Shown here: piece after piece, positions 1 to 64,000 of the stretch
Numbering within the stretch: position 1 is the first letter of the stretch
Layout of the letters: the number at the start of each line of letters is the position of its first letter
Assembly (NCBI GenBank): GCA_026706485.1
Contig: JAPOYR010000004.1
Span: forward strand, 372,001 to 436,000
Length of the DNA stretch: 64,000 bases
Direction: 5' to 3'
From: Chloroflexota bacterium
GTDB taxonomy: Bacteria; Chloroflexota; UBA11872
Position numbers and translations under genes: made by a program
The notes under the pieces: generated by a model
Databases searched by the model: none
What the model was told of the DNA's origin: nothing
The model's input: the letters and a program-made list of their open reading frames with translations, nothing else

Positions 1-433
1 TGCCAAAGAACACAAACGGCGGCGGGCTACTGAGGACGGTGAGTTCAAGGATGTAGAGCGTTCCACCGCTGTCGGGAATCGGCGCGAATCGAATCTCGAG
101 CGGGGCGCCGGCCGTCGATTGGTCGAGGACTCCAATGCGGCTTTCGCGGATCGCAGCGTCCGCCCCGTGGGGAATCACGCGTGCAAGCACGTCGCCCACC
201 GTCCCCGTGCTTTCGCCTTCGATCTTGGCCCATACGTCGATACGGGACAAATAGTCATGTTGGACTCGAAACGGCTGCGTCACAAACGAGACTGGACCGG
301 CGTAAAAGCCGTGGCGAACGTCATTCCACTCGTCCGCTTGACGCTCGAATTCGGCAAAGAGTGCGACGCCGGCGACGGTACAGAAAGCGACTACAACGCC
401 CAGGCTGAGGAGTGCCCGTGGACGGCGGCGCAT
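1..433 (-). CDS. Partial membrane/envelope protein, N-terminal segment (runs off the left edge)
   Basis: Reading the minus strand from an ATG at 433 gives an uninterrupted frame to position 1, so the gene continues outside the window. Seen: a basic start (MRRRPRALL), one hydrophobic segment at about residues 8-28 (signal anchor), then a beta-rich stretch with an IDVWAKIEG segment and a PIPDSGGTLYILEL segment. Such beta-domains occur after the first membrane helix of large envelope glycan-assembly proteins, so an envelope role is inferred. The membrane AlkP-type gene at 11333 has a loosely similar beta-rich segment after its first helix. It is divergent from the nuclease-like gene at 559. Function is not identified. 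Confidence 0.65.
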   Translation of the reverse strand, partial: MRRRPRALLSLGVVVAFCTVAGVALFAEFERQADEWNDVRHGFYAGPVSFVTQPFRVQHDYLSRIDVWAKIEGESTGTVGDVLARVIPHGADAAIRESRIGVLDQSTAGAPLEIRFAPIPDSGGTLYILELTVLSSPPPFVFFG

Positions 434-558
434 GGCGCTCAGGATACAGCACACACGCAGCCACGCGGGGTGCGACGCATGGCGCGGACACGCGTGGCAG
501 ACATGCCCCAGGCGGTAGCTGGACGCCGAGCGCCGGGTCTGCGCCACCACGGTCCGGC

Positions 559-1305
559 ATGAGCGCGCGGCGCGCGACCCGGCTCAGCTTCACCAAGCTG
601 TCGCTCTTCGAGTTTTGCCCCACGGCCTATCGCTATCGCTACGTCGAGCGCGTGCCGATGCCCTTCGTGCCGCGGATCGTCGTGGGCGCGATCGTGCACA
701 CGGTGCTCAACCGGCTCTTCGAGCGGCTGCAGCAACGGCAGCAAGTCGACAAGGGTGTCCTCGACCGTTTGCACGCGGACTACTGGAACGATGCGCCGCA
801 GCTCGACCGTGAGCGGTTTCCTGACATGTGGCGGGACGGACAAGCGTTACTGGACGGGTATTGGTCGGCCAACCACGCCGATCTCGGCCAACCGGTGCTG
901 CTCGAGTCGCGATTTCGGTTTCGTCCAGATCCCGAGGCCCGGTATTCCATCGAAGGCGTGATCGATCGGGTGGACGAGACCCCATCAGGCGCGGCAGTCA
1001 TCGACTACAAGAGCGGTCGCCGCCCGGAGCGGCTCCCGGACCGCCTGCGCGCGCAGCTCCACACCTACGCGCTGGGCGTGGAGCAGGTGCACCAGCGCCG
1101 CGTCGAGCGCCTGGACGCCTATTTCCTGGCTGACAACGCCGCCATCTCGGTGGAACCGGACCCCGACTACGGCCACGCGTTGCTGGATCGCTATGCAAAC
1201 ACGGCGGACCGGGTCGAGGCCGGCAGTTTCACCGCCACGCCCGGGCCGCACTGCGCCTGGTGCGACTTCCGTGACCGGTGTCCGTTCCGCGCGACGGATG
1301 CCTAG
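559..1305 (+). CDS. PD-(D/E)XK nuclease-like protein with iron-sulfur cysteines (RecB/Cas4/AddB C-terminal type)
   Basis: This 248-residue protein looks like a stand-alone RecB-family exonuclease domain. Visible motifs are His46 in GAIVHTVLNRLF, Asp136 in IEGVIDRVDE, the core Asp149-x-Lys151 in VIDYKSGRRP and Gln166 in AQLHTY. Cys20 (EFCPTAYRY) with Cys232, Cys235 and Cys241 (HCAWCDFRDRCPF) match the four-cysteine [4Fe-4S] pin of AddB/Cas4 nucleases. The frame is open from further upstream, but ATG 559 begins the conserved part, so I chose it. No cas genes or helicase partner lie adjacent, so a general DNA-repair role is more likely than CRISPR adaptation. It converges with nuoF three bases away. 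Confidence 0.88.
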   Translation: MSARRATRLSFTKLSLFEFCPTAYRYRYVERVPMPFVPRIVVGAIVHTVLNRLFERLQQRQQVDKGVLDRLHADYWNDAPQLDRERFPDMWRDGQALLDGYWSANHADLGQPVLLESRFRFRPDPEARYSIEGVIDRVDETPSGAAVIDYKSGRRPERLPDRLRAQLHTYALGVEQVHQRRVERLDAYFLADNAAISVEPDPDYGHALLDRYANTADRVEAGSFTATPGPHCAWCDFRDRCPFRATDA

Positions 1306-1308
1306 CGC

Positions 1309-2607
1309 TCAGCCCGCGCGGCCGTTGCCGTTCGCGGTGAAACAGGTGCCCGCGGCGCAGTAGTGGTCGCGGATGTGGGCCTCGAACTCGTCGCGGAAGC
1401 GGCTGGCCGCGCCGCGCACCGGCTGATGCGCAAAGTGCCCCAGCCCGCAGAACGACGCCATCATGCTGGCGCCCAGTTCCTCCAGCAGGTCGAGATCATC
1501 CATCGTGCCCTGGCCGTGCATGATGCGCTCGCAAATCTGGACCAGGTTGGGCGTGCCCTCGCGGCAGGGGATGCAAAAGCCGCAACTCTCGTCCTCGAAG
1601 AACAGCGCGTCTCGGTAGGCCGCGTCGACCATGCAGGCGGTCTCGTCGAACACCACCACGCCGCCGGTGCCCATGATCGTGCCCAGCTCGGCCATGGACT
1701 TGGGCTCAAGCGACGCGTCGATCTCGGCCGGGGTCAGGGGCGCGGACGACGCTCCGCCGGGCTTGAATCCCTTGAGAGTCCGCCCCTCCGGCACGCCGCC
1801 GCCGTGATCCATGATCACCTCACGGGCCGAGACGCCCAGGGGCAGCTCCACGCAGACAGGGTTCACCACGTTGCCCGAGAGGCAATACATCTTGGTGCCC
1901 GCCGCGTCGCCGATGCCGAGGTCCTTGAACCACTCGGCGCCCTTCATCACGATGGCGGGCGCGGCGGCCAGCGTCTCGACGTTATTGATCGCGGTCGGCA
2001 GCCCCCACACGCCGAAGTTGGTCGGGAACGGCGGCTTGAACCGCGGGTTGCCGCGCTTGCCTTCCAGCGAGTTGAACAGCGCCGTCTCCTCGCCCACGAT
2101 GTAGGCTCCGGCGCCGCGCCGAAACTCGACCTCCAGGTTGAAGTCGTCACGGCCGCAGATGCCCTGCCCGAGATATCCGGCCTCGTACGCCTCGCGCAGG
2201 GCGGCCTTCACTCGCTCGTGCGACAACCCATATTCGCCGCGGATGTAGAAGTATCCGCGCTCGGCGTTCGAGGCGTACGCGGCAATGATCAGGCCCTCGA
2301 TGGTCATGTGCGGGTCCAGCTCGAGGGACAGGCGGTTCACATAGGTCCCCGGCTCGCTCTCGTCGGCGTTCACCACCACGTAGCGCGGCGTCTTGGGGTC
2401 CTTGCGAACAAACTCCCACTTGAGGCCGGTAGGGAAGAAGGCGCCGCCGCGGCCCGTGAGGTTCGACTCCTTGATGAGGTCGCTCACGTCCTCTGGCGTC
2501 ATCTCCTTCAGGACGCGCTCGAGGGCCTCATAGCCACCGGCTTCGCGGTAGCTGGCCAGCGACCAGGACTTGGGACGGCCGAAGTTGCGTGTGACGACCA
2601 GCTCCAT
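1309..2607 (-). CDS. nuoF: NADH dehydrogenase NuoF-like subunit / FdsB-type diaphorase subunit
   Basis: This flavoprotein subunit (432 residues, normal NuoF length) takes electrons between NAD(H), FMN and an iron-sulfur cluster. Seen: the FMN/NAD glycine-rich motif GRGGAFFPTG (52-61), NADESEPGTY (80-89), and the N3-type [4Fe-4S] ligands Cys342, Cys345 and Cys348 (ESCGFCIPCREGT) with Cys387. The start is ATG 2607, which overlaps the nuoE stop as TGATG, so the two are translationally coupled. No other complex I genes are in the window. NuoE plus NuoF also form the diaphorase part of NAD-dependent formate dehydrogenases and hydrogenases, and a matching formate dehydrogenase alpha subunit lies at 26248. 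Confidence 0.93.
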   Translation of the reverse strand: MELVVTRNFGRPKSWSLASYREAGGYEALERVLKEMTPEDVSDLIKESNLTGRGGAFFPTGLKWEFVRKDPKTPRYVVVNADESEPGTYVNRLSLELDPHMTIEGLIIAAYASNAERGYFYIRGEYGLSHERVKAALREAYEAGYLGQGICGRDDFNLEVEFRRGAGAYIVGEETALFNSLEGKRGNPRFKPPFPTNFGVWGLPTAINNVETLAAAPAIVMKGAEWFKDLGIGDAAGTKMYCLSGNVVNPVCVELPLGVSAREVIMDHGGGVPEGRTLKGFKPGGASSAPLTPAEIDASLEPKSMAELGTIMGTGGVVVFDETACMVDAAYRDALFFEDESCGFCIPCREGTPNLVQICERIMHGQGTMDDLDLLEELGASMMASFCGLGHFAHQPVRGAASRFRDEFEAHIRDHYCAAGTCFTANGNGRAG

Positions 2608-3137
2608 CAGCCCGCGCCATTCCGCAGGTCGCCGAGCAAGTCGGGCACGTCGTCCGGCATCACCGGGCCATGCTGATCCAGGTTGACCAGCATGGCCGGT
2701 TGCTTGTCGCACAGACCGAGGCACGAAACCACTTCCACGGTAAACCGGCCGTCGGAGCTGGTGTGCCCGCGCGGCACGCCCAATTCCTTCTCGAGCGCGC
2801 CGATCAGCTTCGGGGCACCGGCCAGGTGACAGCTCAAGTCGCGGCACACGCGCAACACGTACGGCGGCTGCGGCTCGAGGGAGAACATGGTGTAGAAGGT
2901 CACCACGCCAAACACCTGGCTCTCGGGGATGCGCAGCTCCTCGGCGATCAAGGTGATCGCTTCGGGCGGCACGTACGAGAACAGCTCCTGGGCGGCGTAG
3001 AGCGCCTCGATGGACGATCCGGGCAACTCCTTGAGCGGCTGCAGTTGTTCCCGCAGCGTTTCCAGCTTGGGTCGCTCTGACTCCGGCAGCGGCTCGCGGC
3101 CGGGCGGCGTCTCGAGCTCAGTGTGGTGAATGGCCAT
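2607..3137 (-). CDS. nuoE: NADH dehydrogenase NuoE-like [2Fe-2S] subunit / FdsG-type
   Basis: This is a thioredoxin-fold [2Fe-2S] subunit of 176 residues that partners NuoF. The ligands are visible as Cys98-x4-Cys103 (VCRDLSCHLAGAP) and Cys139-x3-Cys143 (SCLGLC). The helical N-terminal part carries the family feature of a tyrosine-rich segment (VFGVVTFYTMFSL). I chose ATG 3137; the frame extends 20 codons further up, but those residues do not look like the family. The gene is first in a two-gene minus-strand operon with nuoF and is divergent from the small gene at 3280. Assignment to complex I or to a soluble dehydrogenase is open. Confidence 0.93.
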   Translation of the reverse strand: MAIHHTELETPPGREPLPESERPKLETLREQLQPLKELPGSSIEALYAAQELFSYVPPEAITLIAEELRIPESQVFGVVTFYTMFSLEPQPPYVLRVCRDLSCHLAGAPKLIGALEKELGVPRGHTSSDGRFTVEVVSCLGLCDKQPAMLVNLDQHGPVMPDDVPDLLGDLRNGAG

Positions 3138-3279
3138 GCAGCAAGGGCGCGCGGCAGCGCGTCCGATCACCTGAAAAATGGCGGGTGAGTTTAGCACCCA
3201 TCCCCGCGGCAGCCCGCGATGAACGCCCCGTCCGCTGCGCGGGAACGCGTGGTGCTAGCGTGGCGCCTGGGGAGGCCCA

Positions 3280-3501
3280 ATGGCGCTAACGGAACAGCAA
3301 GCCCGCGAGCTTCGCAGTCTGGCGGCCAGCTGGAATCGAGCCTCGATGGCAGTCGGCAACCTGCTGCGCGACGGCGCCGTCACGTCGGACGGCATCGACA
3401 TGCAGGCGCTGCGCAACGCCACCGACCGGCGCGCTCAGGCCGAGCATCTGCTGGTCGACTTCTGGATAAGTGTCGCCCGCGACGAGTCCGGCGACCCATA
3501 G
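3280..3501 (+). CDS. Small hypothetical protein (73 residues)
   Basis: This is a small, mostly helical, charged protein with no membrane segment or signal peptide. It is likely real: a strong ribosome binding site (GGGGAGG, 3269-3275) sits five bases before ATG 3280, the frame ends 46 bases before folC, and the composition (WNRASMAVGNLL, RRAQAEHLLVDFW) is that of a soluble helical protein rather than a shadow frame. It may be the first gene of the folC-DUF2203-recQ run. No family is recognised and no function is proposed. Confidence 0.55.
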   Translation: MALTEQQARELRSLAASWNRASMAVGNLLRDGAVTSDGIDMQALRNATDRRAQAEHLLVDFWISVARDESGDP

Positions 3502-3547
3502 CCGGCGGACGCGGCGCGCATGTCCGAGCGGCAGGAGCAACCAGGCG

Positions 3548-4915
3548 ATGGCTGACCCGCGACCCGAGCCCTCTGCGCCGGTCGACACGGAGGAATTGGC
3601 CGCCGGCCGTGAGGCTGCCGCCTACATCAACGGCCTCATCCGCGGCCCTGCCGGCCCCACGCAGCCCCGCGCGCCGGTCCACCAACGCCGGCGAGGCCGC
3701 GAACGCCTGGCGCGCATGCATCGCTTTCTCGATGCGCTGGGCAATCCTCAAGCCGGCCTGTCCGTGGTGTTGGTGGCGGGCACCTCGGGCAAGGGCTCGG
3801 TGGCGGTCAAGATCGCGGAGGGATTGCGGGCCGCCGGCTATTCGGCCGGCCTGCACGTCACCCCGTATCTGCAGACGCCGCTGGAGAAGTTCTGGCTCGA
3901 CGGCCGGCTGGCCCGTCCCGGCGAGCTGGCCGATCTGGCGGCGTGGGTTCGGCCCGTCGTCGAGCGCGCCGATCCCTGCCGGCCACCGACCTACGGCATG
4001 GTCTGGGTGGCGCTGACGTTCGAATACTTTCGCCGCGCCAGTGTCGACGTGCTGGTCTTGGAGGTCGGCGCGGGCGGACGCTTCGATCTGACGAATGTCT
4101 GCGACCCGCTGCTCAACGTGATCACCACCGTCGGCATGGACCACGAGAAGAGCCTGGGCCCCTCGCTGGCCGGCATCGCCTGGCACAAGGCCGGCATCGC
4201 GCGACCGGGTGTGCCCACGGTCGTGGGCGGCATGCCCGCGCCGGCGCGGGCAGTGGTGATCGACGAGTTGCAGCGGGTCGGGGCGCCCCTCATCGAAACA
4301 GGGCCGACGGCCCCCGGCGACTTCCGCGCAACCAACGATGGGCTGGCGGACGCGGCCTTGGCGGCGCTGGCGTCGAGCGGATTCAGTCGCATCGACCGCA
4401 CGGCCCATGACACCGCGCATGCGGCCGCCCTGCCCGGGCGCTACGAACGCATGCCGTCCCCCGATGGCCCGCCCGTCATCCTCGACGGCGCGCACAATCC
4501 CGATAAGGCCCGTGCCCTGGCGGCGCTTTGGCGACGCGAGTGCCCGCCGCACGCCGGCGTCCTCGTGGCCGGTACGGTTGGCTATCGGTCGCCGGCCGCC
4601 GTCCTCGCCCCGCTGTGGCCGACGGTCCAGGCGTGGATCGCCACCGAGCCCCAGGTATTGGGCAAGCCGCCCACGCCCGCGGCGGTCGCCGCCCAGGCCG
4701 GCCGCGAGGCCGGGCATCCGGCGGTCGCCGCCGAACCCGACCCGCTGCGCGCCCTGGAGCGCGCCCTGGAGATCTGTCCTCCGGGTGGACGCGTGCTCGT
4801 GGCGGGGTCCCTCTACCTGGCGGGCAACATCCGGTCGCGCTGGTATTCCACGGAGGAGATCGAACGGCAGCGCACCATGTGGCCGCTGCGCCATACTGCG
4901 CCCGACCATGCATGA
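3548..4915 (+). CDS. folC: Folylpolyglutamate / dihydrofolate synthase
   Basis: A Mur-ligase-superfamily enzyme of 455 residues that adds glutamate to folates (or to dihydropteroate) using ATP. Seen: the P-loop GTSGKGS (78-84), the Mg-binding segment LEVGAGGRFDLTN (171-183), MDH (197-199), the lysine in WHKAGI (Lys214, the usual carbamylated position) and LDGAHNP (312-318), which opens the C-terminal ligase domain. ATG 3548 was chosen because AGGAG lies just upstream (3533-3537); the frame extends 26 codons further but without family likeness. The 3' end overlaps the DUF2203 gene by eight bases, indicating coupling. Which of the two activities it has cannot be told from sequence alone. Confidence 0.92.
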   Translation: MADPRPEPSAPVDTEELAAGREAAAYINGLIRGPAGPTQPRAPVHQRRRGRERLARMHRFLDALGNPQAGLSVVLVAGTSGKGSVAVKIAEGLRAAGYSAGLHVTPYLQTPLEKFWLDGRLARPGELADLAAWVRPVVERADPCRPPTYGMVWVALTFEYFRRASVDVLVLEVGAGGRFDLTNVCDPLLNVITTVGMDHEKSLGPSLAGIAWHKAGIARPGVPTVVGGMPAPARAVVIDELQRVGAPLIETGPTAPGDFRATNDGLADAALAALASSGFSRIDRTAHDTAHAAALPGRYERMPSPDGPPVILDGAHNPDKARALAALWRRECPPHAGVLVAGTVGYRSPAAVLAPLWPTVQAWIATEPQVLGKPPTPAAVAAQAGREAGHPAVAAEPDPLRALERALEICPPGGRVLVAGSLYLAGNIRSRWYSTEEIERQRTMWPLRHTAPDHA

Positions 4916-5342
4916 CGAACCCGAATCGCTGCACGGCGACGAGCCCGAAGAGCCGGAGCTTCGCCACTACACGTTGAGCGAGGCCAACGAGCTGCTGGTC
5001 GAGGCGCGGCCCGTGCTGGCGAAGCTGCGGCGCATCTGGCTGGAAGCCGACCCGGATCGTCAGGCCTTTGAGCGCGTCCAGGAGTCCGACGCCGGCGCGG
5101 TGGATGTGAGCCTGGCCCATCAACGCCTCATCGCCGGGCTGTGGGACGTCCAGCCGCTGGTGGCCTGGCTGCGCGCCCGCGACATCCTGCTTCGCGACCC
5201 CGCCACCGGACTGATCGACTTCCTCTCGGAGCTCGACGGCGAGGACTGCTACCTCTGCTGGCGTCTCGGCGAAGAGGACATCGCCTACTGGCACGGCACC
5301 GACGAGGGCTTCGACAACCGCAAGCCGTTGCCCGGCGTCTAG
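4908..5342 (+). CDS. DUF2203 family protein
   Basis: A 144-residue cytoplasmic protein. The family pattern is clear: an N-terminal helix (TLSEANELLVEARPVLAKL), a middle helical hairpin, then GLIDFLSEL and the signature YLCWRLGEEDIAYWHG followed by GFDNRKPL at the C-terminus. DUF2203 proteins are found in Actinobacteria, Chloroflexi and Thermus relatives; their function is unknown to me. The start codon lies inside the end of folC (ATG 4908, folC stop 4913-4915), and recQ starts one base after its stop, so all three are probably co-transcribed. Confidence 0.85.
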   Translation: MHDEPESLHGDEPEEPELRHYTLSEANELLVEARPVLAKLRRIWLEADPDRQAFERVQESDAGAVDVSLAHQRLIAGLWDVQPLVAWLRARDILLRDPATGLIDFLSELDGEDCYLCWRLGEEDIAYWHGTDEGFDNRKPLPGV

Positions 5343-5343
5343 C

Positions 5344-7206
<1,863 letters not shown>

Positions 7207-7302
7207 TCCGAGGGATTTGGTCTGGGGGAAAGTCCCACGATCCGACGGATAAGGCGTTGACTTCCCCAATCTGATCCCTCGGTAAGTCTGGCGAAACACG
7301 GG

Positions 7303-7500
7303 GGATGGATTCCCGCCTCCGGAAATCTTTGCGTAACCCCTCCGTCATTCCCGCGAAGGGAGACCTTTGCGTAACCCTTCGTCATACCCGAGAAGGCGGG
7401 AGTCCACCATTCACTGAGCCTGGGGGCAGGTGGGATTCCTCCGACCATCCTTCGCCCAACCGATTTCGCATAGGTCTCCTTCCGTGGGAATGACGGAGTG
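7303..7500. repeat. Cluster of degenerate intergenic palindromic repeats (CGTCATTCCCGCG family)
   Basis: The 389 bases between recQ and the next gene hold no convincing gene. Two degenerate direct copies of a unit reading CGTCATTCCCGCGAAGG are seen near 7342-7362 and 7379-7405, and an inverted relative (GTGGGAATGACGGAG) at about 7483-7498. The full unit elsewhere in the window (23222) ends in GGCGGGAATCCACC, so it can fold as a hairpin. Related units lie at 19806, 23216 and 32280. They look like dispersed REP-like elements. Confidence 0.7.
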
Positions 7501-7595
7501 CGAATGGCCTACTGCCCGCCGGCGGAGGCCATTGACTGCCGGCCAGGCCAGCCGTAGGGTCGAATCCGCCGCCAATCCGCGTTGAGGAACCTGCC

Positions 7596-8135
7596 ATCGC
7601 CAAGCCACCCGTCAGCGACGCCGCCGTCGCCGCCAAAACCGGCAAGACCTGGGACGAGTGGTGCGCCATCCTGGATGCCGCCGACGGCATGACCATCGGC
7701 CACACGGCCATCGCCGCCTATCTGCGTGACCACCACGATGTCCCGCCCTGGTGGAGCCAGGAAGTCACCGTGGGCTACGAGCGCATCCGCGGCCTGCGTG
7801 AGGAGCACCAGACCCCGCGCGGCTACCAGGTCAGCGTGAGCAAGACGCTGCCGGTCGCCGCCGAGACGCTCTACGAGGCCTGGGCGGAGGAAGAATCCCG
7901 GCGGCGCTGGCTTGGCGACGACGAGCCCCACATCCGCACCGCGCGCCCCAACAAGTCGCTCCGCATCACCTGGGTCGATGGCGTCACCCACGTCGACGTG
8001 GCGTTCTATCCCAAGGAGCCGTCAAAGAGCCAGGTCGTGGTGCAGCACTCCAAGCTCGCGGACCGCGACGACGTCGAGGCCAAGCGCGCCTATTGGAAAG
8101 CCGCCCTCGCCCGCCTCGCTGGCGAGGTGACCTAG
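7596..8135 (+). CDS. DUF4287-like plus SRPBCC (AHSA1-type) protein, non-canonical start
   Basis: A soluble protein of about 179 residues. The N-terminal half has the pattern KTGKTWDEWCAILDA ... WWSQEVTVGYERIRGLRE, recognised from DUF4287-type proteins, and the C-terminal half is a short SRPBCC/AHSA1-like domain (TLPVAAETLYEAWAE, RITWVDGVTHVDV). An ATG exists at 7689 but would cut off the first conserved segment. The frame is open back to a TGA at 7533, with no ATG, GTG or TTG before 7689. A GAGGA ribosome binding site (7584-7588) precedes an ATC at 7596 by seven bases, so I place the start there. A sequencing error (ATG to ATC) is the main alternative. Ligand unknown. Confidence 0.75.
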   Translation: MAKPPVSDAAVAAKTGKTWDEWCAILDAADGMTIGHTAIAAYLRDHHDVPPWWSQEVTVGYERIRGLREEHQTPRGYQVSVSKTLPVAAETLYEAWAEEESRRRWLGDDEPHIRTARPNKSLRITWVDGVTHVDVAFYPKEPSKSQVVVQHSKLADRDDVEAKRAYWKAALARLAGEVT

Positions 8136-8177
8136 CCGCTCGCTACGCTCCGCACGACCGCTCGACGGATCTCAACC

Positions 8178-9347
8178 ATGCTGCCCCGCGAACGCTATCT
8201 GCCCGCCGCCGGCGAGGACATCGCCCAGTGGCATTCGGTCAGCTACATCGACGCCGGCCTCACGCGGCTCGAACGGTTTCAAACCAGCGGCGCGTCGGAC
8301 GAATACCACGAGTTCGAGCAGCGCACCTCACCCGACAACGGCCGCACCTGGACCGAGCGCGAAACCCTGCCCGGCATCGTGCAGGACCTCGACGGCGGCG
8401 GCATCGTCACCGCTCCGCCCGGCATTTACGTCGACCGCGCCCGCGACCGGCGCTACCAGATACGCATGCGCCGCATCTGGCCCGGCCTGCCGGCCTACAC
8501 CCATGCCTGGGGGTCCCACCGGCACCCGTGCAACGACCACGTCTTCGCCTGGGCTGACGACGAGCCCGAAACGCTGCTCCGGTATGAGGAAGGGCCGGAC
8601 TTCGATCCCGAGAATCCTTTCGATTCCGACTTCTGCGCCACCAACCGCGCCTATCCGGGCCAGGCCATCACCATCGCGCCCGACGGCACGGCCTATCTGC
8701 CCCTGGTGGCGCACCCTGCCGAGCTAGAGGCTGCGCACGCCAGCGGCGGGCTGGTCGTCATGCGCCGTGAGCCCCGGTCGAGCGAATGGCAGGCATCGAA
8801 CATCGAGTTCCTCGGGCCGGAGCGCTCCTCACGCGGGGTGCTGGAGCCGGAGGTCGCCGTGCTGCGCGATGGCCGTCTGCTCACCGTCGTCCGTGCCAGC
8901 CACACCGCCACGACCCCGGGGCGGAAATGGTTCAGCGTCTCCGACGACGGCGGCCGCCGCTTCTCGCCGTTTCAGGAGCTGCGCTACGACGACGGCTCAC
9001 GGTTCTATTCCCCGTCCAGCATCCATCGGTTCATTCGTTCGGAGCGCAATGGGAAGCTCTACTGGCTTGCCAACATCACCCCGGAGCCCCCTGACGGCAA
9101 CAGCCCGCGCTACCCCCTCTACATCGCCGAGATCGATGAGGATGGCCCGGCGGTGCGGCGCGACAGCCTGCGGCTCGTCGACGACCGCGGACCGAACGAA
9201 CCCGAGGCGCTGCAACTCTCGAACTTCAACATCCTCGAAGACCGCGAAACCCTCGACATCGAGATCTACCTCACCCGCCTCGGCGAGGTCGCCGACCACT
9301 TCTGGCAGGCCGCTGTCTACCGCTACCTCTTCTCGCCACCGACCTAG
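8178..9347 (+). CDS. Sialidase-like / BNR-repeat beta-propeller protein
   Basis: A protein of 389 residues with the composition of a six-bladed sialidase-superfamily propeller. Asp-box-like motifs are visible (SPDNGRTWTE near residue 51, SDDGGRRFSPF near 255). Other repeated strands include VAVLRDGRLLTVVR and FYSPSSIHRFIRS. There is no signal peptide or membrane segment, so it is predicted to be cytoplasmic. The classical FRIP motif of GH33 sialidases is absent here, unlike the protein at 35010, so the substrate is open; a glycoside hydrolase or sugar-binding role is inferred. It follows the DUF4287-like gene by 42 bases. Confidence 0.72.
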   Translation: MLPRERYLPAAGEDIAQWHSVSYIDAGLTRLERFQTSGASDEYHEFEQRTSPDNGRTWTERETLPGIVQDLDGGGIVTAPPGIYVDRARDRRYQIRMRRIWPGLPAYTHAWGSHRHPCNDHVFAWADDEPETLLRYEEGPDFDPENPFDSDFCATNRAYPGQAITIAPDGTAYLPLVAHPAELEAAHASGGLVVMRREPRSSEWQASNIEFLGPERSSRGVLEPEVAVLRDGRLLTVVRASHTATTPGRKWFSVSDDGGRRFSPFQELRYDDGSRFYSPSSIHRFIRSERNGKLYWLANITPEPPDGNSPRYPLYIAEIDEDGPAVRRDSLRLVDDRGPNEPEALQLSNFNILEDRETLDIEIYLTRLGEVADHFWQAAVYRYLFSPPT

Positions 9348-9387
9348 AGAACCTCTGAGAAAGCTGCGCCAAAAGCGGACCTCAACT

Positions 9388-9435
9388 CCAATCCGTTCGC
9401 CCTGAGCCTGTCGAAGGGGTTATCGAACGGATTGG
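9388..9435. repeat. Palindromic intergenic repeat (GTTCGCCCTGAGC family)
   Basis: A 48-base inverted repeat with perfect 12-base arms: CCAATCCGTTCG at the left and CGAACGGATTGG at the right. The central segment reads CCCTGAGCCTGTCGAAGGGG. A second copy with different arms is at 21654-21709. It lies between two convergent genes, so it might also act as a bidirectional terminator, but there is no T tract. Confidence 0.75.
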
Positions 9436-9466
9436 GGTGAAGCACAGGGCCTAGGTCACACTTCTT

Positions 9467-10858
9467 CTAGCCGCGTACGGTCATCGAATAGAGCCGGCGC
9501 TTCGAGTCCGCAATCGCGTCCGACCGCTGGATCTCGAAGTGGCGGCCGAAGGCCGACTCGAATTCGGGCTGCGTGTACCACGGGAATTCGTGGTTCCGCA
9601 TCGCCACCAGGCCAAGCACCATGGGATCGTCGGGCGGGACGAACTCCATGAGGAGATTCGGCCCCAGCGCCGCGAAGAACCGCGCCAGGCGGTCGAAGCC
9701 CGTGTTGTTGCCGATCGCCACGTGGTGAATCAGCGCCAGCGCCATCACCAGTCCGGCCGGCCCCCGCGCGGTCAGCGACGCGATCTCGCGGTTGTCCCAC
9801 CCTAGCGAGGGGCTGGGATTCGTGATGTCCGCCACGATTGGAAAGAGATTCGCTTCGCCAGCCGCCGCCATGCGCCGGTAGTTCAGGTCGACCGCTCCCG
9901 GATCGCTGTCGATTGACACCACGGGAACGCCCAGCGTCGCCGCAAGCCGGCTGAAGTCGCCCGTGTTGCCGCCGATGTCCCACACCGAATCCACCGACAC
10001 GGTCGCGAGGTGCTCGGCCACCAGGCGCTGCTTGTCCGCCAGGGCGCGGCCGGAATAGCTCGTCTGGTCGCCATATCCGGCCCAGGGCGTGTCGTCGGGC
10101 TTCCACGAAATCCGGCGCACCGTCGACTCCAGGCTCTCCAGCAAGGCGTCGAGCCGTCGCCGGCTCATGCGCCCGGCCAGGTCCGCGCGCTTCCGGCCGG
10201 CCGTGGCCGCGCGCGCCTGAGCCCGGCTGTGCAGATGGAGATGCATCAACAAGCCGGTCCGCAGCCGCGAGCGCCACGGCAGCAGCCGTGACGCCAGATC
10301 GAGCGGCAGGCCTTCCAGGTGGCGCTGCAGCAGGCCGCTCAAGCGTGCATCCGTGGAGGCCATCACCGCCAAAGGGGCCAGGAAGTGCTGGCAGAACTGG
10401 CGATAGCCCACCCACGGAAAGCCCGCCTCGTAGCGCTCGAACGACAACGTGTCGATCAGCGTCGGACGACCCGCGTGCAACTGGATGTTGCGCGCGCTCG
10501 CGTCCTTGAGCGACAGGCCGTGGTCCAGCGCGCGGCGCTGCACGCGCAAGGTAGCGAGCGCGGAGGCCTTCAGCTGGGAAAACGACCACTCGAACGGATA
10601 GGAGACGAACTTCAACTGCTCGGGACGGAGGACGGCCATGGCGCCGGGCTCCGGCGCCAGATCCAGGTCCACGGTCTCGTGGGGAATGAGCAGGCCGTCG
10701 TCGACCAGGCTGGCATACAGCCCTGAGTCCATCAGGGTGCGGAACGTCGACTCGTAGGACCGGTTGACCTGTCGCAGGAACTCGCCGTCGCGCCGGAACA
10801 TGAACCCCGCCGGATCGCGAAACGACCCTGGCAGGCGGGCCTCGGGGTCGGCGGTCAT
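9467..10858 (-). CDS. Class I SAM-dependent methyltransferase with kinase-like N-terminal domain (NoeA-like)
   Basis: A 463-residue cytoplasmic protein. The C-terminal part is a Rossmann methyltransferase with the SAM motif VWDIGGNTGDF (292-302), an acidic residue in SIDSDPGAVDLNYRR and ALIHHVAIG later. The N-terminal 270 residues contain LKDASARNIQ (117-126) followed by PTLIDTLSFE, which looks like the catalytic-loop Asp/Asn and metal-binding Asp of kinase-like folds. This arrangement resembles nodulation-related NoeA-type methyltransferases. ATG 10858 overlaps the stop of the upstream mini membrane gene as ATGA, so the pair is coupled. Next to an AlkP-type membrane gene, a role in decorating an envelope glycan or lipid is inferred. 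Confidence 0.82.
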   Translation of the reverse strand: MTADPEARLPGSFRDPAGFMFRRDGEFLRQVNRSYESTFRTLMDSGLYASLVDDGLLIPHETVDLDLAPEPGAMAVLRPEQLKFVSYPFEWSFSQLKASALATLRVQRRALDHGLSLKDASARNIQLHAGRPTLIDTLSFERYEAGFPWVGYRQFCQHFLAPLAVMASTDARLSGLLQRHLEGLPLDLASRLLPWRSRLRTGLLMHLHLHSRAQARAATAGRKRADLAGRMSRRRLDALLESLESTVRRISWKPDDTPWAGYGDQTSYSGRALADKQRLVAEHLATVSVDSVWDIGGNTGDFSRLAATLGVPVVSIDSDPGAVDLNYRRMAAAGEANLFPIVADITNPSPSLGWDNREIASLTARGPAGLVMALALIHHVAIGNNTGFDRLARFFAALGPNLLMEFVPPDDPMVLGLVAMRNHEFPWYTQPEFESAFGRHFEIQRSDAIADSKRRLYSMTVRG

Positions 10859-11124
10859 CCGTCGTCTCGACGGGCCTCCTCGGCCGCGGGGCTCGCCTCC
10901 GGCGTCGACCGGCGAAACCAGCCAATGATTCGTCCAACCACGTGCCGGAACCACAGCCGCGCTGATAGGAGCCCGCCGAGCACGGCCGCAATGATGATCT
11001 GGATCGCAAAGCTGCCGCTGCCGGGATCGATATAGCTGCGACCGCCCAGTTGAGCAACGACCAGCCGCGTGATCTGAAGGCCGAGAAGCAATATGGCCAA
11101 GCCGCCACTTGATCTATTCGGCAT
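10855..11124 (-). CDS. Small membrane protein with YIDPGSG motif
   Basis: An 89-residue protein with two hydrophobic segments, about residues 8-26 and 39-57, separated by the motif SYIDPGSGSFAIQ (residues 30-42), and a basic, proline/alanine-rich cytoplasmic tail. Short proteins with this YIDPG motif are known to me next to methyltransferases and AlkP/sulfatase-like genes in diverse bacteria, but no function is assigned. ATG 11124 was chosen because it precedes the first helix; the frame is open upstream. It is translationally coupled to the methyltransferase by a four-base overlap and divergent from the AlkP gene at 11333. Confidence 0.75.
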   Translation of the reverse strand: MPNRSSGGLAILLLGLQITRLVVAQLGGRSYIDPGSGSFAIQIIIAAVLGGLLSARLWFRHVVGRIIGWFRRSTPEASPAAEEARRDDG

Positions 11125-11332
11125 TGGCGCTCGCGACTCCTCGACGGTCAAGGTCAGTGGCTCCCCGCTATGATTTTGGACACGCGCGGCCCGCACTTCC
11201 GGCACACTGTGGACGACGCTCACCATAGGCGCAAGACCAAGACCTCCAGTCACAAGGCCTCGTGCTCCGTTTGGAGTGCGGAGTCTGCGTCGAATCGTGC
11301 TACCGGTGCCTGACATTCGCTGCTCGTGACCT

Positions 11333-13585
11333 GTGCTCGCTAAGTCCGTCTGGCTAGCTCTTGCCCTGGCCGCGCTCGGGCTTTTGGCGAGCTTAGGTCC
11401 GCGTGTGACATACACGGCGACCTCCAGCGGTGTGCCGTCCGGCGAAGTTTTGGGTGTTTGGCCTGGTTGGGGGGTGCAGCAGGATCTGGGGCAGATGCAT
11501 GGGCGCGTAGGGCATTTCCGCATCTGGGCCTCAGCCGTGCCAGGCGGCAGCGTGGCCACCCTGAACGCCTCATTGGTGGACGCCGTGACCAACGCGTTGG
11601 TGCGCCAGACTCGGATTGATCTCACTCCCGAATTCAGGCCCGTGCCACGCTCGCTCGTCTTTCCCGGATATAGCGTGCCGACGGGTCAGAAGCTGCGACT
11701 GCAGTTGCAGGTCGACACGGATGCAGCCAGCCACGTCATTTACGGGCTAGCCGATCCCCGGCCTGGGCTCGCGAACGCTACCTTCGGCGGCGATTCAGAT
11801 GCCGGCGGCCGGCCGATCGCCTTTGCACATCTGCAGAGCGGGTCTGGGCTGCGTGCGGCGATTGCAGGTGAACAGTCCCAGCTCGTGCGACTCGTGTTGG
11901 CGGCGGGATTGGGCCTGCTCGCTGTTCTCGCGCATCCACGTATGGCGGCGGTACTCGGCAAAGCTGGGAGGTTTGGACGGCGCCTGACCCGGCGACCCAT
12001 GGCTTGGACTGGGAAGCTCGTACAGCTCGGAGTCGCGCCCAACACTCCTGCTGCCGCGAGCGCGGGACGCGGTTTTCTTTCGGCGCCATGGTATCCGTGG
12101 GTGATCGCCGCCGTGCCGATACTGCATTTCCTGGCAAGCAACCGACAGCAGTTCGCCGTTATCGAGGCGATGGTCCCGCTCATGATTGCGCTGGTTGTTG
12201 TCACCACCAGCGTCGTTTGCCTCCGGCTCTTGCTCAGCGACTGGCACCGGCCGGCCGCGGTCGCCGCGGTCGCAACGGTGATCATCTTTGGCTATGGGCA
12301 CGTTCGCAATGCGCTGGATATGCGAGTTGATGAGTCGGTCCTGTTTGCGCTTGCCGTCGTGTTGCTCGTGGCATCCGTTGGCGTGGCGGCCCGCGCCGCC
12401 AACAACCTCCCGCGGTGGGCGCAGTTCTTCAATCTGGTTGCTGCGGTGCTGGTCCTTTTCCCCACTGCCAGCCTCGTTGGCGGTGCGGTCGCCTCACGAG
12501 ACAGGCTGCCGCTGACCGATGGGGCGGTACGCGTTGACCCAGCCGCCCATTTGTTTCCCACCGGCCTGCCAATCGCGAGCGAGCAGCGGCCCGACATCTA
12601 CTACATCGTGCTCGACGAATACGGACGCCACGACACGCTTGGCTCCTATGACAACAGTAGCTTTCTGCATGAGCTCGAGCGTCGGGGCTTTTTTGTCGCA
12701 TCCAAAGCCACGGGAAACTACGTCGAAACTGCATATGCAATTGCGTCGATCCTCAACCTTGACTACATCGACAATCTGAAACCTGAAGCCTCGGTAAACG
12801 AGGTAGACTGGCTCGAGATGATTATTCAATATCATGCGGTCGGATCGATCTTGAAACAACTCGGCTACACATACGTGCATCTTGAATCGGGGTATGAATG
12901 GACCGATGAAGCACCCCCGGCCGATGTTCTGGTCACATTCACACCTGAGGGCGTCCGCACCAGTACACGGGATGTTGGATTTCGCTACGAGGTATCGGTC
13001 GCATCACTTTTGACTGGACCCTTCGTGCGCGAGCTTGTCCACACAACTGCCCTAGAGCCGATTGTTGGGCATCATTTGGCTCCACCTCCTGGCCTTCCCT
13101 ATGGTTGGTATCACCCAGGACGGACTTTGCAAACATTTGAATTCTTGACCAATCCTATTGATGTGGAGCGACCGAAATTCGTATTCGCACACATCGTCAA
13201 ACCGCACGATCCTTTTCATTTCGATCAACACGGAAATATCTCCTCAGACACCAGCGCCTTCGGGGGATTTGATGATGCTCATGATCCAAGTGTACCCAGT
13301 GCGTATATTGGGCAGATGATTTACATCAACAATCAGATCATCAAGATGGTTGACGACATTCTTGACAACTATGATTCGAATGATCTCCCGGTAATCATGA
13401 TAAGCAGTGACCATGGACGGAAGGTAGGCGGCGGCGATGTTTTCAAGGTGTTAGCCGCTTATCATCTTCCCGACAATGGGGAATCGCCGATGGATGAGGC
13501 GATTATTCTGGTCAATCAGTTCCGGATCGTATTTGACCACTTATTCGGATTCAATCTTGGGCTACTTGAAGATAGAAAGTTCTAG
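11333..13585 (+). CDS. Membrane AlkP-superfamily (sulfatase/phosphotransferase-like) protein
   Basis: A 750-residue protein. An N-terminal signal anchor (residues 5-22) is followed by a beta-rich extracytoplasmic domain (about 25-165), several membrane helices (about 175-400), and a C-terminal domain of the alkaline-phosphatase superfamily. Core signatures are DIYYIVLDEYGR (421-432), FVFAHIVKPHDPFHFD, and SSDHGRK (about 691-697), which supplies metal ligands. A Thr/Ser nucleophile is not obvious at the usual place (DTLGSYDN). Relatives transfer or remove phospho-head groups or sulfate on envelope glycans. GTG 11333 is the likely start. The last third has clearly more A/T at third positions than neighbouring genes. 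Confidence 0.82.
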   Translation: MLAKSVWLALALAALGLLASLGPRVTYTATSSGVPSGEVLGVWPGWGVQQDLGQMHGRVGHFRIWASAVPGGSVATLNASLVDAVTNALVRQTRIDLTPEFRPVPRSLVFPGYSVPTGQKLRLQLQVDTDAASHVIYGLADPRPGLANATFGGDSDAGGRPIAFAHLQSGSGLRAAIAGEQSQLVRLVLAAGLGLLAVLAHPRMAAVLGKAGRFGRRLTRRPMAWTGKLVQLGVAPNTPAAASAGRGFLSAPWYPWVIAAVPILHFLASNRQQFAVIEAMVPLMIALVVVTTSVVCLRLLLSDWHRPAAVAAVATVIIFGYGHVRNALDMRVDESVLFALAVVLLVASVGVAARAANNLPRWAQFFNLVAAVLVLFPTASLVGGAVASRDRLPLTDGAVRVDPAAHLFPTGLPIASEQRPDIYYIVLDEYGRHDTLGSYDNSSFLHELERRGFFVASKATGNYVETAYAIASILNLDYIDNLKPEASVNEVDWLEMIIQYHAVGSILKQLGYTYVHLESGYEWTDEAPPADVLVTFTPEGVRTSTRDVGFRYEVSVASLLTGPFVRELVHTTALEPIVGHHLAPPPGLPYGWYHPGRTLQTFEFLTNPIDVERPKFVFAHIVKPHDPFHFDQHGNISSDTSAFGGFDDAHDPSVPSAYIGQMIYINNQIIKMVDDILDNYDSNDLPVIMISSDHGRKVGGGDVFKVLAAYHLPDNGESPMDEAIILVNQFRIVFDHLFGFNLGLLEDRKF

Positions 13586-13804
13586 AAAAGATAAGCCGAC
13601 CTCATCGTTGAGAATCCCATGTGGAACAGAGCGTGTCTCGGTCCAACGCGCGGGCCGCCCACGAAACTGTTGGCGGTTGCTTGGTGGTGCGCCTGGTGAT
13701 GGCCGTGGCCGCGAGCGGAGTGTGGCAACTCGTCCACGGTCTGATCCAGTATCGGGCAAGCCGGGTCCTGGCGGAGCTGAAATACCGCACGCCAGTCGCT
13801 GTCG

Positions 13805-13891
13805 TGGTGCCGAGGGCGGGATTCGAACCCGCACGAGCGGTTGCTCACAGCCTCCTGAGGACTGCGTGTCTGCCAGTTTCACCACCTCGGC
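13805..13891 (-). tRNA. tRNA-Leu (CAG)
   Basis: Reading the minus strand from 13891, a type II tRNA is seen: acceptor GCCGAGG pairs with CCTCGGC, the anticodon stem-loop CAGTC-CTCAGGA-GGCTG gives anticodon CAG, there is a long variable arm, and the T-loop is GGTTCGAATCC. CCA is encoded (13805-13807). It lies four bases upstream of the next tRNA on the genome map, in a two-tRNA cluster. Confidence 0.95.
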
Positions 13892-13895
13892 CGGC

Positions 13896-13970
13896 TGGTA
13901 GCGGAGGCAGGAATCGAACCTGCGGCCAAGGGCTTATGAGTCCCCTGCTCTACCTCTGAGCTACTCCGCC
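13896..13970 (-). tRNA. tRNA-Met (CAT), elongator type
   Basis: Acceptor GGCGGAG pairs with CTCCGCT (first pair G-U), the D-arm reads TAGCTCAG, the anticodon loop CTCATAA gives CAT, the T-arm contains GGTTCGATTCC, and an encoded CCA follows. The acceptor resembles the elongator methionine tRNA of Gram-positive bacteria. A lysidine-type tRNA-Ile2 is the alternative reading for any CAT tRNA; another CAT tRNA is at 22021. Confidence 0.92.
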
Positions 13971-14103
13971 GCGCCCCGCGCCACAGGCGTTGGGCTGGGC
14001 TTGAACGGTACCACGGCAGCCCTGCGGGGAAGCTTCGTGACTCCTGGCCACCATCGCGCAGCCTGGGAGATCGAACGCCCTTCGATGGCGGGAAGCCGCC
14101 CAC

Positions 14104-17100
14104 TCAGCGCGGCGTCGGAGCCGCCCCCTTGGCGAGTCCACCGTCGTAGCCCGTCCGCTGGTAAATCGAGCCGGGCGCATGGTGCTCGATGGTCGCGATG
14201 CCGGACAGCACCTCGTAGGCCACCCCGGACTCTCCCACCACCACGCGCGCTAACGGTACGACCTGCTGGATCTCCACCAAGCCGTAGTTCGGGTCCGTGC
14301 CCGCCACGTTGAGCGTCAGCAGGTAGGTTTTCCCCGGCGTGAGGCTGGACGCCGCGCCGCCGCCCGCATCGCCGTTGATCTCGAGTCGCCGCGCGTCGAA
14401 TTCGATACGGGCGATCTGCTCGGGCGCCCGCAGCGCGACGGGACCCGGCCACCACCGCAGCGACGCAGTCCGCGGGTTCGGATTGTCCGGCTGCAGGTCC
14501 ACCCCGAGCGGACTGGCTTCGTAGAGGCGAAACTCGGTGCCTGTCGTGAAGGCGATGTCCTCCGGGTTGCGGTACCAGAAGTTGAGCACCGCGCGCTCGC
14601 CGTCCACGCTGCCGTCGAAGCCAAGGCCGGCGATGGGCGCATCCACGACCACCGCCGTGCCCGCGTGACGCGGCCGGATCTGGACAAATGGGGGAATCGC
14701 CGAGTCGGCGCTCAGGGCGAGTGCCCCGCAGTCGGGAACCGTGAGCTGCACGACCTGCGGCAGGCCGGTGAGCGTCGCGTCTACGGTGCCGGTCGTCACG
14801 GTGGATCCGGGCTCGCCCAGCAGGTGCAGATCGACCTCCCCGCCAGCCGACTCGCAGATGGTGCGCTGCGGCCCCGGCAGTCCCGCGCGGTCGGACCCGA
14901 TGCGCCACACGGACGACCACGCCGCCGCAAGGTCGTAGGCCCGCAGCCCATGACCTCTCCAAATCGCCTCGCTGCGCGACACGCCCAGCGCGGTCGGCTC
15001 CAGCGGCTCACGCAGAAGGACCACGCCGGTGTCCGGCCGATCGGTCAGCGTCACAACCTGGGGTACCCGAGTTGCGCGCTCGAAACGCAAGGGAATCGAG
15101 GATTGCAGCGTATCGTGGTCGGGGAATGCGCTCATCACGATCAACCCCTGCGCATGCGACATCGATCCCAGCGTGGTGACGGGCGCGTTCGGCGGCACGC
15201 GGCTGCGCAGGGTGCGATAGCTCGACGCCGCGACCTGGGGTGTGCCGGCGCCGCGAACAACCTCGAAGACCCGGTGTCGCGCGCCTGAGCTTGTGGCGGT
15301 CTCGGATAGCAGCCGGAAGTGCGCCGGATCGTCGAGCAGCCGACTGGCGGATGGATCGAGGTTTGCGGCCATGGCGTCGGTCAGGTGCAGGTGCGTGATG
15401 CCAAGGTCCGCGAGATCGTCGCGATTCAGGAAGCGAAGCGCGTCTTCGTAGGGCCAGGTGGTGTAGCCGAAGAGGAACATCTGATAGTCGCGGTGGGACA
15501 GAGGCGACGCAATGCCCGCGGCCGACGCGCTGACCGGCGCATGCTCAATGGAGGTGAGCAGGCGCGCCTCCGTAGGCAGGGAATCCTGCAGCCAGGCGTA
15601 GAACTCCCAATTCGCCTCGAGGTGCTCGCCGAAGTAAGCGCGATCCCGATAGTGATGTCCCGAGTCGTCCGCGGCTGGATCCCTGAGCTCGACATCGTTC
15701 AGCGCCAGACGGACGCCCGAGACTGCGCGCGGCAGGCCCATCGGCACCAGGATGACGAAGCCGATGAGCGCCGAGGCGACGAATTGGCGCCCTCGTCCTT
15801 CCAGCGCGCCCGTCGCGGCGCCCAAGGCCGCCAAAGCGCCGATGGTGGCAACGGCCACGGCCAGCCAATAGATGCGCGCGTCGTGCCACTTGAATTGCGA
15901 CTGCACCACCTCGGCTTCCAACAGCCCGAAGGCGCCGGCCGCTGCCAGCAAGGCCAGGCCCGCGCTTCGCTTCCGCCAGGCCGCGAACGCGCCGACCGCA
16001 ACGAGCGGGATGATCCCCACCTGCACGATGGCAGGCCCGGCCCGCTCGAAGAGGAGCAGATGACCAGCGGACCGCTCCCAGGCCACGCGCACCAGTCCAG
16101 CGGTACCGCCGCGGTCGAAGATCACATCGGAAACCGGGCCGCCAGCCAGCGCGACGAGCAGCGCGCTCCCAAGCAGGGCCGCGGCAAGATCGATTCGTTC
16201 GCGGCCGCGCAGCCAGATGAGGCGCCCGGCGCCCACCAGCGCCAGCGCCAGGCAGGTAAAGATCATGACCGCGGCGTCACCCAGCGCCAAGACCCCCGCA
16301 GCTACAGCCAGCAGCAGCATGTGCCGGCGCGCGCTTCCCGCATGAAGCGCCGCGGCGATGAGAACGACGAGACCAACGGCCAGCGGCCGCTGGAGCCAGT
16401 GCATCCAAATGAACGCCTGGCTAGGCGCGGGAGGGCTCGCATCGAAGGGGAGGCCGTCGAAGGACTCTGGGCGGTAGCCGAGAAATGTGGCTCCGTGAAA
16501 TAACCCCATAGTGGCGCCAATCCCAAGCGCCAACAGCAGCGGCGTGCCGGTGTCATAGGCAAGCCCGGCGACCCCAAGGACGAGCCCAACGATCAGGAGC
16601 GTCGAGAGAGCGTCGAAAGCCGTCCAGGGCAAGGCGCCCGTCGTGCTGATGATGGCGCCTGCCAGCAGATCGGCGCCGTAGTGGTAGCCAATCCCGGCAT
16701 CGACGCCGTAAGGGGTCACCGGCGGGAACTCCCCGCGGGCAAGACTGTGGGCGAGCGCCTAGTGCCAGGCGGGGGCGTCAAACGATTGGTGGGTCCGGTT
16801 CGCGTAGGCGAGGGCGAACACGCCGATGGCCACTACGAGCACGGCCAGCAACGCAGCCGTGGCCCCGCGAGGTCGCTCCCCTGGCGCGCTGACGCGTCGG
16901 GCGGCGACGAGGGCCACCGCGGATGGGAAGACCAGCCCGAACCAGGCCGAGGGTGCGCCCGGTATGGCATACGCCGAGAGATTGGTGAACAGCAGCACCA
17001 CCGCCACGCCGACAATCGGCGCGTAGAACGGCCAGACCAGGCGCGGCCGGTCCCGGAAGACGGCGTAGGCGATGAGCGCCCCGATGGCGGCGATCCACAG

Positions 17101-17160
17101 GCAGACCGCCACGGACGCGATCACCCCGGGCCAGGGGGATGCGGTTGGATCCAGGCTCAT
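14104..17160 (-). pseudogene. Large multi-membrane envelope protein interrupted by one in-frame amber codon
   Basis: One reading frame of 1019 codons runs from ATG 17160 to the stop at 14104, broken only by TAG at 16761-16759 (codon 134). The first 133 codons encode about four membrane helices. Directly after TAG the same frame continues ALAHSLARGEFPP, then the segment GVDAGIGYHYGADLLAGA, about eight further helices and a long extracytoplasmic beta-rich C-terminal domain. The architecture resembles large polyprenol-sugar-dependent glycosyltransferase-like membrane proteins. No good independent start exists after the TAG (first candidate GTG 16719), so I treat both parts as one gene, either a recent nonsense mutant, read through, or carrying a sequencing error. 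It may serve the neighbouring glycan locus. Confidence 0.75.
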
Positions 17161-17339
17161 GGAGTCATGCGACGAGCGGTAACGGCCAAGCTGAGAGCTA
17201 CAGACGGCTACCTAGTTGGACCCGAGTCCAGGACGGGGAGCGGTGACTCACGCCGTAGCGCGACTTGCGGTCGGGAAGGCCCAACTGGACGTGCGCGCCG
17301 TGACACGACACTCGGCGCAACCTCACCCGGGACGCAACC

Positions 17340-17483
17340 TCTCATTGAAGGGAGATAGCGATATGTTCGGATCAATTTACGAAACTTACAACAATCAAAT
17401 TATAGATTCAACATCATCTGGATCGCACTTTCTCATTGAATGGAGATAGCAATATGTTGGGATCAGTACATGAAATTCACGAC
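17340..17483 (+). repeat. Imperfect direct repeat, two copies 91 bases apart, each carrying SD and ATG
   Basis: Copy one starts at 17340 and copy two at 17431. Each begins TCTCATTGAA, then (G/T)GGAGATAGC, then ATATGTT(C/G)GGATCA, and similarity continues to a GAAA segment about 50 bases in. The unit contains a stop codon (TAG), a purine-rich ribosome binding site and a new ATG, so the repeat boundary is the end of one small frame and the start of the next. The stretch is much richer in A and T than its surroundings. Confidence 0.8.
17363..17449 (+). CDS. Mini-ORF 1 (28 residues), tandem repeat unit
   Basis: ATG 17363 is preceded by GGGAGA (17350-17355). The peptide begins MFGSIYETYNNQ and ends GSHFLIEWR. 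It has one short hydrophobic patch and no recognisable family. The frame is also open upstream, but the ribosome binding site and the repeat place the start here. Its last codons overlap the ribosome binding site of the next mini-ORF, which suggests coupling. Whether it is translated is unproven; conservation of the first residues in the second copy is the main argument. Confidence 0.35.
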   Translation: MFGSIYETYNNQIIDSTSSGSHFLIEWR

Positions 17484-17501
17484 ACTAGCGAACTAGGTTA
17501 A
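17454..17501 (+). CDS. Mini-ORF 2 (15 residues), diverged copy of mini-ORF 1 start
   Basis: ATG 17454, preceded by TGGAGA (17441-17446), encodes MLGSVHEIHDTSELG and then TAA. Its first seven residues align with mini-ORF 1 (MFGSIYE), with conservative changes. It starts four bases after the stop of mini-ORF 1. It is too short to assign and could be a decayed copy. Confidence 0.3.
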   Translation: MLGSVHEIHDTSELG

Positions 17502-17953
17502 GAGACTCGTAACGCGTCAATGGGGCAATATGCGTGGATTAATGTGAAACGATCTGCAGTACTCCTGATGTGTGAGTGTTAGTTCATGGCGAGCAGGCCG
17601 CAGGCATGAGTCTCCGGGCGACCGAGCGTCTGCGAGCCGAGCGAATGGAACGACTGAAGTTCAGTTCGCATGAGGACCGAGATGTACTCACCACTGAGGT
17701 GTGCGACACCGCTGACTGGTGGGTCGGCAGGTGCCGCAGCCCGCGCGCCGCATTTGGCAGTCGCGCCCGGACTCCTGCCGGACCCCATGGCCGTGACTGC
17801 GCGGCGTCGCCCTTCGAACGCCTAGCGCATCCGCTGCGAGCGCGGCTTGGCGTCAGCCAGCGGAGACTCGTCCGGGACGTTCGTGTGTGCTAACCGCAAG
17901 TCTCGCCAGAGGTTCCGCTACCGTCAGGCGACTCGCAGGCGCGCGGTCAGGGC
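17502..17953. other. Gene-free stretch
   Basis: About 450 bases with no convincing gene. One open frame (17576-17893, plus strand) is arginine-rich, has no ribosome binding site and looks like noise. No tRNA, clear hairpin terminator or repeat unit was seen. The first 60 bases continue the AT-richer island of the mini-ORFs. Confidence 0.5.
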
Positions 17954-19705
17954 CTACCCCGCCTCGGGCGGGTCCACGCGCACCGTGATGATGTCCGTGC
18001 CGTGAAACTGCTGGTGGTTCACCGACGTGGCGTAGTGCCGCAGCAGCTGTAGCGAGAGCTCGCTCTCGGCCACGATCTCCGAGTCGTGCTGCTGGAGCTG
18101 GCGCACGCGGTCCTCCAGGTTTTCCTCGCTGCCGCCGCCGATGAACTCCAGGTCCGCCACCGGACCCTCGCTCGAGGCCACCACGACCAGGCGACGTCCG
18201 TCGTCATCGTCTTCATCGTCGTCGTCGAGACTGAGTTTCATCGGCGCCAGCGTCAGCAGCGTCTCTTCCGCCACTGCGTTCAAGCGGTCCTTCATCGCGG
18301 TGTCCCAGCCGCGGCGGTCGGCGAACTTGGTCACGAACGCCGAGAGCTCGGGAAGCACTTCGATGTGGAGCCTCGACTCGAATCGCATCCGGCGATGGCT
18401 CGTCAGTTCCATGAACAGGATCATCGCCACCACGGCGAACCCCCCGGTCGTCACGCCGCTCTTGAGCAGCGTGCCCCACACCGTGCCAAGGTCCGGCAAG
18501 CTGAACAGCCCGAACTGAAACGCCGCGCCGATCCAGAACGAGAGGCCGGCAATGGTCAGCCGTTGGCGGTTCTGCTCAGTCTGGATCACCGTGCGCGCGC
18601 CGTCCACGAACAGCGTTCCGGTCACCAGGATCAGGTAGCCCGCCATCACGGGTCCGGGCAGCGAGCTCAGCAGCCCCGACACCTTGGGAAAGAACGCCAG
18701 CAGGATGAACAGGCCGCCGATCAAGTACCCCACCCGGCGCGACGCGACGCCCGTGACTTGGGTGAAGGACACGATGCCGGGACTGACGATGGTGGGCACC
18801 GAGCCGGCGACGCCGGCAAGTACATTGCACACGCCGGTGCCGGCCATCGCGCCCTGCACCTCGCGAAAGTCGATGGCCAGGTCCTCGCGCCGCGCCACCC
18901 GCTGCAGTGAGATGGATTCGCCGTTCACCTGGATGGAGATGATCACGCCCAGGAACAGAAACGCCGGCAGCAGCGTCCAGAAGGGGATGCCGAAGTCGAA
19001 GCCCAGCTGGGGCCCTTCGTTTGGCAGCCCTATCCAGCTCGCCTGCGTGACCCGGTCGAAGTCGTAGATACCGAACGCCGCGGCAGCCACCGAACCGACC
19101 ACGATGCCGATCATCGGCGCCCACAGCCGCCAGACCGGCGAACCGCGCAGGGTCAGCGCGGCGACGACGATGAGCGTGATCAGGGCCGTCAGCGGCGCCG
19201 CCACGGGTTCGACTTCGGCGGCGTCGTCGAGCAATCCAAACACCACCGATGCCAGGGTGATGGAGAGAATCATCATCACCGTGCCGCCGATGGTCGGCGT
19301 CACGATGCGCCGCAAAATGAAGAGCCACCGGGAAATGACCAGTTGGAACGCCGCCGAGGCGAGAATCAACCAGGTCAGCGTTGCCGGTCCCCCGTCCTTC
19401 AGCGCCGTAATGCAAAAGGGGATCGAAAACGCCGCCGTGAACAGCGGAAGCGAGGCTCCCGCGCCGACGAATCCAATCCGGCGAACCTGAAGAAACGTGG
19501 CCACGCCAACGACCACCAGCGTGGCGAAGACCATCCATCCCAAGTAGGCGTCGTTCTGTCCCGACGCTTTGGCCACGATCACCGGCGTGACCAGCAGGGC
19601 GGCGGACGCGATCAGACCGAATTGCAGGGTATACCCGAGCGAGGCCAGCAGCGGCGGACTCTCGTGCGCCTCGTAGCGTGGGTGCTGCTGGGTCGCCGCC
19701 GCCAG
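17954..19705 (-). CDS. Xanthine/uracil-type permease with C-terminal HATPase-like domain
   Basis: A nucleobase:cation symporter-2 family membrane protein of about 583 residues. Around 12 helices are visible in the first 410 residues, with the family segments PTIGGTVMMIL, the conserved NGESISLQRVARR region and SPGIVSFTQVTGVASRRVGY. The last 170 residues are soluble: LPELSAFVTKFADRRGW, DRLNAVAEETLLTLAP, an acidic run DDDDEDDDDG, and ELSLQLLRHYATSVNHQQF, resembling an RsbW-type ATPase fold. No ATG, GTG or TTG lies in frame between the repeat-derived upstream sequence and the first helix. A strong GGGGAGG (19711-19717) precedes CTG 19705 by five bases, so CTG is the proposed start, with low certainty. 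Substrate is inferred only. Confidence 0.78.
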   Translation of the reverse strand: MAAATQQHPRYEAHESPPLLASLGYTLQFGLIASAALLVTPVIVAKASGQNDAYLGWMVFATLVVVGVATFLQVRRIGFVGAGASLPLFTAAFSIPFCITALKDGGPATLTWLILASAAFQLVISRWLFILRRIVTPTIGGTVMMILSITLASVVFGLLDDAAEVEPVAAPLTALITLIVVAALTLRGSPVWRLWAPMIGIVVGSVAAAAFGIYDFDRVTQASWIGLPNEGPQLGFDFGIPFWTLLPAFLFLGVIISIQVNGESISLQRVARREDLAIDFREVQGAMAGTGVCNVLAGVAGSVPTIVSPGIVSFTQVTGVASRRVGYLIGGLFILLAFFPKVSGLLSSLPGPVMAGYLILVTGTLFVDGARTVIQTEQNRQRLTIAGLSFWIGAAFQFGLFSLPDLGTVWGTLLKSGVTTGGFAVVAMILFMELTSHRRMRFESRLHIEVLPELSAFVTKFADRRGWDTAMKDRLNAVAEETLLTLAPMKLSLDDDDEDDDDGRRLVVVASSEGPVADLEFIGGGSEENLEDRVRQLQQHDSEIVAESELSLQLLRHYATSVNHQQFHGTDIITVRVDPPEAG

Positions 19706-19805
19706 AACAACCTCCCCGCAACCATGCCGCGCGGCAAGTCTGGGCGCACTATACGACGAACCGGTGTCAGGCGATGGATCGAGCGGGCTGTGCGCAGCCT
19801 CAGGT

Positions 19806-19900
19806 TCGTCATTCCCGCGGAGGCAGACCGTTTGCGTAGTCCCTCCGTCATTCCGGCTTCCGTCATTCCCGCGAAGGCGGGAATCCACCCTCACTGAATC
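19806..19900. repeat. Intergenic repeat cluster (CGTCATTCCCGCG family)
   Basis: Three copies in series: a degenerate one at 19806-19824 (CGTCATTCCCGCGGAGG), a short one near 19845-19856, and a complete hairpin unit at 19861-19890 ending in GGCGGGAATCCACC. They fill most of the 340-base gap between the permease and the SDR gene; no gene is seen there. Confidence 0.75.
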
Positions 19901-20043
19901 TGAACGCGCGCCGGATGCTTGGCGTCGGGTGGGCCTGAGACCCGTCCCTACCGGGTCGTGCAAGGGTCGCCGGAGGCCGGAATCTCATTTAATCCAGCCT
20001 GGGGACTCACCCAGCACCCCGCGCGCCCATCGGCTCCGGCGAT

Positions 20044-21498
20044 TCACATCCGTTCGGCGCGGCGGGCGATTGCCTTGACCAGTCCAGCAAAGATCCAGCG
20101 GTGAAGCGGATACAGGCCATACCAATACGCCAAACCCGGCAAGCCTTTGGGAATGAACGCCGCCGTCTGCTCAAGGTGCGTCGCGCCGTCCTCGGCTTCA
20201 CGCGTCTCGAACTGGAGCCAGGCCCGGCCCGGGAGCTTCATCTCCGCGCGCAGGCGCACCGAGCGGTCGGTCCGCAGGTCCTCGACGCGCCAGAAATCCA
20301 GCGCGTCGCCAATGCGCAGGTGATCGGGATGCCGCCGACCCCGCCGCAGACCGACGCCGCCCAGCACGCGGTCCAACGCTCCACGCAGTCGCCAGGCCCA
20401 GGTGGCGAAATACCAGCCGCGCGCGCCGCCGATGCCGGTAAACACCCGGAACACCGCTCGCGGCGTCGCCGACACCCGCATGCGGCGGCGCTCGACGATA
20501 GTCCCATGGCGCGAATCCAGCCGAACCGGACGCTCGCTCCGTTCCGCTGTGCCCAGCGCGTCGCTCCACGACGTGTCAATCCGGCCTGCGTCGAGGTCGT
20601 CGATCACGCGGGCAATCGCCCCGGCATATTCCATCGGATCCACGTCCGGAAAGAGCCTTCGGGCCAGATCGTTGGTCACCACCACGTCGTTGTGCAGACC
20701 CTCGATCAGCGCCGAGCTGATCCCCGCATGAATCGGGGTGATCCAATGCACCCAATAAGCGGACAAGCGGGGCGTCAGCACCGGCACCGGAAGCAAAAGC
20801 CGTTTGAGCCCCCGCGCCTGGGCATAGCCCAGCATCATGCCCCGGTAGGTGACCGCGTCCTTGCCGCCGATCTCGACGATTTGCCCTTGGCTTTCCGGCG
20901 CATCGAGGGCCGATACCAGGTACTCCAGCAGATCGTCGACGGCAATGGGCTGGATGCGCGAATAGATCCACCTGGGGCAGATCATCACCGGCAGCCGCTC
21001 AACCAGGTAGCGAATCATCTCGAAGGAGATGCTGCCCGCGCCGACGATCACGGCCGCCCGAAACTCGGTGACCGGCACGCCGCCTTCCCGCAGCGCTTGG
21101 CCCGTGGACTGCCGGGATCGCAGGTGGTGGGAGAGCCTCGACGCCGGGTCTCCCAGACCCCCCAGGTAGATGATCCGGTTGACGCCCGCGGCCTTCGCGG
21201 CCCGACCAAAGGCGCGAGCGGCCTGCATGTCCCGTTCATGGAAATCGGCGCCGCTCGACATGCTGTGAACCAGGTAGTAGGCCGTGTCGACCCCCGCCAG
21301 CGCCTCCGACAACGCCTGCGCGTCCAGCACGTCGCCCACCGCCACCTCGACCTGCGACTGCCAGGCACGGGCGGCCACTCGCGACCGGCTGCGGACCAAG
21401 ACCCGAACCCGACAACCCGACCCGACCAGCCGAGGAACCAACCGCCCGCCGATGTACCCCGTCGCCCCGGTGACCAGGATCGTTTCGGGTCGGCTCAC
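20044..21498 (-). CDS. Atypical SDR (NmrA-like) NAD(P)-binding protein with C-terminal DUF2867/SRPBCC domain
   Basis: A protein of 484 residues. The N-terminus has the NAD(P) motif TGATGYIGGRLVPRL and, later, YLVHSMSSG and RIIYLGGLGD, typical of atypical short-chain dehydrogenases. From about 320 onward a DUF2867-type domain follows (GARGWYFATWAWRLRGALDRVLGG, GDALDFWRVEDL, PKGLPGLAYWYGLYPLH). This two-domain family is widespread and annotated as DUF2867 oxidoreductases; the substrate is unknown. GTG 21498 was chosen because GGAGGG lies a few bases upstream; another GTG at 21504 is six bases earlier. Confidence 0.85.
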   Translation of the reverse strand: MSRPETILVTGATGYIGGRLVPRLVGSGCRVRVLVRSRSRVAARAWQSQVEVAVGDVLDAQALSEALAGVDTAYYLVHSMSSGADFHERDMQAARAFGRAAKAAGVNRIIYLGGLGDPASRLSHHLRSRQSTGQALREGGVPVTEFRAAVIVGAGSISFEMIRYLVERLPVMICPRWIYSRIQPIAVDDLLEYLVSALDAPESQGQIVEIGGKDAVTYRGMMLGYAQARGLKRLLLPVPVLTPRLSAYWVHWITPIHAGISSALIEGLHNDVVVTNDLARRLFPDVDPMEYAGAIARVIDDLDAGRIDTSWSDALGTAERSERPVRLDSRHGTIVERRRMRVSATPRAVFRVFTGIGGARGWYFATWAWRLRGALDRVLGGVGLRRGRRHPDHLRIGDALDFWRVEDLRTDRSVRLRAEMKLPGRAWLQFETREAEDGATHLEQTAAFIPKGLPGLAYWYGLYPLHRWIFAGLVKAIARRAERM

Positions 21499-21653
21499 GT
21501 ACACCCTCCGCCCTACCCAGGAGCGTCCGTTCGTTGGCGCACTCCCACGTTAGCTGCGATGCCGGACTCGAATCGTGCCAATAGTTCCGCAACCACCGGC
21601 AGAGTCCTCACAGGCAGCCAAGAACTGGAAAAGCTCTGGAACGGCCGTGGGCT

Positions 21654-21709
21654 CTACCCCATCCGTTCGCCCTGAGCTTGTCGAAGGGTCTCTCGAACTG
21701 ATGGAGTAG
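21654..21709. repeat. Palindromic intergenic repeat (GTTCGCCCTGAGC family)
   Basis: Second copy of the element at 9388, with the core GTTCGCCCTGAGCTTGTCGAAGGG and inverted arms (CTAC..CCATC..GTTCG against CGAAC..GATGG..GTAG). Arms differ between the copies but pairing is kept, as expected for structure-conserved REP-like elements. The remaining 21505-21764 gap shows no gene. Confidence 0.7.
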
Positions 21710-21764
21710 CGGCGCCCTACGTCCCAAGTTGGACCGCTCGGCCACAACAGCAGCCGACTTAGGC

Positions 21765-21971
21765 CTAGCGCCAACTCCCGGTCGTCATCAGGTCGCCCCG
21801 CACCGCGATCTTGTGCCGCAGGCTGCCGATCAGATCCGCGTCGCCGCCCTCGTAGGGAAGCACGCGGGCCACCGGCTTACCTCGCTTGGTGACGATCAAG
21901 CCGCCAGAGTCGAGCTCATCCAACATCGCCAGGCAATGCTCCTTGAACTTCGCGGCCTCGATCTCTTTCAT
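21765..21971 (-). CDS. Phd/YefM-type antitoxin (type II toxin-antitoxin), no partner seen
   Basis: A 68-residue protein with the Phd/YefM N-terminal DNA-binding pattern: MKEIEAAKFKEHCLAMLDEL followed by GLIVTKRGKPVARVLPY, then a short C-terminal tail that normally wraps the toxin. In this family the partner (PIN/VapC, RelE or Doc) usually follows directly. Downstream (below 21765) there is only an intergenic repeat, so the toxin is absent. It sits just beside a tRNA cluster, a common landing place for mobile DNA. Confidence 0.82.
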   Translation of the reverse strand: MKEIEAAKFKEHCLAMLDELDSGGLIVTKRGKPVARVLPYEGGDADLIGSLRHKIAVRGDLMTTGSWR

Positions 21972-22020
21972 GGCAGCCCGTCGACGATCATCAATGCAAA
22001 GCCTCTCGACTTGATCAAGC

Positions 22021-22096
22021 TGGTGGGCCCACCTGGATTCGAACCAGGGACTGGCCGGTTATGAGCCGGCTGCTCTGACCGCTGAGCTATGGGCCC
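22021..22096 (-). tRNA. tRNA with CAT anticodon (Met or lysidine-modified Ile2)
   Basis: Acceptor GGGCCCA pairs with TGGGCCC, the D-arm is TAGCTCAG, the anticodon stem-loop GCCGG-CTCATAA-CCGGC gives CAT, the T-arm GGTTCGAATCC is present, and CCA is encoded (22021-22023). Two elongator-like CAT tRNAs exist in this window, so one is probably tRNA-Ile2; this one, with its GC-only acceptor, is the better candidate, but sequence inspection alone does not decide. Confidence 0.93.
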
Positions 22097-22121
22097 ATGG
22101 CAGGCCCGCAACGGGGGTGTC

Positions 22122-22198
22122 TGGCGGTCCCGACCGGATTCGAACCGGCGATCTTCTCCTTGACAGGGAGATATGCTAGGCCACTGCACCACGGGACC
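22122..22198 (-). tRNA. tRNA-Asp (GTC)
   Basis: Acceptor GGTCCCG pairs with CGGGACC, the discriminator base is G as expected for Asp, the anticodon loop CTGTCAA gives GTC, the T-arm is GGTTCGAATCC, and CCA is encoded (22122-22124). Confidence 0.95.
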
Positions 22199-22247
22199 AG
22201 CGTTGCGGGCGCGCCGCCCACCATGGTATCCGACGCCACGGTGGCGG

Positions 22248-22331
22248 TGGGCCGGGTAGGATTCGAACCTACGTAGCCGTAAAGGCGCCGGATTTACAGT
22301 CCGGTGGTATTAGCCGCTCACCCACCGACCC
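22248..22331 (-). tRNA. tRNA-Tyr (GTA)
   Basis: A type II tRNA with acceptor GGGTCGG pairing CCGGCCC (one T-G pair), D-loop GAGCGGCTAAT, anticodon stem-loop CCGGA-CTGTAAA-TCCGG giving GTA, a long variable arm and T-loop GGTTCGAATCC. The bases after the discriminator are CCG, so CCA is not encoded, unlike the four other tRNAs here. Confidence 0.94.
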
Positions 22332-22462
22332 GCGAAAGGCGCACCCGTTCGCTTGCGTTGTAAACAGTCGCGCGGGCACGACAACCCTTCAGCCGCCGCA
22401 CCCGCCAATCGCCGCCATGGTACCAAGCAACGGGCGCCCGCCCGCCTTCGCTAGCTAGCCGC

Positions 22463-23200
22463 ATGGAGTGGCTCACCGAGCAGCAAGCCGTGCTCGCGCC
22501 CTATTTCTTCCTGCCTCACCCCGTGGCCGTGGTCGCCGTGCTGGCCTTTGGTCTCTTCTGGTCCCGGCTCGGGCCGCCGCTGATGCCGGACCGCCCCGCG
22601 GCCTGGTTCGGATTCGTTGCCGGAGCCGCCGTCTACGCCGTCGCCCAGGTGTGGGTGCGTGGCGAGCCCACGACCGCCGTCATGGACCTCATCACGCAAA
22701 ACATCGACCCCGCCCGCATTGCCGACGCTCGACCGCTCACCGGCGTCGTCGAAGCCCTGATCGCCGGCTACGTCCAGGAGATGGTCAAGCTCATCCTCCT
22801 GCTGCTGGTGCTCTTTGCCATGGCCTATCCGCGCGAGCCGCGCCCGGTGACCACCGCCGCCGCGGCCCCCGCCCTCGGCTTCGCCCTGTTTGGCGCCAAC
22901 GCCTCACTCTCCCCCGAAATCCAACAGCTCCCCGTGGACGGCGACCTGGTCTATCCGATCGTCCAGCAGTGGCTCTGGATCGGCCTCCACCTGGGCACGG
23001 CCTATCTGCTCGCCAAGGGCTGGCTGACCGATCGCCTGGGCGTGTATCTGATGAGCGCCGGGCTGCTGCACGCGGCCGCCGTCTACACCGCCACGCTCGA
23101 ATCGCTCGGCTGGCACCCGGTGGTGGTCACCGTGATCCTGGCGGCCGTCGCGCTCAGCGCCTTCTCCGGCGGCGCCGGCGCCATCCCCGCGCGCCGCTAG
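22463..23200 (+). CDS. Polytopic membrane protein, possibly PrsW-like
   Basis: A 245-residue protein with about seven or eight hydrophobic segments. It contains VQEMVKLILLLLVLF (near residues 109-123), GFALFGANASL and WLWIGLHLGTAYLLAKG, in an order reminiscent of PrsW intramembrane proteases (EExxK, FxxxE, FxxxH). However, the first Glu is replaced by Gln and the second motif lacks its Glu, so activity is doubtful. ATG 22463 starts the hydrophobic frame. Function unassigned. Confidence 0.65.
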   Translation: MEWLTEQQAVLAPYFFLPHPVAVVAVLAFGLFWSRLGPPLMPDRPAAWFGFVAGAAVYAVAQVWVRGEPTTAVMDLITQNIDPARIADARPLTGVVEALIAGYVQEMVKLILLLLVLFAMAYPREPRPVTTAAAAPALGFALFGANASLSPEIQQLPVDGDLVYPIVQQWLWIGLHLGTAYLLAKGWLTDRLGVYLMSAGLLHAAAVYTATLESLGWHPVVVTVILAAVALSAFSGGAGAIPARR

Positions 23201-23215
23201 GAAACCTAGCCGCAA

Positions 23216-23260
23216 CCCCTCCGTCATTCCCGCGAAGGCGGGAATCCACCCCACATTGAA
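23216..23260. repeat. Complete intergenic hairpin repeat (CGTCATTCCCGCG family)
   Basis: The clearest single copy: CCGTCATTCCCGCGAAGGCG followed by GGAATCCACC. CATTCCCGC and GCGGGAAT are the hairpin arms around GAAG. It lies between two convergent genes, and no gene is seen in this 122-base gap. Confidence 0.8.
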
Positions 23261-23322
23261 CCTGGGGGCGGAAAGGATGCGCCCGGTCATCCCCAAACCC
23301 GGCTGGACTCGGCAGACGTCAC

Positions 23323-24867
23323 CTAGCCGGGGAAACGAGAGGATGGCGGTCGGCCACCGACGCGCCCCGTCACCATCGAGGCTCCGGTCGCCCCCACGGC
23401 CACTACGAGGCTCACCACCCCCAACCAGTCCCCGCTGACGCTATAGGGCGAGCCCGGCGTCGTCACCGCCACGTCGGCGGCGAGCATGGTCTCCAGTTGG
23501 GAGGCGAGCGGCGTCGCGGCGACGACGCGCCCATCCGGTGAAACGATGGCCGACCCGTAGCGCCAGTCGGCCTTGACGATCGCCAGCCGGTGCTCGGCCG
23601 CCCGCACCCGCAGGTGCGCCAGCTGCGTGCCGGCATAGGCCGCCCAGTCGTGCGTCGGCACCGCCACCACCTGGGCGCCGTCGCGGGCCAGTCGCGCCAG
23701 GGCGTCGGTGTAGCTACCGTCGGGCCCCAGGGCCAATCCCACGGCCACTCCGTCGACTTCGTAGACCGGATGCAGCCCTTCGGTAATGCTGCGCTCGCCG
23801 ATCACCCACACCGGATGCGCCTTGGTCGAGGGCGCCGACAGCCGGCCATCCGGATAGACCAGCACGGCTTCGTTGCGCGTGTGGTCCCAGTCAATGCGAA
23901 TGAAATAGGGCCACACGATCGTCGTGCCCGACCGCGCCGCCACGTCGGCCACCTGCTGCGCCAGCGTCTGCCCGGTCGGCGTCTGGGGATCCACCCAGCC
24001 CGAGGCCTCGGGCCATACCACCAGTTGCGCACCCTGCGCCGCGACGGTCGGTGGCCCGTGTAGCGCCGTGATGACCTCGGTGAGCTCGGCGTATTGTCGG
24101 CGGATGATCAGTGGCCGCGTGAGTGGATGGTCCGGCACGTGCTCGCCCGGTTGCACCAGGGCCGCGCGCAGCGTGCCGGTTGATTCGGGCGGCGGCAGCA
24201 GTGCCAGGATCCCGCCCAGGATCCAGGCACCGGCCACCGCGCCCACGGTCCAGCCCAGCGCCCGACGCGATCCGGTCCATCGTCCCCGCGCCGCCAGGAT
24301 CAGCGCCGCGATGGCGCCGTTGGTGGCCATCGCGATGATCGCGACCGGCCACATGCCGGCCAGCGGCAGGAACGCCCGCAGCGGCGCGACGTCGATCTGC
24401 GCGGTGGCGGTCATGCCCCATTGGTGGCCGGCCGTCGTCACCAGCCGCAGGTACTCGACGCCTGCCCACACCAGCGCCGGCAGCCACACGATGCCCCACC
24501 CCCGCAGCGCCGCGTGCAGGCGCGGCGTCAGCACCGGTACGGCTAGCAATCCCGCTAGGAGACCGAACGCCGCCGCCACCGCCGCGCTCACTCCAACCCA
24601 CGCCGCGCCCGTGATCACCTCCGGCGGATCGATGCTCAGGGCCAGAAGACCGAAGAGCGTGCCGCAGCCGAGTCCCGCCAGCACCCGCGCCGCCGCATTC
24701 GAACGACCCGGCGCGTGGACGGCGAGCATCAGCGGTACCCAGGCAACGAAACCCAGGGCTGTCCACGACAGCGGTGGAAAGCTCGCCGCAAAGAGGGCGC
24801 CCGACGCCAAAGCCGCTAGGATCGGTGGTCCTCCGTGCCCTATCCGGCGTCCGGCAGCGGCTACCAT
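23323..24867 (-). CDS. Apolipoprotein N-acyltransferase-like (Lnt/nitrilase) membrane protein, catalytic Cys absent
   Basis: A 514-residue protein with about six N-terminal membrane helices followed by a nitrilase-type domain (about 232-480), as in Lnt. The family Glu (VVWPEASG, Glu287) and a Lys in the expected region (STKAHPV, Lys349) are present. The segment that normally carries the Cys nucleophile (pattern GVAICYE) reads GLALGPDGS, with Gly381 in the Cys place. Ordinary Lnt acylates the N-terminal Cys of lipoproteins; without Cys this copy may be inactive, use another mechanism, or be a related protein. ATG 24867 starts before the first helix. It is divergent from the MscS gene. Confidence 0.82.
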   Translation of the reverse strand: MVAAAGRRIGHGGPPILAALASGALFAASFPPLSWTALGFVAWVPLMLAVHAPGRSNAAARVLAGLGCGTLFGLLALSIDPPEVITGAAWVGVSAAVAAAFGLLAGLLAVPVLTPRLHAALRGWGIVWLPALVWAGVEYLRLVTTAGHQWGMTATAQIDVAPLRAFLPLAGMWPVAIIAMATNGAIAALILAARGRWTGSRRALGWTVGAVAGAWILGGILALLPPPESTGTLRAALVQPGEHVPDHPLTRPLIIRRQYAELTEVITALHGPPTVAAQGAQLVVWPEASGWVDPQTPTGQTLAQQVADVAARSGTTIVWPYFIRIDWDHTRNEAVLVYPDGRLSAPSTKAHPVWVIGERSITEGLHPVYEVDGVAVGLALGPDGSYTDALARLARDGAQVVAVPTHDWAAYAGTQLAHLRVRAAEHRLAIVKADWRYGSAIVSPDGRVVAATPLASQLETMLAADVAVTTPGSPYSVSGDWLGVVSLVVAVGATGASMVTGRVGGRPPSSRFPG

Positions 24868-24909
24868 TCGAAGCGGTTACCGGGACACCAAGCGTGGGGG
24901 AAATCGCTC

Positions 24910-25479
24910 GTGGACATGTGGCAGCAAACCTTGGACGTGCTCAACGCGCCGATCACGGAGATCGACGGAAAGATCCTGACGCCGCTCGGCATCATCCAAA
25001 TCGTAGTCATCCTCGCGATCACCATGATTGCGCTGCTGCCGTTGCGGCGGCTCCTGCGGCGCAACTTGAGCGAGCGGCTCAACATGGACGAACGGGCCTC
25101 GGCGTGGATCGTACGCCTTACGACCTGGCTGGTGGTGCTGGTTGGGATCTACGTCGCCCTCACGTCCGTGGGCTTCAATCTCAACGTGCTGCTGGCGATC
25201 ATTGGCGGATTGTCGGTCGGCATCGCCTTCGGCACCCAGGACATCGCGCGAAACCTGATTTCGGGCGTTATCGTCTCGGCCGAGCGCCGGATCGGCGTGG
25301 GAGCCGAGATCGAGATCCGCGGCTTTCGCGGGTTTGTGGAAGAAGTAGGGCCCCGGTCGGTTCGCCTGCGCCTGCCCGACGGCCGCCGTGTGCTGCTGGC
25401 CAGCGTCGACTTCATGGCACAGCCCGTGACGCTGCACGGGCCGGCGGAGGAGATGGACGACGCCGAGCAGAACGAATGA
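24910..25479 (+). CDS. Small-conductance mechanosensitive channel family protein (MscS)
   Basis: A 189-residue short MscS. There is one N-terminal helix after the leader (IIQIVVILAITMIALLPL), a second (WLVVLVGIYVALTSVGF), then the pore-lining helix and beta-domain: NVLLAIIGGLSVGIAFGTQD, ARNLISGVIVSAERRIGVG, EIEIRGFRGFVEEVGPRSVRLR. It lacks the long C-terminal vestibule of E. coli MscS. GTG 24910 is preferred over ATG 24916 because GGGGGAA lies seven bases upstream. It relieves osmotic pressure by family knowledge. The next gene begins five bases after its stop, so they form an operon. Confidence 0.88.
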   Translation: MDMWQQTLDVLNAPITEIDGKILTPLGIIQIVVILAITMIALLPLRRLLRRNLSERLNMDERASAWIVRLTTWLVVLVGIYVALTSVGFNLNVLLAIIGGLSVGIAFGTQDIARNLISGVIVSAERRIGVGAEIEIRGFRGFVEEVGPRSVRLRLPDGRRVLLASVDFMAQPVTLHGPAEEMDDAEQNE

Positions 25480-25483
25480 CGAC

Positions 25484-25951
25484 TTGAATCCCGAAGGACG
25501 GCCGCCCGAGGCGCCCGGCAACGTCTCGACCGGCGACCGGGCCGAGCGCCGCTTTCACCAGGGCGTGCTGGCGACCTGGTATGCGCTGGGCATATTCGTG
25601 GCGAGCACCGCGGTCGCGCCGTGGATCATCATCATCGGCGTGCTCGTGCAGCTCGCCGGATCGGTGAATTGCTGCCTCAGCCTGCCGCGCGCCCTGCACC
25701 GATGGCTCATCGCGCCCGCGCGGCGCCAACGCGCGCCCGAGCCTCGAGCGGCGTTCGATCGCGCCGACGCCATGACCGGCACCGTGGCCCTCGCTGGCGT
25801 GATGTTCGTGGTTGCGGGCATGCATCCGCTCGGCTGGGCGCTCGTCGGTGTGGCCATCATCTCGCTGGCGCTCGACGCGGCGCTCGATCGTGGCCCGCTG
25901 CGCAGCCTCGCCGATTTGCTGGCGCGACTGGCCGGACCGGCGCAGCCCTAG
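25484..25951 (+). CDS. Hypothetical membrane protein (155 residues)
   Basis: Three or four hydrophobic segments are seen: AHYALGIF-type at about residues 31-46, IIIIGVLVQLAG near 48-60, GTVALAGVMFVVAG near 99-112 and GWALVGVAIISLAL near 116-129, between basic loops. No family is recognised. The start is probably TTG 25484, since an ATG at 25476 is in another frame and ends after three codons. It lies between the MscS gene and a second small membrane gene with almost no spacing, suggesting one transcript and a membrane role. Confidence 0.6.
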   Translation: MNPEGRPPEAPGNVSTGDRAERRFHQGVLATWYALGIFVASTAVAPWIIIIGVLVQLAGSVNCCLSLPRALHRWLIAPARRQRAPEPRAAFDRADAMTGTVALAGVMFVVAGMHPLGWALVGVAIISLALDAALDRGPLRSLADLLARLAGPAQP

Positions 25952-25952
25952 C

Positions 25953-26195
25953 ATGGCCTCGCCGCGGGCGTCCGCAGCTCTCGCTGCGCTGCTGCTCACC
26001 ATGCTGATGGGGGCCACCTGCGCCGGCCCCGCGGGCGCCGCGCCCGACGCCGGCGGCGCGGCGGCTGTCGACACCGGCCTGCTGCTCGCCGTGCTCGTAC
26101 CGCCGGTGATCCTGGTGTCTCTCGCCTGGCTGGCATACATTTTCCGGCTCCTCTTTCGAGATCCGCCCGAAGGACCACCGACGCCCAAGCCGTGA
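25953..26195 (+). CDS. Small membrane/secreted protein (80 residues)
   Basis: An N-terminal signal-like segment (ASAALAALLLTMLMGATC) is followed by an alanine/glycine linker, a strong membrane helix (LLLAVLVPPVILVSLAWLAYIF) and a short, proline-rich cytoplasmic tail. No family is recognised. ATG 25953 begins one base after the previous stop, and it is the last gene before the formate dehydrogenase. The Cys in GATC might be a lipoprotein site, but the motif is poor. Confidence 0.6.
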   Translation: MASPRASAALAALLLTMLMGATCAGPAGAAPDAGGAAAVDTGLLLAVLVPPVILVSLAWLAYIFRLLFRDPPEGPPTPKP

Positions 26196-26247
26196 CCGTC
26201 GCTTTTCCTGGCGTAATCTGTTGTTACAGGGGTGCGGGGAATTGGCA

Positions 26248-29043
26248 GTGCCGGTCGAGGACATCAGCCTCACAATTGACGGGCGACGCGTGTCGGTACC
26301 GCCCGGCGCGACGCTGCTGGATGCGGCATCCGCGGCCGGCGTCGAGGTCCCCACGCTCTGCTTTCATCCCAACATGGCGGCCTCGGCCAATTGCCGCCTG
26401 TGCGTGGTGGAGCAATCCCTGAGCCCTAACGGCTCCGTCGCCGAACCCGAGCCCGGCGCCCCTGACCGCCAGGCGTCCAAGCTGTTGCCGTCCTGCCGCG
26501 CCAAGGCCGAGCCGGGCCAGGTCGTATTCACCAGCAGCCACAACGTGCTCGCGTCGCGCCGCGGTTCGCTGCGCCTGCTGCTCGGCGGCGTCGACCTGAG
26601 CGAAGCGCCGGAGCTGGAGGACCTCTGTGCCGAATACGGCCTCGCGGTCGGCACCGCCGCCGAGCGCGAGCCGTTTCCGATCTACGTCGACAACCCCTAC
26701 TACATCCGCGACTACAACAAGTGCGTCATGTGCTGGCGCTGCGTGGACGTCTGCGGCGACCAGGTGCAGTTCACCTTCGCCATCGAGCCGGCCGAGCGCG
26801 GGTTTGAGGTCCGCGTGGGCACCGCCGAGTACGACGGCATGATGGACACCACCTGCGTCTACTGCGGCAACTGCGTCCAGGTATGCCCCAGCGGCGCCCT
26901 CAAGGGCCGCGCCCAGTGGGAAGCCGAGCGGCGCGGCCAGCTCAGCGACGACCGCGTCGTCGAGACCACCTGCTCCTTCTGCGGCGTCGGCTGTGGGCTC
27001 ACGGCCCATGTCCGCGATGGGGCCATCACGCACGTGGATTCGCCCGACGATCACCCGGTGAACCAGGGCTGGCTCTGCGTCAAGGGCCGCTACGGCTGGG
27101 ACTACGCGCAGCATGAGGAGCGCCTGACGCATCCCCTCATTCGAGTCGGCGCGCGCGGCGAGGGCCGCTGGCGGCGTGCGACGTGGGACGAGGCGCTCGA
27201 TCTCACCGCACGACGCCTGACGCACCACCGCGACTCGCATGGACCCGGCTCGGTGGCGGTCTACGCATCCTCCAAGTGCACCAACGAGGAGAACTACCTG
27301 CTGCAGAAGTTCACCCGCGCGGCTCTGCAAACCAACAACATCGACAACTGCACCCGGCTCTGCCATGCCTCGTCGGTGGCCGCGCTCGACATCGCTCTGG
27401 GCACCAGCGCCTTCACCAATTCCCTCGACGAAATCGCCGAAAACGACGTGATCTTCGTCACCGGCTCGAACACCACGGAAACTCACCCCATCACGGCCCT
27501 CAAGATGAAGGCCGCCGTGCGCGAAGGGGCCCGGCTCATCGTGGCCGACCCGCGCGCCATTGAGCTCACCCGCTGGGCCGACGTGCACCTGCAGTTCCGC
27601 ACCGGCACCGACGTACCCATGTACAACGCCCTGCTGCATGTGGTGATCCGCGACGGACTTGTGGACGAGGAGTTCATCGCCGCGCGCGTGAACAACTTCG
27701 AAGCCGTCGCCGAGTCGGTCCGCGACTGGACGCCCGAGCGGCAGGAAGCGCTCACCGGCATTCCGGCGGCGGACATCGAGCGGGCCGCCCGCATCATCGG
27801 CCAAGCTGGAAAATCGGCGTTCTACTGGGGCGTGGGCATCTCCGAGCAGACGCATGGCACCGACGCCTGTCTCACGCTCATCAACCTTGCCCTGGCCACC
27901 GGCAACGTGGGCCGGCGCGGGACCGGCCTCAATCCCCTGCGCGGCCAAAACAACGTCCAAGGCACCAGCGACGTGGGCGCCATTCCGATGTACCTCACCG
28001 ACTACCGCTCGGTCGAGGACCCGCGAATTCGCGGCGTCTTCGAGAAGGCCTGGGGCGTGGCCCTGCCGGCGGCCCAGGGCCTCACCACCATGGAAATCGC
28101 CGATGCCGTGGGGAGCGGAGATCTGCGGGCCATGTTCATCATGGGCGAAAACCCGCTCATGTCGGACCCCGATCTCAACGCCGCTCGCGAGCACTTCAAC
28201 CACATCGACTTTCTGGCCGTGCAAGACATCTTCATGACCGAGACGGCGCAGATCGCCGACGTCGTGCTGCCCGCCGCGAGCTGGGCCGAGAAGGACGGCA
28301 CCTTCACCAACACCGATCGGCGCGTGCAACGCGTCCGATCCATCCTGGAACCGCCCGGCGAAGCCCGACAGGACTGGGAAATCGTCTTGGACCTCTCACG
28401 GCGGATGGGCTATGACCCTCGCCTGAATACGCCGGCGGAGATCTTCGATGAGATTGCGCGGCTCACGCCCAGCCACGCCGGGCTCAGCCACGCCCGGCTC
28501 GACCGCGAGGGCGGCCTTCGTTGGCCGTGCTACGACGCCAACGATCCCGGGGCGCTGTGGCTCTTCGGCGACCGCTTCCCGACCAGTGACGGCCGAGCCA
28601 CCATGACGACGGTCGACTGGACTGAAAACGTCGAGATTCCCGACGCGGAGTATCCCTTCATCTTCAACACCGGCCGGGTGCTCTACCACTGGCACACCGG
28701 CTCGGTCAGCCGCCGCTCGCGGCTTGACGACGCCTATCCCGAGCCGCTCGTGGAGGTGTCGCCCGAGGACGCCGACCGGCTGGGCATTCCCAAGAGCGGG
28801 TTGGTGCGCGTCAGCAGCCGCCGGGGCAGCCTCGAGGCCCGCGCCTGGATCACCCGCCGTGTCCCTCCGGGCACCGTCTATATGGGTTGGCACTTTGTCG
28901 AAGCCGCCGCCAACTTGCTCACCATCAACGCCCTCGACCCGATTTCCAAGATCCCCGAATACAAGATCTGCGCCTGCAAGATCGAAGTGCTGGAAACGCA
29001 GGCAAGCCGCCGGTCGCGGTCCCTCGCAAGCGCCCAGGCCTAG
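26248..29043 (+). CDS. fdhA: Formate dehydrogenase alpha subunit, Cys-type, molybdopterin (FdhA/FdsA-like)
   Basis: A 931-residue enzyme that oxidises formate to CO2 at a bis-MGD molybdenum/tungsten centre. Domains: NuoG-like [2Fe-2S] with Cys38, Cys49, Cys52 and Cys83; two [4Fe-4S] ferredoxin motifs (Cys159/162/165/169 and Cys203/206/209/213); Mop [4Fe-4S] Cys242/245/249 and Cys277; catalytic NIDNCTRLCHASSVAAL, where Cys372-His373 takes the selenocysteine place; C-terminal molydopterin dinucleotide-binding domain (NTGRVLYHWHTGSVSRRS). The His/Cys cluster of NuoG is missing. GTG 26248 was chosen (GGGGA seven bases upstream); TTG 26221 is the alternative. Electron acceptors could be the NuoEF homologues at 1309-3137. 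Confidence 0.95.
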   Translation: MPVEDISLTIDGRRVSVPPGATLLDAASAAGVEVPTLCFHPNMAASANCRLCVVEQSLSPNGSVAEPEPGAPDRQASKLLPSCRAKAEPGQVVFTSSHNVLASRRGSLRLLLGGVDLSEAPELEDLCAEYGLAVGTAAEREPFPIYVDNPYYIRDYNKCVMCWRCVDVCGDQVQFTFAIEPAERGFEVRVGTAEYDGMMDTTCVYCGNCVQVCPSGALKGRAQWEAERRGQLSDDRVVETTCSFCGVGCGLTAHVRDGAITHVDSPDDHPVNQGWLCVKGRYGWDYAQHEERLTHPLIRVGARGEGRWRRATWDEALDLTARRLTHHRDSHGPGSVAVYASSKCTNEENYLLQKFTRAALQTNNIDNCTRLCHASSVAALDIALGTSAFTNSLDEIAENDVIFVTGSNTTETHPITALKMKAAVREGARLIVADPRAIELTRWADVHLQFRTGTDVPMYNALLHVVIRDGLVDEEFIAARVNNFEAVAESVRDWTPERQEALTGIPAADIERAARIIGQAGKSAFYWGVGISEQTHGTDACLTLINLALATGNVGRRGTGLNPLRGQNNVQGTSDVGAIPMYLTDYRSVEDPRIRGVFEKAWGVALPAAQGLTTMEIADAVGSGDLRAMFIMGENPLMSDPDLNAAREHFNHIDFLAVQDIFMTETAQIADVVLPAASWAEKDGTFTNTDRRVQRVRSILEPPGEARQDWEIVLDLSRRMGYDPRLNTPAEIFDEIARLTPSHAGLSHARLDREGGLRWPCYDANDPGALWLFGDRFPTSDGRATMTTVDWTENVEIPDAEYPFIFNTGRVLYHWHTGSVSRRSRLDDAYPEPLVEVSPEDADRLGIPKSGLVRVSSRRGSLEARAWITRRVPPGTVYMGWHFVEAAANLLTINALDPISKIPEYKICACKIEVLETQASRRSRSLASAQA

Positions 29044-29053
29044 GCGCCGGCCC

Positions 29054-29539
29054 ATGCCGCGATTGGCGGTTTCACACGCCCCACCCGGCTACGACTGCCC
29101 CTTCTGCGCCATTGCCGCCGGCGCCGAGTCGGAATTCACTGCCTGGCGTGATGCGCACGTCGTGGTGCAAATCTCGCGGCGCCATAGCCCGGACAGTCCG
29201 CAAGTCCCCGGCAACGCGCTCGTGATTCCGCGGGCGCACTACGAGAACCTCTACGCGCTCCCGGACGACCTGGCGAGCCGCGTTGCCCAGGTGGCGCGCC
29301 GCGTCGCCATCGCCATGCGCACCGGCTATCCCTGCGATGGCGTGACCGTGCGCCAAAACAACGAGCCCGCCGGCGGCCAGGACGTCTGGCACCTGCACAC
29401 CCACGTGATCCCGCGCCACACGGGCGACCGCGTGACCCAATCGCGCGGCGGGCGCGCAGACGACGACGAACGTGCTCGCTACGCGGCCCTCCTGTGCCGC
29501 AGCCTCGCCGCCCTCGACGATTCGCCCGGCTCGTCCTGA
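29054..29539 (+). CDS. HIT family protein
   Basis: A 161-residue histidine-triad nucleotide hydrolase/transferase. The N-terminal zinc-type Cys pair DCPFC (15, 18) and the HIT motif WHLHTHVIPRH (His113, His115, His117) are clear. Members hydrolyse nucleoside phosphoramidates or dinucleoside polyphosphates; the specific substrate is unknown. ATG 29054 lies ten bases after the formate dehydrogenase stop, so it is probably co-transcribed. Confidence 0.9.
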   Translation: MPRLAVSHAPPGYDCPFCAIAAGAESEFTAWRDAHVVVQISRRHSPDSPQVPGNALVIPRAHYENLYALPDDLASRVAQVARRVAIAMRTGYPCDGVTVRQNNEPAGGQDVWHLHTHVIPRHTGDRVTQSRGGRADDDERARYAALLCRSLAALDDSPGSS

Positions 29540-29728
29540 GACTGGTTCCGCACGGGCGATCGCGCAAGCCCGGTCCGCGACCGCGTGACTGCGTTTGTTG
29601 TCGTGAGAGATATGACATTGATACCGAATGACATGAGTGCTTTTCTACTATATATGGGGTGATATGAAGGATTTTCACCAAATGTTGTGTGTGCATAAAG
29701 AAATATTTGGTACGATCAGGGTTGAGGA
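29540..29728 (+). promoter_or_regulatory. AT-rich upstream region with putative promoter for the Tat-signal gene
   Basis: The 190-base gap is strikingly AT-rich (TACTATATATGG near 29646-29657, AAATATTTGG at 29701-29710). A TACGAT hexamer at 29711-29716 lies 12 bases before the ATG, with TTGTGT at 29685-29690 as a weak -35. The spacing is long (20), so this is only a suggestion. If it is used, the transcript would begin very close to the start codon. Confidence 0.3.
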
Positions 29729-30856
29729 ATGCACGACCGTCGTTCGTTCCTCAGGCGCGGCCTGGGGCTGCTGTCGGGAGGCGCGGCAGGAGTACTTGGG
29801 GGAGGGTTGGCCGCTGCGTCGGGTCCGACCGAAGCCCACGGCGCACCAGGCGCCTCGCCGCCGGGCGCAGAGCGCGGAAATTCCGGCCGCCGGTCGATCA
29901 TCGAAATCATTTGCGATATCGCCAACCTTGCTCCAACCGAGTGCGAACCGTGGTTGGAGCGACCGCCCACACCATCCGAACCGCAGTCGGTCTTGCAGGC
30001 GCAGCCGATGCTCACGGTCTACGGCCGCAGTTTCGGCGTGGCTCCGATCCTCGGAATGCTCGGAGCGCTCAACTCGTTCGATGAGCTGGAACGCGGCGTT
30101 GCGCCCTGGATCAGCGCCATGTCGGATCTTGCTGACGCGCCCGTCAAGGTGGCGCCGCATCTGATCTACGGGCTGGCGCGCCCGTGCCATAGCGACGATG
30201 ACTCCTGCATGATCTTCCTCGACGCGTCGGGCGTGGATCTGATCGAGGACTACATCAAGCCGGCGGCGGATCGCGACATGGCCGTGATCCTCGACAGCCA
30301 GATCGGCCGCCTCTCGCCCACCTATTTCATCCGGCGAATGATCGACGCTGGCTATCTGGCCTATCCCAACGTGCACGTGGCGCTCGATCCCGAGTTCGCC
30401 ACGCAGCCGGACCAGGACATGCCGGGCCATCCGATCGGGACCCTCTCCGCCTATAGCATCAACGAGGTCCAGGCGCTTCTGGCCTCCTACGTGCGCGAGG
30501 AGGGCCTTTCGCACAAGAAGGTGCTCATCGTGCATCAGTTTGTCGACGACCTCTCGGATTCCTGGTCCATGGTTCCCGGCAAGCAGAACATTGAGGTTTA
30601 CCCGGAGGTTGAGCTGGTCTTCGACGCCGACGGCTTTGGCTCGCCCAACGCCAAGGTCCACAAATACAACGCCATCACCGACCCCACGGCCTACCCGCAG
30701 CTCGAGTGGCGCGGCATCAAGATCTTCCAGCACAACCCGCACGCGCCCCGCTTTTCGGATACCCCCGTGATGACTCCGCGTCAGATCTACGGCCTCGACC
30801 CAACGCCGGCCGGCTGGCGCATCTGGGCGCCGCCGCATTTGGTCGTGGTGGCCTAG
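29729..30856 (+). CDS. Tat-exported protein of unknown function, tandem copy 1
   Basis: A 375-residue protein with a twin-arginine signal (DRRSFLRRGLGLLSGGAAG), so it is predicted to be exported folded. The mature part begins after a low-complexity Ala/Gly/Pro linker. Conserved segments include SVLQAQPMLTVYGRSFGVAP, SCMIFLDASGVDLIEDYIKP, VILDSQIGRLSPTYFI, NVHVALDPEF, HKKVLIVHQFVDD and VELVFDADGFGS, an alternation of beta-strand and helix suggesting a TIM-barrel hydrolase-like fold. Acidic residues DSQ, ALDPEF and DADGF could be catalytic. The downstream gene is a close paralogue. The ribosome binding site (GAGGA) abuts the ATG, which is unusual. Confidence 0.75.
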   Translation: MHDRRSFLRRGLGLLSGGAAGVLGGGLAAASGPTEAHGAPGASPPGAERGNSGRRSIIEIICDIANLAPTECEPWLERPPTPSEPQSVLQAQPMLTVYGRSFGVAPILGMLGALNSFDELERGVAPWISAMSDLADAPVKVAPHLIYGLARPCHSDDDSCMIFLDASGVDLIEDYIKPAADRDMAVILDSQIGRLSPTYFIRRMIDAGYLAYPNVHVALDPEFATQPDQDMPGHPIGTLSAYSINEVQALLASYVREEGLSHKKVLIVHQFVDDLSDSWSMVPGKQNIEVYPEVELVFDADGFGSPNAKVHKYNAITDPTAYPQLEWRGIKIFQHNPHAPRFSDTPVMTPRQIYGLDPTPAGWRIWAPPHLVVVA

Positions 30857-31009
30857 CCAACGGACGTCGACGCTAGCTCCGCAAAATAGGGGCCGCGATC
30901 ATCAGGGCCGTATCGTCGACGTGCGGCTACTGGATATGGGGAAAGTCCCATAGCCCCGCCTATATGTTGTATCCCACTCCCGTTTTGGTGGTATCGTTGC
31001 ACCTAAGGA

Positions 31010-32143
31010 ATGTTCGACCGTCGCTCATTCCTCAGGCAGGGCCTGGGGCTGCTGTCGGGAGGCGCGGCAGGCACGCTCTTGGGGAGGGTGGCCGCTGCAT
31101 CGGCACCGGCCGAGCCCTCCGGCGCGGCGGGCAGCCGTCATCCCCCTGCTGAGAACAGCCCTCCGCAACCGCCGGAGTCAATTGCTGGCCTCATCTGCGA
31201 GGCTGCCGAGCCCGATCCAGGCATCTGCGACTGGTGGTCGCACGTGCTGCCGGCCACGCCGCTCGGACCGCTGTCGGTCCTGCAGCGACACTCGTTGCTT
31301 TCGGTTTACGGCCGCAGTTTCGGCGTGGCCCCGGTGCTCGGGATGCTCGGAGCGGTCAATTCGTTTGACGAGCTGGAACACAGCGTCGAGCCGTGGGTTC
31401 GCGCCATGTCCGAGTTCGCGGAAGCGCCGGTCAAGGTGGCGCCGCATCTGATCTACGCCCTGGCTCGCTCCTGCCGGGGCGCGGACGACAGCTGCATGAT
31501 CTTCCTCGACGCGTCGGGCGTGGATCTGGTCGAGGAATACATCAAGCCGGCGGCGGATCGCAACATGGCTGTCATCCTTGACAGCCAGATCGGCCGCCTC
31601 TCGCCCACCTACTTCATCCGGCGAATGATCAACGCCGGCTATCTGGCCTATCCCAACGTGCACGTGGCGCTTGATCCCGAATTCGTGACCAAGCCCGATC
31701 AGGACACGCCGGGCAAGCCGACTGGAATGCTCTCCGCCCAGAGCATCAACCAGGTCCAGGCCCTTCTGGCCGCCTACGTGCGCGAGGAGGGCCTCTCCCA
31801 CAAGAAAGTGCTCATCGTGCATCAGTTCGTTGACGACGTCACCGACTCGTGGTCGATGGTTCCCGGCAAGCGAAACATCCAGATCTACCCTGAAGTCGAG
31901 TTGGTCTTCGACGCCGATGGCTTCGGCAGCCCCAACGCCAAGGTGCACAAATACAACGCCATCACCAGCCCCACGGCGTACCCGCAGATCGAGTGGCGCG
32001 GCCTCAAGATCTTTCAGCACAACGCGCGCGCGCCCTGGGCTTCGGACACTCCCGTGATGACCCCGCGCCAGATATATGGCCTCGATCCCACGTCCAACGG
32101 CTGGCGCATGTGGGCGCCGCCTCACTTGCTCGTGGTGGCCTAG
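31010..32143 (+). CDS. Tat-exported protein of unknown function, tandem copy 2
   Basis: A 377-residue paralogue of the gene at 29729, near-identical through most of the mature domain (SCMIFLDASGVDLVEEYIKP, VILDSQIGRLSPTYFI, HKKVLIVHQFVDD, VELVFDADGFGS), with a different linker after the twin-arginine signal (DRRSFLRQGLGLLSGG). Extra Cys residues (ICEAAEPDPGICDWW) appear before the conserved part. ATG 31010 is again preceded directly by AAGGA with no spacer. The 150-base gap between the two copies carries its own putative -10 (TATCGT, 30992-30997), so each copy may have its own promoter. Confidence 0.75.
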   Translation: MFDRRSFLRQGLGLLSGGAAGTLLGRVAAASAPAEPSGAAGSRHPPAENSPPQPPESIAGLICEAAEPDPGICDWWSHVLPATPLGPLSVLQRHSLLSVYGRSFGVAPVLGMLGAVNSFDELEHSVEPWVRAMSEFAEAPVKVAPHLIYALARSCRGADDSCMIFLDASGVDLVEEYIKPAADRNMAVILDSQIGRLSPTYFIRRMINAGYLAYPNVHVALDPEFVTKPDQDTPGKPTGMLSAQSINQVQALLAAYVREEGLSHKKVLIVHQFVDDVTDSWSMVPGKRNIQIYPEVELVFDADGFGSPNAKVHKYNAITSPTAYPQIEWRGLKIFQHNARAPWASDTPVMTPRQIYGLDPTSNGWRMWAPPHLLVVA

Positions 32144-32279
32144 CCGCGCTGCACGCGATCGGTCGCATCGCCCGAAGGCTGCTGGTACGCCCTGTCGGAG
32201 TCACCTGCGCCGGGCGGCGGTTGGTGCACGATAGGGCGAAATCGCCGCACGACGAGCACCCGGGTAGGGAAACTTGATC

Positions 32280-32334
32280 CGTCATTCCCGCGGAGAGCCT
32301 GCCCCGTACTCGATACGGGGCGGGAATCCACCCC
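32280..32334. repeat. Intergenic repeat, variant with inserted inner hairpin
   Basis: The unit begins CGTCATTCCCGCGGAGAG and ends CGGGAATCCACC as in the other copies, but the centre is replaced by CCCCGTACTCGATACGGGG, itself an inverted repeat. It lies before the EEP gene; the rest of 32144-32402 shows no gene. Confidence 0.65.
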
Positions 32335-32402
32335 CAAGTCGTCTCCCAGCGAGCCGTGAGATCCGCTCTTCAAGTCGCCCGCCGGCAGGACTGCGCGTCG
32401 CC

Positions 32403-33215
32403 ATGTGGAACATCTGGGGCTTCTCCTGGGAGTGGGAGCGCCGGCGCCCGCTCGTCGCCGTCGAGCTTGCCGACCTCGAACCCGACGTCGTGGCCCTCCA
32501 CGAAGCCCGCGCTGCCCGTCGGCCGTGGGAGGCCGGCCAGTCCACGCCCGAGCAGGCCGCCGCCGACACCGGCATCCCCGTCGTCGAGTGGATCGACGCA
32601 CCGACGCTGGACCCATCCGCGCGGATGGGTCCGGCGCTGCTGGCCCGCGTCCCACCGGCGGGCACATCGCGGCTGCGGCTCGCCGACCGCGACTCCGTTC
32701 CCGACCTCGGCTTTCACGAGCCCTGGCTGCTCACCGCGCGGTGGGAGATCGATGGACTCCGGGCCACGCTGGCGACCACGCACCTGCCAATGTCGTCGTT
32801 GCCCGCCGCCCAGCGGGTTGCCGTGCCGAAGCTGGCCAACGTGCTGGCTCCGCTGGCGGACGACTCCGACTTGCTCGTGCTGATGGGCGACTTGAACGTG
32901 CAGCCGCACAGCTCGCTCCTGTTCAGCCTCATGCAGACCGCCGGACTCGAGTCGGTGCCTTCCCTTGCCACGGCGCCGCCCACCTGGCCCACGAGCTCGG
33001 CCATGTTCAACCAGTGGGCCGTGGAGTCCGGATACGGCGCGTGGGCGCACCATCCCGAGGCGCAGCCAATCCGCATCGACTACGTCCTGGCTCGCCGCCG
33101 CGACTCCACGCCGCTTCGCATCGTGGACCAAGGGCGCTTCGGAACTCGGCATCGCTCGGACGGTCTGTTCGCGTCCGACCACTGGGGCCTCTGGGTCGAT
33201 CTCGCCATTGCCTGA
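32403..33215 (+). CDS. Endonuclease/exonuclease/phosphatase (EEP) family protein
   Basis: A 270-residue metal-dependent phosphoesterase. Motifs in order: MWNIWGF (Asn3), VALHEARAA (Glu), TTHLPMSS, LMGDLNVQPHS (Asp/Asn), RIDYVLARR (Asp) and SDHWGLWVDL (Asp/His). There is no signal peptide, so it is cytoplasmic. The substrate (DNA, phospholipid or another phosphodiester) cannot be told. ATG 32403 was chosen; the usual family start lies a few residues earlier, but that region is repeat-derived and has no standard start codon. Confidence 0.82.
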   Translation: MWNIWGFSWEWERRRPLVAVELADLEPDVVALHEARAARRPWEAGQSTPEQAAADTGIPVVEWIDAPTLDPSARMGPALLARVPPAGTSRLRLADRDSVPDLGFHEPWLLTARWEIDGLRATLATTHLPMSSLPAAQRVAVPKLANVLAPLADDSDLLVLMGDLNVQPHSSLLFSLMQTAGLESVPSLATAPPTWPTSSAMFNQWAVESGYGAWAHHPEAQPIRIDYVLARRRDSTPLRIVDQGRFGTRHRSDGLFASDHWGLWVDLAIA

Positions 33216-33245
33216 CGGCGATGGCCCCGGACGTTGGCGGTCGCC

Positions 33246-34853
33246 TCAGCCGTTCTGCACCTTCACCCGCAGCCGTCGCACGTCGGTCGCGCCGCCTTCT
33301 GCAGCGGTCGCCCGGCCGTGCAGCGTGAGATAGCTCAGGCCCAAGCGCCCGTCTCGGATCGCCAAGGTGCACTCGGTTCCTCCGACAGTCGCGATGGCCG
33401 TGTCGGCAGCGACATCCCAGCGGATGGTGACCGGCGTCCATGCGCCGGCAGGCAGTGCCTCCTCGTCCAGCGCGTGCTCAATCGCCGCATCCGGACGCCG
33501 GTCGTCGGGCCGCCAGAAAGTCTCGTCGAGCACCACATCGACGCCGGCCGAGCCCTCGTCGCGGCGCACCTCGAGCGACAGCGTGCCCTGAGCGCCGATG
33601 GGAAAGTTGCGCTCAACGCCCAGCGGCAACTCGCCGGTGTGCCGCAGTCGCAGCACGCGTCCGCCGTCCGCGTCCACCACCGATGCCCCCGCGGTGCCAT
33701 TCGTCGACCACCCGTCCAATCCGTGCTCGAAGTCGTCGCGGTCCTCGGTCTCGTCGAGCCGGTCGGGGTCCAAGATCACGTAGTCCGTGACCACGTGCAT
33801 CCAGGCGTCGGTGATGTGGTTAAACATCATCAGCACGCGACCGTCGGGTAGCTCCAGCATGCGCGGGTAGCTGACCTGATCGTTCAGCAACTCCGGCAGG
33901 GCTTGCCGCGCGTACTCGCGGTAGCCGTTCCAGGTGCGCCCGTCGTCGTGTGAGACCGCGACGTTCACCACGTGCCGCGAGCAATGCACCTCCTTGTGCT
34001 CGCCGCCAAGCGGCGGCCCCTGGGTGTTGTTCCAGGTAAACAGCAGGCGTCCATCACTGAGCCGCAAGAGATAGCCCGGCGAGTTGGGCGCCTTGAACCG
34101 GCTGCGCTTCGGCTCGGACCAAATCCGGCCATCGTCCGAATACGACTCGTATTGGAAGCGGTCCGGCGTGCGGATGATCTTGTAGATGCGCCCGTCGCCC
34201 AGTTGCGCCACCGTGGGCTCGTTGGCGCCGGAGTGGCTGTGGCGTCCGCCCGAGGCCACGTGCAGTTCGGTCGAGTCGTTGCGCCAGGTGCGCCCGCCGT
34301 CGTCCGAATAGCAGGTCTTGCAGCAATACATGCCCTCCGTCTGGTCCCAGTCGTAGTACTCCAGCGGCAGCAGAATCCGGCCGCTGTCGATTTGGGCCGC
34401 CTGGCGCAGCGCGCCGGTGTAGGGGTGGCCGTAGTCGATGCGCTGCGGCCCGTCCCAGCTGGCGCCGCCGTCGCGCGAGACGACGTGATAGACGTCGCAG
34501 CGCAGCTCGTCGCGCCCGGGACGCTCGATGTCCTCGGGCCAGATGAGCATGCGCATGCCAAAGAGGTGGATGACGCCGTCGCGGTCCACCAGGATCGGGC
34601 CGCTGCCCCAATAGCCGAAGCCAATGGGAAGCGCCATCACGCGCTGCGGCTCGTCCCAGGTGACCGTGCCGTTGGAAAGGGCCCCGTAGCGGATGATGAG
34701 ATCCTGCCGCGCCCACGGGTCGTGGAAGATGCCCTGTTCGAGCGCGATGTAAAAGCCGGGACCTTCGGTCGTCCAGCTGATAAAGCGACCGTCGGGCAGC
34801 AGCGCCACCCGGTCGATCGATTCGCCGAATGAGTGTCGTTCGAGTAGCAGCAC
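33246..34853 (-). CDS. Sialidase/BNR-repeat protein with C-terminal beta-sandwich domain
   Basis: A 535-residue protein. The first 370 residues form a BNR/Asp-box propeller (SRDGGASWDG, YSDDGGRTWRN, YSDDGRIWSE, SHDDGRTWNG); the last 150, from about DDFEHGLDGW on, look like a concanavalin/LamG-type beta-sandwich (LSLEVRRDEGSAGVDVVL, TIRWDVAADTAIATV). No signal peptide is seen, so it is cytoplasmic. The substrate is not determined; relatives include exo-sialidases and other glycoside hydrolases. GTG 34853 with GAAGGA just upstream is the start. It is divergent from the GH33-like gene at 35010. Confidence 0.8.
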   Translation of the reverse strand: MLLLERHSFGESIDRVALLPDGRFISWTTEGPGFYIALEQGIFHDPWARQDLIIRYGALSNGTVTWDEPQRVMALPIGFGYWGSGPILVDRDGVIHLFGMRMLIWPEDIERPGRDELRCDVYHVVSRDGGASWDGPQRIDYGHPYTGALRQAAQIDSGRILLPLEYYDWDQTEGMYCCKTCYSDDGGRTWRNDSTELHVASGGRHSHSGANEPTVAQLGDGRIYKIIRTPDRFQYESYSDDGRIWSEPKRSRFKAPNSPGYLLRLSDGRLLFTWNNTQGPPLGGEHKEVHCSRHVVNVAVSHDDGRTWNGYREYARQALPELLNDQVSYPRMLELPDGRVLMMFNHITDAWMHVVTDYVILDPDRLDETEDRDDFEHGLDGWSTNGTAGASVVDADGGRVLRLRHTGELPLGVERNFPIGAQGTLSLEVRRDEGSAGVDVVLDETFWRPDDRRPDAAIEHALDEEALPAGAWTPVTIRWDVAADTAIATVGGTECTLAIRDGRLGLSYLTLHGRATAAEGGATDVRRLRVKVQNG

Positions 34854-35009
34854 GGTCCTTCTCCTGCGCCCGTGGAATCAAGAGTCCGACCGGCGCGGTC
34901 GTCGCTGACGCGGGCATTGTCGCGCGTCCAGCCGGGCGCCATGCCAACGGGCTGACTTCCGGCGCTTTATGCTGGCCTGGTGGCCTGACACGTGAGTCGA
35001 GGCGGCGCC

Positions 35010-36059
35010 ATGGACGAAATTCAAGACCTATTCATTTCCGGGCGGCACGGCTATCACACCTTCCGCATCCCGGCGCTGGCGGTCTCCACCGCCGGCACCG
35101 TGCTGGCTTTTGCCGAGGGTCGCCGCAACAATCGCTACGACACCGGCGACATCGACACCGTCCTCCGCCGGCGCGAGCGCGGCGCCGACGATTTCGATGA
35201 GATGCGTGTTGTCGTTCCGGGCGGCGGCGACGTGGCCGGCAACCCGGCCCCCGTGGTGGACCGCGACACCGGGCGCATCACGCTGCTCTTCTGCCGCAAT
35301 CCCCATGACGGCCCCGAGGACCTCGTCTGGCAGGACAAAGCCCAGCGCACCGTCTGGCAGACCCACAGCGACGACGACGGGAAAACGTGGGCATCACCCC
35401 GCGAGATCACTAGCGCGGTCAAGCGGCCCGGTTGGACGTGGTACGCCACCGGGCCCTGTCACGGCATCCAACTGCAGAGCGGACGATTTGTCATCCCGTG
35501 CGATCACGGCGTCGGCGTGCAGCACGAGCGCTATGTTGACTGGTGCCGCTCCCACCTGCTGCTCAGTGACGACGGAGGCGCGACCTGGCGCATCGGCGCG
35601 ACCACCGGCGACGGCACCAACGAGTGCGTGGTCGTGGAGCTCGACGACGGCAGCCTCTATCTCAACCGGCGCTGCGACCGGCGTGACGAGCAGCCGCTCT
35701 ACCGCCGGCGCTACGCGCGCAGCGTGGACGGCGGCGAGTCGTTCGCCGAGGATGACTGGCACCACGACCTCATCGACCCCCATTGCCAGGCCTCGGCCGT
35801 GCGCGCGGGCGGTCCCGGCGCGCCGCTCGTCTTCGCCAACGCCGCCAGCGAGGCCCGCGAGCGGCTCACCGTGCGGCGCAGCGACGACGGGGGACGCACC
35901 TGGTCGAGCGGGCTCGTCGTGCATCCCGGACCCTCCGCCTATTCCGACCTGTGCGACTTGGGCGACGGCGCCGTGGGGCTGATCTACGAGTCTGGCGACG
36001 AAATGACCTACGAGCGCCTCCGCTGGACGCGACTCAACGTTGACGACTTAGGCGGCTAA
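35010..36059 (+). CDS. Exo-alpha-sialidase (neuraminidase), GH33-like
   Basis: A 349-residue six-bladed propeller. The N-terminal YHTFRIPAL is the FRIP arginine motif of true sialidases. Four Asp boxes are present (SDDDGKTWAS, SDDGGATWRI, SVDGGESFAE, SDDGGRTWSS), and the C-terminal LIYESGDEMTYERLRW supplies the Tyr/Glu region. By family it removes terminal sialic acid, but other sugars are possible. There is no signal peptide. ATG 35010 (GAGGCGG upstream) is preferred; GTG 34992 is the alternative. The stop codon overlaps that of the convergent dehydrogenase gene. Confidence 0.85.
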   Translation: MDEIQDLFISGRHGYHTFRIPALAVSTAGTVLAFAEGRRNNRYDTGDIDTVLRRRERGADDFDEMRVVVPGGGDVAGNPAPVVDRDTGRITLLFCRNPHDGPEDLVWQDKAQRTVWQTHSDDDGKTWASPREITSAVKRPGWTWYATGPCHGIQLQSGRFVIPCDHGVGVQHERYVDWCRSHLLLSDDGGATWRIGATTGDGTNECVVVELDDGSLYLNRRCDRRDEQPLYRRRYARSVDGGESFAEDDWHHDLIDPHCQASAVRAGGPGAPLVFANAASEARERLTVRRSDDGGRTWSSGLVVHPGPSAYSDLCDLGDGAVGLIYESGDEMTYERLRWTRLNVDDLGG

Positions 36060-37153
36060 CCGCCCGGAATGTAGAGCGTCCGGTCGGCCACGGGCAGGGA
36101 CACCCGCGCGCCCCCGTTGAGGTGCGAGTGGGCGATGCCAAACTGCGCTTCGACCGACTGCATCGTGACGTCAATGTTCCCAGTCGTGCGCTCGCCGGTC
36201 TCCAGTTCCCGGATGATGCTGCGGATTGTGAGCACCGCGGGGCTCTCGGCGATCCCTCGAATCGTGCGCTCCCGAACGTCGGCGTACTCGCCCCTGATCA
36301 GGCGCACCGAGGAGTAATCTCCGTTATCCCACACCACGGCCCGTCCCTCATCGCCGTGCACCTCGATGTCCCACTGGCCCCGGCGGGGGATGAAATATCC
36401 TTCCGCGCCGGTCGCGTACCCGACCCGGAAGAACCCCACCATCGGGTCGGCAATTTCCTCGCCCGCCACCGGGACATACCGATGTCCCGCCGGATCGTAG
36501 CTGGGCGGCGGACGCCGCGGCTCGGGGTCGAAGGGATCGCCGGGATCGATCAGGCGGCCTTCCACCCATATGGGCTGCGGGTCGCCCAGGAGCATCGAGG
36601 CCGTATCCAGCGTGTGTGGGTGGTGTTTGATGATGTCCGTGTAGCCGTAGACGACGGCAAATTGGGGCGCACCGACCTCACCGGCGGCGATGGCATCCCG
36701 CATGGACGTATACACCAAGTCATGCCGCCGCATCGCCCCCCAGTTGAACGCCACGCCGTTGGCCGTGCAGGCGCGGTGGATGCGGTCGGCCTCGGCCAGT
36801 GAGGCGCACAGCCCCTTCTCGCTGTAGATGCCCCGCACGCCGTGCTCGGCGGCATAGATCAGCGGCTCGGCGCGGGCGAACGAGGGCGTCGTCACGCTCA
36901 CGATGTCCAGCCGCTCGGTGTCGATCATCTCCCGGTAGTCGAGGTAGGTGTTCGTCACGCCGAAGCGCTCGCTGAAGCGCCGCAGCCGTTCCGCCCCGCG
37001 GTTGGCCACGGCCACCACTTCGGTCTCCTCGATCGCCTCGTAGGCGCTGAAGTGCCCGTAGGGTTTTCGGCGGTCGCCCACCGGCAGCTCGTCTTCGATC
37101 AGTCCGCCGCTGCGGCCCGTCCCAATGATCCCGACGCGATATTTCGCAGGCAT
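36056..37153 (-). CDS. Gfo/Idh/MocA family NAD(P)-dependent oxidoreductase
   Basis: A 365-residue oxidoreductase. The N-terminal Rossmann domain has GIIGTGRSGGLIE, VVAVANRG and DIVSVTTPSF; the family Lys region reads YSEKGLCASLAEADRI (EK..LA), and the C-terminal beta-domain follows from about 125. Such enzymes oxidise sugars, inositols or N-acetylated sugars. It lies between sialidase and aldo/keto reductase genes, so a sugar-catabolic role is inferred. ATG 37153 begins the Rossmann domain; the frame is open upstream without likeness. It is divergent from the aldo/keto reductase. Confidence 0.87.
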   Translation of the reverse strand: MPAKYRVGIIGTGRSGGLIEDELPVGDRRKPYGHFSAYEAIEETEVVAVANRGAERLRRFSERFGVTNTYLDYREMIDTERLDIVSVTTPSFARAEPLIYAAEHGVRGIYSEKGLCASLAEADRIHRACTANGVAFNWGAMRRHDLVYTSMRDAIAAGEVGAPQFAVVYGYTDIIKHHPHTLDTASMLLGDPQPIWVEGRLIDPGDPFDPEPRRPPPSYDPAGHRYVPVAGEEIADPMVGFFRVGYATGAEGYFIPRRGQWDIEVHGDEGRAVVWDNGDYSSVRLIRGEYADVRERTIRGIAESPAVLTIRSIIRELETGERTTGNIDVTMQSVEAQFGIAHSHLNGGARVSLPVADRTLYIPGG

Positions 37154-37283
37154 GATGTTCACTCGCTCTTCAGGGCCGTCGCCCCGGCTGCTGTACCCAT
37201 GATGCCCGCACCGGGCGATCGTGTGGGCGGCGTTCCTATACTTGCCGACCATACGGGCCAGTTGCCGCTGCTTGGAGACGCCC

Positions 37284-38234
37284 ATGGACTACCGGCGGCT
37301 CGGACGATCCGGGTTGGAAGTCTCGCTCGTGGGCGTCGGCTGCAATCAGTTCGGCGGCCGGTGCGATCGCAAGCAAACGCGCGCCGTGGTCCACGCCGCG
37401 CTGGATGTCGGTATCACGCTGTTCGACACGAGCAACAGCTACGGGCAGAACGGTCGCTCGGAGAAGTTTCTGGGCGCCGCCCTCAAGGGTTGTCGCGACG
37501 ACGCGGTCATCGCCACCAAGTTCGCCTCGCCCATGGGCGACGGTCCCATGCAGGTCGGCGGCTCGCGTCGCCACGTCCTGCAGGCCGTCGAGGACAGCCT
37601 GCGCCGGTTGCGCACCGACTACATCGACCTCTATCAAATGCACCGGCCCGACCCGAACACGCCCATCGAGGAGACGCTGTCCGCGCTCGATCTGCTCGTC
37701 CGCCAGGGCAAGGTGCGCTACATCGGGCATTCCAACTTTGCCGGCTGGCAGATTGCCGCCGCCGCGGCCGCCGCCGAGCGGGCCAACGTCACCCCGTTCC
37801 TCTCGGCGCAGAATCACTACAGCCTCCTCGACCGAAGCGTCGAGGCCGAAGTCATCCCCGCCTGCGAGGCCTTTGGCTTGTCCCTGCTGCCCTATTTCCC
37901 GCTCGCGAGCGGGCTGCTCAGCGGGAAGTACCGCCCCGGAGAAGCTGCGCCCGCCGACACGCGGCTCGCCGAAGGCTCCCAGGCCGATCGCTGGCGAACG
38001 CCGACCAACGTCGCCAAGACCGAGCGCTTGCGCGCCGTGGCCGAAGCCAGTTGCCATAGCCTGCTTGAGCTGGCCATGAGCTGGCTCGCTCGCCAACCGG
38101 TCATCGCCTCCGTGATCGCCGGCGCCTCGCGGCCCGAGCACGTCCGGCAGAACGTGGAAACCGTCGGCTGGGCGATGAGTCCGGATGAGCTCGACGCCAT
38201 CGAAGCGGCGGTGAGTGACTCGCCCGACGGCTGA
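37284..38234 (+). CDS. Aldo/keto reductase
   Basis: A 316-residue (alpha/beta)8 NADPH-dependent reductase. The catalytic tetrad is visible: Asp and Tyr in FDTSNSYGQNGRSE, Lys in IATKFASP, and His in YQMHRPDPNTP. The C-terminal cofactor-binding segment VIAGASRPEHVRQN is present. The substrate is unknown; the context is sugar or secondary-metabolite catabolism. ATG 37284 with GGAG upstream (37274-37277) is the start. The next gene (phytanoyl-CoA dioxygenase-like) follows by 44 bases. Confidence 0.9.
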   Translation: MDYRRLGRSGLEVSLVGVGCNQFGGRCDRKQTRAVVHAALDVGITLFDTSNSYGQNGRSEKFLGAALKGCRDDAVIATKFASPMGDGPMQVGGSRRHVLQAVEDSLRRLRTDYIDLYQMHRPDPNTPIEETLSALDLLVRQGKVRYIGHSNFAGWQIAAAAAAAERANVTPFLSAQNHYSLLDRSVEAEVIPACEAFGLSLLPYFPLASGLLSGKYRPGEAAPADTRLAEGSQADRWRTPTNVAKTERLRAVAEASCHSLLELAMSWLARQPVIASVIAGASRPEHVRQNVETVGWAMSPDELDAIEAAVSDSPDG

Positions 38235-38278
38235 GGACGGATCGACTCCGATGCAGCGCAAGACTGAGTGAGCCGCCC

Positions 38279-39079
38279 GTGACCACCGACAGCCCAATGA
38301 TCCCGACCCCCGACGAGATCTACGCGTTTCAGACCAGTGGCTATTTGGTGCTGCCGGGTTTCCTTGCCCCCGACCACGTCGCCCTGCTCACCGAGCGGCT
38401 CGAACGGGTCATGGAACGCCGCCGCCATCAGGCCGAAGCCGGCACGCCGACCAATGGGATGACCGACGTCGAGGGACCGAACACGCGCATCTTTCACATC
38501 CTCGAGGACGACCCGGCGCTGCTGGACCTTATCGACTATGGCCCCCTCATGCCCTACGTCCATGCCTTCCTCATCCGCAATCCGCATTTCCACGCCTCGG
38601 ACGCCATCTGGGAGGTTGGGGCCTCGGGCCGCCCGCCCCAGTGGCACCCCGACGGCGGCTACCTGCGTGTGCTCGGGCGGCCCACGCCGTTGATGCAGCT
38701 CAAGGTGGGCTACTACCTGTCGGACATGCGCGAGCCCGGACGGGGCAACCTCACCCTCGTGCCCGGCTCCCATCGCAGCGCCGCCGAGCCGTCGTCCGAG
38801 CAGCAGGCGGGCTACGACACCATGCCCGGCGCCATCCAGGTTTGCGGCCCGCCGGGGACGGCGTTCATGTTCCACAACGCCGTCTGGCACACGCGCGGAC
38901 CCAGCACCGATCCCAACGCGTCGCGCATCATGCTCTACTACGCCTACGAGCACGGCTTCATGGTCGGCAACCCCGAGCACTGGAGCTACTCCAAGGCCTT
39001 CTACGCCGGCCTGCCGCCAGAGCGCCGCGCGCTGTTCCACGGCTTCGTCTTCGACCCGCCGGAGCGCCGCTGGTCCTGA
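38279..39079 (+). CDS. Phytanoyl-CoA dioxygenase (PhyH) family protein
   Basis: A 266-residue Fe(II)/2-oxoglutarate oxygenase. The iron ligands are seen as His-x-Asp in QWHPDGGYLRV and the distal His in FHNAVWHTRGPS, followed by Arg in ASRIMLYYAYEH for 2-oxoglutarate. PhyH homologues act on many hydrophobic or small substrates, not only phytanoyl-CoA, so the substrate is open. GTG 38279 is the likely start, with ATG 38297 as an alternative. It follows the aldo/keto reductase and may share its transcript. Confidence 0.87.
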   Translation: MTTDSPMIPTPDEIYAFQTSGYLVLPGFLAPDHVALLTERLERVMERRRHQAEAGTPTNGMTDVEGPNTRIFHILEDDPALLDLIDYGPLMPYVHAFLIRNPHFHASDAIWEVGASGRPPQWHPDGGYLRVLGRPTPLMQLKVGYYLSDMREPGRGNLTLVPGSHRSAAEPSSEQQAGYDTMPGAIQVCGPPGTAFMFHNAVWHTRGPSTDPNASRIMLYYAYEHGFMVGNPEHWSYSKAFYAGLPPERRALFHGFVFDPPERRWS

Positions 39080-39225
39080 TTCGGCCCTGCCGAGCCGGCC
39101 GGCTTTGATTTGAACGCGAAATAGCCAGCGGTGTAATGTTCACGTATCAGTGCTGGGTCCCCAGGCGCTGGTTGTTCACTTGGCAGCGCCTGGCGTCGGT
39201 CCGGCAAGCCCTTGGGGGGTGCGTC

Positions 39226-41130
39226 ATGAAGCGTGGAATGCGTACAGCGGTGTCGCGGCGGCGCGTGTTGCAAGGCGCGGCTGCCGGATTGTTTGGCGCG
39301 GCCGGCGCGGCTGTCCTAGCGGCGTGCGGCGAGACGCAGGTCGTGACCAAGGAAGTGATCAAGGAAGTCCCGGTCGAGACCGTGATCACCAAGGAAGTGA
39401 TCAAAGAGGTCGAGGTCGAGCGGGTCGTGACGCAGGAAGTCATCAAGGAGGTTGTCAAGGAAGTCGTCGTCACGCCTGCGCCGGCCATGCAGCAGGAGAT
39501 GACAGGCCCCGTCAGCGGCGGCACGCTGGTCATGGGCACGGGCAACCCGGCGTCCAACGCGTGGAACCCCTACGCCCAGTGGAGCAGCAGCCACCACTTT
39601 GTCAACGACGTGGTCTGGCTGCAGCTCTGGTACGGCGATCAGTGGGGCGATGGCCGCACCCCGTCGCTGCCCGGAGGCTGGGGCCCCGGGGTGGCCAACT
39701 CGTGGGATGAGGTCGAGGGCGGGCGCGTCTACGACTTTCACATCAACCCCGATGTCAAGTGGCATGACGGCGTGCCCGTCACCGCCGACGACGTCACCTG
39801 GGGCTTCCACATGGCCATCCACCCGGCCTATGGCGCCAAGTTCGGCGACATCACCTACATCGACATCGAGGGTGCGCAGGCCTGGGCGGAAAACCCCACC
39901 GACAACGTCGAGGACGCGGGCGGTGTGGTCAAGATCGACGAGATGACCGTGCGGGTCTCGCTGCGGCGGCCCGACCCCGGCTGGTGGGGGCGACCGCTCA
40001 AGGACCGCTCCATTCACCTGCCGCCGTACCCGAAGCACATCTACGAGAACATCGCGCCCGAGGACGCGTTCGAGGGCACGGAGTACGCCTCCAAGCCGAT
40101 CGCCAACGGGCCGATGAAGGCCGTGCGCTTCGTCGAGGGGCAGTTCTTCGAAATGGAGTCCTTCTCCGACTTCGCCTACGGCGCGCCGTACGTTGACGGC
40201 AAGATCATTCGCTACGGCGACCGCGACGCCATCGACGCGGCCTCCGAGGCCGGAGAGATGGACTACATCCGCGCCGGCAGCGTGGAGTCGTTCCAGCGCC
40301 TCGGGCAGCTTGCGCACCTGCAAGGCCTGCCGCAGCGCTCGCCGTTCGGTGCCAATCTGTTCCTCAACTGGGACGCCGAGATCTTCGCCAACACCGACAT
40401 CTCGTTGCTGACCGAGGCGATGATTCTCGCCATCGACCGCGAGACCGTCATCGAGACCCTCGACGGCGGAACGCGGTTCCTCACCAACTACTGCTTCGCG
40501 CACGTCGGGCTGATCGCCGACCCGCCGCCGGGCACCTACCGCGAGTTGACCTACAACCCGGACGAGGCCCGCGAGCTCATCGCCGAATCTGGTTTCGACA
40601 CCAGTCAGGCGATCAGGTTCATCAAGTGGGGCAACCCCGGGCCGCGCGATGTGGCGCTCCAGCAGTACTGGGCGGACGTGGGGCTCAACGTCGAGTTCTT
40701 CAAGATCGACGTCTCGGCGGTCGTCGAGGAGCTCTACCAGAAGCGCTCGCACGACATGGTCATCGCCAACATGGGCGGCTTCAACACGCTCAATGACGGC
40801 TGGCAGCGGGTGAAGTGCGGCTGGGTCTATGACGACGGCGGCTTCAACCACTCGAACATCTGCGACCCCGAGTTGGACGCGCTGTACGAGAAGGCCAACG
40901 AGGCCACCGACACCGCCACCTTGCAGGAGCGTTGGTACGAGATTGCGGCCTACATCCACGGACGGGGCACGATGGTCGTTGGCCCCATGTCGTACGGATC
41001 GGTGCGCAACATCTATCACCGCCGCGTGCAGGGACCGCTCTGGCAGCACACCTACACGCAGCCGGTGCGGTCATTGGTCGAGAAGGTGTGGATCGACCCG
41101 CGCTGGGACGGCACGGACTTCAGCGGGTAG
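39226..41130 (+). CDS. ABC-type peptide/oligosaccharide-binding lipoprotein (SBP family 5), Tat-type
   Basis: A 634-residue extracellular solute-binding protein. The N-terminus carries a twin-arginine motif (SRRRVLQG) and a lipobox LAACG (Cys34), so it is exported folded and lipid-anchored. Residues 39-82 are a tandem linker of units such as VVTKEVIKEVPVE. From about 90 on is the family-5 substrate-binding domain (FHINPDVKWHDGVPVTADDV, YNPDEARELIAESGF, GCDPELDALYEKA-type end). It probably binds oligopeptides or oligosaccharides for the permeases on the opposite strand. ATG 39226 has GGGGGG at 39214-39219 upstream. A strong terminator follows at 41172. Confidence 0.9.
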   Translation: MKRGMRTAVSRRRVLQGAAAGLFGAAGAAVLAACGETQVVTKEVIKEVPVETVITKEVIKEVEVERVVTQEVIKEVVKEVVVTPAPAMQQEMTGPVSGGTLVMGTGNPASNAWNPYAQWSSSHHFVNDVVWLQLWYGDQWGDGRTPSLPGGWGPGVANSWDEVEGGRVYDFHINPDVKWHDGVPVTADDVTWGFHMAIHPAYGAKFGDITYIDIEGAQAWAENPTDNVEDAGGVVKIDEMTVRVSLRRPDPGWWGRPLKDRSIHLPPYPKHIYENIAPEDAFEGTEYASKPIANGPMKAVRFVEGQFFEMESFSDFAYGAPYVDGKIIRYGDRDAIDAASEAGEMDYIRAGSVESFQRLGQLAHLQGLPQRSPFGANLFLNWDAEIFANTDISLLTEAMILAIDRETVIETLDGGTRFLTNYCFAHVGLIADPPPGTYRELTYNPDEARELIAESGFDTSQAIRFIKWGNPGPRDVALQQYWADVGLNVEFFKIDVSAVVEELYQKRSHDMVIANMGGFNTLNDGWQRVKCGWVYDDGGFNHSNICDPELDALYEKANEATDTATLQERWYEIAAYIHGRGTMVVGPMSYGSVRNIYHRRVQGPLWQHTYTQPVRSLVEKVWIDPRWDGTDFSG

Positions 41131-41171
41131 TCCATGGATCGAGCCGGCCGCGGGCCGGCTCGACGCCCATT

Positions 41172-41215
41172 CACCGGGGCGGCGGGGAGCAATCCCCGTC
41201 GCCCCGGTGGCTTTT
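41172..41215 (+). terminator. Rho-independent terminator after the solute-binding protein gene
   Basis: CACCGGGGCGGCGGGGA pairs with TCCCCGTCGCCCCGGTG (one G-T pair) around the loop GCAA-type, followed by CTTTT. The stem is about 17 base pairs, GC-rich, and lies 42 bases after the stop codon. Confidence 0.85.
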
Positions 41216-41296
41216 GGACTGAGGCTCCGATGGCCCTTGTAACCCCGGTGGCCCAGGCTGCGTGCAGCCTGGGAGCTTCAACCGCAGCCGGTCGGG

Positions 41297-41336
41297 TCCC
41301 CTCTCCCCACGGTGGGAGAGGGTTAGGGTGAGGGGG
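41297..41336. repeat. Inverted repeat CCCTCTCCCCAC/GTGGGAGAGGG with GGGTTAGGGTGAGGGG tail
   Basis: The arms CCCTCTCCCCAC and GTGGGAGAGGG form a stable hairpin followed by TTAGGGTGAGGGGG. This type of repeat is widely dispersed in many bacterial genomes. It lies in the gap between the solute-binding gene and the permeases (41131-41403), which otherwise holds only the terminator above. Confidence 0.7.
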
Positions 41337-41403
41337 TCGGCCGATCCCACGCTGCTCGCAGCGCGGGCTGCCGGACACCTGCCTTGTTGAGGAAGCGCCT
41401 TCG

Positions 41404-42378
41404 CTAGTTCCCCGACCCGCTGCCCCGCACGTCAAAGGCGTCGCGCAGTCCGTCCCCAACGAAATAGATCGCCAGCACGGCCAGGACAATCGAGAGCCCC
41501 GGGGACAGCCACAGGGCCGGCGCGGCGTCGATGAACGCGATCCCACGGGCGTTGCTGATCATGGTTCCCCAGCTTGCCGCCGGCTCCGAAATGCCGAGAC
41601 CCAGGAAGCTCAGCCCGGCCTCGGCAAGAATCGCCCCGGCGACCCCCAGCGTGACCGCCACCGACACCGGACCGACGACGTTGGGCAGCACATGTCGCCG
41701 GATGATGTGCCGCAGGCTGCCCCCAAGCGCCTGTGACGCGATGACGTAGTCCAGCTCGCGCTGGACCAAGATCTGACCGCGAATGAGACGCGCGAGTCCA
41801 GGCCAGCCGAAGATCCCAATGATCACCATCACGTTGATGATGCTCGGGCCGAGAATGCCGGCCATGATGACGATGAGAATGAACGATGGAAAGGTCATGA
41901 TGAGATCGGTGAAGCGCATGAGGACGTTGTCGACGCGACCGCCCGCCAATCCCGCCGAAGCTCCAATGGCAAACGCAATCGCCAGGTAGATCGACACCGC
42001 CACGACGCCCACCGAGAGCGAGACACGGGATCCGTAGACGACCCGACTGAAGGTATCGCGACCGGACCGGTCGGTCCCCAGCCAGTTCAACGAGTCCGGC
42101 GGGGCCAGCAGCTTGTGCAGGTGGTTGCGCGTCGGATCGTAGGGGGCCACGAAGTCCGCGAAAATCGCAATCAAGACCATATTGAAGAGAATGGCGAGCC
42201 CGAGCACGGCCAGCTTGTGCGACATGAAGCGCCGCCGCGCCCGAGTCCAGGGCGAAAGCTCGGGCGGAAGGTCGAGGATCTCGACCGCTTCCAGGCGTCG
42301 ATGCGCGGTCGCGGCGGCCGCGCCGCCCTCCGCCTCGGATGGTGGCGGGCGATCGTTCGGTGGATTCTCCGTTGACAC
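41404..42378 (-). CDS. ABC transporter permease, DppC/OppC type
   Basis: A 324-residue inner-membrane permease with about six helices after a 40-residue proline-rich cytoplasmic N-terminus. The N-terminal OppC_N segment (RRFMSHKLAVLGLAILFN), DRSGRDTFSRVVYGSRVSL, and the EAA loop QALGGSLRHIIRRHVLPN, which contacts the ATPase, are all visible. GTG 42378 is the start. It is downstream of the DppB-type gene with 11 bases between them. No ATP-binding subunit gene is in the cluster; it probably uses the solute-binding protein encoded convergently at 39226. Confidence 0.92.
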   Translation of the reverse strand: MSTENPPNDRPPPSEAEGGAAAATAHRRLEAVEILDLPPELSPWTRARRRFMSHKLAVLGLAILFNMVLIAIFADFVAPYDPTRNHLHKLLAPPDSLNWLGTDRSGRDTFSRVVYGSRVSLSVGVVAVSIYLAIAFAIGASAGLAGGRVDNVLMRFTDLIMTFPSFILIVIMAGILGPSIINVMVIIGIFGWPGLARLIRGQILVQRELDYVIASQALGGSLRHIIRRHVLPNVVGPVSVAVTLGVAGAILAEAGLSFLGLGISEPAASWGTMISNARGIAFIDAAPALWLSPGLSIVLAVLAIYFVGDGLRDAFDVRGSGSGN

Positions 42379-42389
42379 GTGCCTTGGCC

Positions 42390-43352
42390 TTACGAGTGGC
42401 GCACGCGCGGATCGACCCAGGCGTAGGCCACGTCCGTGAGCAGGTTGGCGGCGAGGACCGCCGTGGCGCCCATCAGCAACACGGCCATCTGCACCGGATA
42501 GTCACGCTGCAGCAGCGACGTGTAGGCCAGCGAGCCCACGCCGGGCCACGAGAAGATGGTCTCGATGATGAGCGCGCCGCCGATGAGCGCGGGCAACGAA
42601 AGCCCCAAAACCGTGACCAGCGGCACCAGCGCGTTGCGAAAGACGTGCTTCCAGAGGACGAGCGTCTCGCTCAGCCCTTTGGCCCGCGCGGTCAGCACGT
42701 ACTCCGCGGAAAGCGTATCGAGCATCGACGCTCGCGTGTAGCGCATGTACACCGCGATGTCCTGCAGCATCAGGGCCGAGATCGGCAGGATCGCGTGACG
42801 GATGACATCCCCCACCTGGGGATCCCGACCGGCGGTCCACATGCCGAAGACGGGCAGCCAGCCCAACCACACCGCGAAGATCAACATGCCGGAGAGAGCA
42901 AAGAAGAACTGAGGAATTGAGATCATGAAGAATGAGACGACGGATAGGGAATAGTCGATGATCGAGTATTGCCTGAGTGCGGAAAGCACGCCGAATACCA
43001 CCCCAATTGAAACGGCAAGTGCGAGCGCGGTTCCCATCAAGCTAATGGTCACCGGTAGTTTTTCGATAATCATCTCAATCACGGGGCGCTTTGTCTGATA
43101 TGAGTACCCTAGATTCCCGGTCAACGCCTCTTTGAGCCAGATCGCGTAGCGCACCGGTCCCGGCCGGTCGAGACCAAGTCGGCGCCTCAACTCTTCGACG
43201 TCGCGCACGGAGATTGAGAGCTGATCCTCTGGGTTGAGGAGCGCGGTCAAGGGGTCTCCCGGCGCCATATTAATGATGAGGAACGTGATGACAGAAATCC
43301 CAAATAACAATGGGATAGATATCAATACTCGCCGGGTGATGTATTGCGTCAT
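42390..43352 (-). CDS. ABC transporter permease, DppB/OppB type
   Basis: A 320-residue permease with six helices. Family features include the N-terminal MTQYITRRVLISIPLLFGI, FLIINMAPGDP, the large periplasmic loop after helix one, and the EAA loop ARAKGLSETLVLWKHVFRN. It forms a heterodimer with the downstream DppC-type permease. The sequence around its 5' end (43000-43350) has more A/T than its neighbours. It is divergent from the pentapeptide-repeat gene. Confidence 0.92.
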   Translation of the reverse strand: MTQYITRRVLISIPLLFGISVITFLIINMAPGDPLTALLNPEDQLSISVRDVEELRRRLGLDRPGPVRYAIWLKEALTGNLGYSYQTKRPVIEMIIEKLPVTISLMGTALALAVSIGVVFGVLSALRQYSIIDYSLSVVSFFMISIPQFFFALSGMLIFAVWLGWLPVFGMWTAGRDPQVGDVIRHAILPISALMLQDIAVYMRYTRASMLDTLSAEYVLTARAKGLSETLVLWKHVFRNALVPLVTVLGLSLPALIGGALIIETIFSWPGVGSLAYTSLLQRDYPVQMAVLLMGATAVLAANLLTDVAYAWVDPRVRHS

Positions 43353-43495
43353 CGCGGCAATCCCACGGGCTGACGCATGCCTGGCCTGCCATCGCGGCGC
43401 CGGATGGCCAGCACAGTCATGCTACGTGGCGCATACTCGCTCCGCAACTTGCAGCGGGGCGCGCCGACGAAACGCTCTTGCGAGTGGCCAATCTC

Positions 43496-44716
43496 ATGGG
43501 AACCACGGTTCGTGCGGTCGTCATTTCGCTGACGGCGTCTGGCGTGGCGGCGTTGATCGGTCTGGTGGTCGCCATCGTCCTCAGCCAGAACGTCACGATC
43601 GTCAACGGGTGCGTGATTCAGTCGGAATTTGCCGAGTCGTGGCTCCAGGAGCCAACCCGCTGTCCCGGCGTGGATCTGCGCGGCGCCGAGCTTGCCGGCG
43701 TGCACCTCCAGCGGGCGGATCTTGCCGGCGCGAGTCTCGTCGGCGCGGACCTTCGAGGGGCGAATCTGCGGCTGGCGATCCTCGACGATGCCGACCTGAG
43801 CGGGGCGCGGCTGGACGGAGCCAATCTGACCGGCGTCGCGGCTCACCGCTCGCGCTTCGTGGGCGCGTCGCTCGCGGGCGCGCAGATGGTGTGGGCGGAG
43901 CTGCGCGACGCCACGCTCACCGACGTACACATGGCAGGGGTCGAGGCGTCTTCGATCCAACTGCAGGGCGTCACGGCCCCAGGAGCCATCATCACCGATG
44001 CGAACCTGACGCGGGCGTCGTTCACCGACGCCAAGTTGCCCGGGGCCGATTTCACCGACTCGGTGCTGGCGCGGGCGCGGATGTTCGGCACCGACGTCAG
44101 CGGCGCCACCCTCACCGGCGCAAACCTGACCCAGGCCATGATCCGCGACGCCGCGCTTTCGGAGGTGCGGCTCGACGGCGCCCGCCTCTACAGCGCCGAG
44201 GTCAGCCGCACCGACCTGACGGGCGCGGACCTCCGCGAGGCCAATCTGCGCTTCGTCGACTTCACCGAATCCAACCTCTCCGGGCATTCCACGGTTGGGC
44301 GCAGCGCCGATCTCCGCGGGTCCGACCTGCTGGCGGCAACGCTCGACCGTGCCGATCTTTCCCATGCCACGCTGGCCGGCTCGCAGCTCTATGGCGCTGG
44401 GCTTCGCGGGACAAACCTCCGTCACGCCGACTTCACAGACGCCATCTTGCACTTCGCCGACCTGCCCGATGCCGACTTGAGCTTCGCCAAGCTCGGCCGC
44501 GCGGACCTGGGTCGAGCGCTGCTTGCCGGCGCCAGCTTGCGTGGCGCCATCTTGACCGATGCCGATCTCCGGGCCGCCAACCTCAGCGGCGCCGATCTGA
44601 CCGACGCCGCGCTCGCCGGTGCGAACCTCGCCGGCGCCAATCTTGACGGCGCCACCCTCCCGGAAGGACTCGTGGTGCCGGACGCAGCCGACGGTCCCGG
44701 CGCGGCGGCGCGTTGA
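43496..44716 (+). CDS. Membrane-anchored pentapeptide-repeat protein
   Basis: A 406-residue protein. One N-terminal helix ([21 protein letters not shown], about 6-26) is followed by about 60 pentapeptide units of the A(D/N)LxG type, for example [19 protein letters not shown] and [20 protein letters not shown]. Pentapeptide repeats fold into a right-handed square beta-helix; some members mimic DNA, but a membrane-anchored version more likely acts as an exported surface or scaffold protein (inference). The start is uncertain: TTG 43478, GTG 43484 and ATG 43496 are in frame, and I chose ATG. It is divergent from the permease. Confidence 0.85.
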
Positions 44717-44793
44717 CGCCCGTCGCTTACCTGCCTAGCATCGGATGCGACCGTCACGCGTGAGCATCCGGCGCCTGGCGGTAGACGGGACGA

Positions 44794-45612
44794 ATGGCCG
44801 GTGAAAATTCGGGCAGAGACGCAGTCGTGACGGCTCTACTCTCCGGCGTTGCGCGCATGCCTGGCAGCGTGCGGTTCCTGGTGGCCTCGGTGATTGTCGT
44901 TGGCGTGGGCCTTGCACTCCTCCGGATCGTGTATGCCCCAGGTGAAGAGGCGCTGCTCGCCAGCATCGAGGCTGCGCGGCAAGCTGAAGAGCGCGCCAGG
45001 GCCGGCTCGAGTGTTGCGGCGCCCCCGACCCCAACAGCGGCCGTGGCGGCAGCCGAGGCGGGGTCCTCCCCGACAAATGCCGCGGCAACCGCGACCGAAG
45101 CAGCTGCAAGCGAGGCGACTCCCGCCGCGGGCGCCGCGATCACCGCCGCCCCGGCGACGTCCGAACCGACCCCCGAGAGCACCGATCTCGCCGTCGGAGA
45201 AACGGCCGTCTCGGACACGAATCTCCAAATCACGCTCCTCGACGTGTATACCGTGGTCTCCATCCCGCAATACTTCGGGCGCGACGTCATGCCGAAGAAC
45301 GGGGTATACGTCGTCGTGGTGGCCAGGTTCCAAAACACCACGTCGGCGCTTATTCAGTACTCGCCCGAACGCGTGAGTCTCATCGACGCCAGCGGCGCAA
45401 GCTACGGCTTTGACGAAGTGGGGACGAACGGGCTATCCACCACGCCCAAGCCCGCCTACGAAGGCCGACCGCTGATATTCGCCGAATCATTGCTGGCCGG
45501 CAGCGAGGAGACGGTGTCCATCGTGTTCGATCTCGAATCCGCCGCCGCCGAGCTTCGCGTCCAGATCGAGGACTTGATCTACAAGGCGCCGGTTCGCGAA
45601 GTCGAGCTGTGA
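44794..45612 (+). CDS. DUF4352 (Telokin-like) membrane-anchored protein
   Basis: A 272-residue protein. A single N-terminal helix (RFLVASVIVVGVGLALLRIVY, near 28-48) is followed by a long Ala/Pro/Thr-rich linker (about 70-130) and a C-terminal beta-sandwich domain starting at LAVGETAVSDTNLQITLLDV, matching the DUF4352 pattern (KNGVYVVVVARFQN, YGFDEVGTNGLS, AGSEETVSIVFDL). These domains are extracytoplasmic in other bacteria and have no known enzymatic activity. It starts 77 bases after the pentapeptide gene. Confidence 0.85.
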   Translation: MAGENSGRDAVVTALLSGVARMPGSVRFLVASVIVVGVGLALLRIVYAPGEEALLASIEAARQAEERARAGSSVAAPPTPTAAVAAAEAGSSPTNAAATATEAAASEATPAAGAAITAAPATSEPTPESTDLAVGETAVSDTNLQITLLDVYTVVSIPQYFGRDVMPKNGVYVVVVARFQNTTSALIQYSPERVSLIDASGASYGFDEVGTNGLSTTPKPAYEGRPLIFAESLLAGSEETVSIVFDLESAAAELRVQIEDLIYKAPVREVEL

Positions 45613-45669
45613 TCGGGGCCTGGGATCGCCGGCGCATGACGCTCCGCGCCGAGTGAGGAAGCACGACTG

Positions 45670-46086
45670 ATGCCCAACGGCAACCCATCGGTCAACAACC
45701 CGGCCGGCGTGCATCCGCCCATCGGCGCCTATTCCCATGTGGCCGAGTCCTCCGGCGGCAGGACCCTCTACCTGGCGGGACAAGTTGGCCTCGACGCGGC
45801 CGGAAGCCTCACCGGTGACGGCGGCGCGCATGCACAGACGCTCGAAACGTTCCGCAACATCGGGCGGCTGCTCGAAAGCGCCGGCGCATCGTGGGCGAAC
45901 GTCGTGCAGTTCACCACCTACGTGGTCGGACGCGACGCCGTTCAACCCTTCCTGGACGCGCGCCGCGAGGCCTTCGCCGAGTGCTACCCCGACGGCACCT
46001 ACCCGCCCAACACCCTGCTGATTATCCCGGGACTCGTGCGCGAGGATCTGCTGGTCGAGATCACCACCATCGCGGTCGTCGACTAA
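45670..46086 (+). CDS. RidA/YjgF/YER057c-like protein without the catalytic Arg
   Basis: A 138-residue trimeric RidA-family fold: GAYSHVAESSGGRTLYLAGQVGLD, ETFRNIGRLLESAG, VVQFTTYVVG and the C-terminal LLVEITTIAVVD. RidA deaminates enamine/imine intermediates using an Arg in a P-x-R-S-C segment; here the segment reads YPPNTLLIIPG, with Asn in the Arg place. It is therefore more likely a member of the less-studied subgroups with another function. It follows the DUF4352 gene by 57 bases. Confidence 0.88.
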   Translation: MPNGNPSVNNPAGVHPPIGAYSHVAESSGGRTLYLAGQVGLDAAGSLTGDGGAHAQTLETFRNIGRLLESAGASWANVVQFTTYVVGRDAVQPFLDARREAFAECYPDGTYPPNTLLIIPGLVREDLLVEITTIAVVD

Positions 46087-46131
46087 GCCAATCACCGCCG
46101 GTCGTTCGAGCGCGCCCCACGCACCGTCGTC

Positions 46132-47412
46132 TCAGCTTGCCGGCGGCGCCAATTCTTCGGCTTCGGCGGCTTCGCCCTCCGCCCCGGACTCCGCCTCGCC
46201 CTGCTCGACCGCCTTCAGGCGCTCGTTGGTGACCACCATCAGCTTGCAGTGCGCCGCGCCGTCCGACATGCGCGTGGCGTACATCGCCGTCATGTCGAAC
46301 TGCTCAAAAAATGCCGCGTCGTAGACGTTGCTCACGTCGCACACCGGGTGCGCGTCGCCTGTCTTGAGCCCATAGGGACACTCGAATAGCTCGACAATGG
46401 CTGACTCGGGCGCCTTCTGCCGCACCGTGATGTGCTCGCTCCCGACGAGCTGGCGCCGCTGGCGCACCCACGCGGCCACGAGATCCAGGATGTCGGGGTC
46501 TTCGTCGCCCTCGGCGGCGGCCACGGCGTCGGCGCGCGCCTGCGCGCGCAGCGCCTCTTCCGCCTGTTCGCGAAACGCGGAATCGGTTTCCAGCGCCTTC
46601 ATGATGATCAGGCGCATGAAGCCGCCAAGCTGGTTTCGCAGCCCAGGCTCGGGCGCCTTGCCAATGCCGACCGACGGCGCGGCCTCCGGCGATGCCGCCG
46701 GCTCGGCCGGGGCGGGTGGGGCAGGCGGCTCGGGAAGGGCTTCCCGCGGCGGCGGCAGCACAGGCGCCGCCGGGTGCAGGTCCGGCGGCCGTTCCGGCTC
46801 GCCCACGTCGGGAGCAAAGGCCTCCAGCCGCGCTGGCGGTGCGTCGGGTCTGGCGGCGGGCTCCGGCGCCTCCGCCGCGTCCACGGCCCCGTTCTCCGAC
46901 GCGGTGACTCCGTTGGCGGAAAACGTCTCCGAAATGGCCTGCGCCATTGCGTCCGCGGGGTTCGGGGCAAACGTCGGCATGCGCGCGGGCTTCTGCTCGC
47001 CGTTCGCCACCGCCGCGCCATTCTCGGTGGTCGTGGCCGGAGGCGGGAGCGCCGGCGTGGAAGCCGAATCCCGTCCACTGACCGCATCGACCGCGCCCTG
47101 CACGTCCGACACAACGTCGTCCCTAATGCTCGTGACCTCGTCGGTGGTCTCTTGGACCGTCTGGCCGAGTTCGCGCCGGATTTCCGCCAGCTCGCTGCGG
47201 GTGGCGTCCGCCTCCTTGCGCAGTTCGCTCATCTCCTCCTGGATGAAGGCGAACTCTTCGGCGAACTCGCGTCGGAACTCCCGCGACATGTCGCGCAGCT
47301 TGCGCACCCAGCGACCGACGTGGCGCATGGCGATCGGCAACCGCTCGGGGCCCAAGACGATGAGCGCGACCATGATGATCGCGATGAATTCTTCGAGGCC
47401 GACGCCGAACAT
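46132..47412 (-). CDS. TatB-like protein with large C-terminal fused domain
   Basis: A 426-residue protein, far longer than a normal TatB (about 150-180). The N-terminus is TatA/B: MFGVGLEEFIAIIMVALIVL, then GPERLPIAMRHVGRWVRK, followed by a charged amphipathic/coiled-coil helix (about 35-105). A Pro/Ala-rich linker (about 115-260) leads to a compact C-terminal domain (about 262-400) with VAAWVRQRRQ, LFECPYG, HPVCDVSNVYDAAFF and DGAAHCKLMV, resembling the Cys-containing region of ATC-hydrolase/V4R-like proteins. No TatA or TatC gene is adjacent. The function of the fusion is unknown; a role in Tat export with quality control is speculative. Confidence 0.82.
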   Translation of the reverse strand: MFGVGLEEFIAIIMVALIVLGPERLPIAMRHVGRWVRKLRDMSREFRREFAEEFAFIQEEMSELRKEADATRSELAEIRRELGQTVQETTDEVTSIRDDVVSDVQGAVDAVSGRDSASTPALPPPATTTENGAAVANGEQKPARMPTFAPNPADAMAQAISETFSANGVTASENGAVDAAEAPEPAARPDAPPARLEAFAPDVGEPERPPDLHPAAPVLPPPREALPEPPAPPAPAEPAASPEAAPSVGIGKAPEPGLRNQLGGFMRLIIMKALETDSAFREQAEEALRAQARADAVAAAEGDEDPDILDLVAAWVRQRRQLVGSEHITVRQKAPESAIVELFECPYGLKTGDAHPVCDVSNVYDAAFFEQFDMTAMYATRMSDGAAHCKLMVVTNERLKAVEQGEAESGAEGEAAEAEELAPPAS

Positions 47413-47499
47413 AAAGCTGGCCTAGTGCGTCGCGCGGGCTTCGCGGTGAAGCAGGAATTCCATCCTAGGGGTCATTGGGCGCGCGGACAAGAGTTGGTG

Positions 47500-48588
47500 C
47501 TACGCCGCGGCGGATACCGCGCGAGCCCGCAAGGCGTCGCGCACGGCCGCGCCGCACTCCGTGGTGGTGGCGTCGCCGCCAAGATCCGGCGTCAATACGC
47601 CGGAAGCCGTCACGTCGCCCAGCGCGCCCATCACCAGCTCGGCTTCCTCCGGATGGCCAAGGTGCTCCACCATCATCGAGGTGGCCCAGATCGTCGCGAT
47701 CGGCGACGCGATGCCCTGGCCCGCGATGTCAGGCGCCGACCCGTGCACCGGCTCGAACATGGGCGGGTGCGCGCCCTCGGGGTTGATGTTGGCGCTCGCC
47801 GGAACGCCCAAACTGCCCATCAGCGCGCCGCCGATGTCCGACAAGATGTCGCCAAAGAGGTTCGACGCCACGAGCACGTCATACGTCTCGGGACTGCTCA
47901 CCATCCGCGCCGCCGCCGCGTCCACCAGATTCCGGTCGGTGGTGATGCCGGGATAGTCGGCGGCCACTTCCTCGAACACCTCGTCCCAAAACACCGGCGC
48001 GAACTGCAGCGCGTTGGATTTGGTCACGTTGGTCACGTGGCGTCGACCCAAGCGCTTGGTCATGTCAAACGCATAGCGAATGATGCGCTCGACACCCTCA
48101 CGGGTGAACACCGTGGTCTGCAGCGCCACCTCGTACGACGAGCCCCTGTGAACGCGCCCACCGCATCCCGCATATTCCCCTTCCGAATTCTCCCGTACGC
48201 ACAACAAGTCGAAATCGCCCGGCCCCTTGCCCGCCAGCGGGGTCGGCAGACCGGGCAGCAGGCGTGCCGGACGTAGATTGACGTAGAGCTCGAATCCTTG
48301 CCGAACCCGCAGCACCCCCTGGTGCTGGGAAATTTCGTCCGGCACCACGTCCGGCAACCCGCAGGCGCCGTAGAGGATCGCGTCAAAGCCATCCAGGATG
48401 TCGAGCGCGTCGTCCGGCATGTACTGGCCGTGCTCCAGGTAGTAGTCGCAGCTCCAAGGGAATTCCTGCATGTCCCACCGCATGGCTCCGGTCGCCTGGG
48501 CCAGTGTGTCGAGGACCAGTTGCCCTTCACGGACCACGTCGACGCCGATGCCGTCGCCGGGAAGCAGGGCGATGCGGTGTGTGCTCAT
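47500..48588 (-). CDS. Tartrate dehydrogenase-like / isopropylmalate dehydrogenase family
   Basis: A 362-residue NAD-dependent beta-decarboxylating dehydrogenase. The start MSTHRIALLPGDGIGVDVV matches the family. RENSEGEYAGCGGRVHRGSSYE is the signature loop typical of tartrate dehydrogenase rather than LeuB. Further motifs are YAFDMTKRLGR, VTKSNALQFAPVFWDEVFEE and SNLFGDILSDIGGALMGSLG. Substrate preference (tartrate, D-malate or 3-isopropylmalate) needs testing; no leu genes are near. ATG 48588 was chosen; the frame runs 30 codons further without likeness. Repeats lie upstream. Confidence 0.88.
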   Translation of the reverse strand: MSTHRIALLPGDGIGVDVVREGQLVLDTLAQATGAMRWDMQEFPWSCDYYLEHGQYMPDDALDILDGFDAILYGACGLPDVVPDEISQHQGVLRVRQGFELYVNLRPARLLPGLPTPLAGKGPGDFDLLCVRENSEGEYAGCGGRVHRGSSYEVALQTTVFTREGVERIIRYAFDMTKRLGRRHVTNVTKSNALQFAPVFWDEVFEEVAADYPGITTDRNLVDAAAARMVSSPETYDVLVASNLFGDILSDIGGALMGSLGVPASANINPEGAHPPMFEPVHGSAPDIAGQGIASPIATIWATSMMVEHLGHPEEAELVMGALGDVTASGVLTPDLGGDATTTECGAAVRDALRARAVSAAA

Positions 48589-48689
48589 CTCACGTAGTTG
48601 GGTGCGGAGCTGCGCTGGCGAGTATACGGAGGCAGTTCGAGCGGGTGATCCGGACAGCCGGCAACACGGCCCCGCCATTCACGCGACCG

Positions 48690-48757
48690 GCCCGTCATTC
48701 CGTCCGATCTGTCACTTCGTCCGATCTGTCATTCCGAGCGAAGCGAGGAATCTAAGG
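48690..48757. repeat. Short direct repeats (GTCATTCCG / GTCCGATCTGTCA)
   Basis: Two copies of GTCCGATCTGTCA (48699 and 48719) flank CTTC, followed by TTCCGAGCGAAGCGAGGAATCT, an inverted repeat. The unit is related in its beginning (GTCATTCC) to the other dispersed repeats but belongs to another type. The rest of 48589-48879 has no gene. Confidence 0.65.
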
Positions 48758-48879
48758 GGCAGGCGATTGGGCACAACGCCTGTCAACTTCTTGCGGACGC
48801 CCTTTCGCCAGGCGTTGCACTTCGTTTGTGAGTCGAGGAAATCCGGCCCCAACGCATCTCCCGATGTGAGATCCGCCTG

Positions 48880-49767
48880 CTAGGCCTCGCCCCGGCACCG
48901 CTCCACGAACGCGCCGATGGCGCCCGCCACGTCTTCGGCCGCCTCCGCCTGCACGTAATGCCCCACGTCGTGGATGAGGTGCAACTCGGAATTTGGGATT
49001 AGCCGGCGGAATTGGCGCGCCACGTGGGGACCGAGGTACGGATCACGCCCACCCCACACGATCAGCGTGCGGCACTGCAGCTGCGCCAGCATGTCCAGGC
49101 GCCGTTGGTTGGCGTTGATCTGAGCCGGCAACTCGTCATTGATCCGGTGCAGCGCACGGCGTGCGAACGCGGACGTCGAAATCGTCTCGCACAGCGTGCG
49201 GGTCAACGCGTCGGAGAGGGGAGTTCGCGCCGCCCAGACGCGGCCCATTTGCCAGCGGTACAGCGGGTCGAAGAGCTTCGTCCGCAAGGCGCCGATCGCA
49301 AGCTGCAGCACGCCGCCGACGACTGGCGCGTGAAGGACCTTCAGCACTGGCGGCATGCGAGCCGAGTTCCAGCCGTAGTAGGTGTTGAGCAGCACCAGGC
49401 CGCGAGTCCGCCCGGGATTCGCCGCCGCCCAACGAATCGCCGCGGGACCCGACATCTCGTGCCCCACCAGCACGACGTCCTCCAGGCCTCGCGCCTCGAT
49501 GAACTGGGCCACGGTGCGGTCAACCGTATCGAAGCTGAACGCCAGACCCTCATTGGGTTCCGAGAAGCCCCAGCCAAGGAGGTCCGGAGCAACCGTGTGC
49601 GCCGTTTCCGCTAGCAGCAATTGCAGGCGGCCGTAGATGCGCGAATCGGTGGCCAAGCCGTGGAGCAGCACGATGGTCGGGCCGCCGTCTCCCGCTTCGC
49701 GGTAGTGGCACACGCCCGAGGCCAACTCGACGCGCTTGCCGCTCAGGGTCGGCCAGTGATCATCCAT
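48880..49767 (-). CDS. Alpha/beta hydrolase with Glu at the nucleophile elbow
   Basis: A 295-residue alpha/beta-hydrolase fold: oxyanion segment VLLHGLATDS, DLLGWGFSEP, elbow LVGHEMSGPA (Glu104), acid Asp242 (WGGRDPYLGP), and His270 (DVGHYVQAEA). The usual nucleophile is Ser, or Asp in epoxide hydrolases and dehalogenases; here Glu stands at that place. ATG 49767 lies five bases after the stop of the debranching enzyme gene, so both are probably co-transcribed. The substrate is unknown, and the protein might be a non-hydrolytic member. Confidence 0.83.
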   Translation of the reverse strand: MDDHWPTLSGKRVELASGVCHYREAGDGGPTIVLLHGLATDSRIYGRLQLLLAETAHTVAPDLLGWGFSEPNEGLAFSFDTVDRTVAQFIEARGLEDVVLVGHEMSGPAAIRWAAANPGRTRGLVLLNTYYGWNSARMPPVLKVLHAPVVGGVLQLAIGALRTKLFDPLYRWQMGRVWAARTPLSDALTRTLCETISTSAFARRALHRINDELPAQINANQRRLDMLAQLQCRTLIVWGGRDPYLGPHVARQFRRLIPNSELHLIHDVGHYVQAEAAEDVAGAIGAFVERCRGEA

Positions 49768-49772
49768 TGGGC

Positions 49773-51773
49773 TCACGCGGGAGCGCGCCGCAACTCGTGC
49801 AGCGCCCACAGCCACTCCCCAACGCCCCAGGCCTGGGCAAACGCGCCGTCCGGCGCGTATGGGGACTCCGGCTGGAATATCTCACTGACTGTGCCGATTG
49901 CGCCTTCAGCCAAGTGACGTTCCAAGCCGCCTTCGATCCATTCCAGATCGCGCTGCGTCCGACCGAGGGCCACGGCTGCGCGCACATACATGCCAAGCAA
50001 CCAGCTCCAGATGGGCCCTTGATGATAGGCGCCGTCGCGCTGGACCGGATCGCCGCCATACTCGCGCCGATAGGCCGCGTCGCCCGGCGACAGGCTGCGC
50101 AGGCCGACGGGCGTAACCAGGTCCCGCTCCACCACCTGCAGCACCGACTCGGCCCGGGCCGCTGGCAGCAAATCCGGAGCCACCGCCAATGCGATGACTT
50201 GGTTGGGACGGATGGCTGGTTCGTCGCCCGACGGCCCATCCACCACGTCGTAGAGGCAGCCGGTTTCGGCATTCCAGAACCGCCGCGCAAACGATGCCGC
50301 CGCCTGGTCCGCGAGCTCGCGGGTATCGCCCGCGTCCCACTGCAGGCTTTCGAACGCGCGGGCGGCAAACCTCAGCCCGCGCCACCACAGCGCATTGATC
50401 TCCACCGGCTTCCCGCGTCGCGGCGTGACCACCCATTCGCCGACCTTGGCGTCCATCCAGGTGAGCTGCAGACCTTCGGCGCCCTGGGTGATCAGGCCGT
50501 CCTCCGGGTCCATGCGGATCCCGTGGCGCGTGCCGCGAACGTGCCATTCCACGACGTCCAGCACGGCGGTGCCCAGCCCTTCCAGGATCTCCGTATCGCC
50601 CGTGGCGTCCACGTAGGCCTCGAGGGCGTGGAGGAACCACAGCGCCGCGTCGACCGAGATGTATTCCGGAGCATCTCCGGCATCCGGCCACCGGTTCGGG
50701 ACCATGCCCTGGTCCACGAAGCTCGCGTATGCCACCAAGATGGCTCGCGCCACGTCGGTTCGCCCCGTCGCCAGGCACAGACCCGGAAGCGCGATGAACG
50801 TGTCGCGCCCCCAATCGCCGAACCAGGGATAGCCGGCGATCACCGTATTCGGCAGCGCGGCGTGCGCCGGCCCGCCCCGCCGCACCAGGACCTGGTCCGC
50901 GGCCAGTCGCAACTGGGCTTCGAGATCGCTTGCGCACCCGTCCACCAGTTCCGCGGCGCGCCGGTCCGTGGCGGACGGCTCGCGCTCGACGTCGCCGAGA
51001 TCCTCCGGCTCGCCGGCGGCCAGCACCAGCGAGGCGGAGCCTCCCGGCTGGATAGTCGTGCGAAAGACGCCCGGCGTGAATGCGTCTTCGTGATCGTCGA
51101 AGCCGCGGCCCCGCTCGATCGCGCGCGCCAGGTTCCAGTGCCAGTCGGGCGCCACATGGAACTCCCAGCCGCTGTGGTCCACGACCAGCGGCGGCGCATC
51201 GCCTGACGTCATCACCACGCACGTGTCCGAGGCCTGCACAAGTTCGACCTCACGCGCTCCGGTGACCAGTTGATGAAACCACCGCAAGGTCACCAGCGGT
51301 TGCCATTCCAGCTCGACCGGCGCCTCGCCATCGTTGCGATAGCGAATCACCGTCTGGTTGGCGCCGTACGGCATCCACAGGTCGCCCCGCAGCGTCTGCC
51401 CGGCAACGTTCCAGGTCCAGTTCGGTCGACTTCCGATCAGCTCGAATCCGGCCAGGTGGCGGTAGCCGTCCGGGTGGATCGTGCCGTCCAGGTACTCGTG
51501 CGTGCTCAGCCAAGAGCACTCGTCGCCCACGGTGGCCTGGACCTGGGCGCCCGCCACCATCACCCAACGGGCGTTGGGCGGGGGAGCCGCAGCCACGAGC
51601 AATCCGTGGTAGCGGCGCGTGGCGGGCCCGCCCACCGTGCCGGCGGCATAGCCTCCAAGGCCGTTCGTGACGAGCCACTCGCGCTCACGCAGGGGATCGA
51701 GCTGCTGTCCGAAGAGGGACGCAGCCAGGCGGAGGTTGGGAACCTGCGGCGGGGAGGACACGGCGCTCCCCAT
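49773..51773 (-). CDS. Amylo-alpha-1,6-glucosidase / glycogen debranching enzyme family
   Basis: A 666-residue protein. The N-terminal bacterial debranching domain begins LREREWLVTNGLGGYAAGTV and ends around residue 270; the C-terminal (alpha/alpha)6 GH63/GDE_C domain has WFGDWGRDTFIALPGL, YISVDAALWFLHALEAYV, VEINALWWRGLRFAARAFE and the closing DGAYHQGPIWSWLLGMYV. It hydrolyses alpha-1,6 branch points of glycogen or related glucans by family. ATG 51773 is the start. It is followed by the alpha/beta hydrolase and is divergent from the TauE gene. Confidence 0.92.
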   Translation of the reverse strand: MGSAVSSPPQVPNLRLAASLFGQQLDPLREREWLVTNGLGGYAAGTVGGPATRRYHGLLVAAAPPPNARWVMVAGAQVQATVGDECSWLSTHEYLDGTIHPDGYRHLAGFELIGSRPNWTWNVAGQTLRGDLWMPYGANQTVIRYRNDGEAPVELEWQPLVTLRWFHQLVTGAREVELVQASDTCVVMTSGDAPPLVVDHSGWEFHVAPDWHWNLARAIERGRGFDDHEDAFTPGVFRTTIQPGGSASLVLAAGEPEDLGDVEREPSATDRRAAELVDGCASDLEAQLRLAADQVLVRRGGPAHAALPNTVIAGYPWFGDWGRDTFIALPGLCLATGRTDVARAILVAYASFVDQGMVPNRWPDAGDAPEYISVDAALWFLHALEAYVDATGDTEILEGLGTAVLDVVEWHVRGTRHGIRMDPEDGLITQGAEGLQLTWMDAKVGEWVVTPRRGKPVEINALWWRGLRFAARAFESLQWDAGDTRELADQAAASFARRFWNAETGCLYDVVDGPSGDEPAIRPNQVIALAVAPDLLPAARAESVLQVVERDLVTPVGLRSLSPGDAAYRREYGGDPVQRDGAYHQGPIWSWLLGMYVRAAVALGRTQRDLEWIEGGLERHLAEGAIGTVSEIFQPESPYAPDGAFAQAWGVGEWLWALHELRRAPA

Positions 51774-51840
51774 CTACACGTCGGCGGCGCCAGAGTATAC
51801 GCGGCGGCGCCCGCCTGCCTCCCTATAATCCGCCAACCCC

Positions 51841-52665
51841 ATGTCGTCTCCGCCAGCGTCGCCTGCCCGGCGCCCGCCCGCCCCCTTTGTCATCGCGATC
51901 GGCCTCACCGGTGGTCTGATCAGCGGGCTTGTGGGCGTGGGCGGGGGCATCGTCATGGTGCCCCTGATGGTCGCGATCCTGGCCATGACCCAGCACCGGG
52001 CGCATGGCACCTCGCTGGCCATGATCGTGCCGATCGCCATCAGCGCGGTGATTCCCTACTGGATCGCACACGGGATGGACTGGCTCATCGTGGTCTCGTT
52101 GGCCGGCACGTCGGTCGGCTTCGCAGTCGTGGGCGCCCGGCTCACCAAGCACCTCAACGCCACCGTCCTGCGGCGCGGGTTCGCCGTGCTCCTCATGCTC
52201 ACGGCGATTCGGCTGCTGCTCTCGGCGCAGAGCGCCGCCATGTTCGGGCAGATGGAAGGGCTCCAGGTCATCGTCGCGGCGCTGATCGCTGGAACGGTCA
52301 CCGGCCTGGTGGCCGGGACCATGGGTGTGGGCGGCGGCATCGTCATGGTTCCCGCCATGGTCATCGTGATGGGCATCGAGCAGCACGTCGCCCAGGGCAT
52401 CTCGCTGGCCGTCATCGTTCCCACCGCGATTTCCGGAGCCGCGCAGCACTTTCGCCAGGGCAACGTCGACTTTCGCTGGGCCCTCTATATCGCCGCCGGG
52501 GGCATCGTGGGCGGCGCCGTGGGCGCGCAGTTTGCCCAGTTCATTCCCGCCTTCGGCTTGCGCATCCTGTTCGCCGTGTTCGCGCTCTACTCGGCGCAGC
52601 GCATGGTTGGCGTCCAGGGATGGCTGCTGCAGCGCATCCGCGCGGCGCGCTCAACCGCGTCGTGA
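51841..52665 (+). CDS. TauE/SafE (sulfite exporter) family membrane protein
   Basis: A 274-residue protein with about eight helices in two homologous halves. Each half carries the family glycine motif (LISGLVGVGGGIVMVPLMV near 26-44, and TGLVAGTMGVGGGIVMVPA in the second). Members export organosulfonates or sulfite, though most are uncharacterised. ATG 51841. The CoA transferase starts 32 bases after the stop. Confidence 0.9.
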   Translation: MSSPPASPARRPPAPFVIAIGLTGGLISGLVGVGGGIVMVPLMVAILAMTQHRAHGTSLAMIVPIAISAVIPYWIAHGMDWLIVVSLAGTSVGFAVVGARLTKHLNATVLRRGFAVLLMLTAIRLLLSAQSAAMFGQMEGLQVIVAALIAGTVTGLVAGTMGVGGGIVMVPAMVIVMGIEQHVAQGISLAVIVPTAISGAAQHFRQGNVDFRWALYIAAGGIVGGAVGAQFAQFIPAFGLRILFAVFALYSAQRMVGVQGWLLQRIRAARSTAS

Positions 52666-52696
52666 ATCGGCGGCGACGGGTCTGGATGAGTCCCTG

Positions 52697-53905
52697 ATGG
52701 CCGGATTCCTCGACGGCGCCCTGGTTCTGGACTTCACGCGGGTGCTCGCCGGGCCATTCTGCACCATGACGCTCGCCGATCTTGGCGCGCGCGTCATCAA
52801 GATCGAAAGCCCCGAGGGTGATGAGGCCCGCGGCATGGGGCCCTTCGTCGACGGGCACAGCCTCTACTTCGCCAGCATCAACCGCGGCAAGGAGAGCGTG
52901 GTGCTCAACCTCAAGCACCCGCGGGCGGTCGAGTTGGCCCTTGGTCTCGCCGCGCGCGCCGACGTGCTCGTCGAAAACTACCGACCCGGCACGCTCGAAC
53001 GGCTCGGTCTCGGCTACGACGTGGTCCACGAGCGAAACGCCGGCATCGTCTACGTCTCGCTCTCGGGTTTCGGCCAGGTCGGCCCCTACCGTGATCGGGG
53101 GGCCTACGACGTCATCATCCAGGCCATGGGCGGTCTCATGGGGATCACCGGGCCCGCCGGCGGCGGTCCCACGCGCGTGGGGGCTTCCTTGGGCGACATC
53201 GTGCCCGCGCTTTACGCCACCATCGCGGTGCTGGCTGCGCTGCAACGCCGCGAACGCACCGGCGAGGGCTGTCATGTCGACCTCGCCATGATGGACGCGG
53301 TGGTGGCCGTGGTCGAAAACGCCATGGCGCGCTACTGGGTCAGCGGCGAAGACCCCGGCCCCATCGGCAACCGGCACCCCGCCATTGCGCCCTTCAGCAC
53401 CTTCGCCACGGCCGACGGACAGATCGTGATCGCCTGCGGCAACGATGCGCTCTGGCGGCGGCTGTGCGCCGCGCTCGAGTCGCCGGCGTTGGCGGACGAC
53501 CCGCGATTCACCACCAACGCGCTTCGGGCCGATCGCGCCGAAGAATTGGCCGTTGCCATGGAGGGCGTGCTGCGCGCGCATGGGACGGACCATTGGCTGG
53601 AAATCTTGCTCGAGGCCGGCATCCCCTGTGCGAAAGTCAACCGTATGTCGGACCTCTTGAACGATCCCCACCTGCGAGCCCGCGACATGATCGTGGAGAT
53701 GGACCAGCCGCACGTCGGCCGGCTGCCGGTGCCGGGCGCCCCCATCAAGGCGACTGGCGTGGAGATCGACCTCGGCGATCCGGCCCCCGCCTTGGGCGAC
53801 CACACGCGTCCCGTGCTGCGGGAGTTGCTCGGGGTGGACGCCGCTGAGCTCGAGCGCCTCGAACGCGACGGCGCCATCGGCGTCCCCGAACCCCCGTCGC
53901 CATGA
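52697..53905 (+). CDS. CoA transferase, class III (CaiB/BaiF family)
   Basis: A 402-residue enzyme that transfers CoA between carboxylic acids. It has the family N-terminus (LVLDFTRVLAGPFCTM), ARVIKIESPEGDEAR, LNLKHPRA, LVENYRPGTLERLGLGYD, YDVIIQAMGGLMGITG, and the catalytic Asp probably Asp167 (ASLGDIVPALYA). The substrate is unknown (oxalyl, carnitinyl, racemase-like and other members exist). ATG 52697; the GNAT gene overlaps its stop as ATGA, so the two are coupled. Confidence 0.92.
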   Translation: MAGFLDGALVLDFTRVLAGPFCTMTLADLGARVIKIESPEGDEARGMGPFVDGHSLYFASINRGKESVVLNLKHPRAVELALGLAARADVLVENYRPGTLERLGLGYDVVHERNAGIVYVSLSGFGQVGPYRDRGAYDVIIQAMGGLMGITGPAGGGPTRVGASLGDIVPALYATIAVLAALQRRERTGEGCHVDLAMMDAVVAVVENAMARYWVSGEDPGPIGNRHPAIAPFSTFATADGQIVIACGNDALWRRLCAALESPALADDPRFTTNALRADRAEELAVAMEGVLRAHGTDHWLEILLEAGIPCAKVNRMSDLLNDPHLRARDMIVEMDQPHVGRLPVPGAPIKATGVEIDLGDPAPALGDHTRPVLRELLGVDAAELERLERDGAIGVPEPPSP

Positions 53906-54438
53906 CGATCGAAGTCGCGGCCGACGGATCGCACCGGGTGACCATCGACACGCCGATCGAGATTCGGCGCGCCGCGCTGGAGGATCTCGAGGCCATGAGC
54001 GAGCTCTGGGGTCCCGAGCGGCGGATCGCCCAGCGGCGCGTGCTGCGGCGGTATTTCGATGAGCAGCGCCAAAACGTCCAGTCCGGCCTTGTGGCGACAT
54101 TCAATGGGGCGCTCGTCGGCCAGTTGTGGATCCGGCATCGACATCTCGATCGCGGCATCGCGGACGGACGGCGGGCCGCCTATCTGCATACGCTCATCGT
54201 GGCGCCGTCGTTTCGACGCTTGGGCATTGCCGAGGCCTTGACCCGTGCTGCCTCGAACGAAGCCGAGGCGCGCGGCGCCGACGTGCTCACCATCGGCGTC
54301 GACGGTCCCAACGCCTACGCCCGCCGCTTGTATGAGAAGTGGGGCTTCCACGCCTACCACGCGACCACAGACCTGCGTGGCGAGCTCGTCTTCCTGCGCC
54401 GGCGAAGCTACGGCGCAAGGCCGGATGCCCGACCCTAA
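53902..54438 (+). CDS. GNAT family N-acetyltransferase
   Basis: A 178-residue acetyl-CoA-dependent acetyltransferase. Motif A is LHTLIVAPSFRRLGIAEALT (the R-x-x-G-x-A loop binds acetyl-CoA), preceded by a beta-strand VGQLWIRHRHL, and motif B is PNAYARRLYEKWGFHAYH. The target is not determined. It overlaps the CoA transferase gene by four bases (ATGA), suggesting one operon with TauE and CoA transferase. Confidence 0.9.
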   Translation: MTIEVAADGSHRVTIDTPIEIRRAALEDLEAMSELWGPERRIAQRRVLRRYFDEQRQNVQSGLVATFNGALVGQLWIRHRHLDRGIADGRRAAYLHTLIVAPSFRRLGIAEALTRAASNEAEARGADVLTIGVDGPNAYARRLYEKWGFHAYHATTDLRGELVFLRRRSYGARPDARP

Positions 54439-54525
54439 ATGCTAAGCTCGCCGCGGTTCAATCGGTTGCTGATTGGCAGCCCGTCGCACGCCGCCGCGTG
54501 CGCCCATCGCGCGTAGGATCAGCCC

Positions 54526-55479
54526 GTGAAGGCCTTCTTTCAGGGCTCGTTTGTGGATTTCGCCGACGCCAAGGTGAGCGTCATGACGCATGCGCTCAAC
54601 TACGGCACCGGCGTGTTCGAAGGCATCCGCGGATACTGGAATGAAGACGACGAACAGATGTACCTGTTCCGCGCGCCTGAGCACTTCGAGCGGATGCGAC
54701 AGTCCGCCAAGATCCTTCGTATGGAGATCCCGCACACCGACGATGAGTTGGTGGAAATCGCCCGGACGCTCGTGCGGTCGGGCGACTTTCAGGAAGACGT
54801 GTACGTGCGGCCGCTCGTCTACAAGGCGGCGTGCCAAATCGGTTTGAGCATGGTTCGCCAGACCGAAAACGGCACGGCGCTCATCGACGACGAGTTCACC
54901 ATGTTCGTCGTGCCGTTTGGGCCCTATCTGGATGTCGAGCGGCCGATTCGCTGCACAATCGCCTCGTGGCGGCGGATCAACGACAACATGATTCCGGCTC
55001 GCGGCAAGGTAAGCGGGTTGTACGTCAACTCGGCGATGGCCAAAACCGAGGCGGTCGAGGCGGGTTTCGACGAAGGCATCATGCTCACCGAGGACGGCCA
55101 CGTGAGCGAGGGAACCGCCGAGAATGTATTTCTCGTGCGCAACGGCGTCCTGGTCACGCCCTCCGTCAGCGATGACATTCTCGAGGGCGTGACACGGCGT
55201 ACGGTCATCCAAATCGCGCGCGACGAGCTTCAGATCGACACCATTGAGCGCAGCGTCGACCGCACCGAGCTCTACATCGCCGACGAGCTGTTCCTGGTGG
55301 GCACGGGCGCGCAAATCTCGCCCGTGCGCGAGGTCGATGGGCGCGTGATCGGTGACGGCGGCATCGGTCCCGTCACGCGCGCGCTCCAGGACTTATACTT
55401 TGACATCGTGCGCGGCGGAAACGCCCGCTATCGATCGTGGTGTGCGCCGGTCTATCCGGTTCCGGCGGCGCAGACCTAG
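54526..55479 (+). CDS. ilvE: Branched-chain amino acid aminotransferase (fold IV)
   Basis: A 317-residue PLP enzyme. The sequence follows IlvE: VMTHALNYGTGVFEGIRGYW, the PLP Lys in PARGKVSGLYVNSAMAK (Lys161), EGIMLTEDGHVSEGTAENVF and ADELFLVGTGAQISPV. It catalyses the last step of Ile/Leu/Val synthesis; D-amino-acid or aminodeoxychorismate activity is less likely given the length and motifs. GTG 54526 is the start. The RNase III gene follows after 102 bases. Confidence 0.94.
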   Translation: MKAFFQGSFVDFADAKVSVMTHALNYGTGVFEGIRGYWNEDDEQMYLFRAPEHFERMRQSAKILRMEIPHTDDELVEIARTLVRSGDFQEDVYVRPLVYKAACQIGLSMVRQTENGTALIDDEFTMFVVPFGPYLDVERPIRCTIASWRRINDNMIPARGKVSGLYVNSAMAKTEAVEAGFDEGIMLTEDGHVSEGTAENVFLVRNGVLVTPSVSDDILEGVTRRTVIQIARDELQIDTIERSVDRTELYIADELFLVGTGAQISPVREVDGRVIGDGGIGPVTRALQDLYFDIVRGGNARYRSWCAPVYPVPAAQT

Positions 55480-55581
55480 CAGGGGGGCAAGGAGGTCATC
55501 GTCTGAGTTCGCGGCTCCCCCGCACGGCCACTCGTCCATTCGTCCCACGCACCCTTCGTTCAGTCGCCGCCCGGTCGTCCC

Positions 55582-56307
55582 ATGGCTGCACCCGCGGCTG
55601 ACGCAGCGCCCCACGAGGCGCCGATAGCGCTCCAGGCGCAGATGGGCGTTCGGTTCGCCAACCCCGCCCTTTTGCGGCAGGCGCTCGTGCATCGCTCGCT
55701 CATCAACGAAGCCGACCTGGCGCCAACCGACTCCAATGAGCGGCTGGAATTCCTCGGCGACGCCGTCCTCGGCCTCGTGACGACCGAGCTGCTGTTCCAG
55801 CGTCATCCCGACTATGACGAAGGTGAGCTCACCCGGGCTCGTGCCTCGCTCGTCAATCTGAACGCCGCGGCCGGCTTTGCCAAGACGCTTGGCCTGGGGG
55901 CGCATCTGATGCTCGGGCGCGGCGCCGAAATGACCGGCGCCCGCAAGCGCTCCTCGGTGCTCGGCCGCGCCTTCGAGGCCCTGGTCGGCGCCGTATATCT
56001 CGACGCCGGTCTCGAAGCGGCAAGGGACTTCCTTACGCCATTCGTCAGCGACGCGCTGGGCGCCCGCGGCCGCGCCGGCCCGCAGAAGGACTACAAGACC
56101 CAGTTGCAAGAGCGACTGCACGTCGAGCGCGCCGCGACTCCGGTCTACGAACTCGTCGACGCGAGCGGGCCGGACCACGACCGCCGCTTCCGCATGGCCG
56201 TCACGGTCGACGACGAGCAGCTGGCGCAGGGCGAAGGTTCGAGCAAGCAGCGGGCCGAGCAGGACGCGGCGCGCGCGGCGCTTCGTCTGTTGAACGGGAG
56301 CGGCTGA
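55582..56307 (+). CDS. rnc: Ribonuclease III
   Basis: A 241-residue double-strand-specific endoribonuclease. The signature NERLEFLGDAVLGL (52-65) is present with Glu53, Glu56 and Asp60; the second catalytic segment LGRAFEALVGAVYLD carries Glu131, but Arg128 replaces the metal-binding Asp (Asp114 in E. coli). A C-terminal dsRBD follows (QKDYKTQLQERL, GEGSSKQRAEQDAARAAL). The SMC gene starts three bases after the stop, a common rnc-smc pair. ATG 55582 was chosen. Confidence 0.93.
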   Translation: MAAPAADAAPHEAPIALQAQMGVRFANPALLRQALVHRSLINEADLAPTDSNERLEFLGDAVLGLVTTELLFQRHPDYDEGELTRARASLVNLNAAAGFAKTLGLGAHLMLGRGAEMTGARKRSSVLGRAFEALVGAVYLDAGLEAARDFLTPFVSDALGARGRAGPQKDYKTQLQERLHVERAATPVYELVDASGPDHDRRFRMAVTVDDEQLAQGEGSSKQRAEQDAARAALRLLNGSG

Positions 56308-56310
56308 GCG

Positions 56311-59300
56311 GTGCATCTGCGACGCATTGAGCTGCAAGGCTTCAAGACGTTTTCGCGGCGCACCGTCGTCGAGCTGCCGCAAGGCGTGACCGCGGTGGTC
56401 GGCCCGAATGGGTCGGGTAAGAGCAACCTCGCCGACGCCATTCGCTGGGCGCTCGGGGAACAGACGTTGCGAACTCTTCGCGTCCGCCGGTCCGAGGAAA
56501 TGATCTTTGGCGGCACCGCGTCGCGTCCGCGCACCGGGATGGCCGAGGTCCTGCTGGTGTTCGACAACGCCGACGCCTGGCTACCCACGCCATACGCCGA
56601 AGTCGTCATTGGCCGCCGGCTGTTTCGGTCCGGGGACAGCGAATACACGCTCAACGGCGCACGAGTGCGTCTCCGCGACATTGTCGACCTGATGAGCGCG
56701 GGCGGCATCGGAGCCGGCGGCGCCTCGATCGTGAGCCAGGGACAGATCGACGCGACGCTCCGGCAGCGGCCGGAGGAGCGGCGCAGCTTCCTCGAAGAGG
56801 TGGCGGGCATTGGCCGGTTCCAGGCCCGCCGTGACCAGGCCGAGCGGCGTCTCGCGGGGACGCGCCGCAACCTGGAGCGCCTGCGCGATCTCGTGGCTGA
56901 AATCGAGCCGGGGCTTGAGACCCTCCGGCGCCAGGCCGAAATCGCGGAGCATGGTCGGGAGCTCGAATCCGAGCTGCGGGCCGCGCGCATTGCGCTGCTA
57001 CGGCACCGGCTGGACGCCGTCGGTCGACAGATCGCCGAAGCCGAGGAGCGCGAGCAAACCGTGGCGCGGCGCATGGCGGCGCTCACGGCAACCCCCGCCG
57101 CCGAGTTGCGACGGCAAGCGTCGGCGGCCGAGTTGGACGCGCAGAGCCATGACGCCAAGCTGCGCCAGTGTCGTGAAGACGAAACCGCGGCCGCCGGCGC
57201 CTTGGGCGCCCTGGAGGCTCGACAGCACCAGTTGCGCGAACGCCTGGTGCATCTGGAGGCGCGCGCCGCCGACGTACCCGCGCGCGCCCAAGCCCTCGGC
57301 GCGCGGCAAGCGGCGCTCGAAGCTGAATCCACCCAGGAAGAACGCACATACCAGGAGCTTGTGCAGCGCGTCGAAGGTCGCGCCGGGCGACTGGAACGCC
57401 TCGACGAGTCATTGGCCGATGCGAGAGCCGCGGCCGCCGTCCGGCAGGCGCAGGCAAGCAAGCTGGCGGAACTCACGGCCCGCGACGCCATGGTGCGCGA
57501 GCGCGCCGAGCAGCTGACGAAAGATCAGTCTCGCCTTTTGGGCGAGCAGGCTAGCCTGGCGCAGGCGCATCAGACGGCCGAGCAGGAATCCGCGGCAAGC
57601 GCCCGGCACGTAGCGGACGCGCGGAGTCGCGTCGAGCAGGCGGCTGACGACGACCGGGCGGCCGAAGCCGAGGCTGGCGTCGCGCACGCGGCCCAGCAAG
57701 CGCGGGCCGACGACCTTGCGGCCGCCGAGCGCCTGCTGGCCGACCGCGCCAGCCGGCTGGATACTCTCCAGGCCGAGCGGCGCGCCCTGCAGACTGCCCG
57801 GGCGTCTCAGCGGGAACCCGGGCCGACCGACGCGGCGCTGCGCGAGCGAGTGCCCGGCGTCCTGGGCCGGCTGCGCGAGTTGCTGCCGGACGCGCTCACG
57901 CGCAACGAGCCGCTGATCGACGCGGCGCTGTCCGATGCGCTCAACGACTGGATGATCCGCGATCGCGCCGACCTATCGGCCGCCGTCGCGGCCATTCGCG
58001 CCCTGGACCTTGCCCCGGCGCGACTGCGTCTCCTCGAATCCTCCGCAGCGCCGGAAGTCTCGGACGACATGCGGGCGGACCCCAACGTGCTCGGCAGCCT
58101 CGACGCCTACGTGAACGTTGGCGACGACAGGCTCCGCCGTCTCCTGCGGCGGATCGTCGTCGTGGCCGATCTTGACGCGGCGCTGCGTCTGCGTGCGGAC
58201 CACGTCGCCAACGGTCCCGTGCCCATGATCGTGGCGCTCGCGGGCGCCGCCATTGACGCCGACGGGTCAATTCGCATCGGCGCAACGGAATCCACAGCCG
58301 ATCCCATCGCCGAACGGCTGGAGAGCCTTGGCGACGCCATCGCGCAAGCGGGCTGGGATCGCGACCAGTCGGCGCGGGCGCTGGAGTCGACAGCGGAAGC
58401 GGCGCGCGCAGCCACGGCGCGAGCCGATGCCGCGCGCAAAGCCCGCGCCGAATGCACCGCCGCGCACGCCGCCGCGCGCGAGGCGCTCACCGTGGCCGCG
58501 GTGGCGACGGAACGCCTCTCGGCCCGGGCAACCACGCTGGCGGAGCGGCATGCGGACGCCGCGGCGCGTCTAACCGCGCTGGACGCCGAGCTCAAACGCC
58601 TGGCGGATGAGCGCGCCGATGTCGAACGTGCGCTCAACGCGCTGCCGGCGGAGGCAGGCTCGGCTGCACGAGGCCCGGCCGACCTCGCGGCATTGGAGCG
58701 CGAGCACGCGGCGGCGACCGCGGAGCATCGGGCCGACACGGCGCGCGTGGCCGAGCTTCGTGCCCGCCGCGTCACGCGCGCGGCATTACTGCAAGAAGTA
58801 ACGGCCGAGCGTGAGCAGGTGACCGCGCTCGCCGAGGAGATCGCCGCCACCCGCACCGCGACGCGCCAAGAGTGCGACGCCATGGGCGCCGAGCACGACG
58901 CAGCCGCCGCGGCGGCCGAGGCCGCGCGCGAGGCCTCGCGGGCCGCGGAGCGTCAGCTGCTCGACGTCCGGCTGACCGCGCAGCGTCTCCACTTGCAGGC
59001 CGCGCAGCGGGCGGACGAAGAGCGACGCGTCGGTGAGGACCTCACCGCGGCCCAGCGTGAGACGGAGCGGCTGGCTGAGCGGCAGGCCGAGTTGCGGCGC
59101 TCAGCTTGCGACGATCTGGGTCTCGCGGACCTGACGCCGAAGCGTCTCGACGAGCCGCTCGGGCGCGTCGAGCGGCGGGCCGCTGACTTGAGGCGGGATC
59201 TCGCCGAGCTGGGTCCGCTGAACCCGCTGGCGCCCGAGACATATCGTGAGCAGCAGGCGCGTGTCGACGATGCGCGGTCGCAGATCGCCGATCTCGAGGG

Positions 59301-59898
59301 CGCGGAGGCGAACCTGCGGGCCCTCACGGCGCGCCTGCAGCGGGAGCTGCACAGCCAATTCGTCACAACCTTCGACGAAATCAACGCCCACTTCAGCCGC
59401 CTCTTCCGCGAGCTCTTCGGCGGCGGCTCGGCCACGATGGCGCTCACGACCCCCGATGACGTCGAGACCACCGGCGTCGAATTCCACGTCAAGCTCCCCG
59501 GACGCCGGAAGCAGGAGCTGGCCGCCCTCTCCGGCGGCGAGCGCGCCCTCGTGGCGGCGGCGCTGATCATGGCCCTGCTGCATGTGCGGCAAAGCCCGTT
59601 CTGCGTGCTCGACGAGGTCGACGCCGCCCTCGACGATGCCAACGTCGCGCGTTTCTGCCGGCAGCTCCACAAGCTCGCCGACCGCAGCCAGCTCCTCGTC
59701 ATCACGCACAATGCCATCACGGTCGAGTCGGCGGCTGCGATCTACGGGGTGACCATGCACGAGGACGGCGTTTCGGACCTGCTCTCGCTGTCGCTGAACG
59801 GCGCCGTGGCCAACGGCGTGAACGGTCACCATGCGGCGAACGGTCACCAAGCCGCGAACGGCCGGGCAGCCACCGCGAAGGCGCCGTCCCTCACCTAG
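56311..59898 (+). CDS. smc: Chromosome segregation protein SMC
   Basis: A 1195-residue structural-maintenance-of-chromosomes ATPase. Walker A GPNGSGKSNL (31-40) is followed by a long coiled coil, the hinge at about 515-665 (GRLRELLPDALTRNEPL, VVVADLDAALRLRADHV), a second coiled coil very rich in Ala/Arg/Glu, the C motif LSGGERALVAAALIM (from 1073) and Walker B VLDEVDAALDD. The C-terminal tail has a short repeat (NGVNGHHAANGHQAANG), not usual for SMC. GTG 56311. ScpA/ScpB genes are not in the window. Confidence 0.95.
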   Translation: MHLRRIELQGFKTFSRRTVVELPQGVTAVVGPNGSGKSNLADAIRWALGEQTLRTLRVRRSEEMIFGGTASRPRTGMAEVLLVFDNADAWLPTPYAEVVIGRRLFRSGDSEYTLNGARVRLRDIVDLMSAGGIGAGGASIVSQGQIDATLRQRPEERRSFLEEVAGIGRFQARRDQAERRLAGTRRNLERLRDLVAEIEPGLETLRRQAEIAEHGRELESELRAARIALLRHRLDAVGRQIAEAEEREQTVARRMAALTATPAAELRRQASAAELDAQSHDAKLRQCREDETAAAGALGALEARQHQLRERLVHLEARAADVPARAQALGARQAALEAESTQEERTYQELVQRVEGRAGRLERLDESLADARAAAAVRQAQASKLAELTARDAMVRERAEQLTKDQSRLLGEQASLAQAHQTAEQESAASARHVADARSRVEQAADDDRAAEAEAGVAHAAQQARADDLAAAERLLADRASRLDTLQAERRALQTARASQREPGPTDAALRERVPGVLGRLRELLPDALTRNEPLIDAALSDALNDWMIRDRADLSAAVAAIRALDLAPARLRLLESSAAPEVSDDMRADPNVLGSLDAYVNVGDDRLRRLLRRIVVVADLDAALRLRADHVANGPVPMIVALAGAAIDADGSIRIGATESTADPIAERLESLGDAIAQAGWDRDQSARALESTAEAARAATARADAARKARAECTAAHAAAREALTVAAVATERLSARATTLAERHADAAARLTALDAELKRLADERADVERALNALPAEAGSAARGPADLAALEREHAAATAEHRADTARVAELRARRVTRAALLQEVTAEREQVTALAEEIAATRTATRQECDAMGAEHDAAAAAAEAAREASRAAERQLLDVRLTAQRLHLQAAQRADEERRVGEDLTAAQRETERLAERQAELRRSACDDLGLADLTPKRLDEPLGRVERRAADLRRDLAELGPLNPLAPETYREQQARVDDARSQIADLEGAEANLRALTARLQRELHSQFVTTFDEINAHFSRLFRELFGGGSATMALTTPDDVETTGVEFHVKLPGRRKQELAALSGGERALVAAALIMALLHVRQSPFCVLDEVDAALDDANVARFCRQLHKLADRSQLLVITHNAITVESAAAIYGVTMHEDGVSDLLSLSLNGAVANGVNGHHAANGHQAANGRAATAKAPSLT

Positions 59899-59915
59899 CC
59901 GGCACAGGAATCAGC

Positions 59916-61067
59916 ATGACCGGGCGTAGCCCGAGCCGGAGATGGGCCGCGCTGCTCGCGCGCACCCCGCGGCGCCCCATGGGCCGCCGACGCGTCCCGG
60001 TCGCCCGCCGGCCGGCGCCCGAAAGCCGCACCGCCTCGCCGCGCGCCTGGCTGTTGCTCGGAGTCACGGCGGCCGGAGCTGTGGCGTTCTCCCTCATCTT
60101 GGCGGTCATCGGGAACCCGGTGGAAGGCGTCGACGAGATCCTGGGCGAGGCCCAGCTTCTTCTCGCCCCGGCGCCGGAGGCGGCGAACCCCGAGGCATTG
60201 CTGGTTCCGCGAGCCGACGAGGGCCGCGCCACGCAAGCGAGCGTGCCGGAATTGCTCGGGCTCACCCGGTCGGCCGCTGAGTCCGCCGCAGCCGCCATCG
60301 AGTTCCGCATCGTGTTCGACGAAGACTTCAGCGAAACCGTCGCAGAGGGTTTGGTCAGCCGCCAAACGCCGGACGCGGGCAGCCTTCGAAGCACCGGGGA
60401 GCCGCTGCGGGCCACGCTGAGCCTGGGACTGCCGCAGGCGGCCATTCCCAGCGTCGTGGGTCTCGCCGCGGCGGAGGCGCGCGCCCGGCTCGCCGCCGGC
60501 GGATTTCAGGTGCTGGAGGTCGCGGCGTTCAGCCGCGACGTGCCGGCCGACCACGTGCTGCGACAGGATCCCATCGCCGGCAGCGTGATCAATCGGCGCT
60601 CGGCCGTGGTGCTGCACCTCAGCCGGGGCGTCGAAACCGTCACCGTGCCGCCGCTCGCCGGCCGCTCCGAAGACGACGCGCGCCGTGCGGTCGAGCTTGC
60701 GGGTCTCGCGCTGGCCGAGGTGGTCTACAAGGACTCCGGCAGCGTGCCCAACGGGGTGGTGGAGTCCCAGCATCCCCCGTCCGGCGCGTCACTCGCCCGA
60801 GGCGGCGAAGTCGAGTTGACCGTAGTTCGCGTGGGTGAGATCGAGGTGCCCGAGCTGCGCGGCATGTCGGCCGCGGCGGCTGAGCGCGAGCTGCTCGACC
60901 GTGGCCTGTTCATCGGCGCGCTCACCCGGCTGCCCACGGCGGGCGTGTCCGACGAGCAGGTCATGGAGCAGGAGCCCGGCGCCGGCGCGCGTGTCCCGCG
61001 CGGGTTCAGCGTGCGGCTCATGGTGGCAATTCCCGTGGACCCGCAGGCGGTTCCGCCAAGCGGATAA
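59916..61067 (+). CDS. PASTA-domain membrane protein without kinase domain
   Basis: A 383-residue protein. A basic Arg-rich cytoplasmic N-terminus and one membrane helix (AWLLLGVTAAGAVAFSLIL, about 44-62) are followed by four PASTA domains (VPELLGLTRSAAESAA, IPSVVGLAAAEARARLA, VPPLAGRSEDDARRAVELA, VPELRGMSAAAAERELL). PASTA domains bind peptidoglycan/lipid II in PknB-type kinases and PBPs; no kinase or penicillin-binding domain is present. It starts 17 bases after smc, so it is probably in the same transcript. A cell-wall sensor role is inferred. Confidence 0.9.
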   Translation: MTGRSPSRRWAALLARTPRRPMGRRRVPVARRPAPESRTASPRAWLLLGVTAAGAVAFSLILAVIGNPVEGVDEILGEAQLLLAPAPEAANPEALLVPRADEGRATQASVPELLGLTRSAAESAAAAIEFRIVFDEDFSETVAEGLVSRQTPDAGSLRSTGEPLRATLSLGLPQAAIPSVVGLAAAEARARLAAGGFQVLEVAAFSRDVPADHVLRQDPIAGSVINRRSAVVLHLSRGVETVTVPPLAGRSEDDARRAVELAGLALAEVVYKDSGSVPNGVVESQHPPSGASLARGGEVELTVVRVGEIEVPELRGMSAAAAERELLDRGLFIGALTRLPTAGVSDEQVMEQEPGAGARVPRGFSVRLMVAIPVDPQAVPPSG

Positions 61068-61136
61068 CCGGCGGCTCTGGCTCGGCGCAGGCGTGTCCCG
61101 CCCCCGCCCGACGTTGGCCGCCTGCCGTGCTTACGG

Positions 61137-62453
61137 CTACTTTGGGTCTACGTCCGGAATGCGGTCGGCGTCAAGCCGGCGCAGCGCCTCCTGTAAGAGC
61201 GCGTCATCCTCGCCGCCATAGGGCCCGTCCGAGGATTCGTGCGGCACGTCCGGCGTAAGCCCCGAGTCGTTGAGATTCACGTCGTTCGGCGTGATCCATA
61301 TGCCGCTCGTCACTCGCATGATGGACTCATCGGACAGCTGGTGCAGCTCCTGCATCGAGCCCTTCCCAAACGTCTCCTCGCCCATCAGCTGTGCCCGCCC
61401 GTGCGCTTGGAGCGCGCCGGCCACGATTTCGGAGGCGCTGGCCGATCCGCCGTTCACGAGCACCAGGATCGGCGTCGTGGTGTCGCCACCCTCATCCTGC
61501 ACCCGCCAGCGGGTGCGGCCTTCATGGCGGTGTTCTTGGATCAGGATGGTCTGGCCCCTGGCCAGGAACTGAGCCGCCACCCGCACGCTCGCGTCGAGCA
61601 GCCCGCCGGGATTGTTGCGCAGGTCCAGCACGAGTGCGGAGATGCCTTCCGCCTCGAGCTCGTCCAGGGCCTCACTGAGCTCCTTGGATGTGCGGCTGCC
61701 GAAGTTGGCGATACGCACATAGCCGATCTCGTCGAACCGATCCTTCGTGACCGACGGCACAAGAACTCGCGCCCGCTCGACGCTGACATCGCGCGTTTCC
61801 TCGCTCCCCTCGGGCTGCATCGTGAGGACCACCGATGTCCCTTCCTCGCCGCGCACGCGCCGGCCGAACTCGTCCAGCGCCATACCTCGCGTGGATACGC
61901 CGTCGACGGCGACGACGAACTCATTGGCGCGAATCCCGGCGCGCTCAGCCGGTGAGTTGGGCAGCGGCGTGAGCACGAACGGCGTCTCGTCGCGCAGCTC
62001 GATGCGGATGCCCACACCAACGAAGCTGCCGCGTATTCGCTCGCGTGAGCGCTCGGCTTCCTCGGAATTCTGATAGACCGTGTGTTGATCCTCGGTCGCC
62101 TCGGCCAGCCCGCGAATCGCGCCCTCCCGCAGAACCTCCGGGTCGAGAGGACCGCCGTAGAAGTGGTCCTGAATGACGCTCCAGGCTTCCCAGAAGAGCG
62201 CGAAGTCAACGTCGTCGAACTCGGCGGGCGTCTCGGGCCGAGCGTCCGCGGTCGGAAAGGCCATCGGACGAGGATCTTGGTCGGCGTCAACGTCAGCCGG
62301 CAGTTCGGGGGCAACGGCGCCGGCGAACTGGTCCCGTGCCTGAATTCCCTGGTCCCCGGCGATGGTCCCGGTAATGAAGCCCGCGCTGAACACCGCGCAT
62401 AGGGCAACGACAGCGGCCGCAAGCAGCATGGCCGTCCGCAGGTTGTGATTCAT
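61137..62453 (-). CDS. ctpA: C-terminal processing peptidase (S41 family, CtpA-like)
   Basis: A 438-residue periplasmic/envelope Ser protease. The N-terminal signal anchor (AMLLAAAVVALCAVFSAGF) is followed by a PDZ domain (about 160-235: RAGIRANEFVVAVDGVSTRG), the catalytic Ser region NGGSASASEIVAGAL (Ser337-Ser341), and the Lys in GEETFGKGSMQEL. CtpA enzymes trim cell-wall hydrolases and other proteins. It lies downstream of ftsX and ftsE in the same orientation with a 110-base gap. ATG 62453 is the start. Confidence 0.93.
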   Translation of the reverse strand: MNHNLRTAMLLAAAVVALCAVFSAGFITGTIAGDQGIQARDQFAGAVAPELPADVDADQDPRPMAFPTADARPETPAEFDDVDFALFWEAWSVIQDHFYGGPLDPEVLREGAIRGLAEATEDQHTVYQNSEEAERSRERIRGSFVGVGIRIELRDETPFVLTPLPNSPAERAGIRANEFVVAVDGVSTRGMALDEFGRRVRGEEGTSVVLTMQPEGSEETRDVSVERARVLVPSVTKDRFDEIGYVRIANFGSRTSKELSEALDELEAEGISALVLDLRNNPGGLLDASVRVAAQFLARGQTILIQEHRHEGRTRWRVQDEGGDTTTPILVLVNGGSASASEIVAGALQAHGRAQLMGEETFGKGSMQELHQLSDESIMRVTSGIWITPNDVNLNDSGLTPDVPHESSDGPYGGEDDALLQEALRRLDADRIPDVDPK

Positions 62454-62563
62454 GCGAGGAGCCCTTGGCGATGTCGCCCAAAACCCTAGCGCAGCGCCAC
62501 GCCACTGTCGGTGGCGCAGCCCACGCTGGCGCTCCCGGGGGGAGCAAGTATGCCAGTGTCGGC

Positions 62564-63265
62564 CTAGCCTGGACCGTTCGTGGGCTGTGGCTGCGCCGCG
62601 GAGCCAACCAATGTGTCCGATTGCACGCAGCCGTCGCCCATATGGATCACGCGCCGGCGCAGACGGTTCACCGTGCCCGTGTCGTGCGTGGCGACCACCG
62701 TGGTCACGCCGTCGGCGTTGATGTCCAGCAGCAGGTCCACGATCTCCGCCGCCCGCTCGGCGCTCAGGCTTTCGGTCGGCTCATCGCAGAGCAAGATCTC
62801 GGGATTCGCGACCACCGCCCGCGCGATGGCCACTTTCCGCTGCTCGCCGCCCGAAAGCTCCCGGGGGAAGCGCGATTCCTTGTCGGCCAGTCGAACCCGC
62901 TCCAGGACCGCCTTCACGTCGGACGTCAGATCAGCACCACCCCTGCCCCGCACCCGGAGCGGCAGCGCCACGTTCTCGGCCACCGTGGCGTTGGGCAGCA
63001 AGCGCGTGTCCTGGTAGACCACGCCCATGCGCCGCCGCAGCCGTGTGAGACTTGGCCCCGTCAGCTCGGCGGTATTGCCGCCCCCGACGAGGACCACGCC
63101 GGCATCCGGCTGCTCCTCGCGGGAAATCAGGCGCAGCAGCGTGGTCTTGCCCGCCCCGTTCGTTCCCATCAGAAACGCAAACTCGCCGCGCGAGATCGCC
63201 AGCGTCACGCCGTTCACCGCCCGCACGTCGCCGTAGCTCTTGGTGACCGACTGCAGCACGATCAC
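62564..63265 (-). CDS. ftsE: Cell division ATP-binding protein FtsE
   Basis: A 233-residue ABC ATPase. Walker A GTNGAGKTTLL (34-44), Q-loop VYQDTRLLPNATVAENVALP, signature LSGGEQRKVAIARAVV, Walker B ILLCDEPTESLS and H-loop VVATHD are all present. With FtsX it controls peptidoglycan hydrolases at division. GTG 63265 is the start, 11 bases after the stop of ftsX. On this strand ftsX comes first and ftsE second, reversed from the usual ftsE-ftsX order. A short low-complexity tail (SAAQPQPTNGPG) ends the protein. Confidence 0.92.
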   Translation of the reverse strand: MIVLQSVTKSYGDVRAVNGVTLAISRGEFAFLMGTNGAGKTTLLRLISREEQPDAGVVLVGGGNTAELTGPSLTRLRRRMGVVYQDTRLLPNATVAENVALPLRVRGRGGADLTSDVKAVLERVRLADKESRFPRELSGGEQRKVAIARAVVANPEILLCDEPTESLSAERAAEIVDLLLDINADGVTTVVATHDTGTVNRLRRRVIHMGDGCVQSDTLVGSAAQPQPTNGPG

Positions 63266-63276
63266 GCGGGCGCGCC

Positions 63277-64000
63277 TTACACCGACAAGTAGCGGCGAAC
63301 CGAGAAATAGCTGCCCAGGCTGCCGACGATCAGTCCCACCAGCAGCGTAAAGACCGCCAGGTTGCGCACGAAGTCGGTGTCCGTCGACACCGGCAGGAAC
63401 GACACGATCCGCGTGACGACCGGCGCGGCTTGGGCGTAGAGCACCACCAGCGCAATGGCCGCGATGCCGGCCCCGATGCCGCCGATGATCGCGCCCTCGG
63501 CCACGAACGGACCGCGCACGAACCAGTCGGTCGCGCCCACCAGCTTCATGATTTCAATCTCTTGCCGCCGCGCGAACACGGCGATCCGAATGGTGTTGAC
63601 AATCACGAACAGCGTCACGCCGGTCAGGGCGATGATGATCACCGAGCCGGCCACCCGGGCCAGGTTGGAAATCCCAATCACCTCTTCGACCACGTCCAGC
63701 GGCACCACCACGTCGTCGAAGACCGTGGTCATCGTCTGCAGCTCCTGCGCCAGCTCGGGGACGACGGAGGGATCGTTGAGGCGGAGCTCCACACTGGCCG
63801 GCAGCGGGTTGCTCTGCAACACGTCCAGGATGTCGCGCTGATCCACGAACCGCGACTCGAAGATCGCCAGCGCGTCCTCCTTGGACACGAACTGGACTTC
63901 GCCCACGCCGGGCCGCGTCCGCAGATCGTCGATGATCGCCGTGACCTGCGTGGGGCGCGCCTCGTCGCGCACATAGGCAATTAAGTTGCTCTTGCGCCCC
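63277..64000 (-). CDS. ftsX: Cell division permease FtsX, partial (runs off the right edge)
   Basis: At least 240 C-terminal residues are in the window, and the frame is open at 64000; codons before GTG 63972 (NLIAYV) continue the family sequence, so GTG is not the start. Seen: extracellular domain GEVQFVSKEDALAIFESRF, then helices VAGSVIIIALTGVTLFVIVN, RIAVFARRQEIEIMKLVGAT (the conserved cytoplasmic motif), GGIGAGIAAIALVVLYA and FTLLVGLIVGSLGSYFSV. FtsX couples FtsE ATP use to cell-wall hydrolase activation. Stop TAA at 63277. Confidence 0.93.
   Translation of the reverse strand, partial: GRKSNLIAYVRDEARPTQVTAIIDDLRTRPGVGEVQFVSKEDALAIFESRFVDQRDILDVLQSNPLPASVELRLNDPSVVPELAQELQTMTTVFDDVVVPLDVVEEVIGISNLARVAGSVIIIALTGVTLFVIVNTIRIAVFARRQEIEIMKLVGATDWFVRGPFVAEGAIIGGIGAGIAAIALVVLYAQAAPVVTRIVSFLPVSTDTDFVRNLAVFTLLVGLIVGSLGSYFSVRRYLSV

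Follow-up and report, generated by a model that had tools for sequence, protein, structure and literature searches.

A kinase-methyltransferase, a YIDPG mini-protein and a membrane AlkP enzyme form a NoeA/NoeB-type gene module with a probable role in surface glycan or lipid modification

A short gene cluster in a Chloroflexota genome sets a kinase-like methyltransferase beside a tiny protein with a YIDPG motif and a membrane protein of the AlkP superfamily, and raises the question of what such a set of genes could do. We examined it within a window of 64,000 nucleotides (the whole stretch of DNA analysed, to which all positions refer). By analogy with proven glycan-capping enzymes, the set probably attaches phosphate and methyl groups to a sugar or lipid at the surface. 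On sequence grounds, its kinase-methyltransferase is a member of the known, functionally uncharacterised family of NoeA and Lani_1194.

Gene layout and the YIDPG mini-protein

All three genes are present where a sequence-only reading of this DNA had placed them, with the AlkP gene divergent, according to the ORF coordinates:

9467..10858, minus strand: NoeA-type kinase-methyltransferase, 463 aa, from fold and alignment (468 columns aligned with S. meliloti NoeA, 34% identical)
10109..10858, minus strand: kinase-fold half, about residues 1-250, with R29, D119, N124 and D136 identical throughout 65 sequences
9470..10096, minus strand: class I SAM methyltransferase half, about residues 255-463, with D294, G296, N298, G300 and D319 invariant
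10855..11124, minus strand: YIDPG mini-protein, 89 aa, with a hydrophobic leader, YIDPGSGS, one transmembrane helix and a basic tail
11125..11332, no strand: gap between the divergent genes, from the coordinates
11333..13585, plus strand: membrane AlkP-superfamily enzyme, NoeB-like, of phosphotransferase or hydrolase type, 750 aa, with D428, T466, H620, H625, D693 and H694 conserved

For the kinase-methyltransferase, the ATG at 10858 (463 aa) was preferred as start over the GTG at 10954. The mini-protein starts at the ATG at 11124, giving 89 aa, and its ORF ends at 10855, sharing 4 nt (ATGA) with the start of the methyltransferase gene. The AlkP ORF diverges from this pair across the 208-nt gap, which presumably holds the promoters of both divergent genes. 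Neither nodL nor Nod-factor genes were seen at the window locus.

The mini-protein is under purifying selection, that is, it evolves as a protein: four comparisons among close relatives gave dN/dS of 0.15-0.20, and in the pair formed by the window and locus L052, reading frames 1 and 2 gave 0.85 and 10.7. These values rule out a non-coding ORF. A chance motif is ruled out by counts, since 64 same-strand copies of the strict motif fall within the 82,624 nt around the gene (80 loci) and a single one in the remaining 740,144 nt on both strands, that one occurrence being locus L057's own slightly more distant copy. The earlier description of a two-helix protein is fair, with a hydrophobic leader followed by one transmembrane helix past the motif. 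In all 75 mini-proteins the motif is followed by a transmembrane-like segment and then by a stretch of net positive charge. A signal-peptide-like leader with a small-residue cleavage site was found by a crude rule in only 31 of the 75, and the leader is just 7 residues long in many Anaerolineae copies. Alignment A4 is made of 41 mini-proteins from the 80 loci, the window copy and the S. meliloti copy. Residues Y, D, P, G, S and Q of the mini-protein are invariant.

A Pfam/NCBIfam scan of 43 mini-proteins returned none above a curated cut-off, and even at E up to 1 no family in either database matches more than 3 of the 43. The window copy reaches DUF6133 at 19.3 bits (cut-off 27) and has no NCBIfam match. 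A literature match to 'YIDPG' proved to be a coincidental string in a phospholipase, and a literature search for 'YLDPG' found no paper.

Folds and conserved residues of the two enzymes

The N-terminal half of the methyltransferase had been called kinase-like from its sequence. In the whole-protein model, a kinase fold is followed by a class I methyltransferase; the first Foldseek match is WbdD. The VIA matches of the whole protein fall on the methyltransferase half, and the kinase half (residues 1-250) was therefore folded alone (structure prediction, pLDDT 89.7). For this isolated domain, 50 of the 50 Foldseek matches listed and 50 of the 50 VIA-align matches listed are protein kinases or kinase-like domains, with modest Foldseek TM-scores of 0.30-0.48. 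The isolated model and these matches support the kinase fold and rule out an N-terminal half without one; WbdD is absent among the 50 Foldseek and 50 VIA-align matches listed, which speaks against nothing. The methyltransferase half is equally similar to many unrelated methyltransferases (Z ties). The whole-protein model has a terminal strand at 455-461 and no long C-terminal helix.

Alignments A2 and A3 comprise the window and 64 of the 80 loci; locus L123, whose match contains a stop, is omitted from both. R29, D119, N124 and D136 are invariant across the 65 aligned sequences. Arg replaces K72 of PKA and the equivalents of D166, N171 and D184 are kept, as assigned by order and spacing rather than by superposition. 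The methyltransferase is fused in every full-length relative aligned. Sequence searches of the PDB gave nothing useful with the whole protein and no match with the kinase half at E up to 10; a whole-protein profile returned weak methyltransferase-type and chance-level matches, including WbdD at E 0.2-0.3. A Pfam scan of the 65 kinase halves gave chance-level matches only (RIO1 in 2 of 65), and a PHROGs search gave nothing useful. A phage origin was set aside, as tblastn found no match in a phage collection.

In the AlkP enzyme, membrane segments were read from the sequence. The alignment of 51 sequences shows D428 in 49, T466 in 48, H620 in 50, D693 in all 51 and H694 in 47. The nucleophile-type site is T in 48 of the 51 and S in the other 3, and we take this conserved Thr to be at the position where transferases of the superfamily carry their nucleophile. 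A formylglycine sulfatase (C/S-x-P-x-R) was rejected on the basis of the Thr at the aligned site in 48/51 and of the PF00884 match, which stays below the cut-off (E 3.4e-4 for the window protein). A PDB sequence search with the window AlkP gave no match. One AlkP that adjoins a kinase-methyltransferase is annotated 'LTA synthase family protein'.

Co-conservation and spread

Conservation of the three genes together was found in other genomes and across phyla. By profile search, a mini-protein lies within 2.5 kb in 75 of the 80 loci, and it is present in every kinase-bearing genome of two samples (24/24 among 201 genomes; 7/7 among 249 genomes in a second phylum sample). Two weak mini-protein matches (E about 0.006 each) stay outside these counts: G049, dropped because it lies inside a long open reading frame, and G187. 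An AlkP gene lies within 3 kb at a profile score of at least 40 in 50 of the 80 loci, less than 150 nt away in 39 of these; 43 of the 80 loci supplied members for the profile, and the count leans on that clustering. The other 30 loci have no AlkP within 3 kb at that score, and several of these contigs stop shortly after the gene. Among five same-genus loci, AlkP is absent from the stretch examined in two (L032 and L035).

Relatives of the kinase-methyltransferase span many free-living phyla and a methanogen. Glycosyltransferase genes occur at some loci, and NeuB and cytidylyltransferase genes lie beside an unlinked mini-protein/AlkP pair. Elsewhere, mini-proteins adjoin AlkP, sulfotransferase or arylsulfotransferase genes, some of them beside sulfotransferase/arylsulfotransferase genes without the kinase.

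A proposed mechanism, its rivals and known systems

We favour, at a probability of roughly 45%, a module of the NoeA/NoeB type for the decoration of a glycan or lipid bound to the membrane, with the kinase-methyltransferase inside, the mini-protein as adaptor and AlkP outside. WbdD and the terminator of Klebsiella O7 provide the analogy on which phosphorylation and methylation of such a substrate are proposed. At the cytoplasmic face, the kinase half would phosphorylate an acceptor that is most likely a hydroxyl group on a sugar of a lipid-linked glycan; the product would be methylated by the methyltransferase half, possibly at the phosphate itself as in those two enzymes. The mini-protein would cross the membrane, its YIDPG end facing out and its basic end, which contains Trp, facing in (a topology read from hydropathy and charge only); as an adaptor, it may tether the soluble enzyme to the membrane and couple it to AlkP, whose outer domain would transfer or remove a group attached to that product through phosphate. 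We infer the order of these steps; observed are the folds, catalytic-type residues, linkage, co-occurrence and purifying selection. Counting against this mechanism are the signal-peptide-like leaders found in fewer than half of the mini-proteins, the 30 loci with no AlkP nearby, its absence at L032 and L035, the equal likeness of the methyltransferase half to many unrelated enzymes and the modest kinase TM-scores. Of the envelope-modification module proposed in the sequence-only reading, the module itself stands on the kinase fold and co-conservation, and the envelope role is plausible, suggested by topology, glycan genes at several loci, the relatives NoeA/NoeB in a Nod-factor operon and the O-antigen cappers.

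Could the product instead be a lipid head group? The enzyme might make a modified phospholipid head group (e.g., phosphorylated, N- or O-methylated) that an LtaS/EptA-like AlkP moves to a glycan outside, the mini-protein helping the lipid handover. The Thr (or Ser) at the presumed nucleophile position of AlkP, its adjacency to the kinase-methyltransferase and the 'LTA synthase family protein' annotation of one neighbour are consistent with this. However, the kinase half matches eukaryotic-type protein kinases, with no choline/ethanolamine kinase among the matches listed, and many loci have no nearby AlkP; we consider it unlikely. Less probable still is that the mini-protein is itself the substrate, phosphorylated and/or methylated on its invariant Y/D/P/G/G/S segment or cytosolic tail, with AlkP removing or exchanging the group: it agrees with the near one-to-one co-occurrence with the kinase and with the invariance of residues Y, D, P, G, S and Q, but the motif is predicted outside, away from a cytosolic kinase, and mini-proteins adjoin sulfotransferase/arylsulfotransferase genes where the kinase is missing.

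We give little credence to a protein kinase system, regulatory or secreted, in which the AlkP linkage is a mere passenger. The eukaryotic-like kinase fold and the effector prediction reported in PMC9758233 would fit it, whereas the occurrence in a wide range of free-living phyla and in a methanogen, the recurrent AlkP linkage across phyla and the fused methyltransferase (in all full-length relatives aligned, and in 94% of kinase-domain homologues according to PMC9758233) argue against it. Returning to decoration of a membrane-bound glycan or lipid, a wider version is conceivable, though we would not bet on it: the YIDPG mini-protein may be the common membrane subunit of broad, unrecognised two-sided systems, in which phosphate (by a kinase-methyltransferase) or sulfate (by a sulfotransferase) is added inside, AlkP or an arylsulfotransferase moves or removes the group outside, and the mini-protein, which would also be the missing fourth component of the nodL-noeA-noeB operon, couples both. 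If true, a general partner of phosphate- or sulfate-transferring enzymes would name a function for many small 'hypothetical proteins'.

Among characterised enzymes, WbdD of E. coli O9a makes methyl-phosphate glycan ends (PMC3482155) and Klebsiella O7 ORF6 caps O-antigen with methyl-phosphate (PMC11231755), both being proven kinase-methyltransferases. Like the window protein, they carry kinase and methyltransferase in one chain, and theirs phosphorylate and then methylate the glycan end. In contrast, the WbdD-type order is methyltransferase then kinase, reversed in the window protein, whose model also misses the long C-terminal coiled coil (ruler); in the window module a membrane mini-protein is encoded separately, and there is an AlkP partner besides. 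LtaS/EptA-type transferases appear, by sequence, to share membrane segments, an AlkP domain, a conserved Thr and metal-type D/H residues with the window AlkP, which differs in having no PDB sequence match and about 250 extra N-terminal residues in its 750-aa version.

The trio, earlier thought to lack a described function, is less unfamiliar than supposed: a kinase-methyltransferase with an AlkP neighbour, Lani_1194 of Legionella anisa, was described in 2022 (PMC9758233), and the host-range genes noeA and noeB date back to 1995. According to PMC9758233, the Lani_1194 family has, as does the window protein, a kinase domain followed by a methyltransferase, R for the usual Lys, and D, N and D kept; the AlkP neighbour Lani_1195 occurs in 38% of 816 neighbourhoods and Lani_1193 in 65%, and relatives are listed as putative effectors. 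The same paper compares WbdD with another Legionella family, Lcin_0519, and calls that pair remotely related. Its main text gives no identity for Lani_1193 or the mini-protein; we think that Lani_1193 is the mini-protein.

Sinorhizobium meliloti NoeA aligns with the window protein over its full length (468 columns, 34% identical, 219 bits) and retains the kinase-type residues, and NoeB is 21% identical to the window AlkP over 340 columns. With the kinase fold confirmed, NoeA/NoeB are thereby tied to a module of many phyla and a methanogen. In the literature consulted, NoeA/NoeB chemistry, including Nod-factor modification by NoeA, is still a hypothesis. AlkP is divergent at the window locus and downstream in the S. 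meliloti operon. The title of Ardourel 1995 describes nodL-noeA-noeB as three genes, without the mini-protein; in Sinorhizobium a mini-protein gene of 71-82 codons lies between nodL and noeA, in the order nodL-mini-noeA-noeB. This small co-conserved gene of the nodulation set has gone mostly unremarked, and mutant studies of the operon could have overlooked it.

Gene content and folds of the module

Three genes make up the module, and their ORF coordinates bear out the arrangement proposed in the sequence-only reading, with a mini-protein gene overlapping the methyltransferase gene and a divergent gene of the alkaline-phosphatase superfamily (AlkP):

9467-10858, - strand: kinase-methyltransferase gene, 463 aa; best start ATG at 10858
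10855-11124, - strand: YIDPG mini-protein gene, 89 aa; likely start ATG at 11124
11333-13585, + strand (opposite to the other two): AlkP gene, 750 aa; start GTG at 11333

With its end at 10855, the YIDPG ORF overlaps the methyltransferase start, stop and start codon together forming ATGA. Nearest among the named relatives of the locus, within the best 80 of at least 574, are the Chloroflexota assemblies L052-L056. Around the module lie a 389-aa BNR-repeat (sialidase-like) protein (8178-9347, + strand; PF13088 score 31.0 bits, cut-off 31.4), relatives of which occupy this position at three further loci; tRNA-Leu and tRNA-Met genes just past the AlkP gene (13805-13970, - strand); and an 871-aa protein (14104-16719, - strand), which gave no match in Pfam and NCBIfam scans and is near the module in close relatives too (six loci including the window).

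The N-terminal half of the kinase-methyltransferase was not recognized by Pfam or NCBIfam, and a profile of this half found no PDB sequence. The whole protein was modelled with 64 relatives (pLDDT 89.2, pTM 0.90) and residues 1-250 were modelled alone (pLDDT 89.7, pTM 0.88). Protein kinases and kinase-like domains account for all 50 Foldseek matches listed for residues 1-250 (E 1.1e-4 to 5.3e-4, query TM-score 0.30-0.48) and for all 50 listed by VIA-align, a re-ranking of the Foldseek list only (Z 8.9-10.0, rmsd 4.1-5.4 over 183-205 aligned residues). R29, D119, N124 and D136 are invariant in an alignment of 65 sequences; D119 and N124 are five positions apart, as are their counterparts in protein kinase A. 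The kinase-like half suspected from sequence is thus upheld by structure prediction. A class I methyltransferase makes up the C-terminal half, for which 6dcc, ChlM and NodS score equally in VIA-align (Z 17.5-17.7), and with the whole protein WbdD, the kinase-methyltransferase of E. coli O9a, tops the Foldseek list.

Family distribution and the mini-protein partner

Across 201 genomes of the phylum, we found 22 other full-length relatives of the kinase-methyltransferase, besides a single broken copy and some short matches to parts of it; a YIDPG motif adjoins all 22 full-length relatives (20 before, 2 after). With one genome scanned per species, at least 574 relatives were confirmed, from which the best 80 loci were taken; as this set is made up of the closest relatives, its counts are not representative of the whole family. 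Titles of 36 of these best 80 records, read by eye, carry neither Chloroflexota nor a class within it, and include WOR-3, Zixibacteria, Desulfobacterota, Krumholzibacteriota, Planctomycetes, Bacteroidetes, a gammaproteobacterium and the archaeon Methanoculleus. One locus (L025; G096:C96:24056-25026) has a broken methyltransferase frame next to a truncated mini-protein, which points to decay of both or to an error in the assembly. At two others (L059:3075-3459, L066:11861-11983) a short piece of the kinase-methyltransferase immediately precedes an AlkP gene, as if modules had been duplicated, the enzyme lost and AlkP kept.

The mini-protein is a near-constant partner of the kinase-methyltransferase, and the evidence for this and for its other company is what is new here. 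Among the best 80 loci, the strict motif lies within 2.5 kb of the enzyme in 65, and a match to a mini-protein profile built in part from the same loci in 75. Three of the five misses (L080, L096, L126) have at most 144 nt of upstream sequence, L061 carries a degenerate form, and L103 has no mini-protein near the enzyme; the L061 and L103 genomes hold profile-positive copies elsewhere, adjoining AlkP genes. The mini-protein stands beside the kinase in 24 of 24 kinase-domain genomes of the 201-genome sample, and occurs without it in one (G028; two further weak matches discounted). In 249 genomes of another phylum, centred on the Wenzhouxiangella locus L129, the kinase is found in 7 and the mini-protein in 10, all 7 kinase genomes having both on the same contig; genomes within either sample are related to one another and not independent. 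The co-conservation that the sequence-only reading expected of the three genes is therefore seen across genomes, with AlkP at 50 of the 80 loci.

For the mini-protein, dN/dS is 0.156 between the window and L052, lies at 0.149-0.199 for three further relatives and is 0.087 when S. meliloti is compared with a Rhizobium; this selection supports a real protein. An alignment of 43 sequences shows no variation at Y, D, P, the second G, S and Q. After the motif comes a hydrophobic stretch, and in 75 of 75 mini-proteins the 15 residues beyond it carry a net positive charge, so that the motif is predicted to lie outside and the tail inside. In 31 of 75 a hydrophobic leader closes with a small-residue pattern immediately ahead of the Tyr, as if the mature protein might start at this Tyr; other copies have short leaders. 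Topology and leader calls are simple scores, made with no trained predictor. At L122:7552-7983 a mini-protein is fused to a zinc-ribbon-like C-terminal segment with two Cys-x2-Cys pairs.

AlkP genes and mini-proteins away from the kinase

With a profile built from members at 43 of the same best 80 loci, AlkP was matched within 3 kb at the 50 loci, at 39 of them less than 150 nt away; it is in the fetched stretch of 14 of 20 nearer relatives of the window. As a background rate, the window genome (3.37-Mb draft) gives 9 PF00884 matches. Several of the 30 loci with no AlkP match stop at a contig end, and in many of the remainder, mostly Anaerolineae, the pair is flanked by topoisomerase I (13 loci) and/or a ~335-aa membrane protein (15 loci). 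The latter follows the methyltransferase in these 15 Anaerolineae-type loci (L063, L077, L079, L082 and 11 more); a Pfam scan of the L063 copy gave no match.

In 47-51 of 51 AlkP proteins the residues D428, T466, H620, H625, D693 and H694 are kept, a set that suits an LtaS/EptA-type phosphotransferase or hydrolase better than a formylglycine sulfatase. The N-terminal ~250 residues of the AlkP protein in the window (11333-12100, + strand) are missing from shorter relatives, the alignment to L128 beginning at residue 254. A second AlkP of the same family in the window genome (G000:C2:253225-255456, - strand; L197) is 34% identical, and the profile finds no mini-protein beside it.

Nine mini-protein copies not beside a kinase-methyltransferase were examined, seven of which adjoin an AlkP-superfamily gene: L192 (PF01663), L194 (an ORF resembling that of L192), L193, L213, two in L214, and L235 (PF00884). 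A sulfotransferase (PF13469) lies within a few genes in five of the nine (L192, L194, L233, L234, L235), and the glycan cluster around the L213 copy includes NeuB and a cytidylyltransferase. L233 and L234, which have no AlkP, have an arylsulfotransferase (PF14269) and the variant motif YIGPG, with weak profile scores; there the variant mini-protein (AYIGPGLG) sits between the sulfotransferase and arylsulfotransferase genes. The order mini-protein, AlkP, kinase-methyltransferase is found in 3 of the 7 kinase genomes of the second sample (L236, L237, L238). Together with the AlkP-adjoining copies, this indicates that the mini-protein accompanies both enzymes, each also in the other's absence.

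Comparison with NoeA/NoeB and WbdD

The window locus belongs to the NoeA/NoeB kind, named after the S. meliloti nodL-noeA-noeB operon. According to PMC9758233, Lani_1194 of Legionella anisa combines a kinase domain and a methyltransferase, has about two thousand homologues and shows homology to NoeA and NoeB; its neighbours in 816 neighbourhoods include the AlkP Lani_1195 (38%) and Lani_1193 (65%). The main text of that paper does not state the identity of Lani_1193. The order acetylase-1193-1194-1195 matches nodL-mini-noeA-noeB, and from this gene order we think that Lani_1193 is a putative mini-protein. Other papers describe NoeA/NoeB as host-specific nodulation proteins and hypothesised Nod-factor modifiers. 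The S. meliloti operon has an 82-codon frame between nodL and noeA, annotated in CP140953 as a 71-aa hypothetical protein with a 23-nt overlap with noeA; Rhizobium sp. T1470 has the same nodL-mini-noeA order. With the S. meliloti mini-protein, tblastn found 61 plasmid records (57 Sinorhizobium, 3 Rhizobium, 1 Ensifer), and the rhizobial part of 65 plasmid records with the kinase-methyltransferase has identical genus counts, compared by genus and not by accession. Further named plasmids with a mini-protein are Singulisphaera, Smac51 and, with a variant motif, Novosphingobium. Of the trio, for which the sequence-only reading knew of no described function, the kinase-methyltransferase family and its AlkP neighbour are in print (PMC9758233); for the mini-protein, a literature search in a collection with few subscription papers and without the 1995 noeA/noeB paper found no description.

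WbdD (PMC3482155) and its Klebsiella O7 counterpart ORF6 (PMC11231755) have a proven activity, in which a phosphate is added to the end of a glycan and is itself methylated, and WbdD reaches the membrane via its own C-terminal region (PMC11231755). For the module, gene content, folds and linkage are shown, and what we infer concerns its chemistry, topology and an adaptor: the NoeA-type enzyme, unlike WbdD, has no membrane-reaching C-terminal part, for which the mini-protein could stand in by bringing the enzyme to the membrane, and the AlkP partner, outside, would act on the product after flipping.
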